This document shows positions 1 to 64,000 of a DNA stretch of 64,000 nucleotides, piece after piece. This DNA is from an uncultured Acidobacteriia bacterium. Its GTDB lineage: Bacteria; Acidobacteriota; Terriglobia; Bryobacterales; Bryobacteraceae. The first letter of the stretch is position 1, and each line of letters starts with the position of its first letter. The stretch spans positions 1 to 64,000 of the forward strand of contig CAIQWJ010000018.1 in NCBI GenBank assembly GCA_903875575.1, read 5' to 3'. The notes below the pieces were generated by a model. That model had not been told where the DNA came from and made no database searches. It was given only the letters and a program-made list of their open reading frames with translations. Position numbers and translations under genes: made by a program.

Positions 1-566
1 GGCGTGTCTGTCGTCGCCCGAAAAACGGCCCACGAAGGGTTGGCTCTGTCGTAATGTACGCGGGACCGCTTCATATGCCTCTCCGGCACATAAAACTACT
101 TCTGTCAAGCCCCATTAGCGGGAGTTCTGCAAGTGGGTCACATCGATTTTTCACCTTTATTCCCAATAGAATCAACAAACCGCCCCGCCATCCCCTTTTC
201 CCCGTTGTACTCTACCCTCGTATGCAGCTCTATCGTCACATTCCCGCCGCGCCATCTCACGCCGCCGCACCCGTCGCCGGGAAAATAGTAATTTCGCCAT
301 ACGATCCCATTTATCTCGCTGAAAACAAACACACTCCCTCCAAATGCGAACCCATTTTAGAGCCCGGCGAACCCATTATTACGCCCTGCGAACCCATTTT
401 TAGCACCACCAAACCCACTCTGCCCCCCCGCCGCACGCCCCACCCAGACTCCGCCACCCGCCCTTCGAGCGCACGGCACTTTCCCCGGCCAAACTCCCAC
501 GCCAGCCCTGCCGAATCGCCACCCCTTTCTCCTCCCCCACACACCGTCTCGGGAGATACTGGTCTC
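1..566. other. Leader region without a supported gene
   Basis: An open frame continuous with the downstream ABC ATPase runs through most of this stretch, but its translation is rich in Pro, Ser, Thr and His, has no recognisable domain and is not needed for a full-length ATPase. I read it as non-coding 5' DNA. It holds a 21-bp-period repeat, described separately, and a C-rich stretch around 420-545. No other gene or RNA was recognised here. Confidence 0.5.
346..398. repeat. Three 11-bp iterons with exact 21-bp period
   Basis: The 11-mer gcgaacccatt occurs at 346, 367 and 388, exactly 21 bp apart, with diverged 10-bp spacers. A degenerate fourth copy (aaaccca) follows near 411. A 21-bp spacing is two helical turns, so the copies face the same side of the duplex. 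This is seen directly; a role as protein-binding iterons for the downstream ABC ATPase gene is inference. Confidence 0.7.
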
Positions 567-1352
567 TTGACCTCAACCCCTCCCCTGATCGAACTCTTAA
601 ACGTCACCGTCATGCGAGGTGACAGCATCGCGCTCCGCAACCTGAGCCTCACCATCGGGGCGGGCGAACACGTCGCCATCCTCGGCCCCAACGGCTGCGG
701 AAAATCGACGCTCATCAAGACCATCACCCGAGAGTGTTACCCGCTGGCCCAACCAGGCACCAGCGTCACCATCCTCGGCCAACGCGTCTGGGACGTGGTC
801 AGTCTGCGCAGCACAATGGGGATCGTCACCAACGATCTGATGGCGCAATGTACGCGCGAGATCAAGGGTTTCGAGATCGTGCTTTCGGGCTTCTTCTCCA
901 GCATCGGGATCTGGCCGAATCATCATGTAACGGAGAAGCAGCGCCGCAAGGCGGCAGACGTCCTGCGCTTTCTCGAATCGGCCCACCTCGGCGAGAAGCG
1001 GGTGGATGAAATGTCGTCCGGCGAGGCGCGCCGCATGCTGATCGGTCGCGCGCTGGTGAATGACCCGAAGGCCCTGTTGCTGGACGAGCCTTCCACGAGT
1101 CTGGATCTTTTCGCGCAGCACGAATTGCGCGAAAGCATCCGCAAGCTCGCGAAAGCGGGTGTAGGAATCGTGCTGGTGACGCATCATTTGTCGGACATCA
1201 TTCCGGAAATTGAGCGCGTCATCATGATGAGCGGTGGCGAAATCGCAGCCGACGGTGCGAAGGAAGATGTACTGACGGCGGCCGGGCTTGCAGAGTTGTT
1301 CGGCGTGAAAGCGGAGTTGGCGAAGCGCGGTGGTTATTATCACTTGTGGTAG
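567..1352 (+). CDS. ABC ATPase of the ModF/PhrA-like COG1119 type
   Basis: Cytoplasmic ATP-binding subunit. Visible motifs are Walker A GPNGCGKST, a degenerate signature SSGEARR, Walker B ALLLDEP and the H-loop LVTHH. The segment VLSGFFSSIGIW between Walker A and the signature is typical of the COG1119 group (ModF/PhrA-like), whose substrate is unclear. I chose the TTG at 567, preceded by gggaga about 10 nt upstream, because it gives 261 aa, the usual size, and leaves out the low-complexity upstream frame. An ATG at 54 in the same frame would give 432 aa. No permease lies next to it except the small membrane protein 18 nt downstream, so transport coupling is not shown. Confidence 0.85.
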   Translation: MTSTPPLIELLNVTVMRGDSIALRNLSLTIGAGEHVAILGPNGCGKSTLIKTITRECYPLAQPGTSVTILGQRVWDVVSLRSTMGIVTNDLMAQCTREIKGFEIVLSGFFSSIGIWPNHHVTEKQRRKAADVLRFLESAHLGEKRVDEMSSGEARRMLIGRALVNDPKALLLDEPSTSLDLFAQHELRESIRKLAKAGVGIVLVTHHLSDIIPEIERVIMMSGGEIAADGAKEDVLTAAGLAELFGVKAELAKRGGYYHLW

Positions 1353-1370
1353 AAAGCGGAGACAAAGCGG

Positions 1371-2018
1371 ATGGAAAACAAAATTTCACGTGAGCCCCGG
1401 TGGCCCGCATTGGCGGCGGGGCTGGCGATCGGCGTGTTGTTCTACCTGATGCCCGAAGCCCTGACAGTGGGGCCTCGCTGGCTGCCGCTGGTGCTGATCG
1501 CGGCGATGCTGATTCCTGCCAAGCTCTTTCATCACACCGGCCGGGTGCAACTGAACGATGTCTTTGCCTATGCCGGGCTTGGTGTGACGACTCTGGCGCT
1601 CATATCGTCCCTGACGCTGCTGATCCTGCGCCTGCCGAAGCATCTCGATCCACCCGGTGAGTTGCTGAAGGCCGCTGCGGCGTTGTGGGTCAGTAACGTG
1701 CTCGTGTTCGCGTCCTGGTATTGGCGTCTCGATGGCGGCGGACCCAACGCGCGAGACCGCAGGCATTCCCATCAGGCCGGGGCGTTCCTCTTTCCGCAGA
1801 TGACGCTGAGCGAGGAGTTGCGTGTCACTCTGGGGCAGCACCCGTGGAATCCAGGCTTCATCGATTACCTGTTTCTGGCCTTCAACACGAGTACGGCGTT
1901 TTCACCGACCGACGTCCCCGTGCTGACCCGCTGGGCGAAGGTCATGATGATGATCCAGGCGAGCATCTCACTCGCGGCTATCGCGCTGCTGGCGGCCAGG
2001 GCGGTTAACATTCTGTAG
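1371..2018 (+). CDS. Multi-pass membrane protein, DUF1345-like
   Basis: A 215-residue hydrophobic protein with about five membrane helices: roughly residues 12-30, 35-50, 62-84, 98-115 and 190-213. The C-terminal part, with FNTSTAFSPTD before the last helix, resembles the conserved end of DUF1345 proteins, whose function is unknown. It starts 18 nt after the ABC ATPase stop and is probably co-transcribed with it. A function cannot be named; family membership is from recalled pattern only. Confidence 0.7.
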   Translation: MENKISREPRWPALAAGLAIGVLFYLMPEALTVGPRWLPLVLIAAMLIPAKLFHHTGRVQLNDVFAYAGLGVTTLALISSLTLLILRLPKHLDPPGELLKAAAALWVSNVLVFASWYWRLDGGGPNARDRRHSHQAGAFLFPQMTLSEELRVTLGQHPWNPGFIDYLFLAFNTSTAFSPTDVPVLTRWAKVMMMIQASISLAAIALLAARAVNIL

Positions 2019-2024
2019 AGACAG

Positions 2025-2092
2025 TTTACGTGCGTGTCCGTTTGGCATTCACGTGCGTGCCCGGTTGACGCTCACTTTCGTGGCCGTTTGGA
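2025..2092. repeat. Degenerate tandem triplication, about 23-bp period
   Basis: Three adjacent imperfect copies begin near 2025, 2048 and 2072, built around acgtgcgtgtccgtttgg, acgtgcgtgcccggttga and ctttcgtggccgtttgg. They lie between the convergent membrane-protein and glycosyltransferase genes, where no coding is supported. The role is unknown. Confidence 0.6.
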
Positions 2093-2164
2093 GAGCCGCG
2101 ACCGCAAGGGAGCGATCTCGTGGCCAGCACTGTCTACCGCCAAACAGGCCTGCTGGCAGGCTGT

Positions 2165-3955
2165 TCAATCCAGATACTGCCCAGCCAGCTCTTCGTACTC
2201 CGTCGGAGTCACCAACTGGAAGCGAATCTCCAGCGAACTGAACTGGCGGATCTCGCCGTGCATCGCGTCGTTCGGAATCTCCGAGCCGGCCATGTAGAGT
2301 TCGCCTGCCGCGACGCGAAACGGCAGGACGTGCCACTTTCTTGCCATAGCGGCAGGAAGAGCGCGGGTCACCGGCAGCGAGACCGCCTCTGGCTCCGGCT
2401 TGCCAAGGGGCAAGTTGTTTTGTAAGGCCAGTGCGGCGTAGAGATCACCCTCGGTGATGCGACCGAGATGGAGAAGATGCTCACCAAGTCGGCGATTGGG
2501 CGGCTGTGAGGCGATTGCCTCCTCGAGTTGAGCCGGCGAAATCCATTGCCCCCCGGCAAGGATCTCGCCCAGGCGCTTGCGGTCACTCAGCAGCGCCGTG
2601 CGGTTGGGATAAGCGTGTTCGGTCTTGGCCCATCGAAGGGGTAAGCCCCGGAGTTTCGCATTGGTGTAGGTCGTGATCGCTTTGCATGTAGCGACACAGT
2701 TGATCCAGTTGCCCGCCACCACCCGCAGCGGTGCAGCGAGTGCAAACGGCAAGCCGTAGATTCGCTGGCACAGGCCGATGCGAATGGCGGTATGAAGGAT
2801 CTGAAGCGAGAGCCCGGCGGCCGAGGCGTGTTCCAGCCACGACGCTTCGTGGCCCAGGCCCCAGGGTTGGTGGGTGGCGTTCGCCCAGGTCCACGTGATC
2901 GCGCCGTAGACGAAGAAGAGGTTGGTCAGCGGGCCGACCAGGTTGTTGATGATGCTTTTGCGGTCGCGCCAGAACCAGTAGAGATGCTGGAGGGTTTCGC
3001 GGAAGTCGTGATACTCCCAGGACTGGAGCCCGATGCCGGTGATCCAGCGCGAACGCTGCCGGATGGCGGGAGGGAAGCTGCGGGGAAAGTATTCTCGGGT
3101 CGCGATAGCGCGGCCATGGCGAATATTGACGGGGATGAACTTCTGGCTGAGGCCGAGACGTGCGATGCGAAAGCCGTTCTCGTAGTCCTCGGTCAGGCAG
3201 CCTGGTTCGAAGATGCGGTTGTTGTGAGCGGCGGCGAGTTGTTCCAGCGCGCGGCGTGAGAAGCCAGTGCCAACGCCGTTCGAAGGGATAAAGCCCCCGA
3301 GGAAGGCGCGGGCCATCATGTCCTTGTGCTGGTATTCGCAGAACTCGTCGCAGTAGACGCCGTGCGCGACTTCGCGTAACGGCGTAGGCAGGGCGAGCAC
3401 GGGGATCTGGACCATGTCGTGCCACTGGGCGTAGTAGTTGATCCAGGTGAGCGCGTCAGGATCCATGATGTCTTCGGCGTCGTGGGTGAGGATCATGTCG
3501 AAGCGGACATTGTTCTGTTCCTCATGCAGGATCATCCGCTGGTAGATCCAGTTGAGGCAGTCGGCCTTTGAGGTGGGGCCATCATGTGGGCAGACGGAAA
3601 GATGTACGTTGCTGTGGCGCTTCATCGCCTCGCGAATGGCGGTGAGAGTGGGGCCGTCGTTGGGGTAGGCCCCGACAAAGAAGTCGAAACGGGGGTATTG
3701 GAGGCGGGTAACGTTGTTGTCGATCATCTTCTGGATGACGCGACTCTCTTTCCAGACGGCCACGAAAACGGCCATATGGATAGCAGGGGCTCCGGCGAGT
3801 TCAGCGTCGGTTGGGGTCTTGCGGTCCGGGTGAGAGGAGAAGTGGTTGCGAAGCCAGGCGAGGGCGGCCGCTACGTCAATGACGCAATCGTCGAGACCGC
3901 TGAGCAGGATCCAGAAGGCGAGAGGTGTTAGTAGCAGTGCTACCCAGTGATCCAA
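2165..3955 (-). CDS. nfrB: NfrB-like glycosyltransferase with C-terminal MshEN c-di-GMP-binding domain
   Basis: Inner-membrane family 2 glycosyltransferase resembling E. coli NfrB, which is known to make a secreted polysaccharide (the phage N4 receptor pathway) when c-di-GMP binds its MshEN domain. After an N-terminal helix (residues 5-20 from the TTG start), GT-A motifs are seen: DAED at 159-162, TED at 255-257 and RQRSRW at 299-304, followed by further membrane helices. The C-terminus carries two 24-residue motifs of the form RLGxxL...L..A...Q (461-484 and 489-512), the MshEN signature. TTG at 3955 is preferred because the helix then begins as in NfrB; an in-frame ATG at 4084 adds 43 unconvincing residues. 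No nfrA-like outer-membrane partner is in the window. Confidence 0.85.
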   Translation of the reverse strand: MDHWVALLLTPLAFWILLSGLDDCVIDVAAALAWLRNHFSSHPDRKTPTDAELAGAPAIHMAVFVAVWKESRVIQKMIDNNVTRLQYPRFDFFVGAYPNDGPTLTAIREAMKRHSNVHLSVCPHDGPTSKADCLNWIYQRMILHEEQNNVRFDMILTHDAEDIMDPDALTWINYYAQWHDMVQIPVLALPTPLREVAHGVYCDEFCEYQHKDMMARAFLGGFIPSNGVGTGFSRRALEQLAAAHNNRIFEPGCLTEDYENGFRIARLGLSQKFIPVNIRHGRAIATREYFPRSFPPAIRQRSRWITGIGLQSWEYHDFRETLQHLYWFWRDRKSIINNLVGPLTNLFFVYGAITWTWANATHQPWGLGHEASWLEHASAAGLSLQILHTAIRIGLCQRIYGLPFALAAPLRVVAGNWINCVATCKAITTYTNAKLRGLPLRWAKTEHAYPNRTALLSDRKRLGEILAGGQWISPAQLEEAIASQPPNRRLGEHLLHLGRITEGDLYAALALQNNLPLGKPEPEAVSLPVTRALPAAMARKWHVLPFRVAAGELYMAGSEIPNDAMHGEIRQFSSLEIRFQLVTPTEYEELAGQYLD

Positions 3956-4025
3956 TTTGGCATCCGTAGTAGGGTAGTGCCGGAATCGACGGGTTTTCTC
4001 ATATTTATTTCTTGTTGATATAGCG

Positions 4026-4050
4026 GCCACTTGCTTGTGCCGCAAGTGGC
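4026..4050. promoter_or_regulatory. Perfect 9-bp inverted repeat in the nfrB/response-regulator divergent region
   Basis: gccacttgc and gcaagtggc flank a 7-nt spacer. The site lies between the divergent nfrB-like and response-regulator genes, about 70 bp upstream of the TTG start of nfrB and 125 bp upstream of the regulator. It could be a dimeric-regulator operator or an RNA hairpin in the nfrB leader. If nfrB starts at 4084 it would be inside the coding sequence, which I think less likely. Confidence 0.5.
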
Positions 4051-4174
4051 AGAAACAAAATCGGATATGTGTCGGATCGAACATTCCGCAATAGGCGATT
4101 TATAGTATTATGTTTTTCCAGCATCGGTGATATTCTGATAGGTCTTATTTGAAAGGGGCAGGGGGGAAAGTTCG

Positions 4175-4813
4175 GTGACTGTTAAGCGGATACTGGTAGT
4201 CGATGATCACCCTCTGATGCGTGAGGGCTTGAAGGGAGTGCTTCTGGGCCGCTTTTCACACTGGGTGATCGGGGAGGCTGCGAACGCGGCCGAGACGTTG
4301 AGTGCAACCCGCCGGCAGGATTGGGATCTGGTATTGCTCGATCTGTCGATTCCTGGAGCGAATGGTCTGGAATTACTTCGCCGCGTTGTGCGCGACAAGC
4401 CCACCCTGCCCATTCTGATGCTGAGTATGCATCCGGAGGAGCAGTTCGCAGCACTGGCTCTGCGGGCAGGCGCTGCGGCCTACATGTCGAAGTTCACGCC
4501 TGCGGAAGCACTTCTCGCAGCGATACGCAGGGTGTTGGAGGGGCACAGGGGCGTCACCAGCCAGACGCTGGGATTGCAGCCCGATAGCCTTTCCGGGGAG
4601 CAGTCGACACCGATCCACGAACAGTTGTCGGATCGGGAGCTGGATGTTTTCCTGCGAATCGGCAGGGGGCAAAGTGTGGGCGATATCGCTGAGGCTCTGC
4701 GGCTGAGCGTAAAGACGGTGAGTACCTATCGGGCGCGCGTACGGAGCAAAACGGGTTTTCGGAATAATGCGGCTATGGCGCAATACGCGATTCGCAATCA
4801 CCTCGTCGAATAG
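4175..4813 (+). CDS. NarL/FixJ-type response regulator
   Basis: Receiver domain (residues about 4-122) with acidic pair D10/D11, phospho-acceptor D56 in DLVLLDLSIPG and K106, followed by a LuxR-type HTH (about 145-205, LSDRELDVFLRIGRGQ with recognition helix SVKTVSTYRARV). It is a phosphorylation-controlled transcription factor. The GTG start has agggggga 8 nt upstream. The next gene encodes a HisKA_3-type kinase, the class that normally pairs with NarL-type regulators, so that is the likely partner. The targets are unknown; the divergent nfrB gene is one candidate. Confidence 0.93.
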   Translation: MTVKRILVVDDHPLMREGLKGVLLGRFSHWVIGEAANAAETLSATRRQDWDLVLLDLSIPGANGLELLRRVVRDKPTLPILMLSMHPEEQFAALALRAGAAAYMSKFTPAEALLAAIRRVLEGHRGVTSQTLGLQPDSLSGEQSTPIHEQLSDRELDVFLRIGRGQSVGDIAEALRLSVKTVSTYRARVRSKTGFRNNAAMAQYAIRNHLVE

Positions 4814-4974
4814 GTCATCCGAGCGGTCTTTCTTGTAGGACAAACACTTATTTGTAGGCTCGAGTCTTACTTATCTCAGCGGGGTGGCAGACCCATCGGC
4901 ACCATTTGAAATATTTGCGCAAATAGTTGCAAAGAAACGCGAGAAAGGACTTCGGTTGGGTGTAGGATTTGGAT

Positions 4975-6513
4975 GTGCCAAGAATACTGGTCGTTGAAGA
5001 TCGGGCAGATAGTCGGGAATTTCTGTCCTCATTACTCACGCATTTTGGCTATGACGTTACGGAAGCCTACAGTGCGACAGCCGCTCTGTATAAGTTGCGC
5101 ACCGAAACGCCGGATCTGATCATTTCCGATATCCTGATGCCGGATGTCGATGGCTATGAATTTGCCCGCCAGTTACGGGTGGATCCGGCCAGAGCTTCTA
5201 TCCCCATTCTGTTCTGGACGGCGGCTTATACCGAGAACAGTGCCCGGGTGCTGGCCGAGTATTGCGGGGTAGATGCGATTCTGGCAAAGCCGTGCGAGCC
5301 GGAGGCCATTCTGAAGGCTGTCAGGGCGGCGCTGAACGGGCCCACAAGGGCGCTCCCGGCGCCGAGACTGCCCGAATTTGAGCGTGAGCATGCGCGCCTG
5401 CTCACAAACAAGATTTTCGATCAGTTGCAGGAACTGGAGGCCACCAGCTCACGGCTGAAGGAGTCCGAGAGACAGTACCGGGCGTTGTTTGAAGGCAATC
5501 CCTTCACCATGTGGATTCTGGACGCCCGGACGTCGAAATTCATGGCCGTAAACGAGGCGGCCGAACGGGAGTACGGCTATACCAGCGAGGAGTTTCTCGC
5601 TATGGATTTGAGAAGCCTGGTGGTCGGCGCGGGCGCAGACCGCGCGACGGGTAGAATGCGGCACCGGCTGAAGTCCGGGGTGGAAATCGAGGTGGAGTGT
5701 TTCGAGCAGGCAACGCAGTTTGAGGGCAGGAGCGCCCGCGTGCAGTTGATCCATGACGTCACGACTCGCAACCTCGCAGACAGGGCGATACGGCAGTCGC
5801 AAGAGCAACTGCGGGTTCTGGCGGGGCGACTCCGCTTGGCGCAGGAAGAAGAGCGGACGCGGATTTCCCGCGATCTTCACGATGAGATGGGCCAGCGGCT
5901 TACGGCGCTGCGAATGAACTGCGAATGGCTGTTGAAAAAGCTCTCGGAGATCCTGCCAAAGGCTGCGGATGCGGAACGCAGAAAGAAGTTGAACGATTCA
6001 GTGGTAGTGATTGACGAGATGATCCGGTTTGTACAGAAGACGGCGACCGATTTGCGGCCTGGCATTCTGGATTTCGGTATCGGGGCCGCCATCCAATGGT
6101 CGGCGCAGGATTTTCAGTCGCGAACGGAAATCGATTGCACAATTGACGCTCCCGAAGACGATATCGAACTGGATCCGCGGCTTGCGACCGAAGTCTACCG
6201 GATCTTCCAGGAAGCGCTGACGAATGTGGCGCGGCACTCCGGCGCTTCGAAGGTGCAGGTTCTATTGAAATGCGGGGGTGGGCGGTTGGTCTTGAGCGTA
6301 CATGACAACGGGAGTGGGATTCAGCCCAACCAGGCTGAATCCCGCGACGCAGTGGGTCTGCTCGGAATGCGGGAACGCGCGGCGGGTATGGGCGCGGTGG
6401 TGACTATTCAGGGCAGCCCGGAGGGCGGAACCACGGTGCGGCTGGAAGTCCCCTTAGCGGCGGGTTCCGCACCCCATGGCGGCGGGTCGGCCGGGGCCAT
6501 TGGGCTCGGATAG
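4975..6513 (+). CDS. Soluble hybrid kinase: REC-PAS-HisKA_3-HATPase
   Basis: Order of domains: receiver at residues 1-120 (phospho-acceptor D52, K105), a coiled linker, PAS at about 155-270 (ALFEGNPFTMWILDA, NEAAEREYGYTSEEF), the HisKA_3 dimerisation helix with phosphoryl histidine in RDLHDEMGQ, and HATPase_c with the N-box FQEALTNVARHS and G-box DNGSGI. No membrane helix is seen, so it is cytoplasmic and is probably controlled through its own receiver. GTG at 4975 is preferred because agga lies 7 nt upstream; TTG at 4969 is the alternative. It probably phosphorylates the NarL-type regulator upstream. Confidence 0.9.
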   Translation: MPRILVVEDRADSREFLSSLLTHFGYDVTEAYSATAALYKLRTETPDLIISDILMPDVDGYEFARQLRVDPARASIPILFWTAAYTENSARVLAEYCGVDAILAKPCEPEAILKAVRAALNGPTRALPAPRLPEFEREHARLLTNKIFDQLQELEATSSRLKESERQYRALFEGNPFTMWILDARTSKFMAVNEAAEREYGYTSEEFLAMDLRSLVVGAGADRATGRMRHRLKSGVEIEVECFEQATQFEGRSARVQLIHDVTTRNLADRAIRQSQEQLRVLAGRLRLAQEEERTRISRDLHDEMGQRLTALRMNCEWLLKKLSEILPKAADAERRKKLNDSVVVIDEMIRFVQKTATDLRPGILDFGIGAAIQWSAQDFQSRTEIDCTIDAPEDDIELDPRLATEVYRIFQEALTNVARHSGASKVQVLLKCGGGRLVLSVHDNGSGIQPNQAESRDAVGLLGMRERAAGMGAVVTIQGSPEGGTTVRLEVPLAAGSAPHGGGSAGAIGLG

Positions 6514-6524
6514 GAAGGGGACCC

Positions 6525-8315
6525 ATGTCGCAACATTACGCGAAGCGCCGGCAAGGGCAGCGTCTGGAATTGCTGGAGAGCATCCTGGCGGCATCGACAC
6601 AGTACTCGATTGTGGGCCTGGCTGTGGACGGGACGATTGAAGCGTGGAACGAAGGTGCGCGTCTCAATTACGGGTATGCTCCGGATGCCGTGATCGGCAA
6701 AGCGACGATGGCCATTCTGCATACGCCGGAAGATCAGGCGGCAGGCACGGCCGGACTGATGCAGCACGTGGCGCTGAGGCAGGGACACTGGACCGGAGAA
6801 GTGGAGCGCGTACGACAGGATGGCGAACGCTTCATGGCAACTGTCTCGCTTACCGTGCGCAGGGACGGGGCGGGCGAACATATCGGGTATTTGCTGATAT
6901 CGAGAGACATCTCCGATGAGCGAAAGTTCCGTGGCCTGCTGGAGTCAGCGCCGGACGCAATGGTTGTGGTGAATCGCGACAGACGGATTGTGCTGGTGAA
7001 TGCGCGCGCGGAGAAGGTGTTCGGATACGCGCGCGAGGAACTGCTGGGAAATTCGGTGGACATGTTGGTGCCTGAGGCGGGCAACGGCAGTTGCGGCCGG
7101 CGACGGGATGGCGGCAGCTTTCCGGTGGAAGTCAGTCAGGGTCCGCTGGAGACGGATCAGGGCGTGCTGGTCTCAATGGCAATTCGGGACGTCTCGGAGC
7201 GACGGCGGACGGAAGAGCGATTCCGGCGACTGGTAGAAGCTGCACCGGATGCGATGGTGATCGTGAACCGGGCGGGGAAGATTGTCATCGTGAATTCCCA
7301 GACCGAAAGGCTGTTCGGGTACAAACGCGGGGAGATGATCGGCGAGAGCATGGAGATGCTGGTGCCGGAGCGCTTCGGCGGCATCCATCCCGATCACAGG
7401 AATGGGTATTCTTCATCGCCCCGCGTACGGCCGATGGGCGCAGGTCTGGAGTTGTACGGGAGGCGCAAGGGCGGCGGAGAGTTCCCCGTGGAAATCAGCC
7501 TGAGTCCTCTGGATACGGAACAAGACGAGCCGCTGGTTGCCAGTTCCATCCGCGACATTACCGACCGCAAGCGGGTTGAACAGGCTCTAAAGGAAAAGAA
7601 CGCGGAACTGGAAAGGGCAAATCACGCCAAGGATACCTTCCTGGCCTCGATGAGCCATGAGCTGCGGACGCCGCTGAACACCGTGATCGGCTATGCGGGG
7701 ACGCTGTTGATGCGGTTGCCGGGGCCGCTGACGGAGGAGCAGGAGAAGCAGGTGCGCACGATTCAGCGCAACGGCAGGCATCTGTTGAGCCTGATCAACG
7801 ACGTGCTGGATCTGGCAAAGATCGAATCGGGCAAAGTGGAACTTCATCCGGAACCACTGGACCTCTGCGAGTTGTTGCGGGACGTCATGTATGCCGAACG
7901 TCTGCAGGCGGTGAGCAAGGGGGTCTCACTCACCCTTGAAGTGCCGGACTATCCGGTGGCGGTGCGAACGGATCAGCGCTCGGTACACCAGATCGTGCTG
8001 AATCTGGTTAATAATGCGGTGAAGTTCACGGACAAGGGTTCCGTGCGGATACAACTGACGGAAACCGAGTCAGGCGGAGCTTCGGAAGTTGCCATTCGGG
8101 TCATCGATACCGGAGTCGGCATTCGGACGGCGGATTATAAGGAGCTGTTTCAGATGTTCCGGCAACTGGATGGGCCGTCCGGGCGAAAAAGCAAAGGCAC
8201 GGGGCTTGGCCTGCATCTGAGCAGGCGGCTGGCGGAGTTATTGGGCGGTCAGCTTACCTTTGAGAGTGAACCAGGCGTGGGCAGCACATTTCAGCTGCTT
8301 CTGCGGCGGGAGTAA
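6525..8315 (+). CDS. Soluble multi-PAS sensor histidine kinase
   Basis: Three PAS domains (residues about 18-130, 133-225 and 226-350), HisKA with H in SMSHELRTPLN, and HATPase_c with NLVNNAVKF, DTGVGI and GTGLGLHLS. PAS2 and PAS3 are clearly related (SAPDAMVVVNRDRRIVLVN against AAPDAMVIVNRAGKIVIVN), so they arose by duplication; PAS2 has lost about 25 residues from its second half. No transmembrane segment is seen. The ATG has an aggaagggg ribosome site. It lies 11 nt after the hybrid kinase and 3 nt before a lone receiver, so the three are one operon. Confidence 0.92.
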   Translation: MSQHYAKRRQGQRLELLESILAASTQYSIVGLAVDGTIEAWNEGARLNYGYAPDAVIGKATMAILHTPEDQAAGTAGLMQHVALRQGHWTGEVERVRQDGERFMATVSLTVRRDGAGEHIGYLLISRDISDERKFRGLLESAPDAMVVVNRDRRIVLVNARAEKVFGYAREELLGNSVDMLVPEAGNGSCGRRRDGGSFPVEVSQGPLETDQGVLVSMAIRDVSERRRTEERFRRLVEAAPDAMVIVNRAGKIVIVNSQTERLFGYKRGEMIGESMEMLVPERFGGIHPDHRNGYSSSPRVRPMGAGLELYGRRKGGGEFPVEISLSPLDTEQDEPLVASSIRDITDRKRVEQALKEKNAELERANHAKDTFLASMSHELRTPLNTVIGYAGTLLMRLPGPLTEEQEKQVRTIQRNGRHLLSLINDVLDLAKIESGKVELHPEPLDLCELLRDVMYAERLQAVSKGVSLTLEVPDYPVAVRTDQRSVHQIVLNLVNNAVKFTDKGSVRIQLTETESGGASEVAIRVIDTGVGIRTADYKELFQMFRQLDGPSGRKSKGTGLGLHLSRRLAELLGGQLTFESEPGVGSTFQLLLRRE

Positions 8316-8318
8316 GCC

Positions 8319-8708
8319 ATGGCCCGGGTGCTTGTGATTGAGGACGATCCGGAGAATCTCGATTTTCTGCTGTATCTGCTGACGGCCTTAGGGCACACCG
8401 CGTATCCGGCGCGTAACGGTGTGGATGGATTGATTCGCGCGGCGCTGGAGAACCCGGATCTGATTCTGTGCGATATCAACCTGCCTTTGCTGGACGGATA
8501 TGGAGTAGTGCGGCAACTGAAGGCCAATACGACGCTGCGGCGGGTTCCGCTCATCGCGGTTACGGCGCTGGCCATGTTGGGCGATCGGGAGATGGTGCTG
8601 TCGCGCGACTTCGACGGGTACCTGGCAAAGCCGGTGGATCCGGAGACTTTTGGGGAGCGGGTGGAGGAGTGGCTGGCACTGCGAACTGGCGATCAGGAAG
8701 CGGAATGA
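8319..8708 (+). CDS. Single-domain response regulator (CheY-like)
   Basis: A 129-aa receiver with no output domain: acidic D9/D10, phospho-acceptor D52 in LILCDINLP, T82 and K104 in YLAKPVDP. Such stand-alone receivers act as phosphorelay shuttles or through protein contacts. Start 3 nt after the multi-PAS kinase stop makes that kinase its probable donor. The receiver of the hybrid kinase upstream offers a second possible relay node. Confidence 0.9.
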   Translation: MARVLVIEDDPENLDFLLYLLTALGHTAYPARNGVDGLIRAALENPDLILCDINLPLLDGYGVVRQLKANTTLRRVPLIAVTALAMLGDREMVLSRDFDGYLAKPVDPETFGERVEEWLALRTGDQEAE

Positions 8709-8715
8709 CCGCCAG

Positions 8716-9540
8716 TCACCAGAGCTTGCGGAGCAGTGCTTTCGCTTCCTTGAAATCCGGGAATTGTTTTTCGTGAGCCTTGAATTCCTGGGTGTGCACG
8801 CAGCGCCGCGACCCGGAGTGGTCCACCGGGTAGCGCAGGTGGAGCATCTCATGGAACATGACGTACTCGAGCGCCAGGCGGGGCGCGCGCGGGTCGTCAA
8901 AGATCCGGCTGAGCATGATGGTATTGTGCGACGGGTCGAAGTGTCCGAGGCGCGTGCGGGAGCGGATGTGGCTCCAGCCGAGTTCCGGACGGGCCATCAT
9001 GCCTCCAAAATGCTTTGTGTTGAGGTCTTCGAAGATCGCCACCAGATCGTGCGTGCCACCGACGGGGCCGGTGTGGGCTTTGCGGCCGCGGGACTGGCGC
9101 ATGAGGTCGATCCGGTTTCGCATGTCGCGGCGATTCAGGTAAAGACGGTAGCGGTGCTGGTGCTGCGCTGAAACGGGCTTCCGATAGAGCTTGTTGAGAA
9201 GGATGTGGGCGAGAGCTTCCGTCACCGGGGCGGGGGCACCTTCGAGGAGATCCGTGATCGTGACCGTGATGCGACCACCTTCGAGGCGGATGCGACTGTT
9301 GGGGTCGACGAACTTCTTGTAGACGGCGTCAATCGGCGGGACAACTGTGCGCGGGCGGATTTCGCGGTGGACGCGGGCGAAGATCTCGGCGGCTGACTCG
9401 AAGAAGAGCGAGCTGGAGATGTTGACAGGGCGCAGAAAACCCTTGTTTTCGGGCATCCCGGCGGCGTCGGCGGCGTGTGTGGGTTCGGAGGGATCGGCCT
9501 CCCACAAAATGCCGCCGCGCGAACTGACCTCATCGACCAT
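8716..9540 (-). CDS. SprT-like zinc metalloprotease
   Basis: The C-terminal half has the SprT-like metal site: HEMLH with a third ligand in the downstream HTQEFKAHEK segment, preceded by ELGWSHIRSRTRLGHFDP. The N-terminal half has no assigned domain; it includes DPNSRIRLEGGRI, which may be a beta-rich substrate region. Two starts are plausible: ATG at 9540 leaves only 26 bp to divergent fabH, whereas an internal ATG at 9456 (MPENKGF) would leave room for promoters; neither has a clear ribosome site. Substrate unknown; SprT relatives include DNA-protein crosslink proteases, which is not shown here. Confidence 0.8.
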   Translation of the reverse strand: MVDEVSSRGGILWEADPSEPTHAADAAGMPENKGFLRPVNISSSLFFESAAEIFARVHREIRPRTVVPPIDAVYKKFVDPNSRIRLEGGRITVTITDLLEGAPAPVTEALAHILLNKLYRKPVSAQHQHRYRLYLNRRDMRNRIDLMRQSRGRKAHTGPVGGTHDLVAIFEDLNTKHFGGMMARPELGWSHIRSRTRLGHFDPSHNTIMLSRIFDDPRAPRLALEYVMFHEMLHLRYPVDHSGSRRCVHTQEFKAHEKQFPDFKEAKALLRKLW

Positions 9541-9566
9541 AATAAAAGATTACGCGTACACATCTG

Positions 9567-10565
9567 ATGCCTGCCATAAGAGCGAAAATTACTTCCATTG
9601 GACGCCACATTCCGCCCCGCGTCCTGACCAATGCCGACCTGGAAAAACTGGTCGATACGAACGACGAATGGATCCAGACCCGGGTGGGAATTTCCGAGCG
9701 GCATATCGCCGCTCCGGATGTGGCGACCTCCGATCTGGCAACGCTGGCGGCGAAAGACTGCCTGCAGCGGCGCGGGATTGATGCCGCAGAACTCGACGCC
9801 ATCATCGTTTGCACGGTGACGCCAGACATGATGTTTCCGTCCACGGCCTGCATTGTGCAGAACCATCTGGGAGCGCACCATGCGTGGGGCTTCGATCTGG
9901 TCGCGGCCTGCAGCGGGTTTGTTTATGGCCTGACGACCGCATCCAGTCTGATTGCCGCCGGAACGCACAAAAAGGTGCTGGTGATCGGCGCAGATACGAT
10001 GAGCCGCATTATCGATTACAAGGATCGGGCGACCTGCGTGCTGTTTGGCGATGGCGCCGGGGCCATGCTGCTGGAGCCGACCGAGGAAGGCGAGGATGCC
10101 GGGTTTATCGACTTCTTCGGCGAGATTGACGGTTCGGGTGGCAAGTATCTGTACATGCCCGCTGGCGGGAGCCGAGTGCCGGCGAGCGCGGAAACGGTGG
10201 AAGGCCGGATGCATTACGTTCATCAGGAGGGCCAGCAGGTCTTCAAGTACGCCGTGCGGAAGATGTCGGAGATGACGAATCTGCTGCTGGAGCGTCACAA
10301 GCTGACGACGGCGGACATCGATCTGCTGATTCCGCATCAGGCAAACCGGCGGATTATCGACGCGACGATGGAGCGGCTGGGGTTGCCTCAGGAGAAGGTG
10401 ATGGTCAACATAGGCAGGTACGGAAACACGACGGCCGGAACGATTCCGTTGGCGACCTGCGACGCTTTCGACGAAGGACGGCTGCACAAAGGCGGGCTGG
10501 TCATGTTTGCCGCGGTTGGGGCAGGGTATACGGCGGGCGCGAGTTTGTGGCGGTGGGCATTCTAG
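9567..10565 (+). CDS. fabH: 3-oxoacyl-ACP synthase III
   Basis: Condenses acetyl-CoA, or another acyl-CoA, with malonyl-ACP to start fatty-acid synthesis in the cytoplasm. The catalytic triad is visible: C115 in [12 protein letters not shown]257 in IPHQANRR and N287 in [10 protein letters not shown]. The 332-residue length is standard. No usual fab partners (plsX, fabD, acpP) adjoin it, so it sits outside the common cluster. The ATG lacks a clear ribosome site. A methyl-branched primer preference is possible but cannot be read from sequence. Confidence 0.95.
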
Positions 10566-10574
10566 CGGGATTCT

Positions 10575-11327
10575 ATGTCTGCTGCCATTGAGGTGCACGA
10601 TCTGCGAAAGGTCTATGACGGCAAGGCCGCTGTAGATGGACTGTCGCTGACGGTACCTCGTGGATCATTTTTTGGTTTCCTGGGGCCTAACGGGGCTGGG
10701 AAATCAACCACAATCCGGATGCTGACGGGTTTGATTCCGTCTACTTCCGGTACCATCTCCTTGCTCGGCCTCCCGATGCCCGCGGAAGAGACGGCGATCA
10801 AGCAACGGATCGGCCTGGTGCCGGATGATTCCCTTTTGTTTGACCGACTGACGGGACTTGAATTTCTGGAATTTGTGGGGCGGATGTACTCGCTCGAACG
10901 CGGAATGGCCCGGCAACGGGCGGCGGAACTGCTGGAGCTGTTTGAACTGGCCGACGAAGGTCGCAAGATCATCGCCGAATACTCAAAGGGCATGCGCAAG
11001 CGCGTGGCGATGGCGGCTTCGCTGATCCACAAGCCGGAACTGTTTCTGATGGATGAGCCGTTCGAGGGCGTGGATGCAGTGGGGGCCCGCCTCATGAAGG
11101 ATATTCTGCTGGATCAGGTCAAGGCCGGTGCCACGATCTTTCTGACCTCGCACGTGCTGGAAGTGGTGGAGCGGCTTTGCGACCATGCGGCGATTATCAA
11201 CGATGGCCGGATTGTGGCGCAGGGAAGCATGGCGGAATTGCGCAATGGGTCGGAAACGCTGGAAGACGTATTTGTCCGGACGGTAGGGGCGGACAAGTCG
11301 TACGAGAAACTCGAATGGCTGGGCTAG
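10575..11327 (+). CDS. ABC exporter ATP-binding subunit
   Basis: DRA/CcmA-type ATPase of an ABC-2 style transporter. Walker A is GPNGAGKST, the signature segment reads YSKGMRKRV (a common variant of LSGGQ in this group), Walker B is LFLMDEP and the H-loop is LTSHV. It starts 10 nt after fabH and ends 23 nt before the permease gene, so they form a unit. The substrate cannot be inferred. Confidence 0.92.
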   Translation: MSAAIEVHDLRKVYDGKAAVDGLSLTVPRGSFFGFLGPNGAGKSTTIRMLTGLIPSTSGTISLLGLPMPAEETAIKQRIGLVPDDSLLFDRLTGLEFLEFVGRMYSLERGMARQRAAELLELFELADEGRKIIAEYSKGMRKRVAMAASLIHKPELFLMDEPFEGVDAVGARLMKDILLDQVKAGATIFLTSHVLEVVERLCDHAAIINDGRIVAQGSMAELRNGSETLEDVFVRTVGADKSYEKLEWLG

Positions 11328-11349
11328 GCCGGGCTGGAGAGCAATCGCT

Positions 11350-12951
11350 ATGATCCGGGCCATCCTTTGGGCGCAGTTTCTGAGCATGCGGCCGCGCAAG
11401 GGAATAGCGGCACGCGGCGGAGCGATTTTTTCTGTATTCACGGGACTGGTATTCTACGGGGCTTTCGCGTTCTTTAGCTGGGCGCTGATGATGCTGTTTT
11501 CCAGTGTGGATGCCTCGCCGCGTTTTGCGCAGCTATTGCCGCTGGTGCTGCTGGTTATCATGCTGTACTGGCAGGTGGCCCCGGTGATTTCGGCGAGCTT
11601 CGGTGCCTCGATCGATCTGCGGAAACTATTGGCCTATCCGATTCCGCGGAACAAATTGTTTCAGGTGGAATTGATGTTGCGGGCTGCGTCCAGCCTGGAT
11701 TTGCTGCTGGTGGTTTCCGGGATTGGCGTTGGGTTGCTGCGCAACCGGCTGTATGGACTGGCGGACGCGCCGTTTATCGTGGCGGGGCTGGGAAGTTTTG
11801 TTGCGATGAATCTGTTGTTGTCTGCCGGGGTGCGAGCCTGGCTGGAGCGCTTCTTTCTGCATACGCGGTTTAAGGAAGTGTTCTTTATCGTTCTCGCGCT
11901 GGTTGGCCTGACGCCTCAGTTGCTGATCTTGCTGAATGTGAAGAAGCCGGGGGCGCTGTTGCGATTCGTGCCGGCGCAGTTCGTCTGGCCGTGGGCGGCA
12001 GCGAGTCATCTGATGCTGCGGGATGCTGCGGCTGTGAGTGCGGGCATGGCCGTCATCTGGGTTGCTGCCGCTTTTCTGTTCGGGAGGCGTCAGTTTGAGC
12101 GTACGTTGTGTTTCGATGGCGCGACGGCGAAGAAGCGTGAGCCTTCGAGTCGCGGCACCGACAGTGTGTCGGAGAAGATTTTCCGGCTGCCCTCGCGTTT
12201 TCTGGCGGATCCACTGGCGGCGCTGATGGAGAAGGAACTGCGGACTCTATTGCGTATCCCGCGATTTCGAATGGCGTACGGTATGTCCTGTTTCTTTGGC
12301 GTATTTCTGTTTGCGCCCGCGCTGCGGAGCCGGGGCGGAAGTTCTACTTTCCTGCAGTATGCGTTGCCGATCATGGCTGTCTACGGCTTGCTGGTACTGG
12401 GGCAGATCAGTTACTGGAATTCGTTTGGATTTGACCGGTCGGCGGCGCAGGGCTACTTTTGCTGGCCTATCAAATTCCGCGATGCCCTGATTGCGAAGAA
12501 TCTGACGGTGATGGCCCTGATGTTGCCGCAGATGGCGCTGGTTTCGCTGGTGGCACGGGCGTTTCATGTGCCCTCGTCGCCAGGGAAGATCCTGGAGACG
12601 TTCGCGGTGGCTTCGATTGCCGCGCTCTTCTGGTTTGGGCTTGGCAATATTTTCTCGGTGAGAATGTCGCGGGCGATGGACCCGGACAAGATGAATCAGA
12701 TGGGAAATAAGCTGCAGGCGCTCACGATCTTTGCGGCACCATTCGTCCTGCTGCCGGTTATTCTGGCGTATTGGGCGAGATCGGTCTTCGGGAGCGAGAT
12801 TGTATTCGCCGGGATACTGGCGTTGGCGGCGGTTCTCGGCGCGATTTTCTACGGGGTGGCGCTCGATTCGGCGGTGGAATCGGCGAACAAGAACCGGGAA
12901 TCGATGCTGCTGGAGCTATCGCGGGCGGACGGGCCGATTTCGATTACGTAA
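11350..12951 (+). CDS. ABC-2 type transporter permease
   Basis: A 533-aa membrane protein with about 11-12 hydrophobic segments, for example 25-50, 58-78, 115-132, 140-160, 175-198 and 490-510. It begins with MIRAILWAQFLSMRP and has a central charged loop around residues 245-285. Its pairing with the upstream ATPase is the main functional evidence. It is probably an exporter, but the substrate is unknown. Confidence 0.85.
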   Translation: MIRAILWAQFLSMRPRKGIAARGGAIFSVFTGLVFYGAFAFFSWALMMLFSSVDASPRFAQLLPLVLLVIMLYWQVAPVISASFGASIDLRKLLAYPIPRNKLFQVELMLRAASSLDLLLVVSGIGVGLLRNRLYGLADAPFIVAGLGSFVAMNLLLSAGVRAWLERFFLHTRFKEVFFIVLALVGLTPQLLILLNVKKPGALLRFVPAQFVWPWAAASHLMLRDAAAVSAGMAVIWVAAAFLFGRRQFERTLCFDGATAKKREPSSRGTDSVSEKIFRLPSRFLADPLAALMEKELRTLLRIPRFRMAYGMSCFFGVFLFAPALRSRGGSSTFLQYALPIMAVYGLLVLGQISYWNSFGFDRSAAQGYFCWPIKFRDALIAKNLTVMALMLPQMALVSLVARAFHVPSSPGKILETFAVASIAALFWFGLGNIFSVRMSRAMDPDKMNQMGNKLQALTIFAAPFVLLPVILAYWARSVFGSEIVFAGILALAAVLGAIFYGVALDSAVESANKNRESMLLELSRADGPISIT

Positions 12952-12956
12952 ATAGT

Positions 12957-12991
12957 GCGGTTGAACGCTGCCGGTGGCTGCGCTCAACCGC
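12957..12991. terminator. Hairpin between convergent permease and oxidoreductase genes
   Basis: gcggttga and tcaaccgc form an 8-bp stem, extended by nearby acgc/gcgc pairing, in the 51-bp gap between converging genes. No T-tract follows on either strand, so it is a candidate terminator or stability element only. Confidence 0.4.
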
Positions 12992-13002
12992 ATCGGCATG
13001 GG

Positions 13003-14316
13003 TTAGACGTTTTCCGGAACCACGAACGGCGCGCGGTACTGGCGGCGGAACATCGCGTTCGCCTCTTTATCGTTTTTCACGGAATAAGTGGCAGCGTCGA
13101 AATCGAGCGTACGGCCAAGGCGATAAGAGATGTTCGCGAGGTGCACGAGCGTGGTCGAAATTGCACCTTCTTCGATCTCAGCCGTCAGCTCGCCGCGATT
13201 GCGGCTGCGAACTGCCGTGATGAAGTTGGCAAAGTGATCGCCATTGTCGATGCGTGCCGGGCCGGGTGTTGCATCTTTGCCGATCACCGACGTGTAGCGG
13301 TCATAGCCATCGATGGCGAGATAGCCGTTCGAGCCATAGAAGATATTGCCGACGGTGTTGCTCTTGACGCTCTTATCGAAGTTCTGAATATCGGCTTCGT
13401 GGTGCGTCATCCAGTGACGCACTTCGAAGGTCATCATCTTCTTCGGCTTGCCAGCTTCTTCAAATTCGAAAGCGCAGGTCAGCGTGTTGGGGGTTTCCTG
13501 ATCGTCGTCAAACATGAAGTGACCGCCGATAGCGGAGATCTTCGTCGGATACTTCACGCCGAGTCCCCAGCGGGCGATGTCGACTTCGTGGATGCCCTGA
13601 TTGCCGAGATCGCCATTGCCGTACTCCCACTGCCAGTGCCAGTTGTAGTGGAAGCGATTCTGCGTGAAAGGCTTCATGGGAGCGGGGCCGACCCAGAGAT
13701 CGTAATCCACGCCGTCGGGTATCGCTTCGGGAGTTTTCTTGCCGATGGTATTGCGCCATTTGTAGCAGAGGCCGCGCGCCATGTAGAGATCGCCGATGAG
13801 ACCTTCGCGCATTTTCTGTACGGCTTCGATGAGCGCGGAATCAGAGCGGCTCTGGCTGCCTTGCTGCACGATCCTGTTGTACTTGCGGGCCGCGGCTACG
13901 ATCTGCTTCGCTTCCCACATATTGTGTGAGCAGGGCTTTTCGACGTAGACGTCTTTACCGGCCTGCATCGCCCAGATGGCTTGCAGGGTGTGCTGATGGT
14001 TGGGCGTGGCGATGGAGATGGCGTCAATAGATTTGTCTTCGAGGAGCTTGCGAAGGTCCTTATAGAGGACGGGCTTCTTGCCGCTCTTCGTTTCGACGGC
14101 TTTGGCCGCGGTGTTGAGAACGGTTTCATCGACATCGCAGAGGGCAACCAGTTCGACGTTCTGCATTTTGGTCCACGCGTCATAGTGCGACTTGCCTCGG
14201 CCATGGAGGCCGACGGTGGCAACGCGGATGGTGTCGTTCGGGCTGGCTGCCTTCGCGAGAGTGGTGGCGGAGGCTGCGGCTACCGCTGAGTTGACGATGA
14301 ATGTTCTTCTATCCAT
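13003..14316 (-). CDS. Gfo/Idh/MocA family oxidoreductase with Tat-like signal
   Basis: NAD(P)-dependent sugar-oxidoreductase family. The N-terminus MDRRTFIVNSAVAAASATTLAKA has twin arginines and a hydrophobic stretch, suggesting export by Tat with the cofactor bound. The Rossmann segment follows (ATVGLHGRGKSHY), then ATPNHQH and the conserved EKP in DVYVEKPCSHN, with a C-terminal substrate domain containing HEVDIARWGLG. Acidobacteria carry many such exported copies, often in carbohydrate breakdown. No sugar locus adjoins it, so the substrate is unknown. Confidence 0.9.
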   Translation of the reverse strand: MDRRTFIVNSAVAAASATTLAKAASPNDTIRVATVGLHGRGKSHYDAWTKMQNVELVALCDVDETVLNTAAKAVETKSGKKPVLYKDLRKLLEDKSIDAISIATPNHQHTLQAIWAMQAGKDVYVEKPCSHNMWEAKQIVAAARKYNRIVQQGSQSRSDSALIEAVQKMREGLIGDLYMARGLCYKWRNTIGKKTPEAIPDGVDYDLWVGPAPMKPFTQNRFHYNWHWQWEYGNGDLGNQGIHEVDIARWGLGVKYPTKISAIGGHFMFDDDQETPNTLTCAFEFEEAGKPKKMMTFEVRHWMTHHEADIQNFDKSVKSNTVGNIFYGSNGYLAIDGYDRYTSVIGKDATPGPARIDNGDHFANFITAVRSRNRGELTAEIEEGAISTTLVHLANISYRLGRTLDFDAATYSVKNDKEANAMFRRQYRAPFVVPENV

Positions 14317-14390
14317 AGGGCGGAACCATTATATATGCGAATGGCGTGGTGCGGAAGGGTTTCGCGCGGAGCGGCAGATTCCGGAAATTC

Positions 14391-15176
14391 TTAATTCTCC
14401 GAGGGTTCTTCAATCGAGTCGATTACTACGGACTCCAGTGGGCCCTTTTGCTTTTCAAGCTGAAGTCCCAGCGTTTCCCGCAGGGCCGTGGGCAGGGCCG
14501 GCGCATCAGCCTGGATCTCAGTTCCGGCATCGAACGCAAACAGGAATGCGAAGTAGTAGTTTCCCGAAAGGCCCGTTTTGTCCCAAACGGGCATGCCCAT
14601 TGGACGCCGGAGCGTTTCGGCAAGTTGGGACATGGATACACGGCGGGCCGTGAGGGCTGCCACACCCACCCGAGGAATCGTTAATGAGATGTAACTCGCC
14701 GACTTCAACGCCGGCGATGCATCGCCGACCCAGTCCGGCAGTGGCGGAGGATCTGCGGACGGATCGGCTTCTTTGATTTTCAGGCCACCCTTTCCGAGGA
14801 TCAGCCCATAGCCGTCGACTTCAATTGTACCGCGGTGCGACCGCATTTTGAACCTGTCTGTGAGTAAGGCCTGCACCATCGACCGGACCTGATCGTCCGT
14901 GGCAGCGGAGTCGAACGTGGCCTCGATGGAATAGATGGAACCGCAGTTCTTGCCGGTGACGCGGGAGAAGTCCAGGTTGTTCGCGTATCCAATCAAAAAG
15001 CAAAGCTGAGTCGTCCACTTGAATCTACCTGGCGAGCGCTCCGGTCTGGTCTGAAACATGCCGCCTGCTGACGCCTTGACTGAGGCCACGTCGAAATGTG
15101 CCTGCGGAGCGGGTTGAGCGCTGGCGGCAGCGGAAATAACCGCGATTGTGAATACCGCACGTGCGAGTTGGTTCAT
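14391..15176 (-). CDS. TIGR03435 family secreted protein
   Basis: Signal peptide MNQLARAVFTIAVISAAASAQ is followed by the family hallmarks: FDVASVKAS near the N-terminus, MVQALLTDRFKMRSHR in the middle and a C-terminal segment TALRETLGLQLEKQKGPLESVVID. This family is greatly expanded in Solibacter-type Acidobacteria and has no known function. I prefer ATG 15176, since the codons upstream from 15200 are charged and precede the signal peptide. A second member lies at about 35 kb. Confidence 0.88.
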   Translation of the reverse strand: MNQLARAVFTIAVISAAASAQPAPQAHFDVASVKASAGGMFQTRPERSPGRFKWTTQLCFLIGYANNLDFSRVTGKNCGSIYSIEATFDSAATDDQVRSMVQALLTDRFKMRSHRGTIEVDGYGLILGKGGLKIKEADPSADPPPLPDWVGDASPALKSASYISLTIPRVGVAALTARRVSMSQLAETLRRPMGMPVWDKTGLSGNYYFAFLFAFDAGTEIQADAPALPTALRETLGLQLEKQKGPLESVVIDSIEEPSEN

Positions 15177-15385
15177 TGTTCGTGGTTCCGCCCGGCTCAT
15201 TGTAGCTTGTCTGGTTGTCAGTGTGCGGACAAAGGACGCTGGAGGCGCTGTGATGTTTCGGAAACGTAAGGTACACCGGGTGTTGCGGGCTCGACCCGAG
15301 CGCAGTATGATCGAATTGAGCTGATCAGGCAGCCTCCGTAACGCGGGAAGGGTTCAACCCACCTCCAACCTTATGGAGGATTGTT

Positions 15386-16453
15386 ATGAGAAGGAAACTG
15401 CCTGCCCGGCCGAACCTGGAACATCTTCGCACTCAGGCGAAGACTCTACTGACAAAGCTTCGCTCTGGCGACGCACAGGCCGCCCAAACGTTGATCGAAC
15501 ACCTGCCCGAGGCTTCGGGGCTTACGCCCGAACAGGTTCGCGAGCGGGGATTTCGTCTGGCTGACACGCAAGCCGCTATTGCCCGAAAGACCGGATTCTC
15601 GGCCTGGCCGGGCCTCGCGCGGCATGTGGACCGCCTGCGAAATATGGAAGGCACGTGGCGTTTTCTGTCGCTCGAAGTGGATGGACAGACACTGCCGTTC
15701 GCGATGCTGGGTGAGTCACGGATGCTGATTGACGGCGATCGTTTCCGGATGGAATCTCCCGAGGCGACCTACGAAGGGATTTTCACGATCGACGTGGAGT
15801 GCGAGCCGCAACGAATCGATATTGATTTTATTGAGGGGCCTGAGGCGGGGAAGCGCTGCGAGGGTCTGTTCCAGCTGGAGGGAGATCAACTGACGTTCTG
15901 CCTCGGTTTGGTGGGATCGTCCCGGCCGGAAAGGTTTGAAACGGCACCGGGCACGGGCCACGCGCTGGAGGTTTTGGTACGGGCGGACTCCGGGCGTCCG
16001 GCTGGTGTTGACGGTGGAAAGGCTCCCGTCGACTTGCCTGTGGCAGTTGCGGTGACACTGTCAGGCGACTTCGACGCTGTCATGACCCCGACGCTGGAGA
16101 AGTTGCAGGGTGAGTGGTTGCCTCTGGAGTTACTCACGTCTGGTAAGCCGCTGCAGGCGTCTTATCTGCCGTATGGTTCGCGAACTCAAATCGGCGTGGA
16201 GACGAAGGTTGTGTTTGGTGGGCAGACGATGGTCCACGCGAAGGTTCGGTTCCATGAATCCGCTTGTCCGGTCGAGGTAGACTACATGAGTCTCGAGGGC
16301 AGAAGCGTGGGCGCGGTTTCGTATGGTATCTTTCGCTGGGATGGCGACGATGCCGTATTTTGCGTGGCAAGAGCTGGAGAACCCCGTCCAACGGACTTCA
16401 GCTGCGAGAAGGGCAGTGGGCGAACGTTGAGTCGCTGGACACGGAAAGAATGA
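15386..16453 (+). CDS. Protein with paired TIGR03067 domains
   Basis: Residues 8-80 (NLEHLRTQAKTLLTKLRSGD, then LADTQAAIARKTGFSAWPGL) match a helical module often found before ankyrin repeats in Acidobacteria and Planctomycetes. Two TIGR03067-like beta domains follow, near 88-195 (MEGTWRFLSLEVDGQ) and 235-352 (LQGEWLPLELLTSGK). No signal peptide is seen. ATG 15386 has ggagg 7-8 nt upstream. The function of TIGR03067 is unknown; a binding role is a guess. Confidence 0.8.
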   Translation: MRRKLPARPNLEHLRTQAKTLLTKLRSGDAQAAQTLIEHLPEASGLTPEQVRERGFRLADTQAAIARKTGFSAWPGLARHVDRLRNMEGTWRFLSLEVDGQTLPFAMLGESRMLIDGDRFRMESPEATYEGIFTIDVECEPQRIDIDFIEGPEAGKRCEGLFQLEGDQLTFCLGLVGSSRPERFETAPGTGHALEVLVRADSGRPAGVDGGKAPVDLPVAVAVTLSGDFDAVMTPTLEKLQGEWLPLELLTSGKPLQASYLPYGSRTQIGVETKVVFGGQTMVHAKVRFHESACPVEVDYMSLEGRSVGAVSYGIFRWDGDDAVFCVARAGEPRPTDFSCEKGSGRTLSRWTRKE

Positions 16454-16479
16454 GGGCTCTCGCGGACGATACGGAACAG

Positions 16480-16917
16480 CTAGGCCGAGAGCAGTTGTAC
16501 GAAGCGATTTCGGCTGCGCGGTTTGACCAGATCGGCCAGAGTGTGTTGTTCGAGTTCGTTCAGGAACGCGGCGAGGGCGGCGTCCAGGATCGTTTTTAGT
16601 TCGCACACCGGCACGATCGGACAGGTATTGTTGGCGATGTCGTGGCACTCTACCAGGCGGAACGATGCTTCGGAGGCCCGGACAACCTCGCCCAGGCGGA
16701 TGGACTCCGGCGGTTTGGACAACTTCACGCCACCAGAGCGGCCAAGCATTACATCTACGAAACCCGCTTCATGCAGAGTCTGGACCACCCGCACCAGATG
16801 GTTCTTTGAGATACCGTACGCATCGCTGATCTCGCGGGAACTCACGAGTCGATCGGGAAAGTGGGCAAGGTACAGGAGGACCCGCATCGCGTAGTCGGTG
16901 TGGACTGTGAGTTGCAT
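16480..16917 (-). CDS. nsrR: Rrf2-family NO-sensing repressor NsrR
   Basis: A 145-aa regulator with an N-terminal winged helix (LTVHTDYAMRVLLYLA, SKNHLVRVVQTL) and three cysteines C91, C99 and C105 in VECHDIANNTCPIVPVCEL, the usual NsrR arrangement for a [4Fe-4S] cluster destroyed by NO. The tail FLNELEQHTLADLV also matches NsrR. It lies 9 nt after the reductase gene, third in the operon behind the haemoglobin, so it probably represses its own operon through the palindrome upstream of the haemoglobin start. IscR or RirA are less likely from the cysteine spacing. Confidence 0.88.
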   Translation of the reverse strand: MQLTVHTDYAMRVLLYLAHFPDRLVSSREISDAYGISKNHLVRVVQTLHEAGFVDVMLGRSGGVKLSKPPESIRLGEVVRASEASFRLVECHDIANNTCPIVPVCELKTILDAALAAFLNELEQHTLADLVKPRSRNRFVQLLSA

Positions 16918-16926
16918 ATGCTGAGC

Positions 16927-17901
16927 TTAGCGAACCGGTGCTTCCACGAATTCGTCTGCGTAGATATCGCGACTGGCCATTCCGGCCAGGAACAGTTTCT
17001 TCCGGAGCCGGCGAACGATGGAGGGATCGCCGCAGATGAAACCGCGCCAACCGGCCAGCTTCGGGAGGTCGGCTGCAATCGCTTGATCGAGCGTGCCGCT
17101 CCTGATGCCGTCCGTTGCCTCGTCGTTTTCGAGTACCACGGGGTGGTAGCGAAAGTTGGGATATGCGCTCTCAAGCTGGTTCAGTTCGGCCCGACAGTAC
17201 AGGCCGGCTTTTCTTAGCGCCCCATGATACAGCGAGATTGGCCCTGTGTGGCCCTGGTGCAGGGCGTCGCGGCAGATTCCAAGAAGTGGGGCGAGGCCGG
17301 TACCTGTGCCCGCGAGGAGAAACGGTTGTTGCGGGTTGCCGAGGGTGTAAAAGCAATTGCCCGCCGGTCCGCGAATGCTGACGGACTCGTTTTCGCGGGC
17401 TTGGTTGAATAGCCAACCGCTCATCTGTCCGCGTTCGGTGCGCCGGACGTGCAATTCCAGCGTGCCGTCAACGGGCAGGCTGGCGAGTGAATAGCTGCGA
17501 GCGAGGCCATCCGGGCGGAGCAGCGTGACGTACTGGCCGGCGCGGTAATCGAACGGCTCCGTGGGACGCAGCCGCAACCGAAGAACGGTGGGCGTCAAAT
17601 GTTCTAAAGACTCGATGGTTGCTTTCAGTTCCAGGCCGCCGGCTGGTTCGATGACCATGTCCTGATTGGGCAGGCAGACACACGAGAGAAAATAACCCTG
17701 CTCGATGAGGGTGGACTTGAGTCCCTTTTGGGAAGTTTCAGGAAGAGGATCAGGATGGTGGGCTGAGCGCAGCAGGCAGGATTGGCAGGCCCCGGCACGA
17801 CAGGAGTTGGGGACTTCAACGCCGTGGCGAAGTAATGTTTCCAAAACAGATTCTCCCGGCGCCGCTTCGCAGGCAGCGCCGGAGTAGGTCAACAGAGGCA
17901 A
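16927..17901 (-). CDS. [2Fe-2S]-FAD-NAD(P)H oxidoreductase
   Basis: Cytoplasmic electron-transfer reductase. An N-terminal plant-type ferredoxin domain has C34, C39 and C42 in CRAGACQSC and a fourth ligand in FLSCVC. FAD-binding RSYSLAS and the NAD(P) segment GTGTGLAPLLG with CGDP follow. The order ferredoxin-FAD-NAD is that of phenol hydroxylase and benzoate dioxygenase reductases. Located directly behind a truncated haemoglobin and before nsrR, it is best read as the haem reductase of a split NO dioxygenase. The start codon is TTG, 4 nt after the haemoglobin stop. Confidence 0.9.
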   Translation of the reverse strand: MPLLTYSGAACEAAPGESVLETLLRHGVEVPNSCRAGACQSCLLRSAHHPDPLPETSQKGLKSTLIEQGYFLSCVCLPNQDMVIEPAGGLELKATIESLEHLTPTVLRLRLRPTEPFDYRAGQYVTLLRPDGLARSYSLASLPVDGTLELHVRRTERGQMSGWLFNQARENESVSIRGPAGNCFYTLGNPQQPFLLAGTGTGLAPLLGICRDALHQGHTGPISLYHGALRKAGLYCRAELNQLESAYPNFRYHPVVLENDEATDGIRSGTLDQAIAADLPKLAGWRGFICGDPSIVRRLRKKLFLAGMASRDIYADEFVEAPVR

Positions 17902-17905
17902 TGGA

Positions 17906-18271
17906 CTAACGTCCCAGAACGTCGTTTCTGGTGGATTCGGCGATGGCCAGAACCTGATCGATGAGGGGTTGGGCGACGCCCAGTTCTTTCAACGTGTCGC
18001 TCAGGTTGCCGGCCACGGCGTCGAAATGGGCATCATTGAGACCACGGGCAACCAGATGCGCGTGGCCCTTACGCATATCGAGACCTGTGTAGTTGTGGGG
18101 ACCGCCGAAGGCCATGGTCAGAAAGGCTTTTTGCTTGCCGATCTGTTTGTCCATATCAACGCCTTCGAAGAATTGGCTGATACGGTCGTCAGTCAGGACC
18201 TAGCGGTAGAAAATGTCGACGGCGGCGTCGACAGCGGGCTGTCCGCCCAGTTGTTCGTAGAGGGAATTCAT
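17906..18271 (-). pseudogene. Group I truncated haemoglobin interrupted by in-frame TAG
   Basis: Read from ATG 18271, the frame gives MNSLYEQLGGQPAVDAAVDI, FYR, then TAG at 18202-18200, then VLTDDRISQFFEGVD and the rest of a normal trHbN of about 121 residues. Tyr B10 sits in the FY just before the stop, and the proximal histidine is in KGHAHLVARGLNDAHF. No other disruption is seen: the frame is intact on both sides, and an AAG-to-TAG change would explain it. Internal ATG 18154 would give an 82-residue product lacking helices A and B. Reductase and nsrR follow. It could be a recent nonsense mutation, a sequencing error or read-through. Confidence 0.88.
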
Positions 18272-18293
18272 CGTTGAGAGGCTCCGATAGATA

Positions 18294-18318
18294 AATGTTG
18301 TATCTAAGATGCAACGTT
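18294..18318. promoter_or_regulatory. Probable NsrR operator
   Basis: A 25-bp imperfect palindrome centred on 18306: left arm aatgttgtatct, right arm agatgcaacgtt, with 10 of 12 pairs matching. The agatgca half resembles the known NsrR half-site. It lies 23-47 bp upstream of the haemoglobin ATG, where a repressor would block the promoter of the haemoglobin-reductase-nsrR operon. The palindrome is seen directly; binding by the encoded NsrR is inferred. Confidence 0.65.
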
Positions 18319-18399
18319 AAATCATTTCGACCGGAGTGTCAACAATGTCGAGGATAAGTTGGGGGATTGAACAGCCGCTGGTGCGGTTCAACAGCCGCG

Positions 18400-18882
18400 C
18401 TAATTCACCAGAGAACGTGCGGCGCGGCGTTCCGCGAGTTTCGCCTGGACGCGGGTCTGGATAGCATCGAGTTTTGTGCGCTGGTCATTGGTCAGACCGG
18501 CATAAACCTGCGCCTGGGCCTGGCTGCGGATGGCGAGCGCCTGGCCCATCAACTGGCCGCGCGTTTGGGATAGCGTCTGGATCTGTTTCGCGTCGCCTGT
18601 TTTCACGGCGGCGGCCAGGGCCTGACGGTTTTGCTGTAGTTGCTCCCGAACCGGCTTGATTGTGAGTTTGGCTTGCTCTCGAATGGTCTTGTCCTGCTGC
18701 CGTTGAGCCGGTGACAGGCCGAGGGCTTTGGCGACCTTACCTTTGAGGGCGGCGAGGCGTTTCGCACGTGCCTGTGGCAGGGCCTTTGCCTGTGTCTGGG
18801 GCGGGGCAGTCGGGGTCTGTGCTTGTACCAACATTGTGGCGGCTGTACTGGCCGTCAGGAATACGATGAGTCGGAGTTTCAT
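18400..18882 (-). CDS. Spy/CpxP-like periplasmic protein
   Basis: Signal peptide MKLRLIVFLTASTAATMLVQ, AQ, then a Gln/Ala/Lys-rich all-helical protein of about 160 residues. Segments LGLSPAQRQQ and GLTNDQRTKLDAI match the LTxxQ motif of Spy/CpxP proteins, which are periplasmic chaperones or envelope-stress sensors. ATG 18882 has agagg 7 nt upstream; the longer open frame to 19020 precedes the signal peptide and is not used. Confidence 0.75.
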   Translation of the reverse strand: MKLRLIVFLTASTAATMLVQAQTPTAPPQTQAKALPQARAKRLAALKGKVAKALGLSPAQRQQDKTIREQAKLTIKPVREQLQQNRQALAAAVKTGDAKQIQTLSQTRGQLMGQALAIRSQAQAQVYAGLTNDQRTKLDAIQTRVQAKLAERRAARSLVN

Positions 18883-18980
18883 GGGTTTACCTCTCTGCCT
18901 CTTTGAACCCTGATGGGGCTGAAAGGTTGCGGCAGTGCAGGAGAACACTGTGGAAACGTGGATTCTGCAACCGCTCCTTA

Positions 18981-19024
18981 TACAGTCGCGGCTCGCAAAC
19001 GATACAGTCGCGGCTCGCAAACGC
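18981..19024. repeat. 22-bp tandem duplication
   Basis: Two adjacent 22-bp units start at 18981 and 19003, each beginning tacagtcgcggctcgcaaac and differing only at the last base. They sit about 100 bp upstream of the Spy-like gene, in a 227-bp region with no gene. Unit length matches the duplication at about 40.1 kb, but the sequence is unrelated. Confidence 0.85.
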
Positions 19025-19109
19025 GTATGTGCATCCGTGAGTGATTCAGGTCGGTTGCGCGTGGCGGAAGCCCCGCGGCAAGGCCGAAGCCCTGACCCTA
19101 CCCCATTTG

Positions 19110-20315
19110 CTACGAGCGCAGGGCCTGGTCGAGATCGGCGATGATGTCTTCCACGGCCTCAATGCCAGCCGAAAGACGCAGCAGATTGTCGTGGATGCCC
19201 AGGCGTGCCCGGTGCTTCGGCGCGATATCGCGATGGGAGGCCATCGCAGGGTAGAGCATCATGGTGTGGACATCGCCCAGGGATGTGGCCGGGACCACCA
19301 TACGCAGGGCATTCATGACACGGAAGATCTGCTCGCGGCCCGCGTCTTTGACTTCAAAACTGACGATGCCGCCGTAGAGGCCTTCGGCAAACAGGCGTTT
19401 GATGTTGCCGGCGTCCGGGTGGTTCGGATCGGCTGGGTAGTAGACGCGTGAGACCGCGGGATGCGTGACGAGCCAGTCGGCCAGCTTCCGTGCATTGGCG
19501 CACTGCTTTTCCATGCGCAGCGGGAAGGTCTTGGTCCCGCGCATGGCGAGGTAACACTCGAAGGGTCCGAGAGTGAAACCCACGGTGCGGGAGAGGGCCT
19601 TCAATTGAGCGAGGTTCGCCTCGTCACTGACGACGATGCCGCCCATGGTGTCGCCGTGGCCGGAGAGGTACTTGGTCAGGCTGTGCACCACGAAAGACGC
19701 GCCGTATTCCATGGGGCGGATGATCAACGGCGTGGCAAATGTATTGTCCACAATGAGTGGGATGTCGGCTGCGCGAGCCAAGGCGCCGATTCGATCCAGT
19801 GCTGGCACACGGACCAGCGGATTCGCAATGGTTTCCATCAGGATGGCGCCGGGGCGATGCTGTTCGATGGCGGCGGCCACGGCGGTGTCATCGCAAAAAT
19901 CGACATAGACGACGTCAACACCGGCGGGTTCAAAAACCTTGGCCAACATGCCGAGTGTGGCACCGTAAAGCAGGCTGCCGGCCAGGATGGTGCGGCGGCG
20001 ATCAATGAGCGCGGTGCTGATGGCCATGTGGAGCGCGGCCATGCCGGTGGAACAGGCGAGCGAGCCCGCGCCGCCTTCGAGGGAGGAGATCAGTTCTTCC
20101 AGCGCATCGCTGGTGGGATTGCCGTAGCGACCGTAGCTCTGGCCGGGCATTTCGTTGCCGAAAACGCGGTCGAGATCGTTCATGTCGCTATAGAAATAGC
20201 TGGCCGCGAGGTGAATGGGTGTGGTCACGGGAACCCAGCCGGGTTGAGAGGGGTCGGGCCGTTTGCGGTCGCCCACGTGGACGGCGCGGGAGTGCTGGCT
20301 TATTTTCTTTTCCAT
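19110..20315 (-). CDS. Cys/Met metabolism PLP-dependent enzyme
   Basis: Cystathionine gamma-synthase/O-acylhomoserine sulfhydrylase superfamily, 401 aa. The PLP lysine is in VHSLTKYLSGHGDTMGG, with YGRYGNPTSDALE and the phosphate-binding STGMAALH also visible. It overlaps the end of cysS by 16 nt and is translated after it, linking cysteinyl-tRNA synthesis with sulfur amino-acid metabolism. Synthase, sulfhydrylase or methionine gamma-lyase activity cannot be told apart here, so no symbol is given. Confidence 0.9.
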   Translation of the reverse strand: MEKKISQHSRAVHVGDRKRPDPSQPGWVPVTTPIHLAASYFYSDMNDLDRVFGNEMPGQSYGRYGNPTSDALEELISSLEGGAGSLACSTGMAALHMAISTALIDRRRTILAGSLLYGATLGMLAKVFEPAGVDVVYVDFCDDTAVAAAIEQHRPGAILMETIANPLVRVPALDRIGALARAADIPLIVDNTFATPLIIRPMEYGASFVVHSLTKYLSGHGDTMGGIVVSDEANLAQLKALSRTVGFTLGPFECYLAMRGTKTFPLRMEKQCANARKLADWLVTHPAVSRVYYPADPNHPDAGNIKRLFAEGLYGGIVSFEVKDAGREQIFRVMNALRMVVPATSLGDVHTMMLYPAMASHRDIAPKHRARLGIHDNLLRLSAGIEAVEDIIADLDQALRS

Positions 20316-21700
20316 CTCACTCCATCCTTCGTGTCTTCGATGATGACGCCCGATTCGAGAAGCTGGGCGCGGATTTCGTCCGAGCGCTTGAAGTCGCGCG
20401 ATTTCTTGGCTGCGGTGCGCTCGGCGATCAAGTTTTCGATATCGGCTTCCGACATGCCGTCGGTGGAGGCGGAGGGCTTCAGGACTTCGAAAACAGCGTC
20501 CATTTGTTCGAGCAGTGCGTGAGCACCGGCGAGATTACCTGTTTGGAACTCGCCCGCATCGAGCGCGATATTCGCGTCGCGGAGGTATTCGTAGACGGAG
20601 GCAAGGGCTTCGGCGGTGTTGAGATCGTCATCCATAGCTTCGCGGAAACCGGCGAGCGCGCGGGTGGCGTGATCGGCAATGGCGGCGTTGACGCCGGCCG
20701 GGAGCTTCGCGGTTTCGAGGCGCAGCTTGAAGTTGCGCAGGCGTTCGATAGCCGTTTTGGCGGAGGCGAGCCCTGCAAACGTGAAGTTCAGTGCCTTCCG
20801 ATAGGGCACGGACGCGAGGAGGAAGCGTACGACCTCCGGCGAGTAGCCCATGGCGAGGATGTCGCGCAGGGTGTAGTAATTCCCCAGCGATTTCGACATC
20901 TTCTGGCCTTCAACGAACAGGAATTCGGAGTGCACCCAGAAGCGCGCGAATGGCTTGCCGGTGAGAGCTTCGGACTGCGCGATCTCGTTTTCGTGGTGGG
21001 GAAAAATAAGGTCGATGCCACCGGCGTGAAGGTCCAGGGTGTCGCCGAGATAGCGGATGGCCATGACGGAGCACTCGATGTGCCAGCCAGGGCGGCCGTT
21101 GCCGACCTCGGTATCCCAGGAGGGCTCGCCGGGCTTGGCGGCTTTCCAGAGAGCGAAGTCGCGGGCATCGGCTTTATCGTAATTGTCGACGTCGACGCGG
21201 GCGCCGGCGACCATGCCGCTGAAATCGTTGTGCGAGAGTTTGCCGTAGCCTTTGAATTTCGAGATCCGGTAGTAGACGGAGCCGTCGCTGCGATAAGTGA
21301 AGCCGTCGTCTTCGAGTTTGTGGATGGCGGAGGCCATTTCTGCGATGTTCTCGGTGGCGCGGGCGAGGTGTTCCGGGCGTTCGAGACGCAGCGCGGCGCA
21401 ATCGTCCAGGAAGGCTTTCGTGTAGATGGCCGTGTACTCTTCGAGCGTTTTGTTTTGCGCGACGGCGTTGCGGATGATCTTGTCGTCCACGTCGGTAATG
21501 TTCATGACGTGGTCGAGCTTGAAGCCGGAGGCGCGCAGCCAGCGGCGCAGAAGGTCAAAGAAGACGAAGGTCCGAAAGTTGCCGATGTGGGCGAAGTCGT
21601 AGACGGTGGGTCCGCAGGTGTACATGCGGACGGTGTTGTCAGAGAGAGGTGCAAAGGGTTGCACCTCCTGAGTCAGCGTGTTGTAGAGACGCAGGGGCAT
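20300..21700 (-). CDS. cysS: Cysteinyl-tRNA synthetase
   Basis: Class I synthetase charging tRNA-Cys. HIGH-type motif FAHIGNFRTF, KMSKSLGN, and the zinc-site residues in TCGPTVYD, GWHIECSVMA and HHENEIAQSEA are present. The length of 466 residues is usual, with a C-terminal DALR-like helical part. The next gene, a PLP enzyme of sulfur metabolism, overlaps it. No T-box or SAM-type riboswitch was recognised in the short upstream gap. Confidence 0.97.
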   Translation of the reverse strand: MPLRLYNTLTQEVQPFAPLSDNTVRMYTCGPTVYDFAHIGNFRTFVFFDLLRRWLRASGFKLDHVMNITDVDDKIIRNAVAQNKTLEEYTAIYTKAFLDDCAALRLERPEHLARATENIAEMASAIHKLEDDGFTYRSDGSVYYRISKFKGYGKLSHNDFSGMVAGARVDVDNYDKADARDFALWKAAKPGEPSWDTEVGNGRPGWHIECSVMAIRYLGDTLDLHAGGIDLIFPHHENEIAQSEALTGKPFARFWVHSEFLFVEGQKMSKSLGNYYTLRDILAMGYSPEVVRFLLASVPYRKALNFTFAGLASAKTAIERLRNFKLRLETAKLPAGVNAAIADHATRALAGFREAMDDDLNTAEALASVYEYLRDANIALDAGEFQTGNLAGAHALLEQMDAVFEVLKPSASTDGMSEADIENLIAERTAAKKSRDFKRSDEIRAQLLESGVIIEDTKDGVRWKRK

Positions 21701-21745
21701 GGAGTTTTTGGGCCGATACGGGAACTTTTATGGTAGCAGCGAGGG

Positions 21746-22444
21746 GTGTGGCGGGGAGCCGCATACAGTGGTGGGAGGTGGTACCGGTTAAATTGGTTTT
21801 TGGCCCAATTTACACTTCCTCCTGTCTACCCAATCCTCGATACCGGTACTCTCGAGCGGCTTGGTCTTGATTGTATTTCCGCGGCTGAGGCTCTGATTGA
21901 GGGCGGGGCGCGAATTCTCCAGATTCGGCATAAAGCGTTCTGGTCGCGCGAGGTTTTTGCCGTAGCCGAACGGGTGAATGAGCTTTGCCAGGCCGCGGGC
22001 GTGCTGTTCGTGGTGAATGACAGGGCGGATTACGCGGCGGTAATCGGTTCGGCGCTGCACGTTGGGCAGGATGATCTGGCACCGGCGGATGCGCGGAGGG
22101 TGGTGGGGGCAGCGGCGATTATTGGCTATTCCACGCATAACCCGGGCCAGATTGCCGCAGCGGACACGGAAGCCATCGACTACCTGGCATTTGGGCCGGT
22201 TTTTCCAACGGTGTCGAAAGAGCGCCCGGATCCAACGGTAGGGATCGAAGGGCTCAAAGCGGTTCGGGCACTGACCCGAAAGCCACTGGTGGCGATTGGC
22301 GGGATTACGCGTGAAAATGCGATCCAATGCTGGAAAGCCGGGGCAGACTCAGTAGCCGTGATTGCCGATCTTTACCCCAGTCCATGTACCAAGCCTGCGC
22401 TCCGGGACCGGATGCGGGAATGGCGGAGCCTGGCGGGGAGATAG
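21746..22444 (+). CDS. thiE: Thiamine-phosphate synthase
   Basis: TIM-barrel enzyme joining HMP-PP and thiazole phosphate. Recognisable are LQIRHKA, VNDRADYAAVIGSALHVGQDD, GYSTHNPGQ, the phosphate-loop YLAFGPVFPT and VAIGGITREN. The start is uncertain: GTG 21746 gives 18 non-conserved residues before the TTG at 21800 (LAQFTLPPVYPILD), which fits the family better but lacks a near ribosome site. No other thi gene and no TPP riboswitch (CUGAGA) is nearby; it may instead be a TenI-like relative. Confidence 0.85.
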   Translation: MWRGAAYSGGRWYRLNWFLAQFTLPPVYPILDTGTLERLGLDCISAAEALIEGGARILQIRHKAFWSREVFAVAERVNELCQAAGVLFVVNDRADYAAVIGSALHVGQDDLAPADARRVVGAAAIIGYSTHNPGQIAAADTEAIDYLAFGPVFPTVSKERPDPTVGIEGLKAVRALTRKPLVAIGGITRENAIQCWKAGADSVAVIADLYPSPCTKPALRDRMREWRSLAGR

Positions 22445-22676
22445 AGCATGGGTTAGCGGGGGCGGCCCATGATACGGTGATCTGCCGGACTATGTTATCT
22501 TTGCAGTTCTGCTGTCCTCTGTCCTGACAGCGGTGAAATGAGCGGGCCTACCGTGCCGTGGGTTGTCCTTTTGTTGTTTGTCATGAGCCCGCGCTGAGAT
22601 ATTGCGCGGTTTGATTCTGGTCCTGCCTGGGGGTGCCGGTCTGCTACCTGTGGCAACGGAAAGAGGGTACAACGAC

Positions 22677-24158
22677 GTGAATTCTTTATTTGCGGTGAAA
22701 CCGCTGGCGAGGATCTTTGCCGAGAGTGAAGGCGGCGAGCATCAGCTCAAGCGCACGCTGGGGGCATGGCAGTTAATCGCGCTGGGAATTGGCGCTGTCA
22801 TTGGCGCGGGCATCTTTGTGCGAACCGCAGCTGCCATTGCCGAGCGGGCCGGATCGTCTGTGACGATCGCGTTTCTGGTGGCTGGCATCGGCTGCGCTTT
22901 TGCCGGGCTTTGCTATGCGGAGTTTGCATCGATGATTCCGGTGGCGGGCAGCGCTTATACGTATTCGTACGCCACGATGGGTGAGCTGGTGGCGTGGATC
23001 ATCGGCTGGGATCTGACGCTCGAATACGCGGTGGGGGCGGCAACGGTTGCGATTGCCTGGAGCGAGTACTTTAACAAGGTGCTGGAGTTTGTGGGTATCC
23101 AGATCCCTTACGAATGGTGTCATTCGCCATGGGAGACGAGTGCGACCGGTGGGCTGCACGGGTACTTCAACGCGCCGGCGATTGTGATTCTGTTTCTGGT
23201 TACATTGCTGCTGATTCGCGGGATTCAGGAATCCGCGTTTGTGAATAACCTGATCGTGATCACGAAGGTAGTGATTGTGATTTCGGTGATTGTGATTGGC
23301 TGGGGCTTTATGAATCCGGCGAATCACACGCCTTACATTCCGGCTGCGACCACTTACACGACGCCTGAAGGGGTAACACATCCGTTTGGCGGCATCATGG
23401 GCATTTTGGGTGCTGCCGGCGTGGTGTTCTTCGCGTTCATCGGGTTCGATGCGGTTTCGACGGCGGCGCAGGAAACTATTAATCCGAAGCGCGATATGCC
23501 GATCGGCATTCTGGGCTCGCTGGTGTTCTGTACGACGCTTTACGTGCTGTTCTCGCATGTGCTCAGTGGTGTGGCGACCGTGGAGGATTTCCGGACGGCG
23601 GGCAAGGAAGCGTCGGTGGCGTACGCGATCAGCAAGTACATGATCGGCTTCGGCTGGCTGGCCAAGCTGGTGACGGTTGCCATTTTGGGCGGCTTCTCGT
23701 CAGTGATTCTGGTCATGCTGCTGGGCCAATCGCGCGTGTTCTATTCGATGAGCCGCGATGGGTTGGTTCCCGCGATGTTCTCGGAAGTGCATCCGAAGTT
23801 CCGGACACCGTACAAGAACAATATTCTGTTCTTCTTTGTGACGGCTGGGTTTGCGGGCTTCATTCCGGGGGACATTGTCGGTGAGATGACGAGTATCGGG
23901 ACGTTGTTTGCGTTCATTCTGGTCTGCATCGGAGTGTGGATCATGCGGCGGAAACGGCCGGAGATTGTGCGCGGGTTCACTGTTCCGGCACTGCCTCTGG
24001 TCGCTGTTCTGGGCGTCTGCGTCTGTGGCGCGATGATCTTCGGGCTGGGCTGGACGAACTGGCTGCGGCTGATTGTATGGATGGCACTGGGGCTGGTGAT
24101 TTACTTCGCTTACAGCCGGAAGCGCAGCAAACTGATGCTGAGCGGCGAGGGCGAGTAG
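22677..24158 (+). CDS. APC-family amino-acid permease
   Basis: Inner-membrane transporter of about 493 aa with 12 or more helices. The GAVIGAGIFVRTA loop in helix 1 is the APC amino-acid carbonyl-binding signature of the cationic amino-acid/YfnA group; FFAFIGFDAVSTAAQE is also typical. GTG 22677 has agaggg 9 nt upstream. The 232-bp gap before it has no recognised element. Confidence 0.93.
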   Translation: MNSLFAVKPLARIFAESEGGEHQLKRTLGAWQLIALGIGAVIGAGIFVRTAAAIAERAGSSVTIAFLVAGIGCAFAGLCYAEFASMIPVAGSAYTYSYATMGELVAWIIGWDLTLEYAVGAATVAIAWSEYFNKVLEFVGIQIPYEWCHSPWETSATGGLHGYFNAPAIVILFLVTLLLIRGIQESAFVNNLIVITKVVIVISVIVIGWGFMNPANHTPYIPAATTYTTPEGVTHPFGGIMGILGAAGVVFFAFIGFDAVSTAAQETINPKRDMPIGILGSLVFCTTLYVLFSHVLSGVATVEDFRTAGKEASVAYAISKYMIGFGWLAKLVTVAILGGFSSVILVMLLGQSRVFYSMSRDGLVPAMFSEVHPKFRTPYKNNILFFFVTAGFAGFIPGDIVGEMTSIGTLFAFILVCIGVWIMRRKRPEIVRGFTVPALPLVAVLGVCVCGAMIFGLGWTNWLRLIVWMALGLVIYFAYSRKRSKLMLSGEGE

Positions 24159-24198
24159 GGCTTCGAAAACGGCGCTCGTTCTGAGCGGTGATAGGGAT

Positions 24199-24807
24199 AT
24201 GCAGATAGATCTTCCCGATACGGAAACGTCGGTGACGCTGATATTCGACCGCGAGCACCCGCTCACGGACGACGGCTACTTTGCGTTCTGTATGGCGAAT
24301 CCGGATCTGAATGTGGAGCGGATGCCGGGGGGGGAAATCGTCATCGTGCCACCAGCGGGGGGAGAATCGGATTTTCGCAGCCTGGGGGCAGGCGCGGCGC
24401 TTCATGCGTGGGCTATGCGCGACGGGAGGGGAAAGCCATTCGGGTCGAGCGTTCAGTTCTTTCTGCCCAATGGCGCGGCGCTCTCGCCCGACGCGGCCTG
24501 GGTATCAAACGAACGCCTTGCTGTGCTGTCGAAACGGGAAAGGCAGCAGTTTCTGCGGCTGATTCCGGAATTTGTGATCGAGGTCATGTCGCCGAGCGAC
24601 CGCCTGTCGGCGGCACAGCAGAAAATGCGGCTCTGGACGGCCAATGGCGTGGAGTTGGGATGGCTGATCGATGGCGATGGCCGGCGGGTTTACGTCTATC
24701 GCGGGACGGCGGAACGTCGTATTGTCGCCAATGCCGACAGCATTGGCGGCGAAGGGCCCGTGGATGGTTTCCTCCTGCCGCTTGGTCGTATTTGGGCTGG
24801 CCTGTAA
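24199..24807 (+). CDS. Uma2 family (DUF820) nuclease-fold protein
   Basis: A 202-aa protein of the PD-(D/E)XK-like Uma2 family. Conserved elements are LSPDAAWVS, PEFVIEVMSPSDR and ELGWLIDGDGRRVYVYR; D and E of the first two are probable metal ligands. Such genes are scattered in multiple copies in cyanobacteria, Planctomycetes and Acidobacteria with no settled role. It sits between a permease and purC without evident linkage. Confidence 0.88.
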   Translation: MQIDLPDTETSVTLIFDREHPLTDDGYFAFCMANPDLNVERMPGGEIVIVPPAGGESDFRSLGAGAALHAWAMRDGRGKPFGSSVQFFLPNGAALSPDAAWVSNERLAVLSKRERQQFLRLIPEFVIEVMSPSDRLSAAQQKMRLWTANGVELGWLIDGDGRRVYVYRGTAERRIVANADSIGGEGPVDGFLLPLGRIWAGL

Positions 24808-24850
24808 GGGTTCGAGCCGGGAACACAGGCGGTAGTGGAAAATAGAATTC

Positions 24851-25768
24851 GTGTCCAAAGTTAATTCAAGCCACGTCATCACTCATACTGAACTTCCCGG
24901 GATTGAGCGCATCGCCCGGGGCAAAGTACGGGACGTTTACAGCATTTCCGATAAGATGCTGGGCGATCCGCTTCTCATTGTTGCCACGGATCGTATCTCC
25001 GCGTTCGATTGCATCCTGCCGCAGGGGATTCCCGGCAAGGGCAGGGTACTCACTCAGATGTCGCTCTTCTGGTTCGACTTCCTGCGCAACGTGGTGCCGA
25101 ACCACTTGATCACCGCGGAGGTGGACGAGTATCCGGCGCCGCTGCACGCTTATCGCGATCAACTGGAAGGCCGGTCCATGCTGGTGAAGCGCTGCAGGAT
25201 GGAGCCTGTGGAGTGTGTGGCGCGCGGCTACGTGGTGGGGTCGGGCTGGAAGGATTACAAGGCCACCGGAGCCATCTGCGGGATCGGGTTGCCGAAGGGG
25301 TTGCTGGAGTGCGCGGCGCTGCCGGAGCCGATTTACACACCGGCCTCGAAGGCGGAGACGGGACATGACGAGAATGTTTCGTTTGAGACGACTGTTGGGA
25401 TGGTGGGGCAGGAAACGGCGTCTTTGTTGCGGGATCTGACGCTGCGCATCTACAGCAAGGGCGCGGAGCACGCAGCCACACGCGGGATCATTCTGGCCGA
25501 TACAAAGTTTGAGTTCGGCTGGCACGATGGCAAGTTGCTGCTGGCGGACGAAGTGCTGACGCCGGATTCTTCGCGCTACTGGCCTGCGGATAGTTACAAG
25601 CCGGGTGGTGCGCAGCCCTCTTTCGATAAACAGTTCGTGCGGGACTACCTGGAGACGCTGGACTGGAAAAAGACGCCACCGGCACCTCCCCTGCCGGACG
25701 ACGTGATTGCGAAGACGTCAGAGAAGTATCACGAAGCTTACGAGCGGATCACAGGCCGGAAGCTGTAG
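24851..25768 (+). CDS. purC: SAICAR synthase
   Basis: Phosphoribosylaminoimidazole-succinocarboxamide synthase, step 8 of purine synthesis. KVRDVYSI, ATDRISAFD, VKRCRMEPVECVARGYV, DTKFEFGWHDGK, DEVLTPDSSRYWP and FDKQFVRDYL are all intact. The 305-residue form is the longer one seen in several phyla. The start codon is GTG. A hairpin follows the stop, then cvpA, Fis-like and gph genes on the same strand. Confidence 0.97.
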   Translation: MSKVNSSHVITHTELPGIERIARGKVRDVYSISDKMLGDPLLIVATDRISAFDCILPQGIPGKGRVLTQMSLFWFDFLRNVVPNHLITAEVDEYPAPLHAYRDQLEGRSMLVKRCRMEPVECVARGYVVGSGWKDYKATGAICGIGLPKGLLECAALPEPIYTPASKAETGHDENVSFETTVGMVGQETASLLRDLTLRIYSKGAEHAATRGIILADTKFEFGWHDGKLLLADEVLTPDSSRYWPADSYKPGGAQPSFDKQFVRDYLETLDWKKTPPAPPLPDDVIAKTSEKYHEAYERITGRKL

Positions 25769-25769
25769 A

Positions 25770-25787
25770 TCCCGCTCCGCAGCGGGA
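25770..25787. terminator. 7-bp GC hairpin after purC
   Basis: tcccgct, loop ccgc, agcggga: a perfect stem beginning 2 nt after the purC stop. There is no T-tract, so it may be a weak attenuator or stability stem between purC and cvpA. Confidence 0.45.
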
Positions 25788-25808
25788 ATCCCGTTGGGAA
25801 ATCAGACA

Positions 25809-26378
25809 ATGAACTGGCTCGATTATTTCCTGTTCGCCGTGCTCACGTACTCCGGAGTGCAGAGCCTGCGACGGGGGTTCACTCGGGAGATCATCGGGCT
25901 TGTGGCGGCAGTGCTGGCGCTGGTGCTGGGAATGTGGTTTTACGGCACCGCAGGTACTCTGGTTCGACCGTACGTGGGTTCGGAAAGAGCTGCGCATTTC
26001 CTGGGATTTGTGGTTGTGGTAATTGCGGTTTTAGTCACTGGGGCAGTGGTGGGGGCTATAGTACGGCGCTTCGTGAAGGTGATCGGGCTATCATTTTTCG
26101 ATCGCATCCTGGGGCTGGGTTTCGGGTTGGTGCGCGGCGGGCTGGTGTGCATCGCGTTGCTCACGGGGTACATAGCTTTCGGGCAGATGGCGGATGCCAA
26201 AACCGCTCCTGCGGCGGTGGTACACTCGCAGATTGCGCCGTATCTGATGGAGGCGTCGCACCTGGTTGTGCAGGCGGCGCCCGCGGAACTGAAGCGGAGT
26301 TTTACCGAGCAGTACAGCAAGGTAAAATCGGCCATCGCGAGTCTGGCGCAGCCGGGAACAAAAGAAGAAAAGAATTAG
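25809..26378 (+). CDS. cvpA: CvpA-family membrane protein
   Basis: Begins MNWLDYFLFAVLTYSGVQSLRRGFTREI, the standard CvpA opening, with four membrane helices within the first 160 residues and FFDRILGLGFGLVRG at the conserved C-terminal helix. E. coli CvpA is linked to colicin V production and purF expression; its location after purC echoes that purine link. The open frame extends upstream, but ATG 25809 matches the family start. Confidence 0.9.
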   Translation: MNWLDYFLFAVLTYSGVQSLRRGFTREIIGLVAAVLALVLGMWFYGTAGTLVRPYVGSERAAHFLGFVVVVIAVLVTGAVVGAIVRRFVKVIGLSFFDRILGLGFGLVRGGLVCIALLTGYIAFGQMADAKTAPAAVVHSQIAPYLMEASHLVVQAAPAELKRSFTEQYSKVKSAIASLAQPGTKEEKN

Positions 26379-26393
26379 CGAGGCGGGGGCGAG

Positions 26394-26681
26394 ATGAAAG
26401 AAGGTTTTGAGGGGCTGATTGACCATCTGGTGGGTGGCGGCTTTTTCCTGGAGGAAGCGGTTGAGATCCTGGAAAAGGGCATGATCGGCCGCGCGCTGGC
26501 GAAGACGAACAACAATCAGTCGGAAGCCAGCAAGGTATTGGGTATTCACCGCAACACGCTGCAGAGGAAGATGCTGCAGTATGAGATTGACGGGAAACGT
26601 CCGCGGCGCAAGCCCGCTGCGAGAGCAGGGAAGTCGGCCGTTGCGGCAAAACCGGCGCGACGGACGCGCAGGGCTTCGTAG
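26394..26681 (+). CDS. Small Fis-type HTH DNA-binding protein
   Basis: A 95-aa protein with a Fis/HTH_8 C-terminal helix set (RALAKTNNNQSEASKVLGIHRNTLQRKM) and a Lys/Arg/Ala-rich tail. The N-terminal helix LEEAVEILEKGMI matches the helix preceding the HTH in NtrC-type activators and Fis. It starts 15 nt after cvpA and its stop overlaps the GTG of gph. It is probably a nucleoid-type or local regulator; targets unknown. Confidence 0.85.
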   Translation: MKEGFEGLIDHLVGGGFFLEEAVEILEKGMIGRALAKTNNNQSEASKVLGIHRNTLQRKMLQYEIDGKRPRRKPAARAGKSAVAAKPARRTRRAS

Positions 26682-27331
26682 TGAGTTCTCTGCTGATTTT
26701 CGATCTGGATGGAACGCTCATCGATTCGCGCCTGGATCTGGCGAATGCGGTGAATGCGACCCGCGCCGAAATGGGCAGGTCGCCGCTGGAACACAGTGTG
26801 GTGTTTTCGTATGTAGGGAATGGCGCTCCGGTTCTGATTCGCAAAGCGATGGGTCCGGAGGCGTCCGACGAAGAAGTGCAACGGGCGCTCGACTACTTCA
26901 TCCGTTACTATCACGACCACGCGGTAGACGAGACAGTGCTCTATCCGGGCGTGCGGGAGTCGCTTGACGAACTTTACGCGGCAGGAATGAAGCTCGCGGT
27001 TCTCACGAACAAGCCCATCCGGATCAGCGAGAAGATCATGGAGACGATGGGACTGACTCCGATGTTGTTCCGGATTTACGGCGGCAACAGCTTCGAGCAG
27101 AAGAAGCCGCATCCGGTGGGGATTGACGCACTGCGTGACGAGACAGGCATCGTGGCCCAGCAGACCTGGATGGTGGGCGACAGCATCGTGGACATGCAGA
27201 CTGCGCGTAATGCCGGGGTGAAGGCGTGCGGCGTTACGTACGGTTTTCAGCCGGAGACGCTGGCTGAGTGTCCGCCGGACTTGCTGGTGGACCGGATGGA
27301 AGATTTCGCGGCGCGCATTCTGGGGCGGTAG
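26681..27331 (+). CDS. gph: HAD-family phosphatase, phosphoglycolate phosphatase type
   Basis: 216 aa with HAD motifs in order: nucleophile FDLDGTLIDS, VLTNKP, lysine in QKKPHPVG and MVGDSIVDMQ. The helical cap between motifs I and II is of the Gph type. It would remove phosphate from 2-phosphoglycolate, for example that released in repair of oxidised DNA ends. GTG 26681 overlaps the preceding stop. Related HAD phosphatases with other substrates cannot be excluded. Confidence 0.85.
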   Translation: MSSLLIFDLDGTLIDSRLDLANAVNATRAEMGRSPLEHSVVFSYVGNGAPVLIRKAMGPEASDEEVQRALDYFIRYYHDHAVDETVLYPGVRESLDELYAAGMKLAVLTNKPIRISEKIMETMGLTPMLFRIYGGNSFEQKKPHPVGIDALRDETGIVAQQTWMVGDSIVDMQTARNAGVKACGVTYGFQPETLAECPPDLLVDRMEDFAARILGR

Positions 27332-27346
27332 CTGCCGAACCCGCGC

Positions 27347-29422
27347 TCAGCGGGCGGAGTACTTCTTCCAGATCTGCGTATCGGTCAGCATCTTGATGAA
27401 GAGGCCGCCAACGACGGAGCGCGCTTCGAAGCTCTGCTGTTTTCCGGTGATGGTGTCATACCAATCGGTTAACGGGACGCGCGACGTGGTTTCGTTCGCC
27501 CACAGATACGCGGGCGCGAGGATCTTGTCGAAGTCGGTGTTGTTGTCGGCCAAGGTTGCGGTCCAGACCAGCCAGTCGAGCTTGGTGTAGTCCTTGCGAT
27601 TGTCGAGCGGCAGGCCGTACTTGTTTTCTTTGGTCTCGTAGAAGGCGATTTCCTTCTTTACTACGTCGACCGGAAACAGATTGAGGCCGAGCAGTTTGTC
27701 CCAGACCAGATTGTATTTCTGGCTCCAGCTACCTTGCTGATCGAAGGCCAGACGGTAGTGATCGCCCTCGGCCGCGAGGGCGACCCACTTCTGCGCGAAG
27801 TCCCGAGCGGTTCTTCCATAGAGCGTAGCTTCGGCAGGGTGGCCCGTCATGCTCGCCAGTTGGCCGTAGGCCGCGAGGGCGAGGATAGCCTTGATGGACA
27901 GATTAGCGTTGTGGGCAAGATGGCCCGCGAAGTCATCGGTGGAAAGCTGGTTCTCAGGATCGAGGCCTTTGTCTTTGAGATACTCGGCCCACTTGGTGAG
28001 TTGTGGCCAGTACTTCTGCGCGTAGGCGGCGTTGCCTTCGATTTTGGCCAGCGCGGCCACCATGATGAGCATGTTGCCGCTCTCTTCCACGGGCATCTGG
28101 TTGGTTTCGGTGAGTTCGCCGCCGCCGTAAACCTGACCGTTGGCCTGCGGGTAGGTGCCCAGATCGTGGGGCGCGAAGGGCCACTTCCAGCGCGGCATGG
28201 CGGCGTATTCCATCACCGGCTGCAACTGCGCTTTGAGCAACGCCGGACTGAAGAGCATGGTGAAAGGCGAACTGGGATAGATGACGTCGACGGTGGCGAT
28301 GCAGCCGTTACTGTTGTTTTCTTTCGGGAAAAACATGGCGGTGCCTTCGGCGCTATCGGCGACCAATTTGTGAGCTGCCAACGTCTGGCGATAGGCGAGG
28401 ACGGCGAGTTGCGCGTATTTTTCACCGCCGACTTTACGCATGTCGGCCATCAGTTCGTTGTCGAAGGCGGTGCTGCGGGCGAGGAGAGAATCGTGATCTT
28501 TGCGGGCGCTGCGGAGGAGGTCGCTGGCTTCCGCGCCGTTGCGACGCCACCAGGGAAGCTCTCGACGCTGGAAGTATTCGATGGAGTACTGATCGTCATA
28601 GGCGAGCATCAGGGAACGGGAGACGGGTTGGGTGCTCACCTGACCGAGATTGACGCTGAAGGCCAGAACCATGGCTGGAATGCGACGGGCGGGCGAGACG
28701 ATGTGTTCGGAGAGATCGTCGGAATCGGGCAGTTTGCCGTCCTTGTTGAAGGCGGTGCGGGCAGCGGTGTGCGATATAGCAGCAGAGGTTACGCCGGTGG
28801 CGTTGTCGGCCTGGAGATAAAGGTAGCCCCAGTCGATCCGAAGGTCGTCACCGCGTTTGGCGAGGATTGGCTGTTCGCGGGAACCCATCCGGAGGACGGG
28901 TTGGCCATCGAGCATAAAGCGCGTCCAGGAAACCTGCTGGTCTGAGGTATTGACGGTGAGATCGGCGTTGGCGTCGAGGTAGAGTTCCACCTGATGTGGG
29001 GTCGCGTCAGTGGAGGAGACCTTCCAATCGAGGTAGGTGACGGGGCGCGAGAGGATGTCGAGATCGTCCGGGAGCGAGGGCGTGAGGAAGGTGAGTTCGA
29101 GCCGAACCCCCGCGCCGGCGAAGGTGTAGATGGTGCGGGTGGGCAGGACCTGCACGCTGGTTTGCGCGAGCGGCGTGGTGCCGTTCTCGCGACCCATCAC
29201 CTGCCATGACTTGCCATCGACGCGGAGGGCTGCGGTGAGGGAGTTGGGTTTGCCGGTCCAGTGTTTGGTGCCTTCGTCGTTCAGGTGATCGGCCATGGAC
29301 CAGATGCTGAAGTAGGGGTCGTGTGCGACGAGCGGCACGGCGGGCGGCCGCATGGGGGCCGGTTGTTGGGCGAAGGCGGAGATGGTGAAGGCGGCGAGCG
29401 AGGCCAGTCGGAGCAGTTTCAT
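27347..29422 (-). CDS. Secreted glutaminase-like protein (DUF4965/DUF5127/DUF1793)
   Basis: 691 aa with signal peptide MKLLRLASLAAFTISAFAQ. The opening RPPAVPLVAHDPYFSIWS and the later IATVDVIYPSSPFTMLFSPAL and EESGNMLIMVAALA are typical of the fungal-type glutaminase A family, which has a beta-sandwich followed by an alpha-helical toroid domain. Its enzymatic assignment is from fungal relatives; activity here is inferred. It converges on gph with only 15 nt between. Confidence 0.85.
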   Translation of the reverse strand: MKLLRLASLAAFTISAFAQQPAPMRPPAVPLVAHDPYFSIWSMADHLNDEGTKHWTGKPNSLTAALRVDGKSWQVMGRENGTTPLAQTSVQVLPTRTIYTFAGAGVRLELTFLTPSLPDDLDILSRPVTYLDWKVSSTDATPHQVELYLDANADLTVNTSDQQVSWTRFMLDGQPVLRMGSREQPILAKRGDDLRIDWGYLYLQADNATGVTSAAISHTAARTAFNKDGKLPDSDDLSEHIVSPARRIPAMVLAFSVNLGQVSTQPVSRSLMLAYDDQYSIEYFQRRELPWWRRNGAEASDLLRSARKDHDSLLARSTAFDNELMADMRKVGGEKYAQLAVLAYRQTLAAHKLVADSAEGTAMFFPKENNSNGCIATVDVIYPSSPFTMLFSPALLKAQLQPVMEYAAMPRWKWPFAPHDLGTYPQANGQVYGGGELTETNQMPVEESGNMLIMVAALAKIEGNAAYAQKYWPQLTKWAEYLKDKGLDPENQLSTDDFAGHLAHNANLSIKAILALAAYGQLASMTGHPAEATLYGRTARDFAQKWVALAAEGDHYRLAFDQQGSWSQKYNLVWDKLLGLNLFPVDVVKKEIAFYETKENKYGLPLDNRKDYTKLDWLVWTATLADNNTDFDKILAPAYLWANETTSRVPLTDWYDTITGKQQSFEARSVVGGLFIKMLTDTQIWKKYSAR

Positions 29423-29450
29423 GTAACTGGTAGCTTATCGCAGGCGGGCC

Positions 29451-29942
29451 TTGCAATGGCACCCGGTTGATGTCGTTCGTCGATCGGACTTGTGGTATGG
29501 TCACACCAAGGACCGGAGTTCAGTTGGCAAACATTTGGATGGTACGAGTTTCAACGATGTAGTCACGTTCAGGCGCACGGTTGGTGACAAGGGTTTTGAA
29601 GGAACGTGGGTGTCCACCGAGGCCAAAGTGTCATGGCTGGATGTCGTGATTGCGGACAACGGCGCTGTGGGCATCACGCTGACTGTGCCGGGTGAACAGG
29701 TGAAGATTGTGCTCACCTTCGATGGCAAGGATGCTCCGGTGAATGGGCCCAGGATTCCTCCGGGGATGACGACTTCCACGAAAGTATCAGGCCCACGGAA
29801 GCTGGAGGTGACGACGAAGCTGGGTGGCAAAGTGCTGGACACGGAAACCTGGGAGATTTCAGCGGACGGGCAGACTTTTACTTATACCGAAAAGGATGCG
29901 GGTGAGGAAAAGGCGACGGTTCAGGTTTACGACAAGAAGTAA
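29451..29942 (+). CDS. Small beta-rich protein, probably lacking its N-terminus
   Basis: Not confidently assigned. The core (FEGTWVSTEAKVS, ITLTVPGEQVKIVLTFDGKD, ETWEISADGQTFTYTEKDAG) resembles a small secreted acidobacterial family with a lipocalin-like beta sheet, which normally starts with a signal peptide and GTWKLN. Neither is present. Candidate starts are ATG 29451 and TTG 29535, neither with a convincing ribosome site. It may be a 5'-truncated remnant. A possible extended -10 (tggtatggt) lies at about 29493-29501. Confidence 0.55.
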   Translation: MQWHPVDVVRRSDLWYGHTKDRSSVGKHLDGTSFNDVVTFRRTVGDKGFEGTWVSTEAKVSWLDVVIADNGAVGITLTVPGEQVKIVLTFDGKDAPVNGPRIPPGMTTSTKVSGPRKLEVTTKLGGKVLDTETWEISADGQTFTYTEKDAGEEKATVQVYDKK

Positions 29943-29993
29943 GGTCGGCTGGTTGCATGGCCGCTGGGCCTGTCCGCAATCGCCATTGTAAAG

Positions 29994-30062
29994 AAATGTA
30001 TAGACATTTGCCCAATTGGGTGTATCATCAAGCCAGATGGTTTTGTAAGCGCAACTTTACAA
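29994..30062. promoter_or_regulatory. Cluster of three palindromes before the TonB/thioredoxin fusion gene
   Basis: Three inverted repeats occur in 69 bp: aaatgt-atag-acattt (29994-30009), cccaattggg (30011-30020) and ttgtaa...ttacaa (30043-30062), the last ending directly at the start codon. This density suggests operators for one or more dimeric repressors; BlaI/MecI-type sites are similarly AT-rich palindromes. No regulator gene lies next to it. Confidence 0.5.
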
Positions 30063-31562
30063 ATGAAACTGGCGGCCTTACTCGCGGCGTTTGCCGGGAT
30101 GTGCTGGGGGCAAACTCACCCCGGCATAGATCCTGAAGCCGAAAAACTGTATCGCCGGGCCTCGGTCGCGCTGCATCAACTTCCTGCCTATGAAATGGAC
30201 GTGGAAACGACGCTGATTAAGCCACGTGGGGTGCCGGGCGAGGGTTTTCACATTCTGGCGAAGATCGCGGCGCGTCAGCCGGACCACATCCTGATTTCGG
30301 GCAGCACGCCGTTCTTTGGCGAGTCTACTGTGTATTCCGACGGTCACAGCAGTCTTTTCTGGCAGGAATCGACCAACCAGTTCGCGAAGATTGACGCTGC
30401 AATTCCTGCGCGTCTGCTGATGCACCTGACGAATCTTACGCCGGAAGCCGAGCCGGTGGAGCAGACGCTGATCTCGGCCAAGGTTCTTCGCAGCGAAGAA
30501 ATCGATCTTGACGGTGAGCGGTTTGACTGCAGGGTTATTGAGGTGGTTACGGCGGGCAGAGAAGGCGTCCAGGGCGACCCGACTCCCCGCACTCTGTGGA
30601 TCGATACGAAGACGGGTGTTGCGCTGCGGCAGCAGACTGACGTGGTGCCTCCGCTGTTCGACAAGGAGATTCCGGCCCGCATCGAGGTGACCCGCTTCCA
30701 CACGGGAGCTTACGTCGATAACGGCGACTTTTCTTTCATCGTGCCGGCCGATGCCACAGAGGTGGACTGGAAGATGCTGGATATGGCGATGACGAACCGC
30801 ATGTTGGTGGGGCGTGAAGTGCCGCCGCTGCATCTGGTCACGTCGGACGGTCATCCGCTGGACCTGACGAAGTTACGCGGCAAGCCTGTGCTGCTGCACT
30901 TCCAGGCTGCGTGGTGCAAACCCTGTGAGGAGAGCACCGCAACGCTGGACAGCGTGGCGAAAGTGATGGGCCCGGATGTCAGGATTCTACAGGTGGATGT
31001 GGATGAAACCCCGGAGGGTGTTCGCGGTGGCGCTGCCAGGACTACGGCATCCCGTCACCCCGTGGCTGTCGTTTCCGCGGACGATCTGGAAGCACTGGGT
31101 TTACGGGCGTGGCCGGCGAATCTGTTGATCAGCCGCGAGGGTAAGATCCTGAGTTTTGACGCGGGCAGGGCTTCCGAGGCCGCGCTGCTGGCACTATTGC
31201 GGAATGCCGTGTTAACTACCGCTGCTCCACCGCCACTGACCTGGGGTGCGCTGGAGCCACACCACGCTTCGCGCGGGTTTAACAAGAAAGACGAGTTGAC
31301 TCCGCCGGAACTGGTTTACAAAGTTGACGCGGGCTATACACCGGAAGCCCAGAAGGCGAAGATCTCCGGTACAGTGATGCTGGCGATTCTGGTGGGCACC
31401 GACGGTCTGGTGAGCGATATCCACGTGCTGGAGAGACTGGAGCCGAGTCTGGAAGCGCGTGCGATAACCGCAGTCAGTAAATGGCGTTTCAAGCCGGCGA
31501 TGCGCGGCACGACTGCCGTAGCGTTTCGAGCCCGCGCCGGCGTCAGTTTCAGCCAGCAATAG
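30063..31562 (+). CDS. LolA-like/thioredoxin/TonB C-terminal fusion protein
   Basis: 499 aa with signal peptide to about residue 16 (AGMCWGQ). Residues about 20-240 look like a LolA/LppX-type or DUF2092 lipoprotein-sensor sheet. Residues about 250-375 are a TlpA-like thioredoxin fold with AAWCKPC (C285, C288). Residues about 415-495 are a TonB C-terminal domain (KISGTVMLAILVGTDG, AITAVSKWRFKPA). Together these suggest a periplasmic thiol-disulfide protein that also contacts an outer-membrane partner. The individual folds are recognised by pattern; their joint role is unknown. Confidence 0.82.
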   Translation: MKLAALLAAFAGMCWGQTHPGIDPEAEKLYRRASVALHQLPAYEMDVETTLIKPRGVPGEGFHILAKIAARQPDHILISGSTPFFGESTVYSDGHSSLFWQESTNQFAKIDAAIPARLLMHLTNLTPEAEPVEQTLISAKVLRSEEIDLDGERFDCRVIEVVTAGREGVQGDPTPRTLWIDTKTGVALRQQTDVVPPLFDKEIPARIEVTRFHTGAYVDNGDFSFIVPADATEVDWKMLDMAMTNRMLVGREVPPLHLVTSDGHPLDLTKLRGKPVLLHFQAAWCKPCEESTATLDSVAKVMGPDVRILQVDVDETPEGVRGGAARTTASRHPVAVVSADDLEALGLRAWPANLLISREGKILSFDAGRASEAALLALLRNAVLTTAAPPPLTWGALEPHHASRGFNKKDELTPPELVYKVDAGYTPEAQKAKISGTVMLAILVGTDGLVSDIHVLERLEPSLEARAITAVSKWRFKPAMRGTTAVAFRARAGVSFSQQ

Positions 31563-31568
31563 GTACTC

Positions 31569-32612
31569 TTACAGATTTCGTTTCAGGAACGAAATCACCT
31601 GATATCCCAACACAAATTTGAACGGCGATTCGCCAAGTGTGTAATGTCCGCAGGGCATGACGACGACTTTGTGATCGGCGCCGCTCTTGCCGATTCTACC
31701 GACGATGTCGCGGGAAAACTGCGGCGGGAAGGTGGTGTCGTAGGTGGCGTAGAGGAAGAACGAACGCTTGTTCATTGCGGCGAAGCGATCGATGTGGTGA
31801 ACGGGGCTGAGGCAATCCCAGACAGCTCGCAGGCGCTCCAGCGTGATTTGGTCTTCGATGCCCTGCCGGATGTGCTTTGTTGACAGGCCGGTCCAGACCA
31901 CATCGGCAAAGTGCGTGGAGCAGTGGTTGAAGACGTTGACCTTGATGCGGTCGTCATGGGCGCTGGTCAGGAAACCGTAGCAGGAGCCGAGGCTGGTGCC
32001 GACCAGGCCCAGATCTTCGTAACCCTGTTGCTGGAGCCAGTCGTAACAGGAGCGAACATCGATGACGGACTGGCGGGTAGCGTCGATGGTGCGGGCTACG
32101 TTGGCGGAGACGGCGTAATCGGCACGGGTCAATTCGCCCGGCATGCGGTTATCGTGATAAGGCAGGCTAAGGCGGAGCACCGATATGCCGAACTCGGCGA
32201 TGGCTTCGCAGAGCGCGACATGCTGGCCTGGGCTGGAGTTCCAGTGAGGAAGCAGGACGACGGCTTTGTTGCCGCGCTTCCAGCGGGGTTTGGCTGGGAA
32301 GAACCGGGCTTCCACGGTGTTGTTTTCCGCGTAGGGGGTATCCACAGGCGAGGTGAAACGCAGGGTTCCGGCTTCCAGGCGGAAGTCTCGGGGTGGAGCG
32401 TAGGCGAAGAACTCGGGGCTGCGCTCAATCGCGATCTGGTTGAATTCCCGGAGTCGGCTTTCGATGTCGGCTGCCGAGGTCTTGAAGGGCCAGTTTTGCA
32501 TCCACTCCGGACCCCAGTCGAACGGGCGCACCACACGGTCGGTAGACCTTGTGGCGAGGGCGTATTCCCACGCGTCCATGCGTTTCTCGTACCATTGCTT
32601 GACTAATTCCAT
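31569..32612 (-). CDS. Alpha/beta hydrolase, ABHD18-like
   Basis: About 347 residues. Nucleophile elbow GTSLGS, an oxyanion segment VVLLPHWNSSPGQH and a late histidine in VVMPCGHYTLGE complete a serine hydrolase triad. The N-terminal half is a long non-catalytic region (MELVKQWYEKRMDAWEYALA) resembling ABHD18 proteins. No signal peptide. I chose ATG 32612; the frame remains open to 32825, across the divergent sigma gene, which is unlikely. Substrate unknown. Confidence 0.8.
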   Translation of the reverse strand: MELVKQWYEKRMDAWEYALATRSTDRVVRPFDWGPEWMQNWPFKTSAADIESRLREFNQIAIERSPEFFAYAPPRDFRLEAGTLRFTSPVDTPYAENNTVEARFFPAKPRWKRGNKAVVLLPHWNSSPGQHVALCEAIAEFGISVLRLSLPYHDNRMPGELTRADYAVSANVARTIDATRQSVIDVRSCYDWLQQQGYEDLGLVGTSLGSCYGFLTSAHDDRIKVNVFNHCSTHFADVVWTGLSTKHIRQGIEDQITLERLRAVWDCLSPVHHIDRFAAMNKRSFFLYATYDTTFPPQFSRDIVGRIGKSGADHKVVVMPCGHYTLGESPFKFVLGYQVISFLKRNL

Positions 32613-32730
32613 GGGGCTGAAATTCCAGGTTAACAGAGTGGGGGTTGTTGGCGGGGTGGCAGCCAAACGAATGCTCGTCGAATTTCGGAACTTTCCGGCC
32701 CCGACGCACGCAATAGACACAGACGCGGAC

Positions 32731-33318
32731 ATGTTGGTTTTCGAGCGGGCGGTCAAAACCGGAGTGACGGACCGGGATGGGGAGTTACTGAAGCGTTTCG
32801 CTGCCGGGGATCGCGATGCGTTCACGCTGGTTTACCGGGAGCAGCAGGCCGCCGTTTATCGGTTTGCGCTGCACATGACCGGAGACGCGGGGAAGGCTAT
32901 CGAGATTACGCAGGATGTGTTTGTGTGGCTGATCCATCATGCGGGCGCGTTTGATCCGGCGCGGGGTGCTTTGGGGGCTTTTCTGGTGGGTGTGGCGCGT
33001 AAGTTTCTGCAGCGGCGGCGTGGAGAGGAATTGCGGTGGTCGCCGCTTGACGAGAAAACGCTGGTTTCATCGGGGGGCGACGAACCAGAGGGCGATTCCG
33101 ATGCCCTGATGCTGCGGCGGGCCATTGCGCGGTTACCGGAAAGGTATCGCGAGGTGGTGGTGTTGTGCGATCTGGAAGACAAGAGTTATGAAGAAGCGGC
33201 GGTTTCGCTGGATTGCGCGGTGGGGACTGTACGCTCACGTTTGCATCGGGCGAGAGCGTTGCTGGCGCGAAAGCTGGAAGAGCAGGGAATGAGGAGGAAT
33301 GAAAAATGTCCGGTGTGA
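32731..33318 (+). CDS. ECF RNA polymerase sigma factor
   Basis: 195 aa with region 2 (AGDRDAFTLVYREQQAAVYRF, ITQDVFVWLI) and region 4 (RLPERYREVVVLCDLEDKSY, VGTVRSRLHRARALL). It overlaps the following anti-sigma gene by 13 nt, which supports a cognate pair. Start at ATG 32731 leaves a 118-bp divergent promoter region. Likely targets include its own operon, with two secreted proteins downstream. Confidence 0.92.
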   Translation: MLVFERAVKTGVTDRDGELLKRFAAGDRDAFTLVYREQQAAVYRFALHMTGDAGKAIEITQDVFVWLIHHAGAFDPARGALGAFLVGVARKFLQRRRGEELRWSPLDEKTLVSSGGDEPEGDSDALMLRRAIARLPERYREVVVLCDLEDKSYEEAAVSLDCAVGTVRSRLHRARALLARKLEEQGMRRNEKCPV

Positions 33319-33983
33319 AGTGCCGGGAAGTCCCGGAAAGACTGGTCGACTTTGCGCGGGGTCGCGGGTTGAGCGGGGCGGAGCGCGCGGAGTTGGACGC
33401 GCATCTGGCGTCATGTGAAGGTTGCCGGTTGGCGTTGCGGCGGCAGGTACGGTTGACTACGGCTATGAACGCGATGGTGGCGGAGACTGCCCGGGCCGAG
33501 GTGCCGGGCGGAGTGGAACGGGTTTTGCAGGCGGAGTTCGCCGCCGCGCATCGACCGCGTCGAGTGAGCTTTGGGTATGCGGTGGTGGGTGGCGCGATGG
33601 CCGCGATGCTGGCGTTGGTTTGGTTCGTGGGGAATCGACCGACAGTTCAGGTGAGACCGCATGCTCCCGTGGAGGCAACGGCGGTGCCGGTTCCGCCGAC
33701 GGAAACGGTGGCAGTTGCGAGAACGGTGAGGCCGGTTGTTCGTCGCAGGGTCACAAAGGAGAAGCCCGCGCAGGAACAGCCGTTCGTGGCAATTCCTTAC
33801 ACGATGCCGCTCGATCCTTATGAACGAGCGGACGTGATGCGGGTGGATCTGCCGGTGACGGCGTTGATCGCGGCGGGTTTTTCGACCAGCATGATGGATC
33901 CGGGTGCGACGGCGAGGGCGGATGTTCTGGTGGGGCAGGATGGGCGGGCTCGGGCGATAAGGTTGGTTTCGATTTTGAATTGA
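33306..33983 (+). CDS. Membrane anti-sigma factor with zinc finger
   Basis: 225 aa. An N-terminal zf-HC2 motif (HLASCEGC with an upstream Cys at residue 6) would bind the ECF factor encoded just before it; one membrane helix spans about residues 93-111 (AVVGGAMAAMLALVWFVG). A Pro/Val/Arg-rich stalk and a short periplasmic end (VLVGQDGRARAIRLV) follow. The end resembles the last strands of a TonB C-terminal sheet. Confidence 0.85.
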   Translation: MSGVKCREVPERLVDFARGRGLSGAERAELDAHLASCEGCRLALRRQVRLTTAMNAMVAETARAEVPGGVERVLQAEFAAAHRPRRVSFGYAVVGGAMAAMLALVWFVGNRPTVQVRPHAPVEATAVPVPPTETVAVARTVRPVVRRRVTKEKPAQEQPFVAIPYTMPLDPYERADVMRVDLPVTALIAAGFSTSMMDPGATARADVLVGQDGRARAIRLVSILN

Positions 33984-34000
33984 GCGAGGGCTTTAAGGAT

Positions 34001-35035
34001 ATGAATAAACAGATCTCACGGATTGTGGCAGGTGCAGTCTTCAGTCTTGTGGCCCTGCAGGGGCAGACTACCCTGCGGTACCAGTTGGCAGGAGCTCCGG
34101 CGATTGGCATTGAGGGCTTCAGTAGCCAGGTGATTGTGGGGAAGCCGTTTTCGGCGACGGAGGAGCGGCATTCACTCCAGGTGCTCGGTGATGGGACACG
34201 AATTGAGACGAACGACTCGAATCGGTTATTTCGCGATGATCAGGGGCGAACGCGCGTCGAGAGGGCAGGGGGCACCGTGACGATCTTTGATCCGATGGCG
34301 GGCTTCCGCGCGGAATTGCACCCGGAGACGAGGACGGCGAGTCGAATGACTCTTGCCTTTAGTAAGCTGGAGAACGTCCAGAGAGATGAGGCACGAATTC
34401 AGGCGCTTCGAGCCAGGATTCAGATAACGCAGTCTCCAAGTGAAGCCGCGCAGTATAGGGATGAGGTAGCCGACCTCGAGAAGGGGATAGCCGAGAGAAC
34501 GGCGTCCAACCTGTCTCTGGCAGTCAACGGAGCATCGCTCGCCGCGCAGGGGGGGCCGACGCGGACTTTCTACTTCGCGGGGGCGAACCCGACCGGGGGT
34601 GCCGGGGGCGGACAGGGTGCCGTCACGCTGGGACCCAATGGGCCCTTTCGGCTGACTACACCTGCGGGAGGATCGCTTCTGCCGTTGACCGAACTGCGTG
34701 TAGAGCCAGGGGACAACGGTTCTATCGAAAACCTGCCCGAGCAACTGATCAACGGCACCATGGCGAAGGGTACGCGCACGACCGAGACGATTCCAATCGG
34801 AAAGGTCGGCAATGATCGCCCCATTAGTGTGGTGAACGAACGGTGGTTTTCCTCCGATCTTCAGATGGTTGTCAAGAGCACGAGTTCGGATCCACGTTTC
34901 GGCGATACGAACTATCAGCTCACGAATGTCATGCAGGCACCTCCAGATCCGTCTCTGTTCAAGATTCCCTTCGATTACACGACTACGGCCGACCTCAGGA
35001 GCCTGCCGACTGTCGCGGTGCCGGCGCGGAAGTAA
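34001..35035 (+). CDS. Secreted protein of unknown function in the ECF operon
   Basis: About 344 residues with signal peptide MNKQISRIVAGAVFSLVALQ. It contains a Glu/Arg-rich coiled segment around residues 110-165 and a Gly/Pro-rich centre. The C-terminal segment (VVKSTSSDPRFGDTNYQLTNV, PDPSLFKIP) is conserved in many acidobacterial secreted proteins. ATG 34001 has gcgaggg 10 nt upstream. It starts 17 nt after the anti-sigma stop. Function unknown. Confidence 0.75.
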   Translation: MNKQISRIVAGAVFSLVALQGQTTLRYQLAGAPAIGIEGFSSQVIVGKPFSATEERHSLQVLGDGTRIETNDSNRLFRDDQGRTRVERAGGTVTIFDPMAGFRAELHPETRTASRMTLAFSKLENVQRDEARIQALRARIQITQSPSEAAQYRDEVADLEKGIAERTASNLSLAVNGASLAAQGGPTRTFYFAGANPTGGAGGGQGAVTLGPNGPFRLTTPAGGSLLPLTELRVEPGDNGSIENLPEQLINGTMAKGTRTTETIPIGKVGNDRPISVVNERWFSSDLQMVVKSTSSDPRFGDTNYQLTNVMQAPPDPSLFKIPFDYTTTADLRSLPTVAVPARK

Positions 35036-35038
35036 ACT

Positions 35039-35797
35039 ATGTTTACTATGCGTGGAATGACAATTCTGTTTGGAGCGCTTCTAACGGCGAGTGCTGCATT
35101 GGCGGCGGCACCGCCCGCTTTTGAGGCTGCAACCGTGAAGCCTGCCGATCCTTCTGAGACAGGTCCGGGCGACGTCGTGCGGAACATGGACGCGACGCCT
35201 GGCCACTTCGCCATGCGCAACGTACCGCTCCGATATTGCCTCGAATGGGCGTACGATTTGAAAGATTACCAGGTTTACGGTCCCGACTGGATTGTTTCGG
35301 AAAACCGTTACGACATCGTCGCGATCGCGCCGGGCAAGTCCGATAACGAAATGCGGGAGATGCTTCAAACGCTGCTCACGGAGCGGTTTCAGATGAAGCT
35401 GCACAAGGAGACGAAGAATCTGGATATCTACGCGCTCCTGCCGGGTAAGGGCGTCCCAAAGGTGGTGGAGGCACGTGCCGACGAAACGACTGGTCTCGCG
35501 GCTGGTGCCGCCGCGGGCAGCGTGAAGTTCACGAAACAGCCGATATCGCGTTTGACCTTCATGCTGACGCGACGGATGGATAAACCGGTGATCGACATGA
35601 CTGGCTTGAAGGCGCTCTACGACTTCACTCTGGATACCTCTGGACTCGGCTTCAACGGAAATCCGCCGCAGGATCTTTCGGCGCCGTCGATCTTCACGAC
35701 TGTTCAGGAGAATCTGGGGCTGCGGCTGGCCGCGCAGAAAGCTCCGATCGACGTGTTGGTTGTCGATCATGCGGAGAAAGTCCCCACCGCGAACTGA
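35039..35797 (+). CDS. TIGR03435 family secreted protein
   Basis: 252 aa. Signal peptide (MTILFGALLTASAALA), then FEAATVKPAD, LQTLLTERFQMKLHKETKN and VQENLGLRLAAQKAPIDVLVVDHAEKVP, the standard TIGR03435 layout. It follows the previous gene by 3 nt, so it is the last gene of the ECF sigma operon and a probable member of that regulon. Its stop abuts the stop of the convergent sigma-factor gene. Confidence 0.88.
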   Translation: MFTMRGMTILFGALLTASAALAAAPPAFEAATVKPADPSETGPGDVVRNMDATPGHFAMRNVPLRYCLEWAYDLKDYQVYGPDWIVSENRYDIVAIAPGKSDNEMREMLQTLLTERFQMKLHKETKNLDIYALLPGKGVPKVVEARADETTGLAAGAAAGSVKFTKQPISRLTFMLTRRMDKPVIDMTGLKALYDFTLDTSGLGFNGNPPQDLSAPSIFTTVQENLGLRLAAQKAPIDVLVVDHAEKVPTAN

Positions 35798-36592
35798 TCA
35801 GATAACGCACTCCGCGGAACGAATCCCGGAAGCCTGGAGTTGCTCGGCCATTCGTTCGAGCGCCGCCTTGTGAATTTGCGATACGCGGCTCTCATTGACA
35901 CCCATAGACTCGCCGATCTCGCGCATGGTCTTGCCGCCGTTGTAGTAGTAACGGATGACCTGCTGGTAGCGTGCTGGCAGCACACTCATCGCGCCGGCCA
36001 ACACGGATTCCAGTTGCCGTTGGCCTGCCATGACGCCGGGATTGGAATCGGGAGCCGCGGGAAATTCCGGGGCCGGGCCGTCTTCGTTATCGATCGTTCG
36101 GGTGGATGCGGAGAGGAAACCCACCATGCGGAGTTCGAGGGCCACCTGCCGCCAGCGCTCCAGATCCATGCCCATCTTTTCCGCGATCTCGAGTTCAGTT
36201 GGGTGCCGTTCCATCACGGCAGATAGCTCGCGGGTCACTTCCTCCAATCTCTTGTGCCGCCGACGAAGATCGCGCGACGCCCAGTCCATCTCGCGCAGGC
36301 TGTCGAGGATTGCCCCCTTGATGCGGTGCTTGGCGTAGCCCCGGAAAACGACTTGCTTGGTGTCGTCAAACTTGCTGGCGGCATCGAACAGCCCCAGGAT
36401 TCCTGCGTGGACAAGGTCTTCCAGTTCCACGTGCATTGGGAGGTTTTCGTAAACACGTACTGCGATGGCGCGGACCAGTGAAAGGTGTTCCAAAACCAGT
36501 TGATCGCGTCTGGATGTTTCGGCTTCAGAAACGGCTTGTTTGGGGGCGGTGAGAGTGGGAGTAGGCATATCTTCTGGCCGGGTGTATTGCAC
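35798..36592 (-). CDS. FliA/WhiG-type sigma factor
   Basis: 264 aa (256 from ATG 36568). Region 2 (LVLEHLSLVRAIAVRVYENL, DLVHAGILGLFDAASKF, FRGYAKHRIKGAILDSLREMDW), region 3 and region 4 (LPARYQQVIRYYYNGGKTM, GESMGVNESRVSQIHKAALE) are complete. The RGYAKHRIKGAI/DWASR pattern is of the flagellar/sporulation group. No flagellar genes are in the window. GTG 36592 has ggag just upstream; ATG 36568 is equally possible. Confidence 0.92.
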   Translation of the reverse strand: MQYTRPEDMPTPTLTAPKQAVSEAETSRRDQLVLEHLSLVRAIAVRVYENLPMHVELEDLVHAGILGLFDAASKFDDTKQVVFRGYAKHRIKGAILDSLREMDWASRDLRRRHKRLEEVTRELSAVMERHPTELEIAEKMGMDLERWRQVALELRMVGFLSASTRTIDNEDGPAPEFPAAPDSNPGVMAGQRQLESVLAGAMSVLPARYQQVIRYYYNGGKTMREIGESMGVNESRVSQIHKAALERMAEQLQASGIRSAECVI

Positions 36593-36747
36593 TCACTCCG
36601 CCATCTTTTTGGCACCCTTAACTCGTTGAAAATAAATGTCGGTAGTTAACGTTTGAGGGGGCGCGCGTTTCATAACGAAGCGTCCGCCGGAACGTGCACT
36701 GAAGATCCGTTCTTATACGGCACGCCGAGCAGCGATAGACTGTTCGC

Positions 36748-38109
36748 ATGTCCATTAGTCGACGTCGTCTACTCCTCGCAGGCACTGCGGGACTACTCAC
36801 ACGGCCCGTTGGTATTGCCGTGAAGGCCAGCGCGGCCAAGTCCGGACGGTTGCCGATTGAACTCTCTCAGCAGCCCATGGATCACGAGATGCCTGTGGAA
36901 GGCTTCGTCGACGAGATCACGCCGACGGAAGACTTCTTCGTTCGCTGCCACACCTACACGCCGCAGGTGAAGCTGGCCGACTGGACGTTGAAGATTGACG
37001 GGCTGGTGGAAAGGCCGCAGAGTTTCACGCTGGCGGACCTGAAGAAGATGCCGCGCACGGAACTGGTCAGTGTGCTGGAATGCGCAGGCAATGGCCGTAG
37101 CTTCTATGAGCCGCACATGTCGGGGGCGCAGTGGAAGTTCGGCGGTGTGGGGAATGCGCGCTGGGCCGGGGTTCGGTTGAAGGACGTGCTGGCGAAGGCC
37201 GGGCTTAAGCCGGGCGCGACGCAACTCCTGCTGGATGGCGCGGATGTTCCGCTGGGCAAGATGCCGGACTTTCAGCGCACGGTTGAGGTGAAGAAGGCGC
37301 TCGACCCCGATACGCTGTTGGCGTGGGAGATGAACGGGCAGCCGCTGACGCCGGAGCATGGGTTTCCGCTGCGGGTGATCGCTCCCGGTTGGGCGGGGGA
37401 TTCGTGGGTGAAGTGGCTGCAGCATATTGAGGTACTGGATCACGATTTCGATGGTTTCTGGATGAAGACCGCGTACCGGCATCCTTCGCACTCGGTGGCA
37501 CCGGGTACCGCGGTGGATGCGAAAGATATGATTCCGGTCACCGATCTGAATGTGAAGTCCGTGATTGCGACGCCGGGGAGTTGGGTGAAGCCGGGAGCGG
37601 TGCCTGTGGTGGGTGTGGCTTGGTCGAACGGGGCGGCGATTTCGAAGGTAGAGATCTCGGATGATGCGGGCAAGAGCTGGAGACTGGCGAAGCTTACGGG
37701 CAAGGAAACGAAGTACGGTTTTCGCAAGTTCAGCTTTGCGTGGGATGCGCCGGAAGGGAAGCATACGCTGGTGGCGAAGGCGACGGATTCGGCGGGGCGA
37801 GTGCAGCCCATGCAGGAAGACTGGAATCCGTCGGGGTATCTGTGGAATGTGGCGCAGGGCAGGGATGTGGTGGTGTCGGTTAAGCGACCGCCAGCCGCCG
37901 ATGCTGTGCCTGCCTCCAGTGCGACTCCGCCGGATGCCTACAAAGCCGCCTGCATCGGTTGCCATGACGACCATATGATGCGGCAGCAGCGCATGACTCG
38001 CGCGCAGTGGGAGAAGGAAATGGACAAGATGACCGGATGGGGTGCCGATGTGAAGGCGGCGGACCGGACGGCGATTGTGGATTATCTGTCATCTCAGTTC
38101 AAGCCGTAA
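36748..38109 (+). CDS. SorA-type sulfite oxidase fused to a c-type haem domain
   Basis: Tat signal SRRRLLLAGTAGLL, then the molybdopterin domain of sulfite oxidases with Mo-ligand C112 in VLECAGNGR and a C-terminal dimerisation sheet (about 265-375). The last 55 residues hold CIGCH (402-406) and the helix QWEKEMDKMTGWG, a small cytochrome-c-like module. Known SorAB enzymes use a separate cytochrome SorB, so this looks like a fused form that would oxidise sulfite or a related substrate in the periplasm. No methionine axial ligand is assigned with certainty. Confidence 0.88.
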   Translation: MSISRRRLLLAGTAGLLTRPVGIAVKASAAKSGRLPIELSQQPMDHEMPVEGFVDEITPTEDFFVRCHTYTPQVKLADWTLKIDGLVERPQSFTLADLKKMPRTELVSVLECAGNGRSFYEPHMSGAQWKFGGVGNARWAGVRLKDVLAKAGLKPGATQLLLDGADVPLGKMPDFQRTVEVKKALDPDTLLAWEMNGQPLTPEHGFPLRVIAPGWAGDSWVKWLQHIEVLDHDFDGFWMKTAYRHPSHSVAPGTAVDAKDMIPVTDLNVKSVIATPGSWVKPGAVPVVGVAWSNGAAISKVEISDDAGKSWRLAKLTGKETKYGFRKFSFAWDAPEGKHTLVAKATDSAGRVQPMQEDWNPSGYLWNVAQGRDVVVSVKRPPAADAVPASSATPPDAYKAACIGCHDDHMMRQQRMTRAQWEKEMDKMTGWGADVKAADRTAIVDYLSSQFKP

Positions 38110-38169
38110 GTCATCCGTGGGTTGGCAAACCGGCCAACGATCCTGAGGAAGTAGACAAATTGTTACCGT

Positions 38170-38193
38170 TAACCTGAAGAAATCTTCAGGTTA
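38170..38193. promoter_or_regulatory. Perfect 11-bp inverted repeat with AA spacer
   Basis: taacctgaaga and tcttcaggtta flank aa, 60 bp after the molybdoenzyme stop and 41 bp before the beta-propeller gene start. It may be an operator for the propeller gene. As RNA it would form a 10-bp stem with an aaat loop but has no T-tract, so a terminator is less likely. Confidence 0.65.
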
Positions 38194-38234
38194 TGGAGTT
38201 CCGGACTACCTTATACTGGTTCCCGGAGATCCAC

Positions 38235-39356
38235 ATGAAATCACTTTATTCAGCGCTCGCGGTGGCCGTCACACTGCTCGCCCCCATTTGCCCGGCCCAG
38301 CAGGCCGGCCCCTATAAGGTCCTGAAGGCCGCCAAAGTTGGCGGCGAAGGCGGCTGGGATTACATTTTTGCCGATGCCGACGGGCGTCGTCTTTATATTC
38401 CCCGCGGTGCTGTCCGCGCCGTTGCTGCCACTGATACGGCGCCCGCCGTGGCCGCCATCCCGGCTCGCGTGACCGTTTTCAACCTCGATACGCTCGAACC
38501 CGCTGGTGAAGTTGCCGGAGTGGGCGGAAATGGCGCTGTGGTCGACCCGAAGTCCGGCCATGGCTTCACCAGCGATCACCCGAAGGTTTCGATGTTCGAT
38601 ACGAAGACGCTGACCCTGATCAAGTCCATCGACGTGGGCGCGGCGAATCCCGATGGCATCTATTTCGATCCGTTCAATCAGCGCGTCTACGTGTTTAGCC
38701 ATCCGACGAAGGATGCGACGGTGATCGATGCCAAAGACGGCACCGTTCTGGGCACCATTGACCTTGGCGGCGTGCCGGAACAGGCCGTGGGCGATGGCAA
38801 GGGTATGCTCTACGTCGTGATGCAGGACGCGGTGGGCAGTGTTACCGCCGTTGACGTGAAAACGATGAAGGCTGTTGGCCACTATTCGTTCGTCGACAAA
38901 GGTGGCTGCAACGGTTTGGCGCTCGATGCGAAGAATGGGATTCTGTTTGCGGCGTGCGGCCGTTCGGGCAACCCGCCCGCGACACCCGCGCAGCCGATGA
39001 TGGTGATCCTGAGCGCCGCGGACGGCAAGATTCTGACGAGCCTGCCGCTGGCTGGCGGTTCCGATGGCGCGGCGTTTAACCCGACGACCATGGAAGCCTT
39101 CAGCACGCAGGGCAACGGCACCATGACGATTGTAAAAGAGAAGAGTCCCACGAGCTTTGAAGTGGAGCAGAACCTCGATACGAAGAATGGCGCCCGCACC
39201 ATTACGTTTGACAGCAAAACCGGTCACCTGTTCACAATGGCCCAGGAACGCGGTCCGGCACCGGCACCGGCACCGGGAGCCGCACCGGGTGGGCGTGGTC
39301 CTCAGGGTGTGACGATTCCGGGGTCGTTCACGATTCTGATGGTGGGCACGAAGTAA
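38235..39356 (+). CDS. YncE-like secreted beta-propeller protein
   Basis: 373 aa from ATG 38235 (ggagat 5-9 nt upstream), with signal peptide MKSLYSALAVAVTLLAPICP. Repeated blades are visible as VFNLDTLEPAGEVAGV, MFDTKTLTLIKSIDVG, VIDAKDGTVLGTIDLG and AVDVKTMKAVGHYS, with a Pro/Ala/Gly-rich tail. Such proteins lie in the periplasm or on the surface; ligand unknown. A strong terminator follows. Confidence 0.85.
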   Translation: MKSLYSALAVAVTLLAPICPAQQAGPYKVLKAAKVGGEGGWDYIFADADGRRLYIPRGAVRAVAATDTAPAVAAIPARVTVFNLDTLEPAGEVAGVGGNGAVVDPKSGHGFTSDHPKVSMFDTKTLTLIKSIDVGAANPDGIYFDPFNQRVYVFSHPTKDATVIDAKDGTVLGTIDLGGVPEQAVGDGKGMLYVVMQDAVGSVTAVDVKTMKAVGHYSFVDKGGCNGLALDAKNGILFAACGRSGNPPATPAQPMMVILSAADGKILTSLPLAGGSDGAAFNPTTMEAFSTQGNGTMTIVKEKSPTSFEVEQNLDTKNGARTITFDSKTGHLFTMAQERGPAPAPAPGAAPGGRGPQGVTIPGSFTILMVGTK

Positions 39357-39380
39357 CTACGGGAAACTCGTTGGAAGCAG

Positions 39381-39422
39381 AAAAAGGGAGGAAGCGATCT
39401 CGCGATCGGTTCCTCCCTTTTT
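39381..39422. terminator. Strong bidirectional intrinsic terminator
   Basis: aaaaagggaggaa pairs perfectly with ttcctcccttttt around a 16-nt loop that can itself pair (cgat/gatcg). The A- and T-tracts at the outer ends let it work on both strands, for the propeller gene and the convergent SRPBCC gene. Confidence 0.9.
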
Positions 39423-39438
39423 GATTTGCGGGCTGAGT

Positions 39439-40065
39439 TCATTTTGCCGGTGCGGGTGGTGCCGCTGCCGGCTGCGCCGCGCCGCCGCGGGCCGGGGGTG
39501 GGGGCAGCGTGCCGCCTTCTGCCAGTATCTTCATATTTGCCAGCGCCTGGGTGAAACGGGTACGCCTCGATTCCAGGTCCTTGGCGCGGGCCGCGTCGTC
39601 GGCCAGCGTAGAGTTGTCGTACATCAGGATGTAGATCAGTTTGGATGTTGTCGCGGTCAGCGGGCGAGCTTCGAGCGTACCGTGGTAGAGGATGTACGGT
39701 CGGCCCGGTCGTACCGGCTGGGTGTAAGTGTAGGAGAGTTCGGTCTTGCCTACCAGAACCTCGCTGCCAATGGACCGGACGGTGCCGATTTCGCCGTCCT
39801 TACCGGAAACCAGGGTACAGGTGGTCTGGAGCCATTCCCCGATATCACAGTACTTGCCGACGCGCTTCCAGACTTCGGCGGCGGGGCGGTTGACGACGAT
39901 TTCCATAGGGATGGAGACGTAGGTGGGCTTGTCGACGACAATATTCGTGTTGGCTCCGGAAGCGCCGGCGGCACCTGCGGGTGGTGCCTGGGCGATGGCG
40001 GACTGGGCCAGACCGGCGAGTGCGAGGACGCAGCAGCCGGCGATCTTTGTGAATTGATTCTGCAT
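39439..40065 (-). CDS. Secreted SRPBCC/START-like protein
   Basis: 208 aa with signal peptide MQNQFTKIAGCCVLALAGLA, QSAIAQ. The body (IVVNRPAAEVWKRVGKYCDIGEW) is the polyketide-cyclase/SRPBCC opening, in which a helix-grip fold makes a ligand pocket. A Pro/Ala-rich tail follows. The leader from 40152 precedes the signal peptide and is not used; ATG 40065 has a gaga-rich ribosome site. Ligand unknown. Confidence 0.82.
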   Translation of the reverse strand: MQNQFTKIAGCCVLALAGLAQSAIAQAPPAGAAGASGANTNIVVDKPTYVSIPMEIVVNRPAAEVWKRVGKYCDIGEWLQTTCTLVSGKDGEIGTVRSIGSEVLVGKTELSYTYTQPVRPGRPYILYHGTLEARPLTATTSKLIYILMYDNSTLADDAARAKDLESRRTRFTQALANMKILAEGGTLPPPPARGGAAQPAAAPPAPAK

Positions 40066-40076
40066 GATTTCTCTAT

Positions 40077-40120
40077 CCTGACACAGCGGGATCGCTGGCC
40101 TGACACAGCGGGATCGCTGC
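40077..40120. repeat. 22-bp tandem duplication with internal dyad
   Basis: Two 22-bp units beginning cctgacacagcgggatcgct start at 40077 and 40099 and differ in one base. Each contains cagcg-ggat-cgctg, a 5-bp dyad. The repeat starts 12 bp upstream of the SRPBCC start codon and lies before the divergent rpmH promoter. Confidence 0.85.
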
Positions 40121-40170
40121 CTCCGGGCAGTGCGGAACCTGTGTGTTTTCACTCAGCCCCCGGCTTAGTG

Positions 40171-40176
40171 TATACT
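40171..40176 (+). promoter_or_regulatory. Probable -10 element of the rpmH operon
   Basis: tatact lies 20 bp upstream of the rpmH ATG; a weak -35 (tttcac, from 40147) is 18 bp upstream of it. Position relative to a ribosomal-protein gene with an otherwise GC-rich leader supports it. Confidence 0.5.
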
Positions 40177-40195
40177 TTTAGTTTCCCCTACTACA

Positions 40196-40345
40196 ATGCC
40201 GAAACGTACTTTCCAACCGAACAATCGTCGCCGCGCCAAAGTGCACGGTTTTCGGAAACGCATGAAGACGGCCGATGGCCGCGCCGTACTCTCTCGCAGA
40301 CGCGCTCAAGGGCGCAAGAAGCTGACCGTCAGCTCTGAGAGGTAG
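40196..40345 (+). CDS. rpmH: Ribosomal protein L34
   Basis: 49 residues, [18 protein letters not shown] followed by [18 protein letters not shown], the invariant L34 pattern. It heads the classical rpmH-rnpA-yidD-yidC-jag cluster. dnaA, often next to rpmH, is absent here, and no DnaA-box cluster was seen upstream, so this is probably not the replication origin. Confidence 0.98.
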
Positions 40346-40383
40346 TCCGGATAACGAACGACTCCACGCAGGACTCACCAAAA

Positions 40384-40884
40384 TTGAGCGAGTCCAAATC
40401 CGGCTTTCCCAAAAGTGTCCGGCTTCTCCGTTCCAGCGATTTCCGTAAAGTCTACGACAATGGCGTGCGCTATACTTGCCCGCTGTTCGTCGCCTTTTGC
40501 CTTGCCGCACCTCGTTCAGAGGTCGTCGGCGAGAACGGAATTGCCACGGCTGAACCCGCTGGCCGGGCGGTGGGTTTCACAACCCCTAAAGCTCTGGGCA
40601 AAGCCGTTAAACGAAACCGCATCCGTCGCCGTGTCCGCGAGGCAACTCGCCTGGAACTGGCGTCACTGAGTGCGGGATGGTCCATCGTGTTCAATCCACG
40701 CCGCAAGGTGCTCGATTGCATTTTTACGGATCTTCAGCGCGAAGTAAAACGTCTCTTTATACGGTGCGCCACGAATCCAGCGCCGGGACCGGTCAGTCCG
40801 GTCGCAGTATCGCCGGCCGCGGCTTCGCAGCCGCTGGCATCGGTCGCGGCCTCACAGCCGTCCTCCGGGGGTACAAGCGCGTGA
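40384..40884 (+). CDS. rnpA: Ribonuclease P protein component
   Basis: 166 aa from a TTG start. It assists the RNase P RNA in tRNA 5' maturation. Conserved parts are [44 protein letters not shown] (the RNR motif) and [14 protein letters not shown] Pro/Ala/Ser-rich tail of about 35 residues extends past the usual end and overlaps yidD in another frame. Confidence 0.93.
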
Positions 40885-41051
40885 TTTCGCCACTATTGCC
40901 GTCCGCCTGCCGTTTCCATCCCACCTGCTCCGAGTACATGCGTGAAGCCATTGAAATCCATGGCCCGGCGCGCGGAGTCTGGTATGGCTTGAAGCGTCTG
41001 GGGCGGTGCCATCCATTCCACGAAGGCGGATTCGACCCCGTTCCGCGTTAA
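40764..41051 (+). CDS. yidD: Membrane protein insertion factor YidD
   Basis: The core [20 protein letters not shown] and [14 protein letters not shown], then [13 protein letters not shown], is diagnostic of YidD, a small peripheral protein helping YidC. The start is uncertain: GTG 40764 gives 95 residues; the frame is open back to 40677. Either start overlaps the rnpA 3' end by more than 100 nt, a known habit of this gene pair. Confidence 0.9.
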
Positions 41052-41057
41052 CCCAAC

Positions 41058-42800
41058 ATGAGTTCTCCTACACCAAACAAAGGCCCCAAAGAGCTATCCA
41101 ACGAACTGCGCATGCTGATTGCGTTCGGACTGATGGGGCTGATCCTCGTCGGTTCGCAATGGATCTTCCGTAAGACGGGACTCATTGCGCCAGACGCACC
41201 GGCTAGTACTGCCAGCCAGCAGAGTGCGACGCCGAAAGCGGATGCCTCGAAAGCTGCACCGTTGCCGGGATCGGCGGCTGGATCGCTGCCTGGGCAGTCG
41301 CCCGTCGCGGCCGATGCCGCACCGGGCGCTGCTCCGGCTGAAGTCATCGCTGCGACAGCCAAACAGACCTGGTTTGTGGATACCGACGTGTATCACGTCG
41401 TGTTCTCTAACGAAGGCGCTGTGGTGCAGAGCTGGACGCTTAAGAAGTACAAGGACGCGTCTGGTAAACCTCTTGAACTCGTGAACCAGCGCGGTGCGCA
41501 GAAGGAAGGTTTCCCGCTGGCGCTGCAGTTCCGCGGTCAGCCGACGACGCCTCTGAATAAGGCTCTGTGGACATGGCATCCGCGCGGTGACGGACTTTCG
41601 ATTGAGTACGACTATTCCGACGGTCATACCGTCGCGAAGAAGGTCTTCTCCTTCACGAAAGACAGTTATCTGGTGCAGTTGGCGTCCGAAGTGAAGACCG
41701 ATGGTGCCGGGGTACCCCATCTTCTTTCCTGGCGCGCGGGCTTCGGCGACATGGATGTCACGAACGCCGCCAGCAAGGAAGCGGTTATCCGCTATGACCT
41801 GAAGGAAGATAAACTGGCGCGTGATGCGGCCAAGACGGCGAAGAATGGTCCGGTTCACACCGATGGCTCGTTCTCATTTGCGGGTATTGACGATCAATAT
41901 TTCGCGGTAGCGTTCATTCCGCCTGTCGATTCGGCGGTGAAGACGACCCAGTACAACGATTCGGTGATGACGGCGTACAACGCTACGGAAGACGCGTTTC
42001 CGGGTATCGCTGTGGGCGGCGAGGCCCGCAACCAGATGGGACTCTTCGTCGGCCCGAAAGAAGGCGACGTTCTGGAGGCTGTGAATCCGAATCTCAGCCA
42101 CGTGATTGACTGGGGCTGGTTCCGGATCATTGCGCAGCCGCTGTTTATGATGCTGCGGATTATGAACAGTAAGTTCATTCACAGCTACGGCTGGTCGATT
42201 ATCGTTCTGACGCTGTTTATCAATCTGGCGCTCTTTCCGTTGAAGCTGTTCAACCTGAAGTCGATGCGGAAGATGCAGGTGCTGCAGCCGCAAATCGCGA
42301 AGATCAACGATAAGTACAAAGGCATTGGGATGAGCGATCCCCGCACGCAGCAGAAGCAGGCGGAGATCATGGAGCTATACAAGAAGCACGGCGTCAACCC
42401 GATGGGTGGGTGCGTACCGCTGCTGATCCAGATGCCGTTCCTGATTGCCTTCTACAAGGTTCTCTCCGTGACCGTCGAGATGCGTCACGCCGACTGGCTT
42501 TGGGTGGGCGATCTGACCCAACCGGAACACTTCGGCATTCGCTTCCTGCCGATCATCATGGTGGTTTCGAGCCTCATGCTGCAGAAGATGACGCCGGTCC
42601 CCGCGGGCGGAGATCCGAGTCAGCAGAAGATGATGCAGTTCATGCCGATTATGATGGGCGTGTTCTTCTGGCAGGCTTCGAGCGGACTGGTGTTATACTA
42701 CCTAACCAGCAATCTGGTAGGAGTGGCGCAGCAGTGGTTCTTCAATAAGACGGCACCGCCACTTCCGGGCGCGACACTAATTAAGGGTAAGAAGTCTTGA
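41058..42800 (+). CDS. yidC: Membrane protein insertase YidC
   Basis: 580 aa Gram-negative type YidC: an N-terminal helix (about 12-28), a large periplasmic beta domain (about 90-340) and the Oxa1 core (WGWFRIIAQPLFMMLRIMNS, NPMGGCVPLLIQMPFLIAFY, LTSNLVGVAQQW). It inserts and folds inner-membrane proteins with or without Sec. Ala/Ser/Pro-rich linker between helix 1 and the beta domain. jag overlaps its last codon. Confidence 0.97.
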   Translation: MSSPTPNKGPKELSNELRMLIAFGLMGLILVGSQWIFRKTGLIAPDAPASTASQQSATPKADASKAAPLPGSAAGSLPGQSPVAADAAPGAAPAEVIAATAKQTWFVDTDVYHVVFSNEGAVVQSWTLKKYKDASGKPLELVNQRGAQKEGFPLALQFRGQPTTPLNKALWTWHPRGDGLSIEYDYSDGHTVAKKVFSFTKDSYLVQLASEVKTDGAGVPHLLSWRAGFGDMDVTNAASKEAVIRYDLKEDKLARDAAKTAKNGPVHTDGSFSFAGIDDQYFAVAFIPPVDSAVKTTQYNDSVMTAYNATEDAFPGIAVGGEARNQMGLFVGPKEGDVLEAVNPNLSHVIDWGWFRIIAQPLFMMLRIMNSKFIHSYGWSIIVLTLFINLALFPLKLFNLKSMRKMQVLQPQIAKINDKYKGIGMSDPRTQQKQAEIMELYKKHGVNPMGGCVPLLIQMPFLIAFYKVLSVTVEMRHADWLWVGDLTQPEHFGIRFLPIIMVVSSLMLQKMTPVPAGGDPSQQKMMQFMPIMMGVFFWQASSGLVLYYLTSNLVGVAQQWFFNKTAPPLPGATLIKGKKS

Positions 42801-43456
42801 AGCCTAAATATTCGATTCACGAGACAGGTCCCCGTATTGAGCAGTTCCTGAGTCAGGTAATTTCCAACGCCGGACTGGCCCTCACTTTCACAATTGAAGT
42901 GGGCGATCAGAGTAACCCGGAGTTTGAGAATCCGGATCTTGTGGTGAAGTTCCATGGCGAAGATGTCGACCTGATTCTCAGCAATCGCGCTGAGCTGCTG
43001 CTGGCGCTGGAGCATGTTTCGCAGGAAGCGCTGCGCATGCATTCGGACGATCATTCGCGGGTTGCGTTCGATGCGAACGATTATCGGGCGCTGCGGATGG
43101 AAGAACTGCGCATGTCGGCTCAGGTCGCGGCTGAGAAGGTGAAGTCGTCCGGCCAGCCCTTCCGGTTCAATCCGATGAACAGCCGGGAGCGGCGAATTAT
43201 CCACATCTCGTTGCGCAATGAGACGGATTTGCGGAGCGAGAGTTCCGGTTCGGGCCCTTTCCGTGGCGTGATTGTGTATCCTGCCGGGATGCCGTCGTTG
43301 CCTGAAGCTCCGCCCCCTCCGATGCGGCCTTCGCGCTTTGGGCGTCCGCCGGAAGCGCCGAGCGATGGGAATGATCGCCGGGGACGCTTTGGCGATCGTG
43401 GGCGCGGTGGCAGGCCAGGTGCTGGCGGTGATCGCGGGCCGCGTCGGCCTCGCTGA
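42797..43456 (+). CDS. jag: Jag/KhpB-like R3H RNA-binding protein
   Basis: 219 aa from a TTG overlapping the yidC stop. It has a KH-like part (LALTFTIEVG, NRAELLLALEHVSQEA) and an R3H motif (NSRERRIIHISLRNE), then a Gly/Arg/Pro-rich tail (RGRFGDRGRGGRPGAGGDR). The usual Jag_N domain is missing from the start. It binds RNA and is linked with cell elongation in Firmicutes; here the function is inferred from synteny with yidC. Confidence 0.9.
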   Translation: MKPKYSIHETGPRIEQFLSQVISNAGLALTFTIEVGDQSNPEFENPDLVVKFHGEDVDLILSNRAELLLALEHVSQEALRMHSDDHSRVAFDANDYRALRMEELRMSAQVAAEKVKSSGQPFRFNPMNSRERRIIHISLRNETDLRSESSGSGPFRGVIVYPAGMPSLPEAPPPPMRPSRFGRPPEAPSDGNDRRGRFGDRGRGGRPGAGGDRGPRRPR

Positions 43457-43492
43457 AGTGGTCATCTGACCAGTTCGCGGTATACTAACCCT

Positions 43493-43753
43493 ATGGGAAG
43501 TCAGGTTATTTCCGCAACCGAGTTCAAGGCGAAGTGTCTGTCCCTGCTGGACGATATCGATAAGAATGGCGGGACCATTACGGTCACGAAGCGCGGCAAG
43601 CCTGTGGCTACCGTAGGGCCTGCGAAGCCTATGAAGTTCCGTTCCTCACGGGGCATTCTCAGAGGGAAACTCGGCGTACCCGTTGAGGAACTACTGGTGG
43701 ATACTTCGCATCTCTGGGAATGGTCGGACGAAAACTGTACGTTTGGGCTGTGA
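43493..43753 (+). CDS. Phd/YefM-type antitoxin
   Basis: 86 aa. ISATEFKAKCLSLLDDIDKN then TITVTKRGKPVATV is the Phd/YefM DNA-binding fold, followed by a C-terminal toxin-wrapping arm. The toxin gene starts within the last codons (GTGA overlap). It probably autorepresses the operon; no clear palindrome is seen in the short upstream gap. Confidence 0.9.
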   Translation: MGSQVISATEFKAKCLSLLDDIDKNGGTITVTKRGKPVATVGPAKPMKFRSSRGILRGKLGVPVEELLVDTSHLWEWSDENCTFGL

Positions 43754-44145
43754 CACCTCGTCTTCTGCTGGATACCCATATCGTGATCCGCTGGCTGGTT
43801 GAGCCGGAGAGGTTGTCACGGGAACAAGACCGGATTCTCACTCAGGCGGAACGGCGTGCCGAGCCCCTGGCAGTGAGTGCGGTTTCACTCGTCGAGATTG
43901 GCGTCATTCCGGGCAACAGACTTCGGATTTCCGTCTCAGAGATTCTCCGCGCGCTGGAACCAGGAGCCGGATTCCAAATCGTTCCGATGGATCTGGTGAT
44001 AGCTGCTGAGATTGCCGCCATGGGCGATTCCCTTCGTGATCCGAACGACCGGGCTATCGTGGCGACAGCCCGCGTTCACGGTCTCCGTCTGGTGACTTCG
44101 GATGAGCGGATCATCGCTTCGAAGCTTGTCCCCGTGGTGGAGTAG
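43750..44145 (+). CDS. PIN-domain ribonuclease toxin, VapC type
   Basis: 131 aa from GTG 43750. Metal-binding acids: D in LLLDTHIVIRW, E in SLVEIG and D residues in RDPNDRAIVATA plus TSDERI. All expected acids are present, so the toxin looks active. It is the partner of the Phd-type antitoxin, with GTGA translational coupling. VapC toxins cut tRNA or rRNA; the target is unknown. Confidence 0.9.
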   Translation: MTPRLLLDTHIVIRWLVEPERLSREQDRILTQAERRAEPLAVSAVSLVEIGVIPGNRLRISVSEILRALEPGAGFQIVPMDLVIAAEIAAMGDSLRDPNDRAIVATARVHGLRLVTSDERIIASKLVPVVE

Positions 44146-44153
44146 GTCGACGC

Positions 44154-45467
44154 TTACTTGCGCTCGTCTTTGTAGACGACGCCTTCCTTCATTACAAACA
44201 CCACTTTCTCCACCTGCCGGATATTCTGGATCGGATCACCCGGGATCACGACGATATCCGCCAGCTTTCCGGCTTCAAGCGTGCCGACGTTCTTCGCGAT
44301 ACCGAGTAGCTCCGCATCTACCGATGTCCCCGCCCGCAGCGCCTCGAGCGGACTCATCCCCAGTGCGGTCAGCAGATGAAACTCCTCCGTGTTTCGCCCA
44401 TGCGGGTAGACGGCGGCGTCGGTGCCGAGGCCGATCTTCAGGCCTTTCGCAATCGCCTTCCTGACCACATTGTTGATGGATTCCGAAGCTGCCGTCATCT
44501 TGGCGGTGACAGTGGGCGGATAGCCACCTTTCGCGAGAATCTCCTTGCCACCTTCTACCGCCATCAGGGTGGGGATGTAGTAAGTCCCGTGCGATTTCAT
44601 CAGGTCCAGCGTTTCGTCGTTGAGGAATGCGCCGTGTTCCACGGAGTCTATCCCGGCGAGTACGGCACGCTTCGCACCCTCTGAGCCGTGAGCGTGTGCG
44701 GCCGTCTTGCGGCGCAGCGCGTGTGCCTCTTCCACAATGGCATTCATTTCTTCCTGCGTGAGCTGCGGGGTATCGACGTCGTCCGTCAGCGAGAGCACGC
44801 CACCGGTGGCGCAGATTTTAATGACATCGGCACCGTATTTGATGTTTAGCCGGACTGCCCTGCGCCCTTCATCGGCGCTGTTGATGACGCCATCTCCCGG
44901 GCCCGTTTCCCGCCCGAAGAGATTGGCGCGAAAGCCATCCTGCCCGTCACAATGCCCGCCCGTAGCTCCGATGGCATTCACCGCTACCAGCATCCTCGGA
45001 CCCTCAATCACGCCCGCGTTCACCGCGTTACGCAAGCCAACGTCCATGTAGTCGCTACTTCCCACGTCCCGAACCGTCGTCACTCCGGCCAGCAGAGTCT
45101 TCTTCAGATTTGGCGTCGCCAGCAGCGTCTGTTCCGGGATCGTCTGTTGCAGGGAATCGAGCAGTCCCTTGTTATAGTTCGCGTTATACAGCATGGAGAG
45201 GTGGGTGTGGGCGTCGATAAAGCCTGGTGAAAGGGTCGCGTCGCCAAAGTCGATGATCTGGGCGCCAGCGGGAATCGCGGTTCCAGGGCCCACGCCGACG
45301 ATGCTCGATCCTGCCACCACAACAAGCCCTGGCGTGCGAATATCATGACCGTCAAAGATGCGGGCAGCCCTGAGAACCGTGACCTTCTGCTGCCCGAATG
45401 CAAACCAGGACAGGGCAAAAAACACCGTAGCAATGGCAAGAACGCGAAACGGCGTGAAAGATTTCAT
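44154..45467 (-). CDS. Exported amidohydrolase, imidazolonepropionase-like
   Basis: 437 aa with a signal peptide (MKSFTPFRVLAIATVFFALS, WFAFGQ). Metal-site motifs are DAHTHL, VIKICATGG (likely carboxylated lysine), AHAHG, SVEHG and LGTDAAV. This subgroup contains Xaa-Pro/Xaa-Arg dipeptidase-like enzymes, so a periplasmic peptidase or amidase is likely; the substrate is unknown. It converges on vapC, with 8 nt between. Confidence 0.9.
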   Translation of the reverse strand: MKSFTPFRVLAIATVFFALSWFAFGQQKVTVLRAARIFDGHDIRTPGLVVVAGSSIVGVGPGTAIPAGAQIIDFGDATLSPGFIDAHTHLSMLYNANYNKGLLDSLQQTIPEQTLLATPNLKKTLLAGVTTVRDVGSSDYMDVGLRNAVNAGVIEGPRMLVAVNAIGATGGHCDGQDGFRANLFGRETGPGDGVINSADEGRRAVRLNIKYGADVIKICATGGVLSLTDDVDTPQLTQEEMNAIVEEAHALRRKTAAHAHGSEGAKRAVLAGIDSVEHGAFLNDETLDLMKSHGTYYIPTLMAVEGGKEILAKGGYPPTVTAKMTAASESINNVVRKAIAKGLKIGLGTDAAVYPHGRNTEEFHLLTALGMSPLEALRAGTSVDAELLGIAKNVGTLEAGKLADIVVIPGDPIQNIRQVEKVVFVMKEGVVYKDERK

Positions 45468-45514
45468 TCGATGAGTCTAGCGCAAAGTGGCTGGCCTCTG
45501 TCAGGCGTGTCAAA

Positions 45515-46213
45515 ATGGGTATCCAAGTCACCGTAACTTATCCGATGCACGTCGATTGGTTTCCGCTCTGGCTCAGCCTCGAAGTTGCCACCGCCGCCAC
45601 GCTCATTTCCGTGGCGCTCGGGCTGTGGCTCGCGTGGTTACTGGCGAATCGGGAATTTCCAGGTAAGGACCTGGTGGACGCCATTGCTACTCTGCCTCTG
45701 GCTCTGCCGCCGACGGTACTTGGCTACTATTTGCTTGTCGTGATTGGACGTTCCAGCTGGATTGGCCGATTGTGGGAGTCGGTCACTGGTTCGCCGCTGG
45801 TATTTACGTGGAGGGCTGCAGTCATTGCATCCACACTGCATGCGATACCGTTGCTGATCAAATCTTCCCGCGCGGCGCTGGAGTCTGTTGACGTCGCCTG
45901 TGAGCGGGCCGCCCGCAGTTTGGGCGCGTCGGAGTGGCGCCTGTTCTGGCGGGTCAGCCTTCCGCTGGCGCGTCGTCCGATCGCTGCTGCTGCCGTACTC
46001 GCGTTTGCCCGGTCGCTGGGCGATTTCGGGGCCACGTTGATGATTGCGGGCGACATTCCGGGTCGTACGCAAACTGCGGCGATAGCGATTTATGATGCTG
46101 TGGAATCCGGCAATACCCTGACGGCGCGTGTACTGGTGCTTGTCATATCAGTGTTCACTGCGGCGGTGGTTCTACTTGCCAATCGCCTCGAGAAAAGGCG
46201 GGTAAGCCACTGA
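45515..46213 (+). CDS. modB: Molybdate ABC transporter permease
   Basis: 232 aa, with five to six membrane helices and the EAA loop (ERAARSLGASEWRLFWRVSLP). PLALPPTVLGYYLLV and FGATLMIAGDIPGRTQT are characteristic of ModB. ATG 45515 has a weak ribosome site; ATG 45545 is an alternative. modC starts 2 nt later. No ModA binding protein is encoded nearby. Confidence 0.92.
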   Translation: MGIQVTVTYPMHVDWFPLWLSLEVATAATLISVALGLWLAWLLANREFPGKDLVDAIATLPLALPPTVLGYYLLVVIGRSSWIGRLWESVTGSPLVFTWRAAVIASTLHAIPLLIKSSRAALESVDVACERAARSLGASEWRLFWRVSLPLARRPIAAAAVLAFARSLGDFGATLMIAGDIPGRTQTAAIAIYDAVESGNTLTARVLVLVISVFTAAVVLLANRLEKRRVSH

Positions 46214-46215
46214 CT

Positions 46216-47310
46216 ATGCTGCGCGCCAGGATCACAAAGCGCTTTCCGGACGCCGCAGATTCTGCCGGTTTCACGCTCAATATAGAGTTTGAGGCGACTC
46301 CCGGAGTTACGGTACTTTACGGTCCCAGCGGATCGGGGAAGACGCTGACGCTCGATGTGATCGCCGGCTTCGTTGCGCCCGATTCCGGCCGAATCCTGCT
46401 GAACGACCGCATCCTGTTCGATTCGGGCGCGAAAGTACATCTGCCGCCGCGTGACCGTCAATCCGGCTACGTTTTCCAGAACTACGCGCTTTTCCCGCAC
46501 ATGACGGTACGTGCCAACCTGGCGTTTGCCGCGCATCGCCTGCCGCGGCTTGAGCGGCATCGGCGGATCGCGGAACTGCTGGATCGGTTCCGTATTCCGG
46601 ACCTGGCAGGCCGTTTCCCGCATGAGCTTTCGGGTGGGCAGAAGCAGCGGGCCTCCATCGCGCGCTCTCTGATCGCCAATCCCGGTGTTCTATTGCTGGA
46701 CGAGCCGGCCAACGGGCTGGATGCGCCGCTTCGTGCCGATCTGCATACGCTGATTGGTGAAATCCGGGAGTCGCTGGCAATTCCGGTACTGATGGTGACG
46801 CATAACCCGGAGGAGTGCTTCTCGCTTGCTGACCAGGTGTTGATTTACGAAGCGGGGAACATCCTGCACCGCGCGAGTCCGTCTGAATTGCTGCGGAATC
46901 CCGGAACTGTAGGAGTGGCCCGGTTGCTGGGCGGTTTTAATGTTTATGAGGCGGAGGCAATTGCTCTCGACCCTGGCCGCCAGACCAGCCGGTTGCGGGT
47001 GCTGGGTACCGAGATTGACGGCCCGAACCTGAGGGGCTGCTTCCGGGGAGACCGGGTGGCGGTTTGCGCCCGACCGGAAGAGTTGCGGATCACGACGCGG
47101 CCAGGATCTAACCGGATTCGGGCTGATTTGCAGAGGGTGACGGAACGACTGCAGGCCGTGAGGGCCGATTTCGGCGATGAATTGATTGTGGACACTTCAC
47201 GTGCCGAATGGCCGGCACTCAGAGAGGCTGGCGAAAGTGACGGTTGGTGGATTGAGGTGCCAGCCGGGAGTCTGCGCCAGATTGCGCGGACTCCCGGTTC
47301 CTCCGAATGA
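46216..47310 (+). CDS. modC: Molybdate ABC transporter ATP-binding protein
   Basis: 364 aa. Walker A GPSGSGKT, signature LSGGQKQR, Walker B LLLDEPANGLD and H-loop MVTHNPEE, followed by a TOBE/MOP-like domain (about 285-360) that binds oxyanion. With modB it imports molybdate, which would supply enzymes such as the SorA-type oxidase at about 37 kb; that link is inference. Tungstate is an alternative substrate. Confidence 0.93.
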   Translation: MLRARITKRFPDAADSAGFTLNIEFEATPGVTVLYGPSGSGKTLTLDVIAGFVAPDSGRILLNDRILFDSGAKVHLPPRDRQSGYVFQNYALFPHMTVRANLAFAAHRLPRLERHRRIAELLDRFRIPDLAGRFPHELSGGQKQRASIARSLIANPGVLLLDEPANGLDAPLRADLHTLIGEIRESLAIPVLMVTHNPEECFSLADQVLIYEAGNILHRASPSELLRNPGTVGVARLLGGFNVYEAEAIALDPGRQTSRLRVLGTEIDGPNLRGCFRGDRVAVCARPEELRITTRPGSNRIRADLQRVTERLQAVRADFGDELIVDTSRAEWPALREAGESDGWWIEVPAGSLRQIARTPGSSE

Positions 47311-47322
47311 TCGAAAAGCCAG

Positions 47323-48933
47323 CTAGCGGATCACGGGTTGAATACTCGTGGCCGGTCGTGCAGCGTACACGCTAAAGAGGTCGAACCCTGGAATGGGTAG
47401 CTGCTGCCCGTAAGTGCCGGTCGCCACCGTCAGGTCTCCGGTGACAGCGGGCAATGCATACAAGACGCCAGGCGGGATGGTCAGTTGCCCCAGCGATGCG
47501 GGAGCCGAGCAGTCAATATTTACATTCGTGCCCTGGCTGTTGCCTCCGAGGGCGATGTCCACGTAGGCAGTTGAATCGCCTCCGGTCCATGTGATTGTGA
47601 GCGGTTTGCTTCGGTCGATGATGGCGGCGCTCGCGGAGTTCGTCCATGTGACCGGTGGGGCCAGGGTGAACGAGACGTTGAAGGGACCCACATCGGAGGC
47701 TCCGACGCCATTCGAGAAGGTGTACGTGCCCGCAGGTTCCGCTGTCAGAATCGCCCCGTAAACTCCTGTTGGAGAATGACTGGTATCTGGCAGGAGCGTG
47801 GTGGCGGCACCGAGAGGGTTAGTGAGTGTGAGCGCAGCACCAGCGGTCAGGTATTTCGAGACGCCGAGCGGCGTCAGGTCAAGCGGGGCGTAACTGACGC
47901 TGCAACCGGGTGTCAGGCCGGTACCAACCTGGCCAGTGAGGACGGCCGCAGTTGCAGCAAACTGACGCTGAGAGAGCACCATGAAAGTTGACTGCACGAT
48001 CAGCGTGTCAACGCCTGCAACGCCGCCGTTATTGTCAGTGAATTCCAGTCCAAGCAAGCCAAAGCGAATACTGCTTTTGGTCAGAAGTCCGGTCAGGAAG
48101 GCCAGCGCCCCGGTTGGATCGGAACACTGTCCCCCGTTGGTTGCGACGGAGATTGAAGTGTAGTTGCTGACAATGGAACTACCGGTAAAGGCGTTTAAGC
48201 TCAGGTTGCAGCCGGAGACGCCTGAAGGTATTTTGAAATTGATCTGATCCAAACCCGGCAGGGCCGATCTTCCCCGGTATAGGACAGTTGCAGGGGTTCC
48301 ACCCACCGACAACTGTATAGGCGTCCCCAGATCCACCTGTACCGGATAAGCCGCATCGCTGCCGGTTGTGGCACCAAGACCCGTACCCCACAGCACCACC
48401 ACATCTCCGGGCTTGGCGGAATTCGACGTGGTGACCAGGGAATAATCCGGGAATGTGACCACTGCCGGGCCGGTTCCCGTCTGATTCACCGTCGACATGC
48501 CAAAGTTACTCGCAACGACGGTGATGGGGATGGAGCCGGTCGCCCCGTTGTACTTTACGGTCAGCGTCCCGTTTCCGAGTGGTGTGTTGGACGGCAGAAT
48601 AGCCGCCACTTGCGACACATAGGTGTAATCCATGGGAGCGGTCACGGTGGTTCCGTTGACGGTCACGGTGATGGTCGTGCCGGCAAGTCCAGCCGTGGTG
48701 GGCCACGGGACGGAACTGGCCTGCACCAGCGTCGCAAGCCCCAGATTGGAACCATAGACCACGATCAGTGAGCCCTGGGCCAGACCGGAATTCGGCAACC
48801 CGGCGGGAATGTTGCTGGCGGGATTCTGGACAGATGTCAGAACCGCCGCCTGTGCGAGCAACGTGCCTGCGGAGGCGCACAAGAACAGCATCTGGATTGA
48901 AAAAGAAGCTATGGAGGACATGGGAGTCGGCAC
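47323..48933 (-). CDS. Secreted TIGR03437-type protein
   Basis: 536 aa with signal peptide (IASFSIQMLFLCASAGTLLA). The first 250 residues contain the typical acidobacterial TIGR03437 pattern (NSGLAQGSLIVVYGSNLG, VSQVAAILPSNTPLG, KPGDVVVLWGTGLG, PGLDQINFKIP). The rest is a Ser/Thr/Gly-rich beta region. Such proteins are surface or secreted with unknown role. It is divergent from the HTH receptor gene, with which a regulatory link is possible. Confidence 0.88.
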   Translation of the reverse strand: MPTPMSSIASFSIQMLFLCASAGTLLAQAAVLTSVQNPASNIPAGLPNSGLAQGSLIVVYGSNLGLATLVQASSVPWPTTAGLAGTTITVTVNGTTVTAPMDYTYVSQVAAILPSNTPLGNGTLTVKYNGATGSIPITVVASNFGMSTVNQTGTGPAVVTFPDYSLVTTSNSAKPGDVVVLWGTGLGATTGSDAAYPVQVDLGTPIQLSVGGTPATVLYRGRSALPGLDQINFKIPSGVSGCNLSLNAFTGSSIVSNYTSISVATNGGQCSDPTGALAFLTGLLTKSSIRFGLLGLEFTDNNGGVAGVDTLIVQSTFMVLSQRQFAATAAVLTGQVGTGLTPGCSVSYAPLDLTPLGVSKYLTAGAALTLTNPLGAATTLLPDTSHSPTGVYGAILTAEPAGTYTFSNGVGASDVGPFNVSFTLAPPVTWTNSASAAIIDRSKPLTITWTGGDSTAYVDIALGGNSQGTNVNIDCSAPASLGQLTIPPGVLYALPAVTGDLTVATGTYGQQLPIPGFDLFSVYAARPATSIQPVIR

Positions 48934-49073
48934 TTTGTCTGTGATGATGCCATGTGCCGCTTTCAGCGTCGAGAGAAAAAGAGTGCAAAAGGGTGAGAGT
49001 GGTTGAAATTCGGTTCCAGATCCGTCCGGTTTCGCGGGACCGCATGATAATATTCATATCTGCGATCGACTCA

Positions 49074-51110
49074 ATGTCGGCTACTCCACCTTCCAAACCC
49101 GACTCAGCGGCCCGTCTGGAAGGTTGGGAAAACATTGCTCACTACCTTGGCGTACACAAGCGGACTGCCCGGGCATGGCATCAGGATCGTGGCATGCCGG
49201 TGCATCAACTCTTTGGTAAGGGCGGTCGCGTCTATGCGTTGGCGGCGGAACTTGACGAATGGATAGAAGATAGTGAACCCAAACAACTTTCCTCAATTTC
49301 CGCCGATCAGATGGACGAAACCGCGGAGCCGAGCCTTGCTGTTCCGGCAAGATCTCCCACGGGGTATCGATGGCGGAATTTGGCCATGTTCGTCTTTATC
49401 GCCACAGCCTTACTTCTCGCCCTCCTCGCCCGGCAGTTTTGGACACGGACTTTACAGGCGCATTCAATGTCCGTGCCTGGTCGCCTGCTCGCGCGGTTGA
49501 CTGCGGAGGGTGGGCACCTCAACCTGATCAAGGTTGGTTCCAGTCCATGTAATGCCGTGCTGACCCCGGACGGAGCCCGGCTTCTGGTAGCGAACTGCGG
49601 CGGAAGAACGGTCAGTGTCATTGACACTGCGATGGGCAGAGTTACACGCGAGATCGAGGTGGGTGCCCAGCCCGAATCTCTGGGGCTGGAAAGTGGCGGC
49701 AAGAGGCTCATAGTCGGCAATTTCTGGAGCGGTATCGGGATCTACGACCTCGACACAGGAAAAAGTCTGGACAGGATTCAGGTTGAAGGCCCGATCACGG
49801 ACATTTCGGTTACACCCGACGGGATGATCTACGTGGCACGTCGCGAAAGGGGTCTTGCGGTCATTCACCCGGGAGATCATGCCATTCATCCCATTCCTGT
49901 CCAGGCGATGGCGATGTACCTGGCGCAGAATCAGGACGGTTCACGCCTCTACGTCAGCTATCAGGGTGGCGGCCCGGGAGGGCGGGTCGCGCACGATTCA
50001 ATCGACGTATACGACACGCGGTTGCGTTCTTTTATTTCCGGCATTGCGGGACCGCCGCGGGTTGGTGGACGGATGACCGTCTCGCCGAACGGTATTCTGC
50101 TGGCGGATGGGGCGAACGCATGCTATGCCGCTGAGTACAGGAGCTACTGGGGAGAGTGCCCGGCGGCACCGGGGTCCGTGTTCAGCCTGATTCGCACGAC
50201 CGATAGCCGCGTGATCGCCACCTTGGGTTTTCCCGGCGATGCGGCTGGCTATCTGGGTACGTTCCCGGATGGGTTTCGCGCCATTACCGCAACCCAGAGC
50301 GTGCGGGTTTTCGATACGTTGAGCCTAAATGCTTTGGAAGCATATGCTTTGCCATCCGTGCGGCGTGTACTGTTTGCGCCAGATGGCCGCCAGGCATGGG
50401 CCGTGCTTCAGGAAAAGGGCGCTGTAGCTGTACTCAATACAGATCGTGCAGCCTGCGCAAACCCACCGCGCGGTCTTGCGGGTTGGTGGCCGGGCGACGG
50501 TACACCCAACGACGCGCGGGGCTCCGATAATAATGGTGTTCTGTTAGGTGACGCCGGATACGCGCCGGGGCTGACAGGGCAGGCCTTTTCTTTCCACGGA
50601 AACGGGTCCCTTAGTCTGGGGCAGCTCGCGAACCTGGCAACGTCAACGGCGGATTTTACTGCCATGGCCTGGGTGAAGTTCGACGCGGCAAGCGTGGCAG
50701 AGCAACCCGTTTTCGATCGTTTAAAGCATGTCGCTCATGGTGTTTCGGGTTTTCAACTTCGCCGGGATGCAAACGGCAGGCTGACCCTGGCTGTCGACCG
50801 GAATTCGGAGGTGACCGTAAGGGCCAACACCACAGCGGCGATTCCGTCTGGGAACTGGGTACACGTCGCCGCGGTGCGCGCCTCGAACTCGATCTCCGTC
50901 TTCGTAAACGGCGCACTCGCGGGAACTGAAAAACTGTCCGGACCAGGCTGGAACCAGCCCGAAAGCGGAGATGTCCGCATCGGGGCAGGGGATACTGGCG
51001 GCGGGTTGCATGGATTGGTTGACGAGGCACAGTGGTATAACCGGGCCCTTGATCCTGCGGAGATTTCTTCCGTGGTTGCGGCCCGCAGTTCGGGTGTGTG
51101 CGAACGTTGA
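49074..51110 (+). CDS. Membrane one-component receptor: HTH-TM-beta-propeller-LamG
   Basis: 678 aa from ATG 49074. Residues 16-65 (LEGWENIAHYLGVHKRTARA, VYALAAELDEWI) are a MerR/excisionase-like HTH common in Acidobacteria. One membrane helix at about 103-121 follows, then a YncE-like propeller (about 130-455: ANCGGRTVSVIDTAMGRVT, VGNFWSGIGIYDLDTGK) and a C-terminal LamG/concanavalin-type lectin fold (about 460-675: LAGWWPGDGTPNDARGS, VDEAQWYNRALDPAEI). The layout suggests a ToxR-like transmembrane regulator with a carbohydrate- or peptide-sensing exterior. The ligand and target are unknown; the divergent TIGR03437 gene is a candidate target. Confidence 0.85.
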   Translation: MSATPPSKPDSAARLEGWENIAHYLGVHKRTARAWHQDRGMPVHQLFGKGGRVYALAAELDEWIEDSEPKQLSSISADQMDETAEPSLAVPARSPTGYRWRNLAMFVFIATALLLALLARQFWTRTLQAHSMSVPGRLLARLTAEGGHLNLIKVGSSPCNAVLTPDGARLLVANCGGRTVSVIDTAMGRVTREIEVGAQPESLGLESGGKRLIVGNFWSGIGIYDLDTGKSLDRIQVEGPITDISVTPDGMIYVARRERGLAVIHPGDHAIHPIPVQAMAMYLAQNQDGSRLYVSYQGGGPGGRVAHDSIDVYDTRLRSFISGIAGPPRVGGRMTVSPNGILLADGANACYAAEYRSYWGECPAAPGSVFSLIRTTDSRVIATLGFPGDAAGYLGTFPDGFRAITATQSVRVFDTLSLNALEAYALPSVRRVLFAPDGRQAWAVLQEKGAVAVLNTDRAACANPPRGLAGWWPGDGTPNDARGSDNNGVLLGDAGYAPGLTGQAFSFHGNGSLSLGQLANLATSTADFTAMAWVKFDAASVAEQPVFDRLKHVAHGVSGFQLRRDANGRLTLAVDRNSEVTVRANTTAAIPSGNWVHVAAVRASNSISVFVNGALAGTEKLSGPGWNQPESGDVRIGAGDTGGGLHGLVDEAQWYNRALDPAEISSVVAARSSGVCER

Positions 51111-51177
51111 CCGGGACAGCATCCGACGCAGGTCACCTGGGTCTGCACGTTTGGAACCCGTTCAGCGTCAAGTCTTT

Positions 51178-51828
51178 GTGATCCGTTTCGCGGCCTTTTT
51201 TGCCCTCACTTTCGTCTCCGCCGCTCTCACTGCCGCAGGGCCCGGTACCGAATTGGATCAGTCGCTCAAGTCGATTGAGGACCGGTACAATCGCACTCAA
51301 ACGCTTAAGCTCGACTTTTCAGAGACTTACGTGGCTGCGCACAAGCTTTCTCTAACCGAATCCGGAGTCCTTTATCTGCGGAAGCCGGGAAGAATGCGCT
51401 GGGAATACACTTCGCCGGCAGGCAAACTCTTTCTGGCCGATGGCAAGGATACCTGGGCCTATACGCCTGAGAACAACAGGGCTGAGCGAACTTCCCTGAA
51501 ATTGTCAGAAGACGCTCGCGCACCCTTGGCATTCTTGCTGGGTAGACTGGACTTTCACAAGGACTTCCAGGCTTTCACCGCGAGGACGGATGATGCAGGG
51601 AACTGGATCACCGCCAGGCCAAAATCGCAGAACCTGTCTTATGCGCAAGTTGAGTTGCAATCGGACTCTGAAGGCGCAATTCACCGGCTTCGGATCATAA
51701 ATCAGGACCAATCGCGGATTGAATACGTCTTTTCGAACGAACAACGGAATGTGTCTGTCGCCCCCGGTCTGTTTGTCTTTCACCCTGCGGCAGGAACTCA
51801 GGTGGTGAGTCCGGAGGCGGAAAAATAG
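51178..51828 (+). CDS. lolA: LolA-type lipoprotein carrier
   Basis: About 216 aa with signal peptide (FAAFFALTFVSAALTAAG). The beta-rich body (TLKLDFSETYVAAHKLSLTE, LYLRKPGRMRWEYTSPAGKL) is the LolA fold that carries lipoproteins across the periplasm. GTG 51178 is the best start, with a weak ribosome site. The pil-type operon starts 2 nt after its stop, so it may be co-transcribed with it. Confidence 0.88.
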   Translation: MIRFAAFFALTFVSAALTAAGPGTELDQSLKSIEDRYNRTQTLKLDFSETYVAAHKLSLTESGVLYLRKPGRMRWEYTSPAGKLFLADGKDTWAYTPENNRAERTSLKLSEDARAPLAFLLGRLDFHKDFQAFTARTDDAGNWITARPKSQNLSYAQVELQSDSEGAIHRLRIINQDQSRIEYVFSNEQRNVSVAPGLFVFHPAAGTQVVSPEAEK

Positions 51829-51829
51829 C

Positions 51830-53041
51830 GTGGCCGACTACCAACTCCAGTATGCGGACGCCAGCGGACAGGTCCACAACCAAGTGGTTCAGGGGACTTC
51901 TGATCACGAGGTTCGGGACCGCTTCACCCGTCAGGGCTTTCTGGTCTATTCGGTCAAAGCCAAGAGCGGCGGGCTGGTTGCTGGTATCAATCTGCCGGGG
52001 ACGGGTAAGAGACTGAACGTCGAGAAGTTCCTCATCTTCAACCAGCAATTCGTAACCCTAATCCGCGCAGGTCTACCCATTCTTAAGGCATTAGATCTTT
52101 TGGCTGAACGGCTTACGGATCCAAAGCTCAGGCCATACATTAATGGCGTTCGGGAGGATGTTCGCAAGGGTTCGCTCCTTTCCGATGCCTTCCGCGAGCA
52201 GGGAATCTTCCCGAAGATCTATGTTACGTCCATTATGGCTGGCGAGAAATCGGGCAGTCTGGTGGAAGTGCTGGAGCGCTATGTCAACTACCAGAAGCTG
52301 GCGCTTGGAGTCCGCAAGAAGGTGCTGGTGTCGCTGATGTATCCGAGCGTGCTGATCGTGCTGGTCGTACTGTTGATGGTGTTTCTGGTGACATATGTAG
52401 TTCCCAGTTTTGCCTCGCTGTACGAGAGTATGTCGGCGCAGCTTCCGACGATTACGCTCTACCTGATTGCGATCGGGACTTCCGCGCGGACCTACGTTCT
52501 TGGCTGGGCTGGGGCAGTTTTGGTTGCGGGGATCGCGTTTTATATGTGGTCGCGCGGTGAAGCTGCCCGGGAGACTCTGGACCGGGTCAAGATCAAAGTC
52601 CCGCTACTGGGGGACATCTGGATCAAGTATCAGGTAGCGCAGTTTTCCCGGGTCTTGAGTACTCTCCTGACTGGCGGCATTCCTCTGGTGCAGGGGCTGG
52701 AAACTTCCGCTGATTCCCTCGGTACGCCACTGTTGCGGAAGACCCTGGCGAAAGCTGGCAAGATGGTGCGGGAAGGGCAGCCGCTTTCAGCGTCGCTGGC
52801 GGCGACCGGTGTATTTCCTCCGCTTTCGGTCGACATGATCGAAGTGGGTGAATCGACCGGTGCTCTGCCTTCCATGCTTTCGAGCGTGGCCGAATTTTAC
52901 GAAGACGACGTGAACACAAAGATGACAGCGGTGCTCTCGCTGATTGAGCCTGCCATCATGATCTTTATGGGGATGTTTGTGGCGTTCGTGCTCATCGCCC
53001 TCTATTTGCCGATCTTTTCGCTCGCGGACACCATCAAATGA
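51830..53041 (+). CDS. pilC: PilC/GspF inner-membrane platform protein
   Basis: 403 aa from GTG. Two T2SSF domains: one near residues 65-190 (FNQQFVTLIRAGLPILKALD) and one near 270-395 (FSRVLSTLLTGGIPLVQGLE), each followed by membrane helices. It anchors the assembly ATPase in type IV pili or type II secretion. Its stop overlaps the pilB ATG (ATGA). Confidence 0.92.
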   Translation: MADYQLQYADASGQVHNQVVQGTSDHEVRDRFTRQGFLVYSVKAKSGGLVAGINLPGTGKRLNVEKFLIFNQQFVTLIRAGLPILKALDLLAERLTDPKLRPYINGVREDVRKGSLLSDAFREQGIFPKIYVTSIMAGEKSGSLVEVLERYVNYQKLALGVRKKVLVSLMYPSVLIVLVVLLMVFLVTYVVPSFASLYESMSAQLPTITLYLIAIGTSARTYVLGWAGAVLVAGIAFYMWSRGEAARETLDRVKIKVPLLGDIWIKYQVAQFSRVLSTLLTGGIPLVQGLETSADSLGTPLLRKTLAKAGKMVREGQPLSASLAATGVFPPLSVDMIEVGESTGALPSMLSSVAEFYEDDVNTKMTAVLSLIEPAIMIFMGMFVAFVLIALYLPIFSLADTIK

Positions 53042-54672
53042 CGCCAAAAGTTCCCATTCCGGTCCTTGACGCCGCTCAGAGCGCCGCCAGCGAAATCGCG
53101 ATCGCGCAGGCTGCGGCCGCACGGTATCGGTGCGAGTTTGTCGATTTGCGTGACGGCGCTATTGACGTCGATCTGTTCCGCTCGATTCCCGTGGACCTGA
53201 TGTTCCGCTACAACTTTGTGCCGCTGAAGGCGCAAAACGGAACGCTGGAGATCGCACTGGTCGATCCCCGCAACCTGAATACGATCGACGAATTGAGCCT
53301 GCTTCTGCATAAGAAGCTGAAGGTCCGGGTGGCCACCGCTTCCCAGGTTGCCGACCTGCTGAAGAAGACCGAGCAATCCCAGCGCGTGCTCGACGAAGTC
53401 ACCGAAGGCTTCGCGCTCGACGTGGTCGGGGACGAAGATAATCAGGACGAGACTCTCTCCATCGACCGATTGTCCAATGTGGACAGCGACATCGCACCGG
53501 TGATCAAACTGGTGGATACCACGATCTTCAACGCGCTCGAGCGGCGCGCGAGCGACATCCACATCGAATCGCGGGACCAGGAAGTCGTCATCAAGTACCG
53601 CATTGACGGCGTGCTGCACTATGCGATGCCGCCTATCGCAAAGGACTGGCACTCCACCATCATTTCCCGCATCAAGGTCATGAGCGAACTGGACATTGCC
53701 GAGCGTCGCGTCCCGCAGGACGGTCGCTTTCGCGTTCGCTACAAGACCCGCCTGATCGATTTCCGCGTCTCCATCATGCCCACAATCCATGGTGAGGATG
53801 CCGTGCTCCGTGTGCTGGACAAAGAGTCCATGAGCGAGAAGTTCGCCAATCTGAGTCTGGATGTTGTGGGCTTCAGTCCCGGCGATCTGACGAAGTTCCG
53901 TCGCTATATTTCCGAACCCTACGGAATGGTGCTGGTCACGGGGCCGACCGGTTCCGGTAAGACGACGACTCTATACGCCGCGCTGAGTGAAATCAAGAAC
54001 GACGAAGACAAGATCATCACCATTGAAGATCCGGTGGAGTATCAGCTGAAGGGCATCACGCAGATTCCGGTGAACGAGAAGAAGGGGCTCACATTTGCCC
54101 GCGGTCTGCGCTCTATCCTTCGACATGATCCCGATAAGATCATGGTGGGCGAAATCCGCGATCAGGAGACGGCTCAGATTGCCATCAATTCCGCCCTCAC
54201 CGGCCACCTGGTTTTCACGACGGTGCATGCGAACAATGTGGTGGATGTACTCGGGCGTTTCCAAAATATCGGCGTGGAAGCCTACAACTTCGTTTCCGCT
54301 TTAAACTGCATCCTGGCGCAGCGGCTGGTCCGTTTGAACTGCGAGCATTGCAAGCGGCCGGTGAAGGTTCCGGATTCGCTGCTGATTGAATCCGGCATGA
54401 AACCGGAGGAATGGCGCGATGTCGAATTCATGGAAGGTCCTGGCTGTTTTGAGTGCGGCGGGACAGGGTTCCGGGGCCGTACGGCAATCCACGAATTGCT
54501 GGACCTGAGCGATCGCATTCGTGAACTCATTCTGGACCGTCGCCCGGCTTCCGAAATCAAGCGGTTGGCGCGTGAAGAGGGTATGACATTTCTGCGCGAA
54601 TCCGCCGTTGCCAAGGCCAAGGCAGGCGTAACCACGCTCCGCGAAATCAATAAGGTGACTTTCATCGAATGA
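53038..54672 (+). CDS. pilB: PilB/GspE assembly ATPase
   Basis: 544 aa. N-terminal GspE_N-like domain (about 50-100) that lacks full MshEN motifs; Walker A GPTGSGKTT at about 302-310, Asp-box, Walker B IMVGEIRDQET and His box HLVFTTVHANN; a four-cysteine zinc site (CEHC at about 434-437, CFECGG at about 470). It powers pilus or pseudopilus extension. Overlaps pilC and pilM by 4 nt each. Confidence 0.95.
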   Translation: MTPKVPIPVLDAAQSAASEIAIAQAAAARYRCEFVDLRDGAIDVDLFRSIPVDLMFRYNFVPLKAQNGTLEIALVDPRNLNTIDELSLLLHKKLKVRVATASQVADLLKKTEQSQRVLDEVTEGFALDVVGDEDNQDETLSIDRLSNVDSDIAPVIKLVDTTIFNALERRASDIHIESRDQEVVIKYRIDGVLHYAMPPIAKDWHSTIISRIKVMSELDIAERRVPQDGRFRVRYKTRLIDFRVSIMPTIHGEDAVLRVLDKESMSEKFANLSLDVVGFSPGDLTKFRRYISEPYGMVLVTGPTGSGKTTTLYAALSEIKNDEDKIITIEDPVEYQLKGITQIPVNEKKGLTFARGLRSILRHDPDKIMVGEIRDQETAQIAINSALTGHLVFTTVHANNVVDVLGRFQNIGVEAYNFVSALNCILAQRLVRLNCEHCKRPVKVPDSLLIESGMKPEEWRDVEFMEGPGCFECGGTGFRGRTAIHELLDLSDRIRELILDRRPASEIKRLAREEGMTFLRESAVAKAKAGVTTLREINKVTFIE

Positions 54673-55547
54673 GCGTCCTCGACCAAATACAGTCGATCTT
54701 CAAAGATCCTCCACCGGAGTATACGTTCGAAATCTCCGCGGCCGGCATTGCGATGTGTCGCACGCGCCCGCCCGCGACGGTGCAGTTCACATCGTTTACG
54801 CCGGAGGTGCTTTCTCCTTCGCCGGTCCGGGAGAACATCAACGATGCGGCCGCTTTCGCGCAGGCTGTTGCGAAACTCGTGCCCCCTTCGGGCGGGCGCC
54901 GAACCGCCGCGCTTATTCTGCCGGATAACGCCATGCGCCTGGCGGTCCTGGAGTTTGATAGTTTGCCGGAGAAGGAAGAAGAACGGCTGGCGCTGGTGCG
55001 TTTCCGATTGAAGAAGACGGTGCCATTCGACGTGGATAAGGCCGCGGTTTCGTATCACCTTCAGGCTGGCAACAAGGTGCTGGTTGCGGTGACGCCCGCA
55101 GAAGTAATTGCGCAGTATGAGGCACCTTTTCGGGCGGTGGGGTTCCTGCCCGGACTGGTAATTCCCTCGGCTCTTGCGGTGCTGGAGCTTTTGCCTGGTA
55201 CGGGTTCGTATCTGGTGGCACATAGGAATTCAGGCGCTCTATCCGTGCTGGTTATCGGCAACGGTGTGCTGACACTGGCAAGGTCGCTGGAACTCTCGAG
55301 CGAGACGGAAAGTCCAGTGGAAGAGATTGTCTCCGATCTTTATGCCACGCGGGTCTATGTGGAAGATCAGGCCGGAGCGCGGCCTGATCGGCTTTATCTG
55401 GCTGGTTTTGGTGCCGAAGCGGCCGGGCTTGCGCCCCGGTTATCAGCCGAACTCGACGTAGAGACGGAAGTGGTGCGCGATGAGCATCCAGGCCTCGCAG
55501 GCTATCTGAAATCTGTTTCCCCGGTTGCCGGAAAGGTGGCGGCATGA
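54669..55547 (+). CDS. pilM: PilM-like actin-fold protein
   Basis: 292 aa, shorter than typical PilM (about 350). Recognised by ALILPDNAMRLAVLEFDSLP, the segment EEERLALVRFRLKKTVPFDV and the later LYLAGFGAEAAG. In the type IV pilus alignment complex PilM binds the PilN N-terminus on the cytoplasmic side. The nucleotide-binding segments look weak compared with canonical PilM, closer to a GspL-type cytoplasmic domain. Confidence 0.85.
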   Translation: MSVLDQIQSIFKDPPPEYTFEISAAGIAMCRTRPPATVQFTSFTPEVLSPSPVRENINDAAAFAQAVAKLVPPSGGRRTAALILPDNAMRLAVLEFDSLPEKEEERLALVRFRLKKTVPFDVDKAAVSYHLQAGNKVLVAVTPAEVIAQYEAPFRAVGFLPGLVIPSALAVLELLPGTGSYLVAHRNSGALSVLVIGNGVLTLARSLELSSETESPVEEIVSDLYATRVYVEDQAGARPDRLYLAGFGAEAAGLAPRLSAELDVETEVVRDEHPGLAGYLKSVSPVAGKVAA

Positions 55548-56110
55548 GACTACCTTTGAATCTCGCATCGCAGCCAATGCGCAGGGACAGGTCGATGCTG
55601 GTGGCTTCTGCCGCTGTGGGCGTTCTTCTTTGTATTTCACTGGCGATTCTGGTTGGGTTGGCAATTACCGACCGTCGCAGCATGGCTGAATCTCGCGCGG
55701 TAATTGCGAAGACGCAGTCGCAACTGGCGAAGATCAACGCCGCTCAGGCACAACTTGACGCGCAGATGCGCTTGCCGGGCAACGCGAGTGTGCTCGACCG
55801 CAGTGTCCTGTTTAACACTTTGATTCGCCGCAAGGCAGTCAGTTGGACGCGGATCTTCGAGGACCTGGAGAAGGTGCTGCCGCACGATGTGAGAATCATT
55901 GCGATTCGTCCTCAGTTAAATGCGAAAAACCAGCTCTCGCTGGACATGACGGTGGCCTCGCTGGCACCTGATCCTGTGACGAACTTCATGCTCAGGCTGG
56001 AAGGTTCCGAAATGTTCGGCTACGAGACGGTTAGCGCTGAGACGCCGCCGACCCAGAATGACCCTTATTATCGATATCGCCTGACGGTGACCTATGACCA
56101 GAAACTCTAG
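55544..56110 (+). CDS. pilN: PilN-like alignment protein
   Basis: 188 aa with a short cytoplasmic N-terminus (MRLPLNLASQPMRRDR) that would contact PilM, one membrane helix at about 21-43 and a periplasmic coiled coil plus ferredoxin-like domain (VLPHDVRIIAIRPQL). Overlaps pilM by 4 nt. Confidence 0.88.
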   Translation: MRLPLNLASQPMRRDRSMLVASAAVGVLLCISLAILVGLAITDRRSMAESRAVIAKTQSQLAKINAAQAQLDAQMRLPGNASVLDRSVLFNTLIRRKAVSWTRIFEDLEKVLPHDVRIIAIRPQLNAKNQLSLDMTVASLAPDPVTNFMLRLEGSEMFGYETVSAETPPTQNDPYYRYRLTVTYDQKL

Positions 56111-56134
56111 CAAACCTGGGCAGGGGGAAAGCCG

Positions 56135-56716
56135 ATGACTATTCCCCACATTAATTTCCGCGAGCCCAAGGTGCTGGTGCGGCTGGCGTTGGGGGTGTTG
56201 CTGCTGGCGAACCTGGTGGTGGCTGTATTTGCTTTCCATCTCATTGGTGACACGCCGATGGATCTGGACGCCCGTCTGGTATCGGTACAGGCCAGTCTTC
56301 GGGCGGCAAACCTGCGTCTGAATCGCAGCCGGAATCTCACGGCCAACATGGACCGAAGCAAGGATGAGGGCGAGAAGTTCCTGGCATCCTACATGACAAG
56401 CCGCCGCCACACTTACTCAACCATTCTGGACGAGTTCAATAAACTTGCCGCGACCGCCGGTATGAAGATTGGCGACGAAAACTTCGCGCTGCCGGATCCG
56501 ATTGAAGGCAGCGAAGATCTGGACATGCTGACAGTCACCGCGCACTTCGAGGGCGGCTACGCGCAGCTCATGAAGTTCGTCAATCTTGTGGATCGCTCGC
56601 CGAAGTTCCTGGTCATTGAAGTTCTGCAGGTGGCGCCGCAGGCCAAAGGCGACGTGCTGGACGTCACTATCAAACTGGATACGTTTGTGAAGGACGATAA
56701 GGAAGGTGTCCTGTGA
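56135..56716 (+). CDS. pilO: PilO-like alignment protein
   Basis: 193 aa. Membrane helix at about 14-36 (ALGVLLLANLVVAVFAFHLI), a coiled-coil region (SLRAANLRLNRSRNLTANMD) and a ferredoxin-like end (MLTVTAHFEGGYAQLMKFVN, LVDRSPKFLVIEVLQV). Likely heterodimer partner of PilN. ATG 56135 has agggggaaag just upstream; overlaps the next gene by 4 nt. Confidence 0.88.
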   Translation: MTIPHINFREPKVLVRLALGVLLLANLVVAVFAFHLIGDTPMDLDARLVSVQASLRAANLRLNRSRNLTANMDRSKDEGEKFLASYMTSRRHTYSTILDEFNKLAATAGMKIGDENFALPDPIEGSEDLDMLTVTAHFEGGYAQLMKFVNLVDRSPKFLVIEVLQVAPQAKGDVLDVTIKLDTFVKDDKEGVL

Positions 56717-57429
56717 CGCTCGGCGCTGAACCGAAGAAAGTCGCCATTCTCGCAGTTCTGGTCGTAATCGTTCTGGTTGCCCTCTACATGAACTCGGGCA
56801 GCGATTCGGAGACTCCTTCGCCCGCGCCGCGCGCCGCTGCGGGTCCCGGTGCGGCTGGCCCGACGACGGCGCAGGCCGAGAAATCGACCAACGCGCGGGT
56901 ACGCGGCGGCGGACGGGCGCTGGCATCGGAGTTCCGTCCTCGCCTCGGCAGCGCGCGTCCGGAAGATCGCGTGGATCAGGCGTCGATCGATCCCGCGCTT
57001 CGGCTGGACCTTCTCGCCAAAGTACAGGCGATAGAACCAGTTGCGGCGGGGAGAAATCTCTTCCAGTTCGGTGCCGCCCCGGTGACCACGCCAATCCCGC
57101 CGGTGCCCTCCAACGTTCCGAAGATTCCTGTCAATCAGCCGCCGCCGCAGCCTGTTGTGCCGCCTCAGCCTGCGGTAACGAACAATACGCCGCCTCCCCC
57201 GCCACCGCCGGCTCCTCTGACACTCAAGTATTTCGGTTATAAGCTTTCGAAGGCGAGCGGACAGAAGGAAGCTTATCTCACCGATGGCGAGGACATTCTC
57301 CGCGTGGAGGAGAACCAGACTCTCAAGCAGCACTATCGGGTCGTGAAGATCGCGTTGACATCGATCACAATCGAAGACACGCAGACCAGGACCACCCAGA
57401 CGCTGACGTTGCAGGAGACACAGGGATGA
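56713..57429 (+). CDS. PilP/GspC-like periplasmic protein
   Basis: 238 aa from GTG. One N-terminal membrane helix (VAILAVLVVIVLVALYM), a Pro/Ala-rich linker, AAGRNLFQFG (the segment preceding the HR domain in PilP/GspC) and a small C-terminal beta domain (LKYFGYKLSKASGQKEAYL, TDGEDILRVEENQTLKQHYR). Position after pilO supports PilP, which would join the alignment complex to a secretin, but no secretin is in the window. Confidence 0.75.
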   Translation: MTLGAEPKKVAILAVLVVIVLVALYMNSGSDSETPSPAPRAAAGPGAAGPTTAQAEKSTNARVRGGGRALASEFRPRLGSARPEDRVDQASIDPALRLDLLAKVQAIEPVAAGRNLFQFGAAPVTTPIPPVPSNVPKIPVNQPPPQPVVPPQPAVTNNTPPPPPPPAPLTLKYFGYKLSKASGQKEAYLTDGEDILRVEENQTLKQHYRVVKIALTSITIEDTQTRTTQTLTLQETQG

Positions 57430-58616
57430 AACGCGGCGCTGCATACCCGCGAAATCCGGAATCAGGCTACGCTCTGCTTTTCATTTTCGCGATGGCGGCC
57501 GTGGTGGCGATCTCGCTGTATACGCAACTGCCGAAGGTGGTGTTTGAGGCGCAACGCGACAAAGAGCAGCTACTCATTGATCGTGGCGAACAGTATTCCC
57601 GCGCGGTCCAGCTCTTTGTCCACAAATTCAATCGCTTTCCCGGCACCATCGACGAACTGGAAAACAGCAATAACATGCGCTTTCTCCGCCGCCGTTACGT
57701 CGACCCCATGACGGGCAAGGCGGATTGGCGGATGATTCATGCAGGCCCCGGCGGCGTTTTGACCGATTCCATCAATTCAAAGAAAGTGGATTCATCCGCG
57801 CTTCAGAATACGAACAGCATTATCACTCTGAACACAGGTGCGAACGATACAGGTGCAACCACAGGCGTGAATCCCGGGTTGCGCACACGCCCCAGCGATC
57901 AGGGAGGCGGGGGCCAGGGCAGCGGGGCGACGGATCCGCTCAGCGCCGGCCCGGCGAATCAGAATTTTGGAGTTCAGCCGGGCAATGCCGGGAATAACGG
58001 TCCGGTGATGGTGCTATCCGATGGACGCATCGTACCCGCGAGTACAGCGGCGAATGCGTTCAATGGCAATGGTGGCACTTCGGCTGGTCCTGCTACGGGT
58101 CTCGCGGGTGCGGGTGGCGGTGCCGGGCAGGGCGGCCCACTGCTTCCCACAGGCGTTGCGATACAGCAGAACGGGCAGAATAACCCGGCGCTCCCGCAGC
58201 AGCTTGGTCCTTCCGGTAACGCGGCCAACCTGATTAATTCGATCCTGACCACGCCCCGGCCTGGTGGCCTGAACGGCGGCGGGCAGGTGGTAAACGCGCA
58301 GGGGCAACCGGTGAATGGCGGTACGAGCCCTGCCGGTACCCCGAACGCCGGTCCACAACAGCAGGTGATCGGCGCGGGCCTTGCAGGCGTGGCCAGCAAG
58401 CGTGAAGAAGACGCGATTAAGACCTACAATTCGAAGACCGCCTACAACGAGTGGGAATTTGTCTATGACGTCACGAAGGACCCGAAGTTCGCGCGTGGCG
58501 CGGCGGGTGGCAGTGGGGCGGCCGGAGGTGTCGTAAGGCCGGGGAATGTGCAGCCTGGCGGCGTGCCCCAGATGACGAATCCGAACATGAACATGATGTC
58601 CGGCCCGGGACGCTAG
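57426..58616 (+). CDS. Pseudopilin-like protein with Gly/Asn-rich insertion
   Basis: 396 aa. The start ESG-YALLFIFAMAAVVAIS, with a helix continuing into YTQLPKVVFEAQRDKEQLLI, looks like a class III prepilin, but Glu5 is absent, as in GspK-type minor pseudopilins. The conserved head follows (LFVHKFNRFPGTIDELEN, RFLRRRYVDPMTGKADW). Residues about 120-335 are Gly/Asn/Ala/Pro-rich and low complexity, and the end (TAYNEWEFVYDVTKDP) is ordered again. Overlaps rsmD on the other strand by 4 nt. Confidence 0.75.
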   Translation: MKRGAAYPRNPESGYALLFIFAMAAVVAISLYTQLPKVVFEAQRDKEQLLIDRGEQYSRAVQLFVHKFNRFPGTIDELENSNNMRFLRRRYVDPMTGKADWRMIHAGPGGVLTDSINSKKVDSSALQNTNSIITLNTGANDTGATTGVNPGLRTRPSDQGGGGQGSGATDPLSAGPANQNFGVQPGNAGNNGPVMVLSDGRIVPASTAANAFNGNGGTSAGPATGLAGAGGGAGQGGPLLPTGVAIQQNGQNNPALPQQLGPSGNAANLINSILTTPRPGGLNGGGQVVNAQGQPVNGGTSPAGTPNAGPQQQVIGAGLAGVASKREEDAIKTYNSKTAYNEWEFVYDVTKDPKFARGAAGGSGAAGGVVRPGNVQPGGVPQMTNPNMNMMSGPGR

Positions 58617-59203
58617 TCTTCCTTTTCTGTTTGTGGAGGCAGCGGACCGTCTTCATCCTGCGATTCCACTTCCTGATTGCGCGCCCTGAAGAAGCTCAGG
58701 GCGTTGTCACCCTGCCGGACAGTTCGCGTTCGGAGAAGGGAATCGTATTCATCGCGAATTTTATAGCGCACCGAGTGCTGTACGACGGTGAGTGCAGGCG
58801 GTTTTGCGGCGAGGACTGCGAGCGCCGACTGGTACTCGGTATCCAGAGGATACGGTGGATCGACAAATACGATATCGGCCTCGATGGTTGCCAGATGGCG
58901 GGAAGCATGCCCGCGAATGATCCGGCCACGGCCCTTGATCCCGAGCGAATGCAGGTTCATCTTGATCACTTCCACGGCATCGCGATCTTTTTCGATGAAC
59001 ACTGCCAGGCGCGCGCCACGGCTTATCGCCTCAATTCCGACCGATCCCGTGCCGGCGTAAGCGTCGACGAACACGGAGCCTTCGATCATCGGAGCCAGGA
59101 TATTGAACAGGGTCTCACGCAGGCGGTCGGGCGTGGGCCGGGTATCGAGGCCGGGCAATGACAGGATTCTTCTGGAACGGTACTCCCCGGCTATGACTCT
59201 CAT
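58613..59203 (-). CDS. rsmD: 16S rRNA m2G966 methyltransferase
   Basis: 196 aa. N-terminal MRVIAGEYRSRRI, RPTPDRLRETLFNIL, SAM-binding DAYAGTGSVGIEAISRGA and catalytic DPPYPL are diagnostic. It methylates 16S rRNA within the 30S head. It lies 6 nt after recG, which is translated just before it. The last 20 residues (ESQDEDGPLPPQTEKED) are an acidic extension. Confidence 0.95.
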   Translation of the reverse strand: MRVIAGEYRSRRILSLPGLDTRPTPDRLRETLFNILAPMIEGSVFVDAYAGTGSVGIEAISRGARLAVFIEKDRDAVEVIKMNLHSLGIKGRGRIIRGHASRHLATIEADIVFVDPPYPLDTEYQSALAVLAAKPPALTVVQHSVRYKIRDEYDSLLRTRTVRQGDNALSFFRARNQEVESQDEDGPLPPQTEKED

Positions 59204-59209
59204 GAATTC

Positions 59210-61333
59210 TTATCCTACCTGTACGAGGCCGTAGCGACGCTGCCAATGACCCTTGATATATTCCACAGCCGCGGAGAATGCCTCTGGCGATGGTGGTTCT
59301 TCCACGAATGAGCGGGCCTCATGCTTTGCCGCTACCAGGATATCGGGGTCTCGCAGGATGTTGGCGATCCTGAGGGATGGCAGGCCGGACTGTTTCGTGC
59401 CGAAGAACTCGCCGGGTCCGCGCAGTTTCAGATCCATCTCGGCGATCTTGAAGCCGTCGCTCGAATCGACAAGTGTGCGAATTCGTTCTTTGCCCGTGTC
59501 GTTGAGCTTTTCTGTTATCAGGAGACAGTAGCTTTGTTCGGCACCACGACCTACGCGGCCGCGCAACTGGTGCAGTTGAGACAGCCCAAAGCGCTCCGCC
59601 TGCTCCACAATCATCACGGTCGCATTTGGCACGTCCACGCCGACTTCAATCACCGTTGTCGATACCAGAATCTTCGTGGCTCCGGCCTTGAACGCGGACA
59701 TTGCAGCTTCCTTCTCCGCCGACCCAAGCCGGCCGTGCAGCAAGCCTACCGGGATATCGGGAAAGACCTCTTTCGACAGATGTTCGTACATCTGCTGGGC
59801 AGCCTTCATTGCCTGAGTTTCTGATTCCACGCCCGGGCTGGAGCCCTCAATGACGGGATACACGACATACGCCTGACGGCCCTGGTCGATCTCTCGCCGC
59901 AGTTCGCTGTAGGCCACCTCCACCTGGTCGTTCGTATAGTGCTTCGTTACGATCTTCTGTCTGCCGGGCGGAAGTTCGTCGATGGTTGAGATATCGAGAT
60001 CGCCGTAGATTGTCATGGCGAGGGTACGGGGAATCGGGGTGGCCGTCATCACCAGAACATCCGGCGTGACACCCTTGCGTGCCAGTTCAAAGCGCTGCAT
60101 GACTCCGAAACGATGCTGCTCGTCGATGATGATGAAGCCCAGTTTGGCGAATTCCACGTCCTTTTCAATCAGCGCATGAGTCCCGATTGCGACCGGGATC
60201 ATGCCGAGGCGAAGCATGTCCTTCAGCTTTTGCTTGTCGCGAGCGGGAGTAGAACCCGTCAGAAGCATGACCACGTAGCCAAGTTTTTCAAAGAGAGGCT
60301 TCAGGGAAAAATAATGCTGGGTTGCCAGGATTTCCGTGGGTGCGAGGATCGCCACCTGATAGCCATTCTCAATGGCAATGACGGCGGCCTCCGCGGCAAC
60401 AATGGTCTTGCCGCTGCCCACGTCGCCCTGCATGAGCCGGTTCATGGGGCTTGGGTACGACATATCCCCGGCGATCTCTTTGAGCACGCGCTTTTGGGCA
60501 CCGGTCGGCTTGAACGGCAGCAGTTTGATGATCTGCTCCCGTACGCGTTGGGTCAACTGGAATTCAATGCCTGGCATCGCGCGGGCGCGACGTCTCTTGA
60601 TTTCGAGACCGCATTCGAGCCAGAAAAACTCTTCGAAGATCAACCGGAACTGCGCGGGCGAGCGGAACTCGTTCAGCATGCGGATGGGCGTTCCCGGGGG
60701 AGGGAAGTGCGCTGCGCGAACGGCGTCGGTTCGTCCGGGGAACTTCAGTTTCGCCGAAATGTGCTTTGGCAGGTAGTCTTCGAGGTCCGGCATCTGCTCC
60801 AGCACGCGGTGAATAATCGTGCGAAGTGCACGTGGATTGACCTTGCTGACGGCCTCATAGACAGGTACGATGCGCCCGGTGTGGAGCGCGGAATCGCCTT
60901 CATCGTCGTCCCCGGTGAGCAGCTCCGTTTCCGGGTGCATCATCTGCAACTCGCCCCGGTAATTGTCGAACTCGATCTTGCCGAACAGCGCTACACGGGT
61001 CCCGACCGTCAGCCGATCCGCCAGATAGGCTCCATGAAACCACTTGCCCAACAATGTGCCACCGGAGCCATCTGTGAAGGTTGCTTCGAACAGTCCGAGG
61101 TTACGGCGGCGAAAGCCGGAGAGTTTTGCTGATTTGACTTCGGCAATCACGGTCGCCAGTTCGCCGGGAGCTAACTGTTTGATGGGCTTGAGATTACTGC
61201 GGTCCTCGTAGCGAAACGGGAAGTAATGCAGCAGGTCTTCGACGGTTTCAATCCCCCGCGCCTGCAGCATGGCTGCACGGGCCGGGCCGACTCCTTTGAT
61301 ATACGTCAGGTCTGAATCGAGTGCGAGGGGCAA
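59210..61333 (-). CDS. recG: ATP-dependent DNA helicase RecG
   Basis: 707 aa. An N-terminal wedge (OB) domain (PGELATVIAEVKSAKLSGFR) with the preceding HhH-like SDLTYIKGVGPARAAMLQAR, Walker A MQGDVGSGKT, DEQHRFG, TATPIPRT, HGRLGSAEKE and HQLRGRVGRG. It reverses stalled replication forks. Coupled with rsmD, as in several phyla. Confidence 0.97.
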   Translation of the reverse strand: MPLALDSDLTYIKGVGPARAAMLQARGIETVEDLLHYFPFRYEDRSNLKPIKQLAPGELATVIAEVKSAKLSGFRRRNLGLFEATFTDGSGGTLLGKWFHGAYLADRLTVGTRVALFGKIEFDNYRGELQMMHPETELLTGDDDEGDSALHTGRIVPVYEAVSKVNPRALRTIIHRVLEQMPDLEDYLPKHISAKLKFPGRTDAVRAAHFPPPGTPIRMLNEFRSPAQFRLIFEEFFWLECGLEIKRRRARAMPGIEFQLTQRVREQIIKLLPFKPTGAQKRVLKEIAGDMSYPSPMNRLMQGDVGSGKTIVAAEAAVIAIENGYQVAILAPTEILATQHYFSLKPLFEKLGYVVMLLTGSTPARDKQKLKDMLRLGMIPVAIGTHALIEKDVEFAKLGFIIIDEQHRFGVMQRFELARKGVTPDVLVMTATPIPRTLAMTIYGDLDISTIDELPPGRQKIVTKHYTNDQVEVAYSELRREIDQGRQAYVVYPVIEGSSPGVESETQAMKAAQQMYEHLSKEVFPDIPVGLLHGRLGSAEKEAAMSAFKAGATKILVSTTVIEVGVDVPNATVMIVEQAERFGLSQLHQLRGRVGRGAEQSYCLLITEKLNDTGKERIRTLVDSSDGFKIAEMDLKLRGPGEFFGTKQSGLPSLRIANILRDPDILVAAKHEARSFVEEPPSPEAFSAAVEYIKGHWQRRYGLVQVG

Positions 61334-61371
61334 TCTTTCAGTTTAAGTTGCCCACGCGTGCGGGGGGCCGC

Positions 61372-63039
61372 CTACTTCGCGGGCTCTCCGAATGTGATAT
61401 TTGTCTCCGCGCCGTACTTGCGGTAATTGCGGAAATCGATTACGTTCCGCGTGCATTCGGTAGTCCCGCGCACGCAACTCAGGGCTTCGGAATGCGTCGG
61501 CAGCAGGAATTTTCTATCGCCGATCAGAACGAAATCGTAGTCAACAGTGGATTCGATTGTGTCCAGCGGAAACTCCCGCGGCACGTTGCGCGCTGCCATT
61601 TCAATGCGCAGTACGCGCGAGGTTTCTTTGTCGATCCAGATCACTCCACCGTAGGCGGGCCGATAGCTGGAGCCTCCGGCATAGACGCGCCAACTGGAGC
61701 GGGGCTGTTCGATGGTGTAGTCGTAGCGCCACGCCGGACGGTTGACGATCGTGGTGGCTCGTTTGTTCTTAAACAACGCATCGCTGGCAGGAGAAAGAAT
61801 TGCCTGGAGTGTGCTGACAAACTCGCCTTCGGACCAGGAACCCGATTTATCCACGTCCTTTGTTGCTTTGCCGTTCACCAGCAGGTTCTTGTAGGTTTCT
61901 TTGCCATTTTCGGCCACAACGTCGGCAGTCACAATGTCCAGCGCCTGCCAGGAGGTTTTACCTTTGCTGGCGGAGTCCGACTGGTAACGGGTCGTAAACT
62001 GCTTGACCGTGTAGTTCGGCAGCGTCTCTGTGAAGGCGAAGGCTTCCTCGCGTGTCTGGTCAATGATGGGATCGTCCGTGGCGGGTGTTCCGGATGGCGA
62101 GGGCAGGCGATCTTCCGCAACCTGTGGCGGTGCAGCAGGCAGGCGGGTGACGCCATTTACCTCTTCTGAGCGGACACTGGGGCGTTCCGGGACAGAGTCG
62201 GATGCTGTCTGGTCCCGCGGTGTGGCACCGCGGCGCAGAACCGGCGGACCAGGGTCTCCCGGCATTGGGGTGCTGACGGAAGCGGAATTGGGTGCGCGGG
62301 AAACTGGCGCTGCCGCAGAAGATGAATCATCCGTGCTGCCGGAATCGGCGCGGCGCATACGCGGGCGGCCATCATCGGCGGAAGTGCTGTCGTTCGAACT
62401 GGCGGGTGAAGAGGCCGCCGATGACGCACTGCCGGACCCGCTATCCGCGCGCCGCATCTTCGGCCGGTCGTCTGTTGAAGTGTCGGACTTCGTATTTTGA
62501 TCGTCCGCGTGCATCGAGGTATTGATTGGCTTATTGGCTGCGGAGCGTTCCTGTGGCGTGGCTTTGCGTGTTAACGTCACGGAGGTGACCAGGAAATTGG
62601 AATTCATGTCCTGGGAGGCCTGGACTGTCACGTAGTCCCCGGGATCGAAATCGGTCTCGCGGGCGGTGCCGAAGGTGTCGTAATACCGGGTGTTTCGCTG
62701 CGTCTGCATCGTGATGATGCGCGCGTCGTCGGTCTCAACGGTGAGGTTGTAAGGGGAAATCTGCCGCAGGTTACCGGTGATCATCTGGCCCATGCCTGGC
62801 ATCTGGCGGCCGCCTGGCATTTGTACGCCGCCGGGATATTGCCCGCCCGGGCATTGGCCGTTCGTGGGGTACTGTCCTCCGGGGCATTGCTGGCCGTTTG
62901 TCGGATACTGCCCGCCGGGATAAGTTGTGCCGCCAACGGGTATGCGGATACCGCCGGGCAAAGTGATCCCGCCCCCACCGTATTGCCCGAAGGCATTCAG
63001 CGACACCGTCAACAGCAGCGGGAACATCCAGCGTGGCAT
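61372..63039 (-). CDS. Secreted repeat-containing protein of unknown function
   Basis: 555 aa from ATG 63039 (MPRWMFPLLLTVSLNAFGQ signal). Near the N-terminus are near-identical GGQYPTNGQ copies (about 27-58) in a Gly/Pro-rich stretch. A DUF5666-like beta unit follows (TGNLRQISPYNLTVETDDAR). A Ser/Asp/Arg-rich centre holds two MRRADSG repeats. The C-terminal half (FTTRYQSDSASKGKTSWQAL, YDYTIEQPRSSWRVYAGGSS) may be LolA-like. Function unknown. A second ATG at 63078 adds 13 residues. Confidence 0.75.
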   Translation of the reverse strand: MPRWMFPLLLTVSLNAFGQYGGGGITLPGGIRIPVGGTTYPGGQYPTNGQQCPGGQYPTNGQCPGGQYPGGVQMPGGRQMPGMGQMITGNLRQISPYNLTVETDDARIITMQTQRNTRYYDTFGTARETDFDPGDYVTVQASQDMNSNFLVTSVTLTRKATPQERSAANKPINTSMHADDQNTKSDTSTDDRPKMRRADSGSGSASSAASSPASSNDSTSADDGRPRMRRADSGSTDDSSSAAAPVSRAPNSASVSTPMPGDPGPPVLRRGATPRDQTASDSVPERPSVRSEEVNGVTRLPAAPPQVAEDRLPSPSGTPATDDPIIDQTREEAFAFTETLPNYTVKQFTTRYQSDSASKGKTSWQALDIVTADVVAENGKETYKNLLVNGKATKDVDKSGSWSEGEFVSTLQAILSPASDALFKNKRATTIVNRPAWRYDYTIEQPRSSWRVYAGGSSYRPAYGGVIWIDKETSRVLRIEMAARNVPREFPLDTIESTVDYDFVLIGDRKFLLPTHSEALSCVRGTTECTRNVIDFRNYRKYGAETNITFGEPAK

Positions 63040-63131
63040 AAGACTCTCCGGACGCGTCGGATGGAAATCGGGTTCCACACGTCCAAACCTATTATGGCCT
63101 AAATGAGCGGACTGGAATGTCGATAGTGAGT

Positions 63132-64000
63132 TTAAACAGGAGCGTGGCTCAAGTCGTCGGCGATTTCCCTGCCAACTCCACCGAAGTCCTCATAAACCTC
63201 TTTGGCTCTGGCCAGGGCGGCGTCTACGTGGGGGAGGATGTTCTCGCGGCCGATCTCATCCGCCAGAATCGATTCTGAGATCAACTGGTGAGGCTGGTCC
63301 CGCGCGCCACAGAGCAGCAGGGTACGTCCCGACTGGCGCAGTCTCTTTGCCAGTACCGCGATCGCATGAAGTCCGGTGGCATCGAGGGCCGTCATGTTTC
63401 TGAGCCGCAAAGCGAGTACTGGCGGAAACTTTGTGAGATCGCGGGTGGCCTCCGCCAGTTTCTCGGTGGTCCCGAACAGGAAAGGCCCGTGGATACGAAG
63501 AATCATCACATAAGGAGGCAGTTGCTTATCCTGCAAGACATGCGCATAGCCGGCGCGGAGATAGTCCTCGGTGACCGGTGTGACGCTGGTGGTTTCCGAA
63601 ATCCGATGGATGTACAGCAGCGCAGCCAGTGCCATGCCGACTTCCACGGCGACGGTCAGATCCGCGAGTACCGTCAGGGCGAAAGTAGCGGCCCAGACAG
63701 AAATGTCGGTCTTTGAAAGTCGCAGGATCACCGGGATCTCGCGCCACTCGCCCATGTTGTAAGCCACCACAAAGAGCACAGCGGCAAGTGTAGCCAGCGG
63801 GATGAATTTAGCCACCGGGGCGGCCACCAGCAGGATCAGCAGCAACGTCAGGGCGTGGACCATTCCAGCCACGGGGGTTTTGGCTCCGGAGCGCACATTG
63901 GTCGCTGTGCGCGCTATTGCGCCGGTGGCTGGAATGCCACCGAACATCGGCGAGCAGATATTCGCAATGCCCTGAGCGATCAGTTCTACGTTGGAATTAT
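63132..64000 (-). CDS. SulP family anion transporter, C-terminal part
   Basis: The gene runs off the window; the frame continues without a stop to its last base (NVELIAQGIANICSPMFGGI). Seen are the last transmembrane segments (MVHALTLLLILLVAAPVAKF, and others) with GGIPATGAIARTATNVRSGA, typical of SulP, and a cytoplasmic STAS domain (LALRLRNMTALDATGLHAI) that would regulate transport. Sulfate or bicarbonate are usual substrates; which applies here is unknown. Confidence 0.92.
   Translation of the reverse strand, partial: NSNVELIAQGIANICSPMFGGIPATGAIARTATNVRSGAKTPVAGMVHALTLLLILLVAAPVAKFIPLATLAAVLFVVAYNMGEWREIPVILRLSKTDISVWAATFALTVLADLTVAVEVGMALAALLYIHRISETTSVTPVTEDYLRAGYAHVLQDKQLPPYVMILRIHGPFLFGTTEKLAEATRDLTKFPPVLALRLRNMTALDATGLHAIAVLAKRLRQSGRTLLLCGARDQPHQLISESILADEIGRENILPHVDAALARAKEVYEDFGGVGREIADDLSHAPV

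Follow-up and report, generated by a model that had tools for sequence, protein, structure and literature searches.

A truncated-haemoglobin gene with one in-frame TAG in an uncultured Acidobacteriia bacterium: probably a recent nonsense mutation, possibly an assembly error

Introduction

The gene arrangement considered here has a described counterpart in Legionella pneumophila, for which the relevant part of a review (PMC3820574) describes an NsrR-controlled operon of glbN and a ferredoxin reductase; the same part relates that such reductases have been proposed as electron donors of globins. As to interrupted genes, the sections of Belinky et al. (2021; PMC7918605) drawn upon here describe in-frame stop codons as widespread in bacterial genes and as persisting briefly, on the scale of polymorphisms, with dN/dS < 1 in the genes which carry them. 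According to the same sections, a substantial fraction of raw cases is expected to be artefactual, and many such genes are held not to be pseudogenes, read-through being frequent, which favours tolerance of the stop (PMC7918605). A narrow literature search found no paper on a truncated-haemoglobin gene broken by a premature stop.

We analysed such a gene in a stretch of 64,000 nucleotides (the window) from the draft genome of an uncultured Acidobacteriia bacterium, whose closest named relatives likewise point to an acidobacterium near Bryobacterales. Its interruption looks like ordinary recent gene breakage or assembly error and not like a new decoding trick. New here are the observations that the gene cluster around this globin looks acquired, and that the genome holds two other truncated globins.

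Results

Read on the minus strand, positions 17906-18271 of the window translate into 23 sense codons, a TAG, 97 more sense codons and then the terminating TAG. The translation, a match to the Pfam family Bac_globin and an intact orthologue (locus L012) mark this as the frame of a group I truncated haemoglobin (trHbN-like) with one internal stop. The internal TAG is codon 24 (18200-18202, minus strand), where a sequence-only reading had placed it, but it does not directly follow the residues FY as that reading had it: FYR precedes the stop, and one residue, an arginine, separates it from Tyr22, which we take to be the B10 tyrosine. The 97-residue piece after the stop matches PF01152 (Bac_globin) with E 4.4e-11 and 43.4 bits over profile positions 24-119, while the 23-residue piece before it matches positions 1-20 (E 0.019, 15.6 bits) and, alone, falls below the cut-off of 21. 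When the genome is scanned with PF01152 at this cut-off, the window globin is recovered as a single match of 69.5 bits over profile positions 1-118, with '1 TAG' inside; since this match spans the stop, the flanking pieces are parts of one gene, and the earlier description of an otherwise intact trHbN frame is upheld.

The frame is thus not uninterrupted, and the gene is a group I truncated haemoglobin by descent. Its placement was examined through L012, which is 89% identical to the window globin over the 96 residues after the stop. Among solved structures the top matches of the L012 globin are cyanoglobins and other group 1 chains, HbO being reached only at E 8.7e-05. By this sequence comparison, with the intact orthologue as proxy, the window globin belongs to group 1 and not to group 2 or 3. 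On the opposite strand, an open reading frame of 102 residues (17969-18277, plus strand) crosses the stop region; coding DNA rich in G+C often has such frames, and this one requires no function.

Whether relatives share the stop is an immediate concern, and an orthologue comparison had been proposed along with the original reading. We compared 81 loci at codon 24, of which 80 had a globin match; as seven loci had been fetched twice and L122 and L124 are the same match, these represent 72 distinct loci. Codon 24 is a sense codon in all 80 (72 distinct), a set which extends to distant paralogues of about 29% identity, where the position of codon 24 is approximate. The 59 relatives of at least 58% identity are free of stops up to residue 110 of the frame, and the globin is uninterrupted in the two nearest relatives found, L012 and L013. 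Among the relatives compared, drawn from collections with one genome per species, the stop is private to this genome.

Apart from the stop, the globin frame looks to be under purifying selection. Measured against L012 and L013, whose globins share 89% and 84% identity with the window copy after the stop, the window branch shows a dS of 0.58 and a dN of 0.041. Its omega is 0.065 (bootstrap median; 0.014-0.279), close to the 0.058 (0.013-0.272) of the L012 branch, these values deriving from 1000 resamplings with branch dS below 0.05 discarded, and being rough at pairwise dS above 1. The window copy keeps the conserved residue in each of the 51 columns that reach at least 90% conservation among the 59 relatives (codon 24 excluded), in agreement with the earlier claim that the downstream haem-pocket residues are preserved. 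Tyr22 is present in the window copy and in 58 of the 59 relatives, the same number as keep Met40. Where L012 and L013 are identical to each other, the window copy departs from them at three positions. Because omega resembles that of the L012 branch, any unselected time would amount to no more than about a quarter of the window branch. A gene long without function would show more changes, and the stop is therefore either young or unreal.

This selection signal is compatible with a young mutation, an assembly error or a tolerated stop alike. The probable explanation, in our view and with appreciable room for doubt, is that a truncated-haemoglobin gene which used to work has recently acquired a nonsense mutation. 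Its main rival, possible although on balance unlikely, is a base-call or consensus error, for instance from mixed strains or a position of low coverage, with the gene intact in the organism. An error in a single codon would suffice, the rest of the frame resembles a working gene, and the draft assembly comprises 110 contigs and has an estimated contamination of 1.13%; against this, substitution errors are rare in assembled consensus sequence and the other genes of the cluster are open. A codon-usage scan of the contig (187,111 bases) for stop-interrupted genes returned 14 candidates without the window globin among them and, because it missed the globin itself, is too weak to yield a rate of error or decay. 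The window contains seven of these candidates, and for five of them both sides of the stop were checked against Pfam. None of the five could be shown to be a broken gene: in two the sides match different families, and in three at least one side matches no family.

Tolerance of the stop depends on how TAG is decoded in this genome. Of 117 long open reading frames on the contig (at least 200 codons, largely non-overlapping, some perhaps not genes), 37 end in TAG, 40 in TAA, 39 in TGA and one at the contig end. Release factor RF1 (prfA) is present without inner stops (522 bits against a cut-off of 423). An amber-suppressor tRNA, which the sequence-only reading had proposed looking for, did not turn up: no CTA anticodon occurs among 41 tRNA matches in the genome, a list which is incomplete (it is without tRNA-Ile GAT, for example), and a suppressor tRNA may lie inside an assembly gap of the draft. 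Since RF1 is present, TAG terminates reading frames and no tRNA reading TAG was found, TAG is a normal stop here; on these same observations we rejected a code change. Folding of the 100 bases past the stop gives no clear sign of a stimulatory RNA structure either (z -1.64, with an equally good fold in 12 of 200 shuffles).

Programmed recoding of the TAG as a regulated switch, by a suppressor tRNA, pyrrolysine or a changed code, has nothing in its favour besides a single stop in a conserved gene. RF1, the use of TAG as a terminator and the absence of the stop from all 72 distinct related loci compared stand against it, and we regard it as scarcely credible. Only slightly less remote, in our estimation, is the proposal that the amber codon is a real and fixed leaky brake on a newly acquired NO-detoxification cluster, whereby weak read-through of TAG would yield very low amounts of globin while reductase and regulator are made fully.

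A stop that simply leaks, or a restart at Met40, giving a little globin or an 82-residue fragment, is less far-fetched and still improbable. The frame from Met40 is open to the end (17906-18154, minus strand, in the list of open reading frames), a purine-rich stretch lies shortly 5' of Met40, and the survey cited above argues, in the sections considered, that many bacterial in-frame stops are partly read through (PMC7918605). However, RF1 is present, the tRNA matches include no CTA anticodon, and the fold past the stop does not clearly stand out. The conservation of Met40 is that of a protein residue, so that a second role is unnecessary, and a fragment begun there would be without the globin start and without Tyr B10; a restart product is possible but unlikely, and we rejected restart as the main account. 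The three options offered by the sequence-only reading (a very recent mutation, a base-call error or a tolerated stop) are accordingly narrowed: the first two fit all findings, whereas read-through and restart are disfavoured by RF1, TAG use, the tRNAs, the relatives and Tyr B10.

The globin is followed, after a gap of four bases on the same strand, by a [2Fe-2S] ferredoxin-FAD/NAD reductase gene (16927-17901, minus strand; Pfam Fer2, FAD_binding_6 and NAD_binding_1), which is open and is a same-strand neighbour in L012 and L013 as well. Its start codon (17899-17901) is TTG in the window and ATG in L012 and L013. Third in order is an open gene for an Rrf2-family regulator, NsrR- or RirA-like (16480-16917, minus strand; Pfam Rrf2, 119.9 bits). 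Reductase and nsrR had both been called intact in the earlier reading; both are indeed open, but the name nsrR, to judge by sequence scores, is a guess, as the NCBIfam models for NsrR (130 bits, cut-off 182) and RirA (132, cut-off 193) both score below threshold. L012 and L013 show this same order and strand of globin, reductase and Rrf2 gene; among the 72 distinct loci, a reductase and an Rrf2 gene both lie downstream on the globin strand in 13. Many other loci have the Rrf2 gene on the opposite strand, or no such neighbour in the fetched DNA, which is short for several of them.

Upstream of the globin lies an imperfect palindrome, GTTGCATCTTAGATACAAC (18297-18315, minus strand), which we propose as a candidate Rrf2-type operator. 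Similar sites occur in L012 and L013, with one mismatch and at about the same distance 5' of the globin, and the pattern is matched in full in L031, L036 and L037. Two mismatches or fewer were found in 12 of 75 upstream regions (second copies counted, window excluded) compared with 0.9% of 1500 simple base shuffles, and three or more in 63 of the 75; the test is weak, the pattern having been drawn up from the window, L012 and L013, which therefore do not count as independent.

The affinities of the cluster run contrary to those of RF1. For RF1, the window genome is 76-78% identical to three genus mates and 73% to the L012 genome, the L013 genome offering a distant paralogue only. For the globin, identity to the window copy is 89% in L012 and 68-76% in the close genus-mate copies; for the reductase, it is 68% in L012 and 49-53% in genus mates. 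A reductase tree of 17 hand-chosen rows joins the window, L012 and L013 with support of 100/99, apart from six genus mates, with 93/93 at the genus-mate fork and 87/87 at the adjacent fork. The globin gene is also patchy: among 18 genus mates searched, eight are without a match and two have distant matches only. Since the cluster (16480-18271, minus strand) is nearer to two Bryobacterales MAGs, L012 and L013, than to genus mates, contrary to RF1, these sequence comparisons suggest that it was horizontally acquired within the Bryobacterales. Old paralogues lost in parallel may also explain the same affinities.

Two further truncated globins occur in the genome (L001:1501-1836 and L003:1501-1812), without inner stops and not close to the window globin. 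A flavohaemoglobin was considered as a backup and rejected: no match in the genome exceeds the cut-off of the Hmp model, and the three weak matches are confined to the reductase part of Hmp, one of them being the window reductase.

Discussion

Taking a recent nonsense mutation as the preferred reading, we envisage the following course. The globin, formerly working, would have headed the cluster of globin, reductase and Rrf2 gene, and was probably an NO dioxygenase, with the reductase as its likely electron donor; family membership and gene neighbours are what point to these roles. A single nonsense mutation would lately have struck the globin gene and, the stop presumably being present in cells, translation would most likely end after 23 residues, leaving no haem-binding globin while reductase and regulator remain open. 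The loss may have been tolerated under weak NO stress or through cover by the other globins.

The main value of this case is one of caution concerning single-stop genes in draft genomes, which are most often young or unreal. Should the stop be real, the globin of a globin-reductase pair was lost first, which raises the matter of the role of the reductase alone. It is also modestly interesting, with regard to how NO-stress responses evolve, that the cluster has probably passed between lineages of the Bryobacterales.

Set beside known systems, the protein encoded by the intact orthologue is a familiar one. The L012 globin resembles the cyanoglobins (PDB 1s69, 2hz2, 1mwb), matching one of them with E 4.7e-38 over residues 1-115, and also HbN (PDB 1idr; E 1e-21), whereas the window copy differs from all of these in its stop after residue 23. 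As in the Legionella glbN operon, to the extent that the part of the review considered describes it (PMC3820574), the globin gene precedes that of a ferredoxin-type reductase, and an Rrf2-family gene is close by; here, however, the Rrf2 gene is third on the same strand, its identity as NsrR is unproven, and the globin is interrupted. The gene also resembles the cases of Belinky et al., as set out in the sections consulted, in combining a single in-frame stop with a signature of purifying selection, but the stops which they retained are common to at least two species, while that of the window is found in one genome only (PMC7918605).
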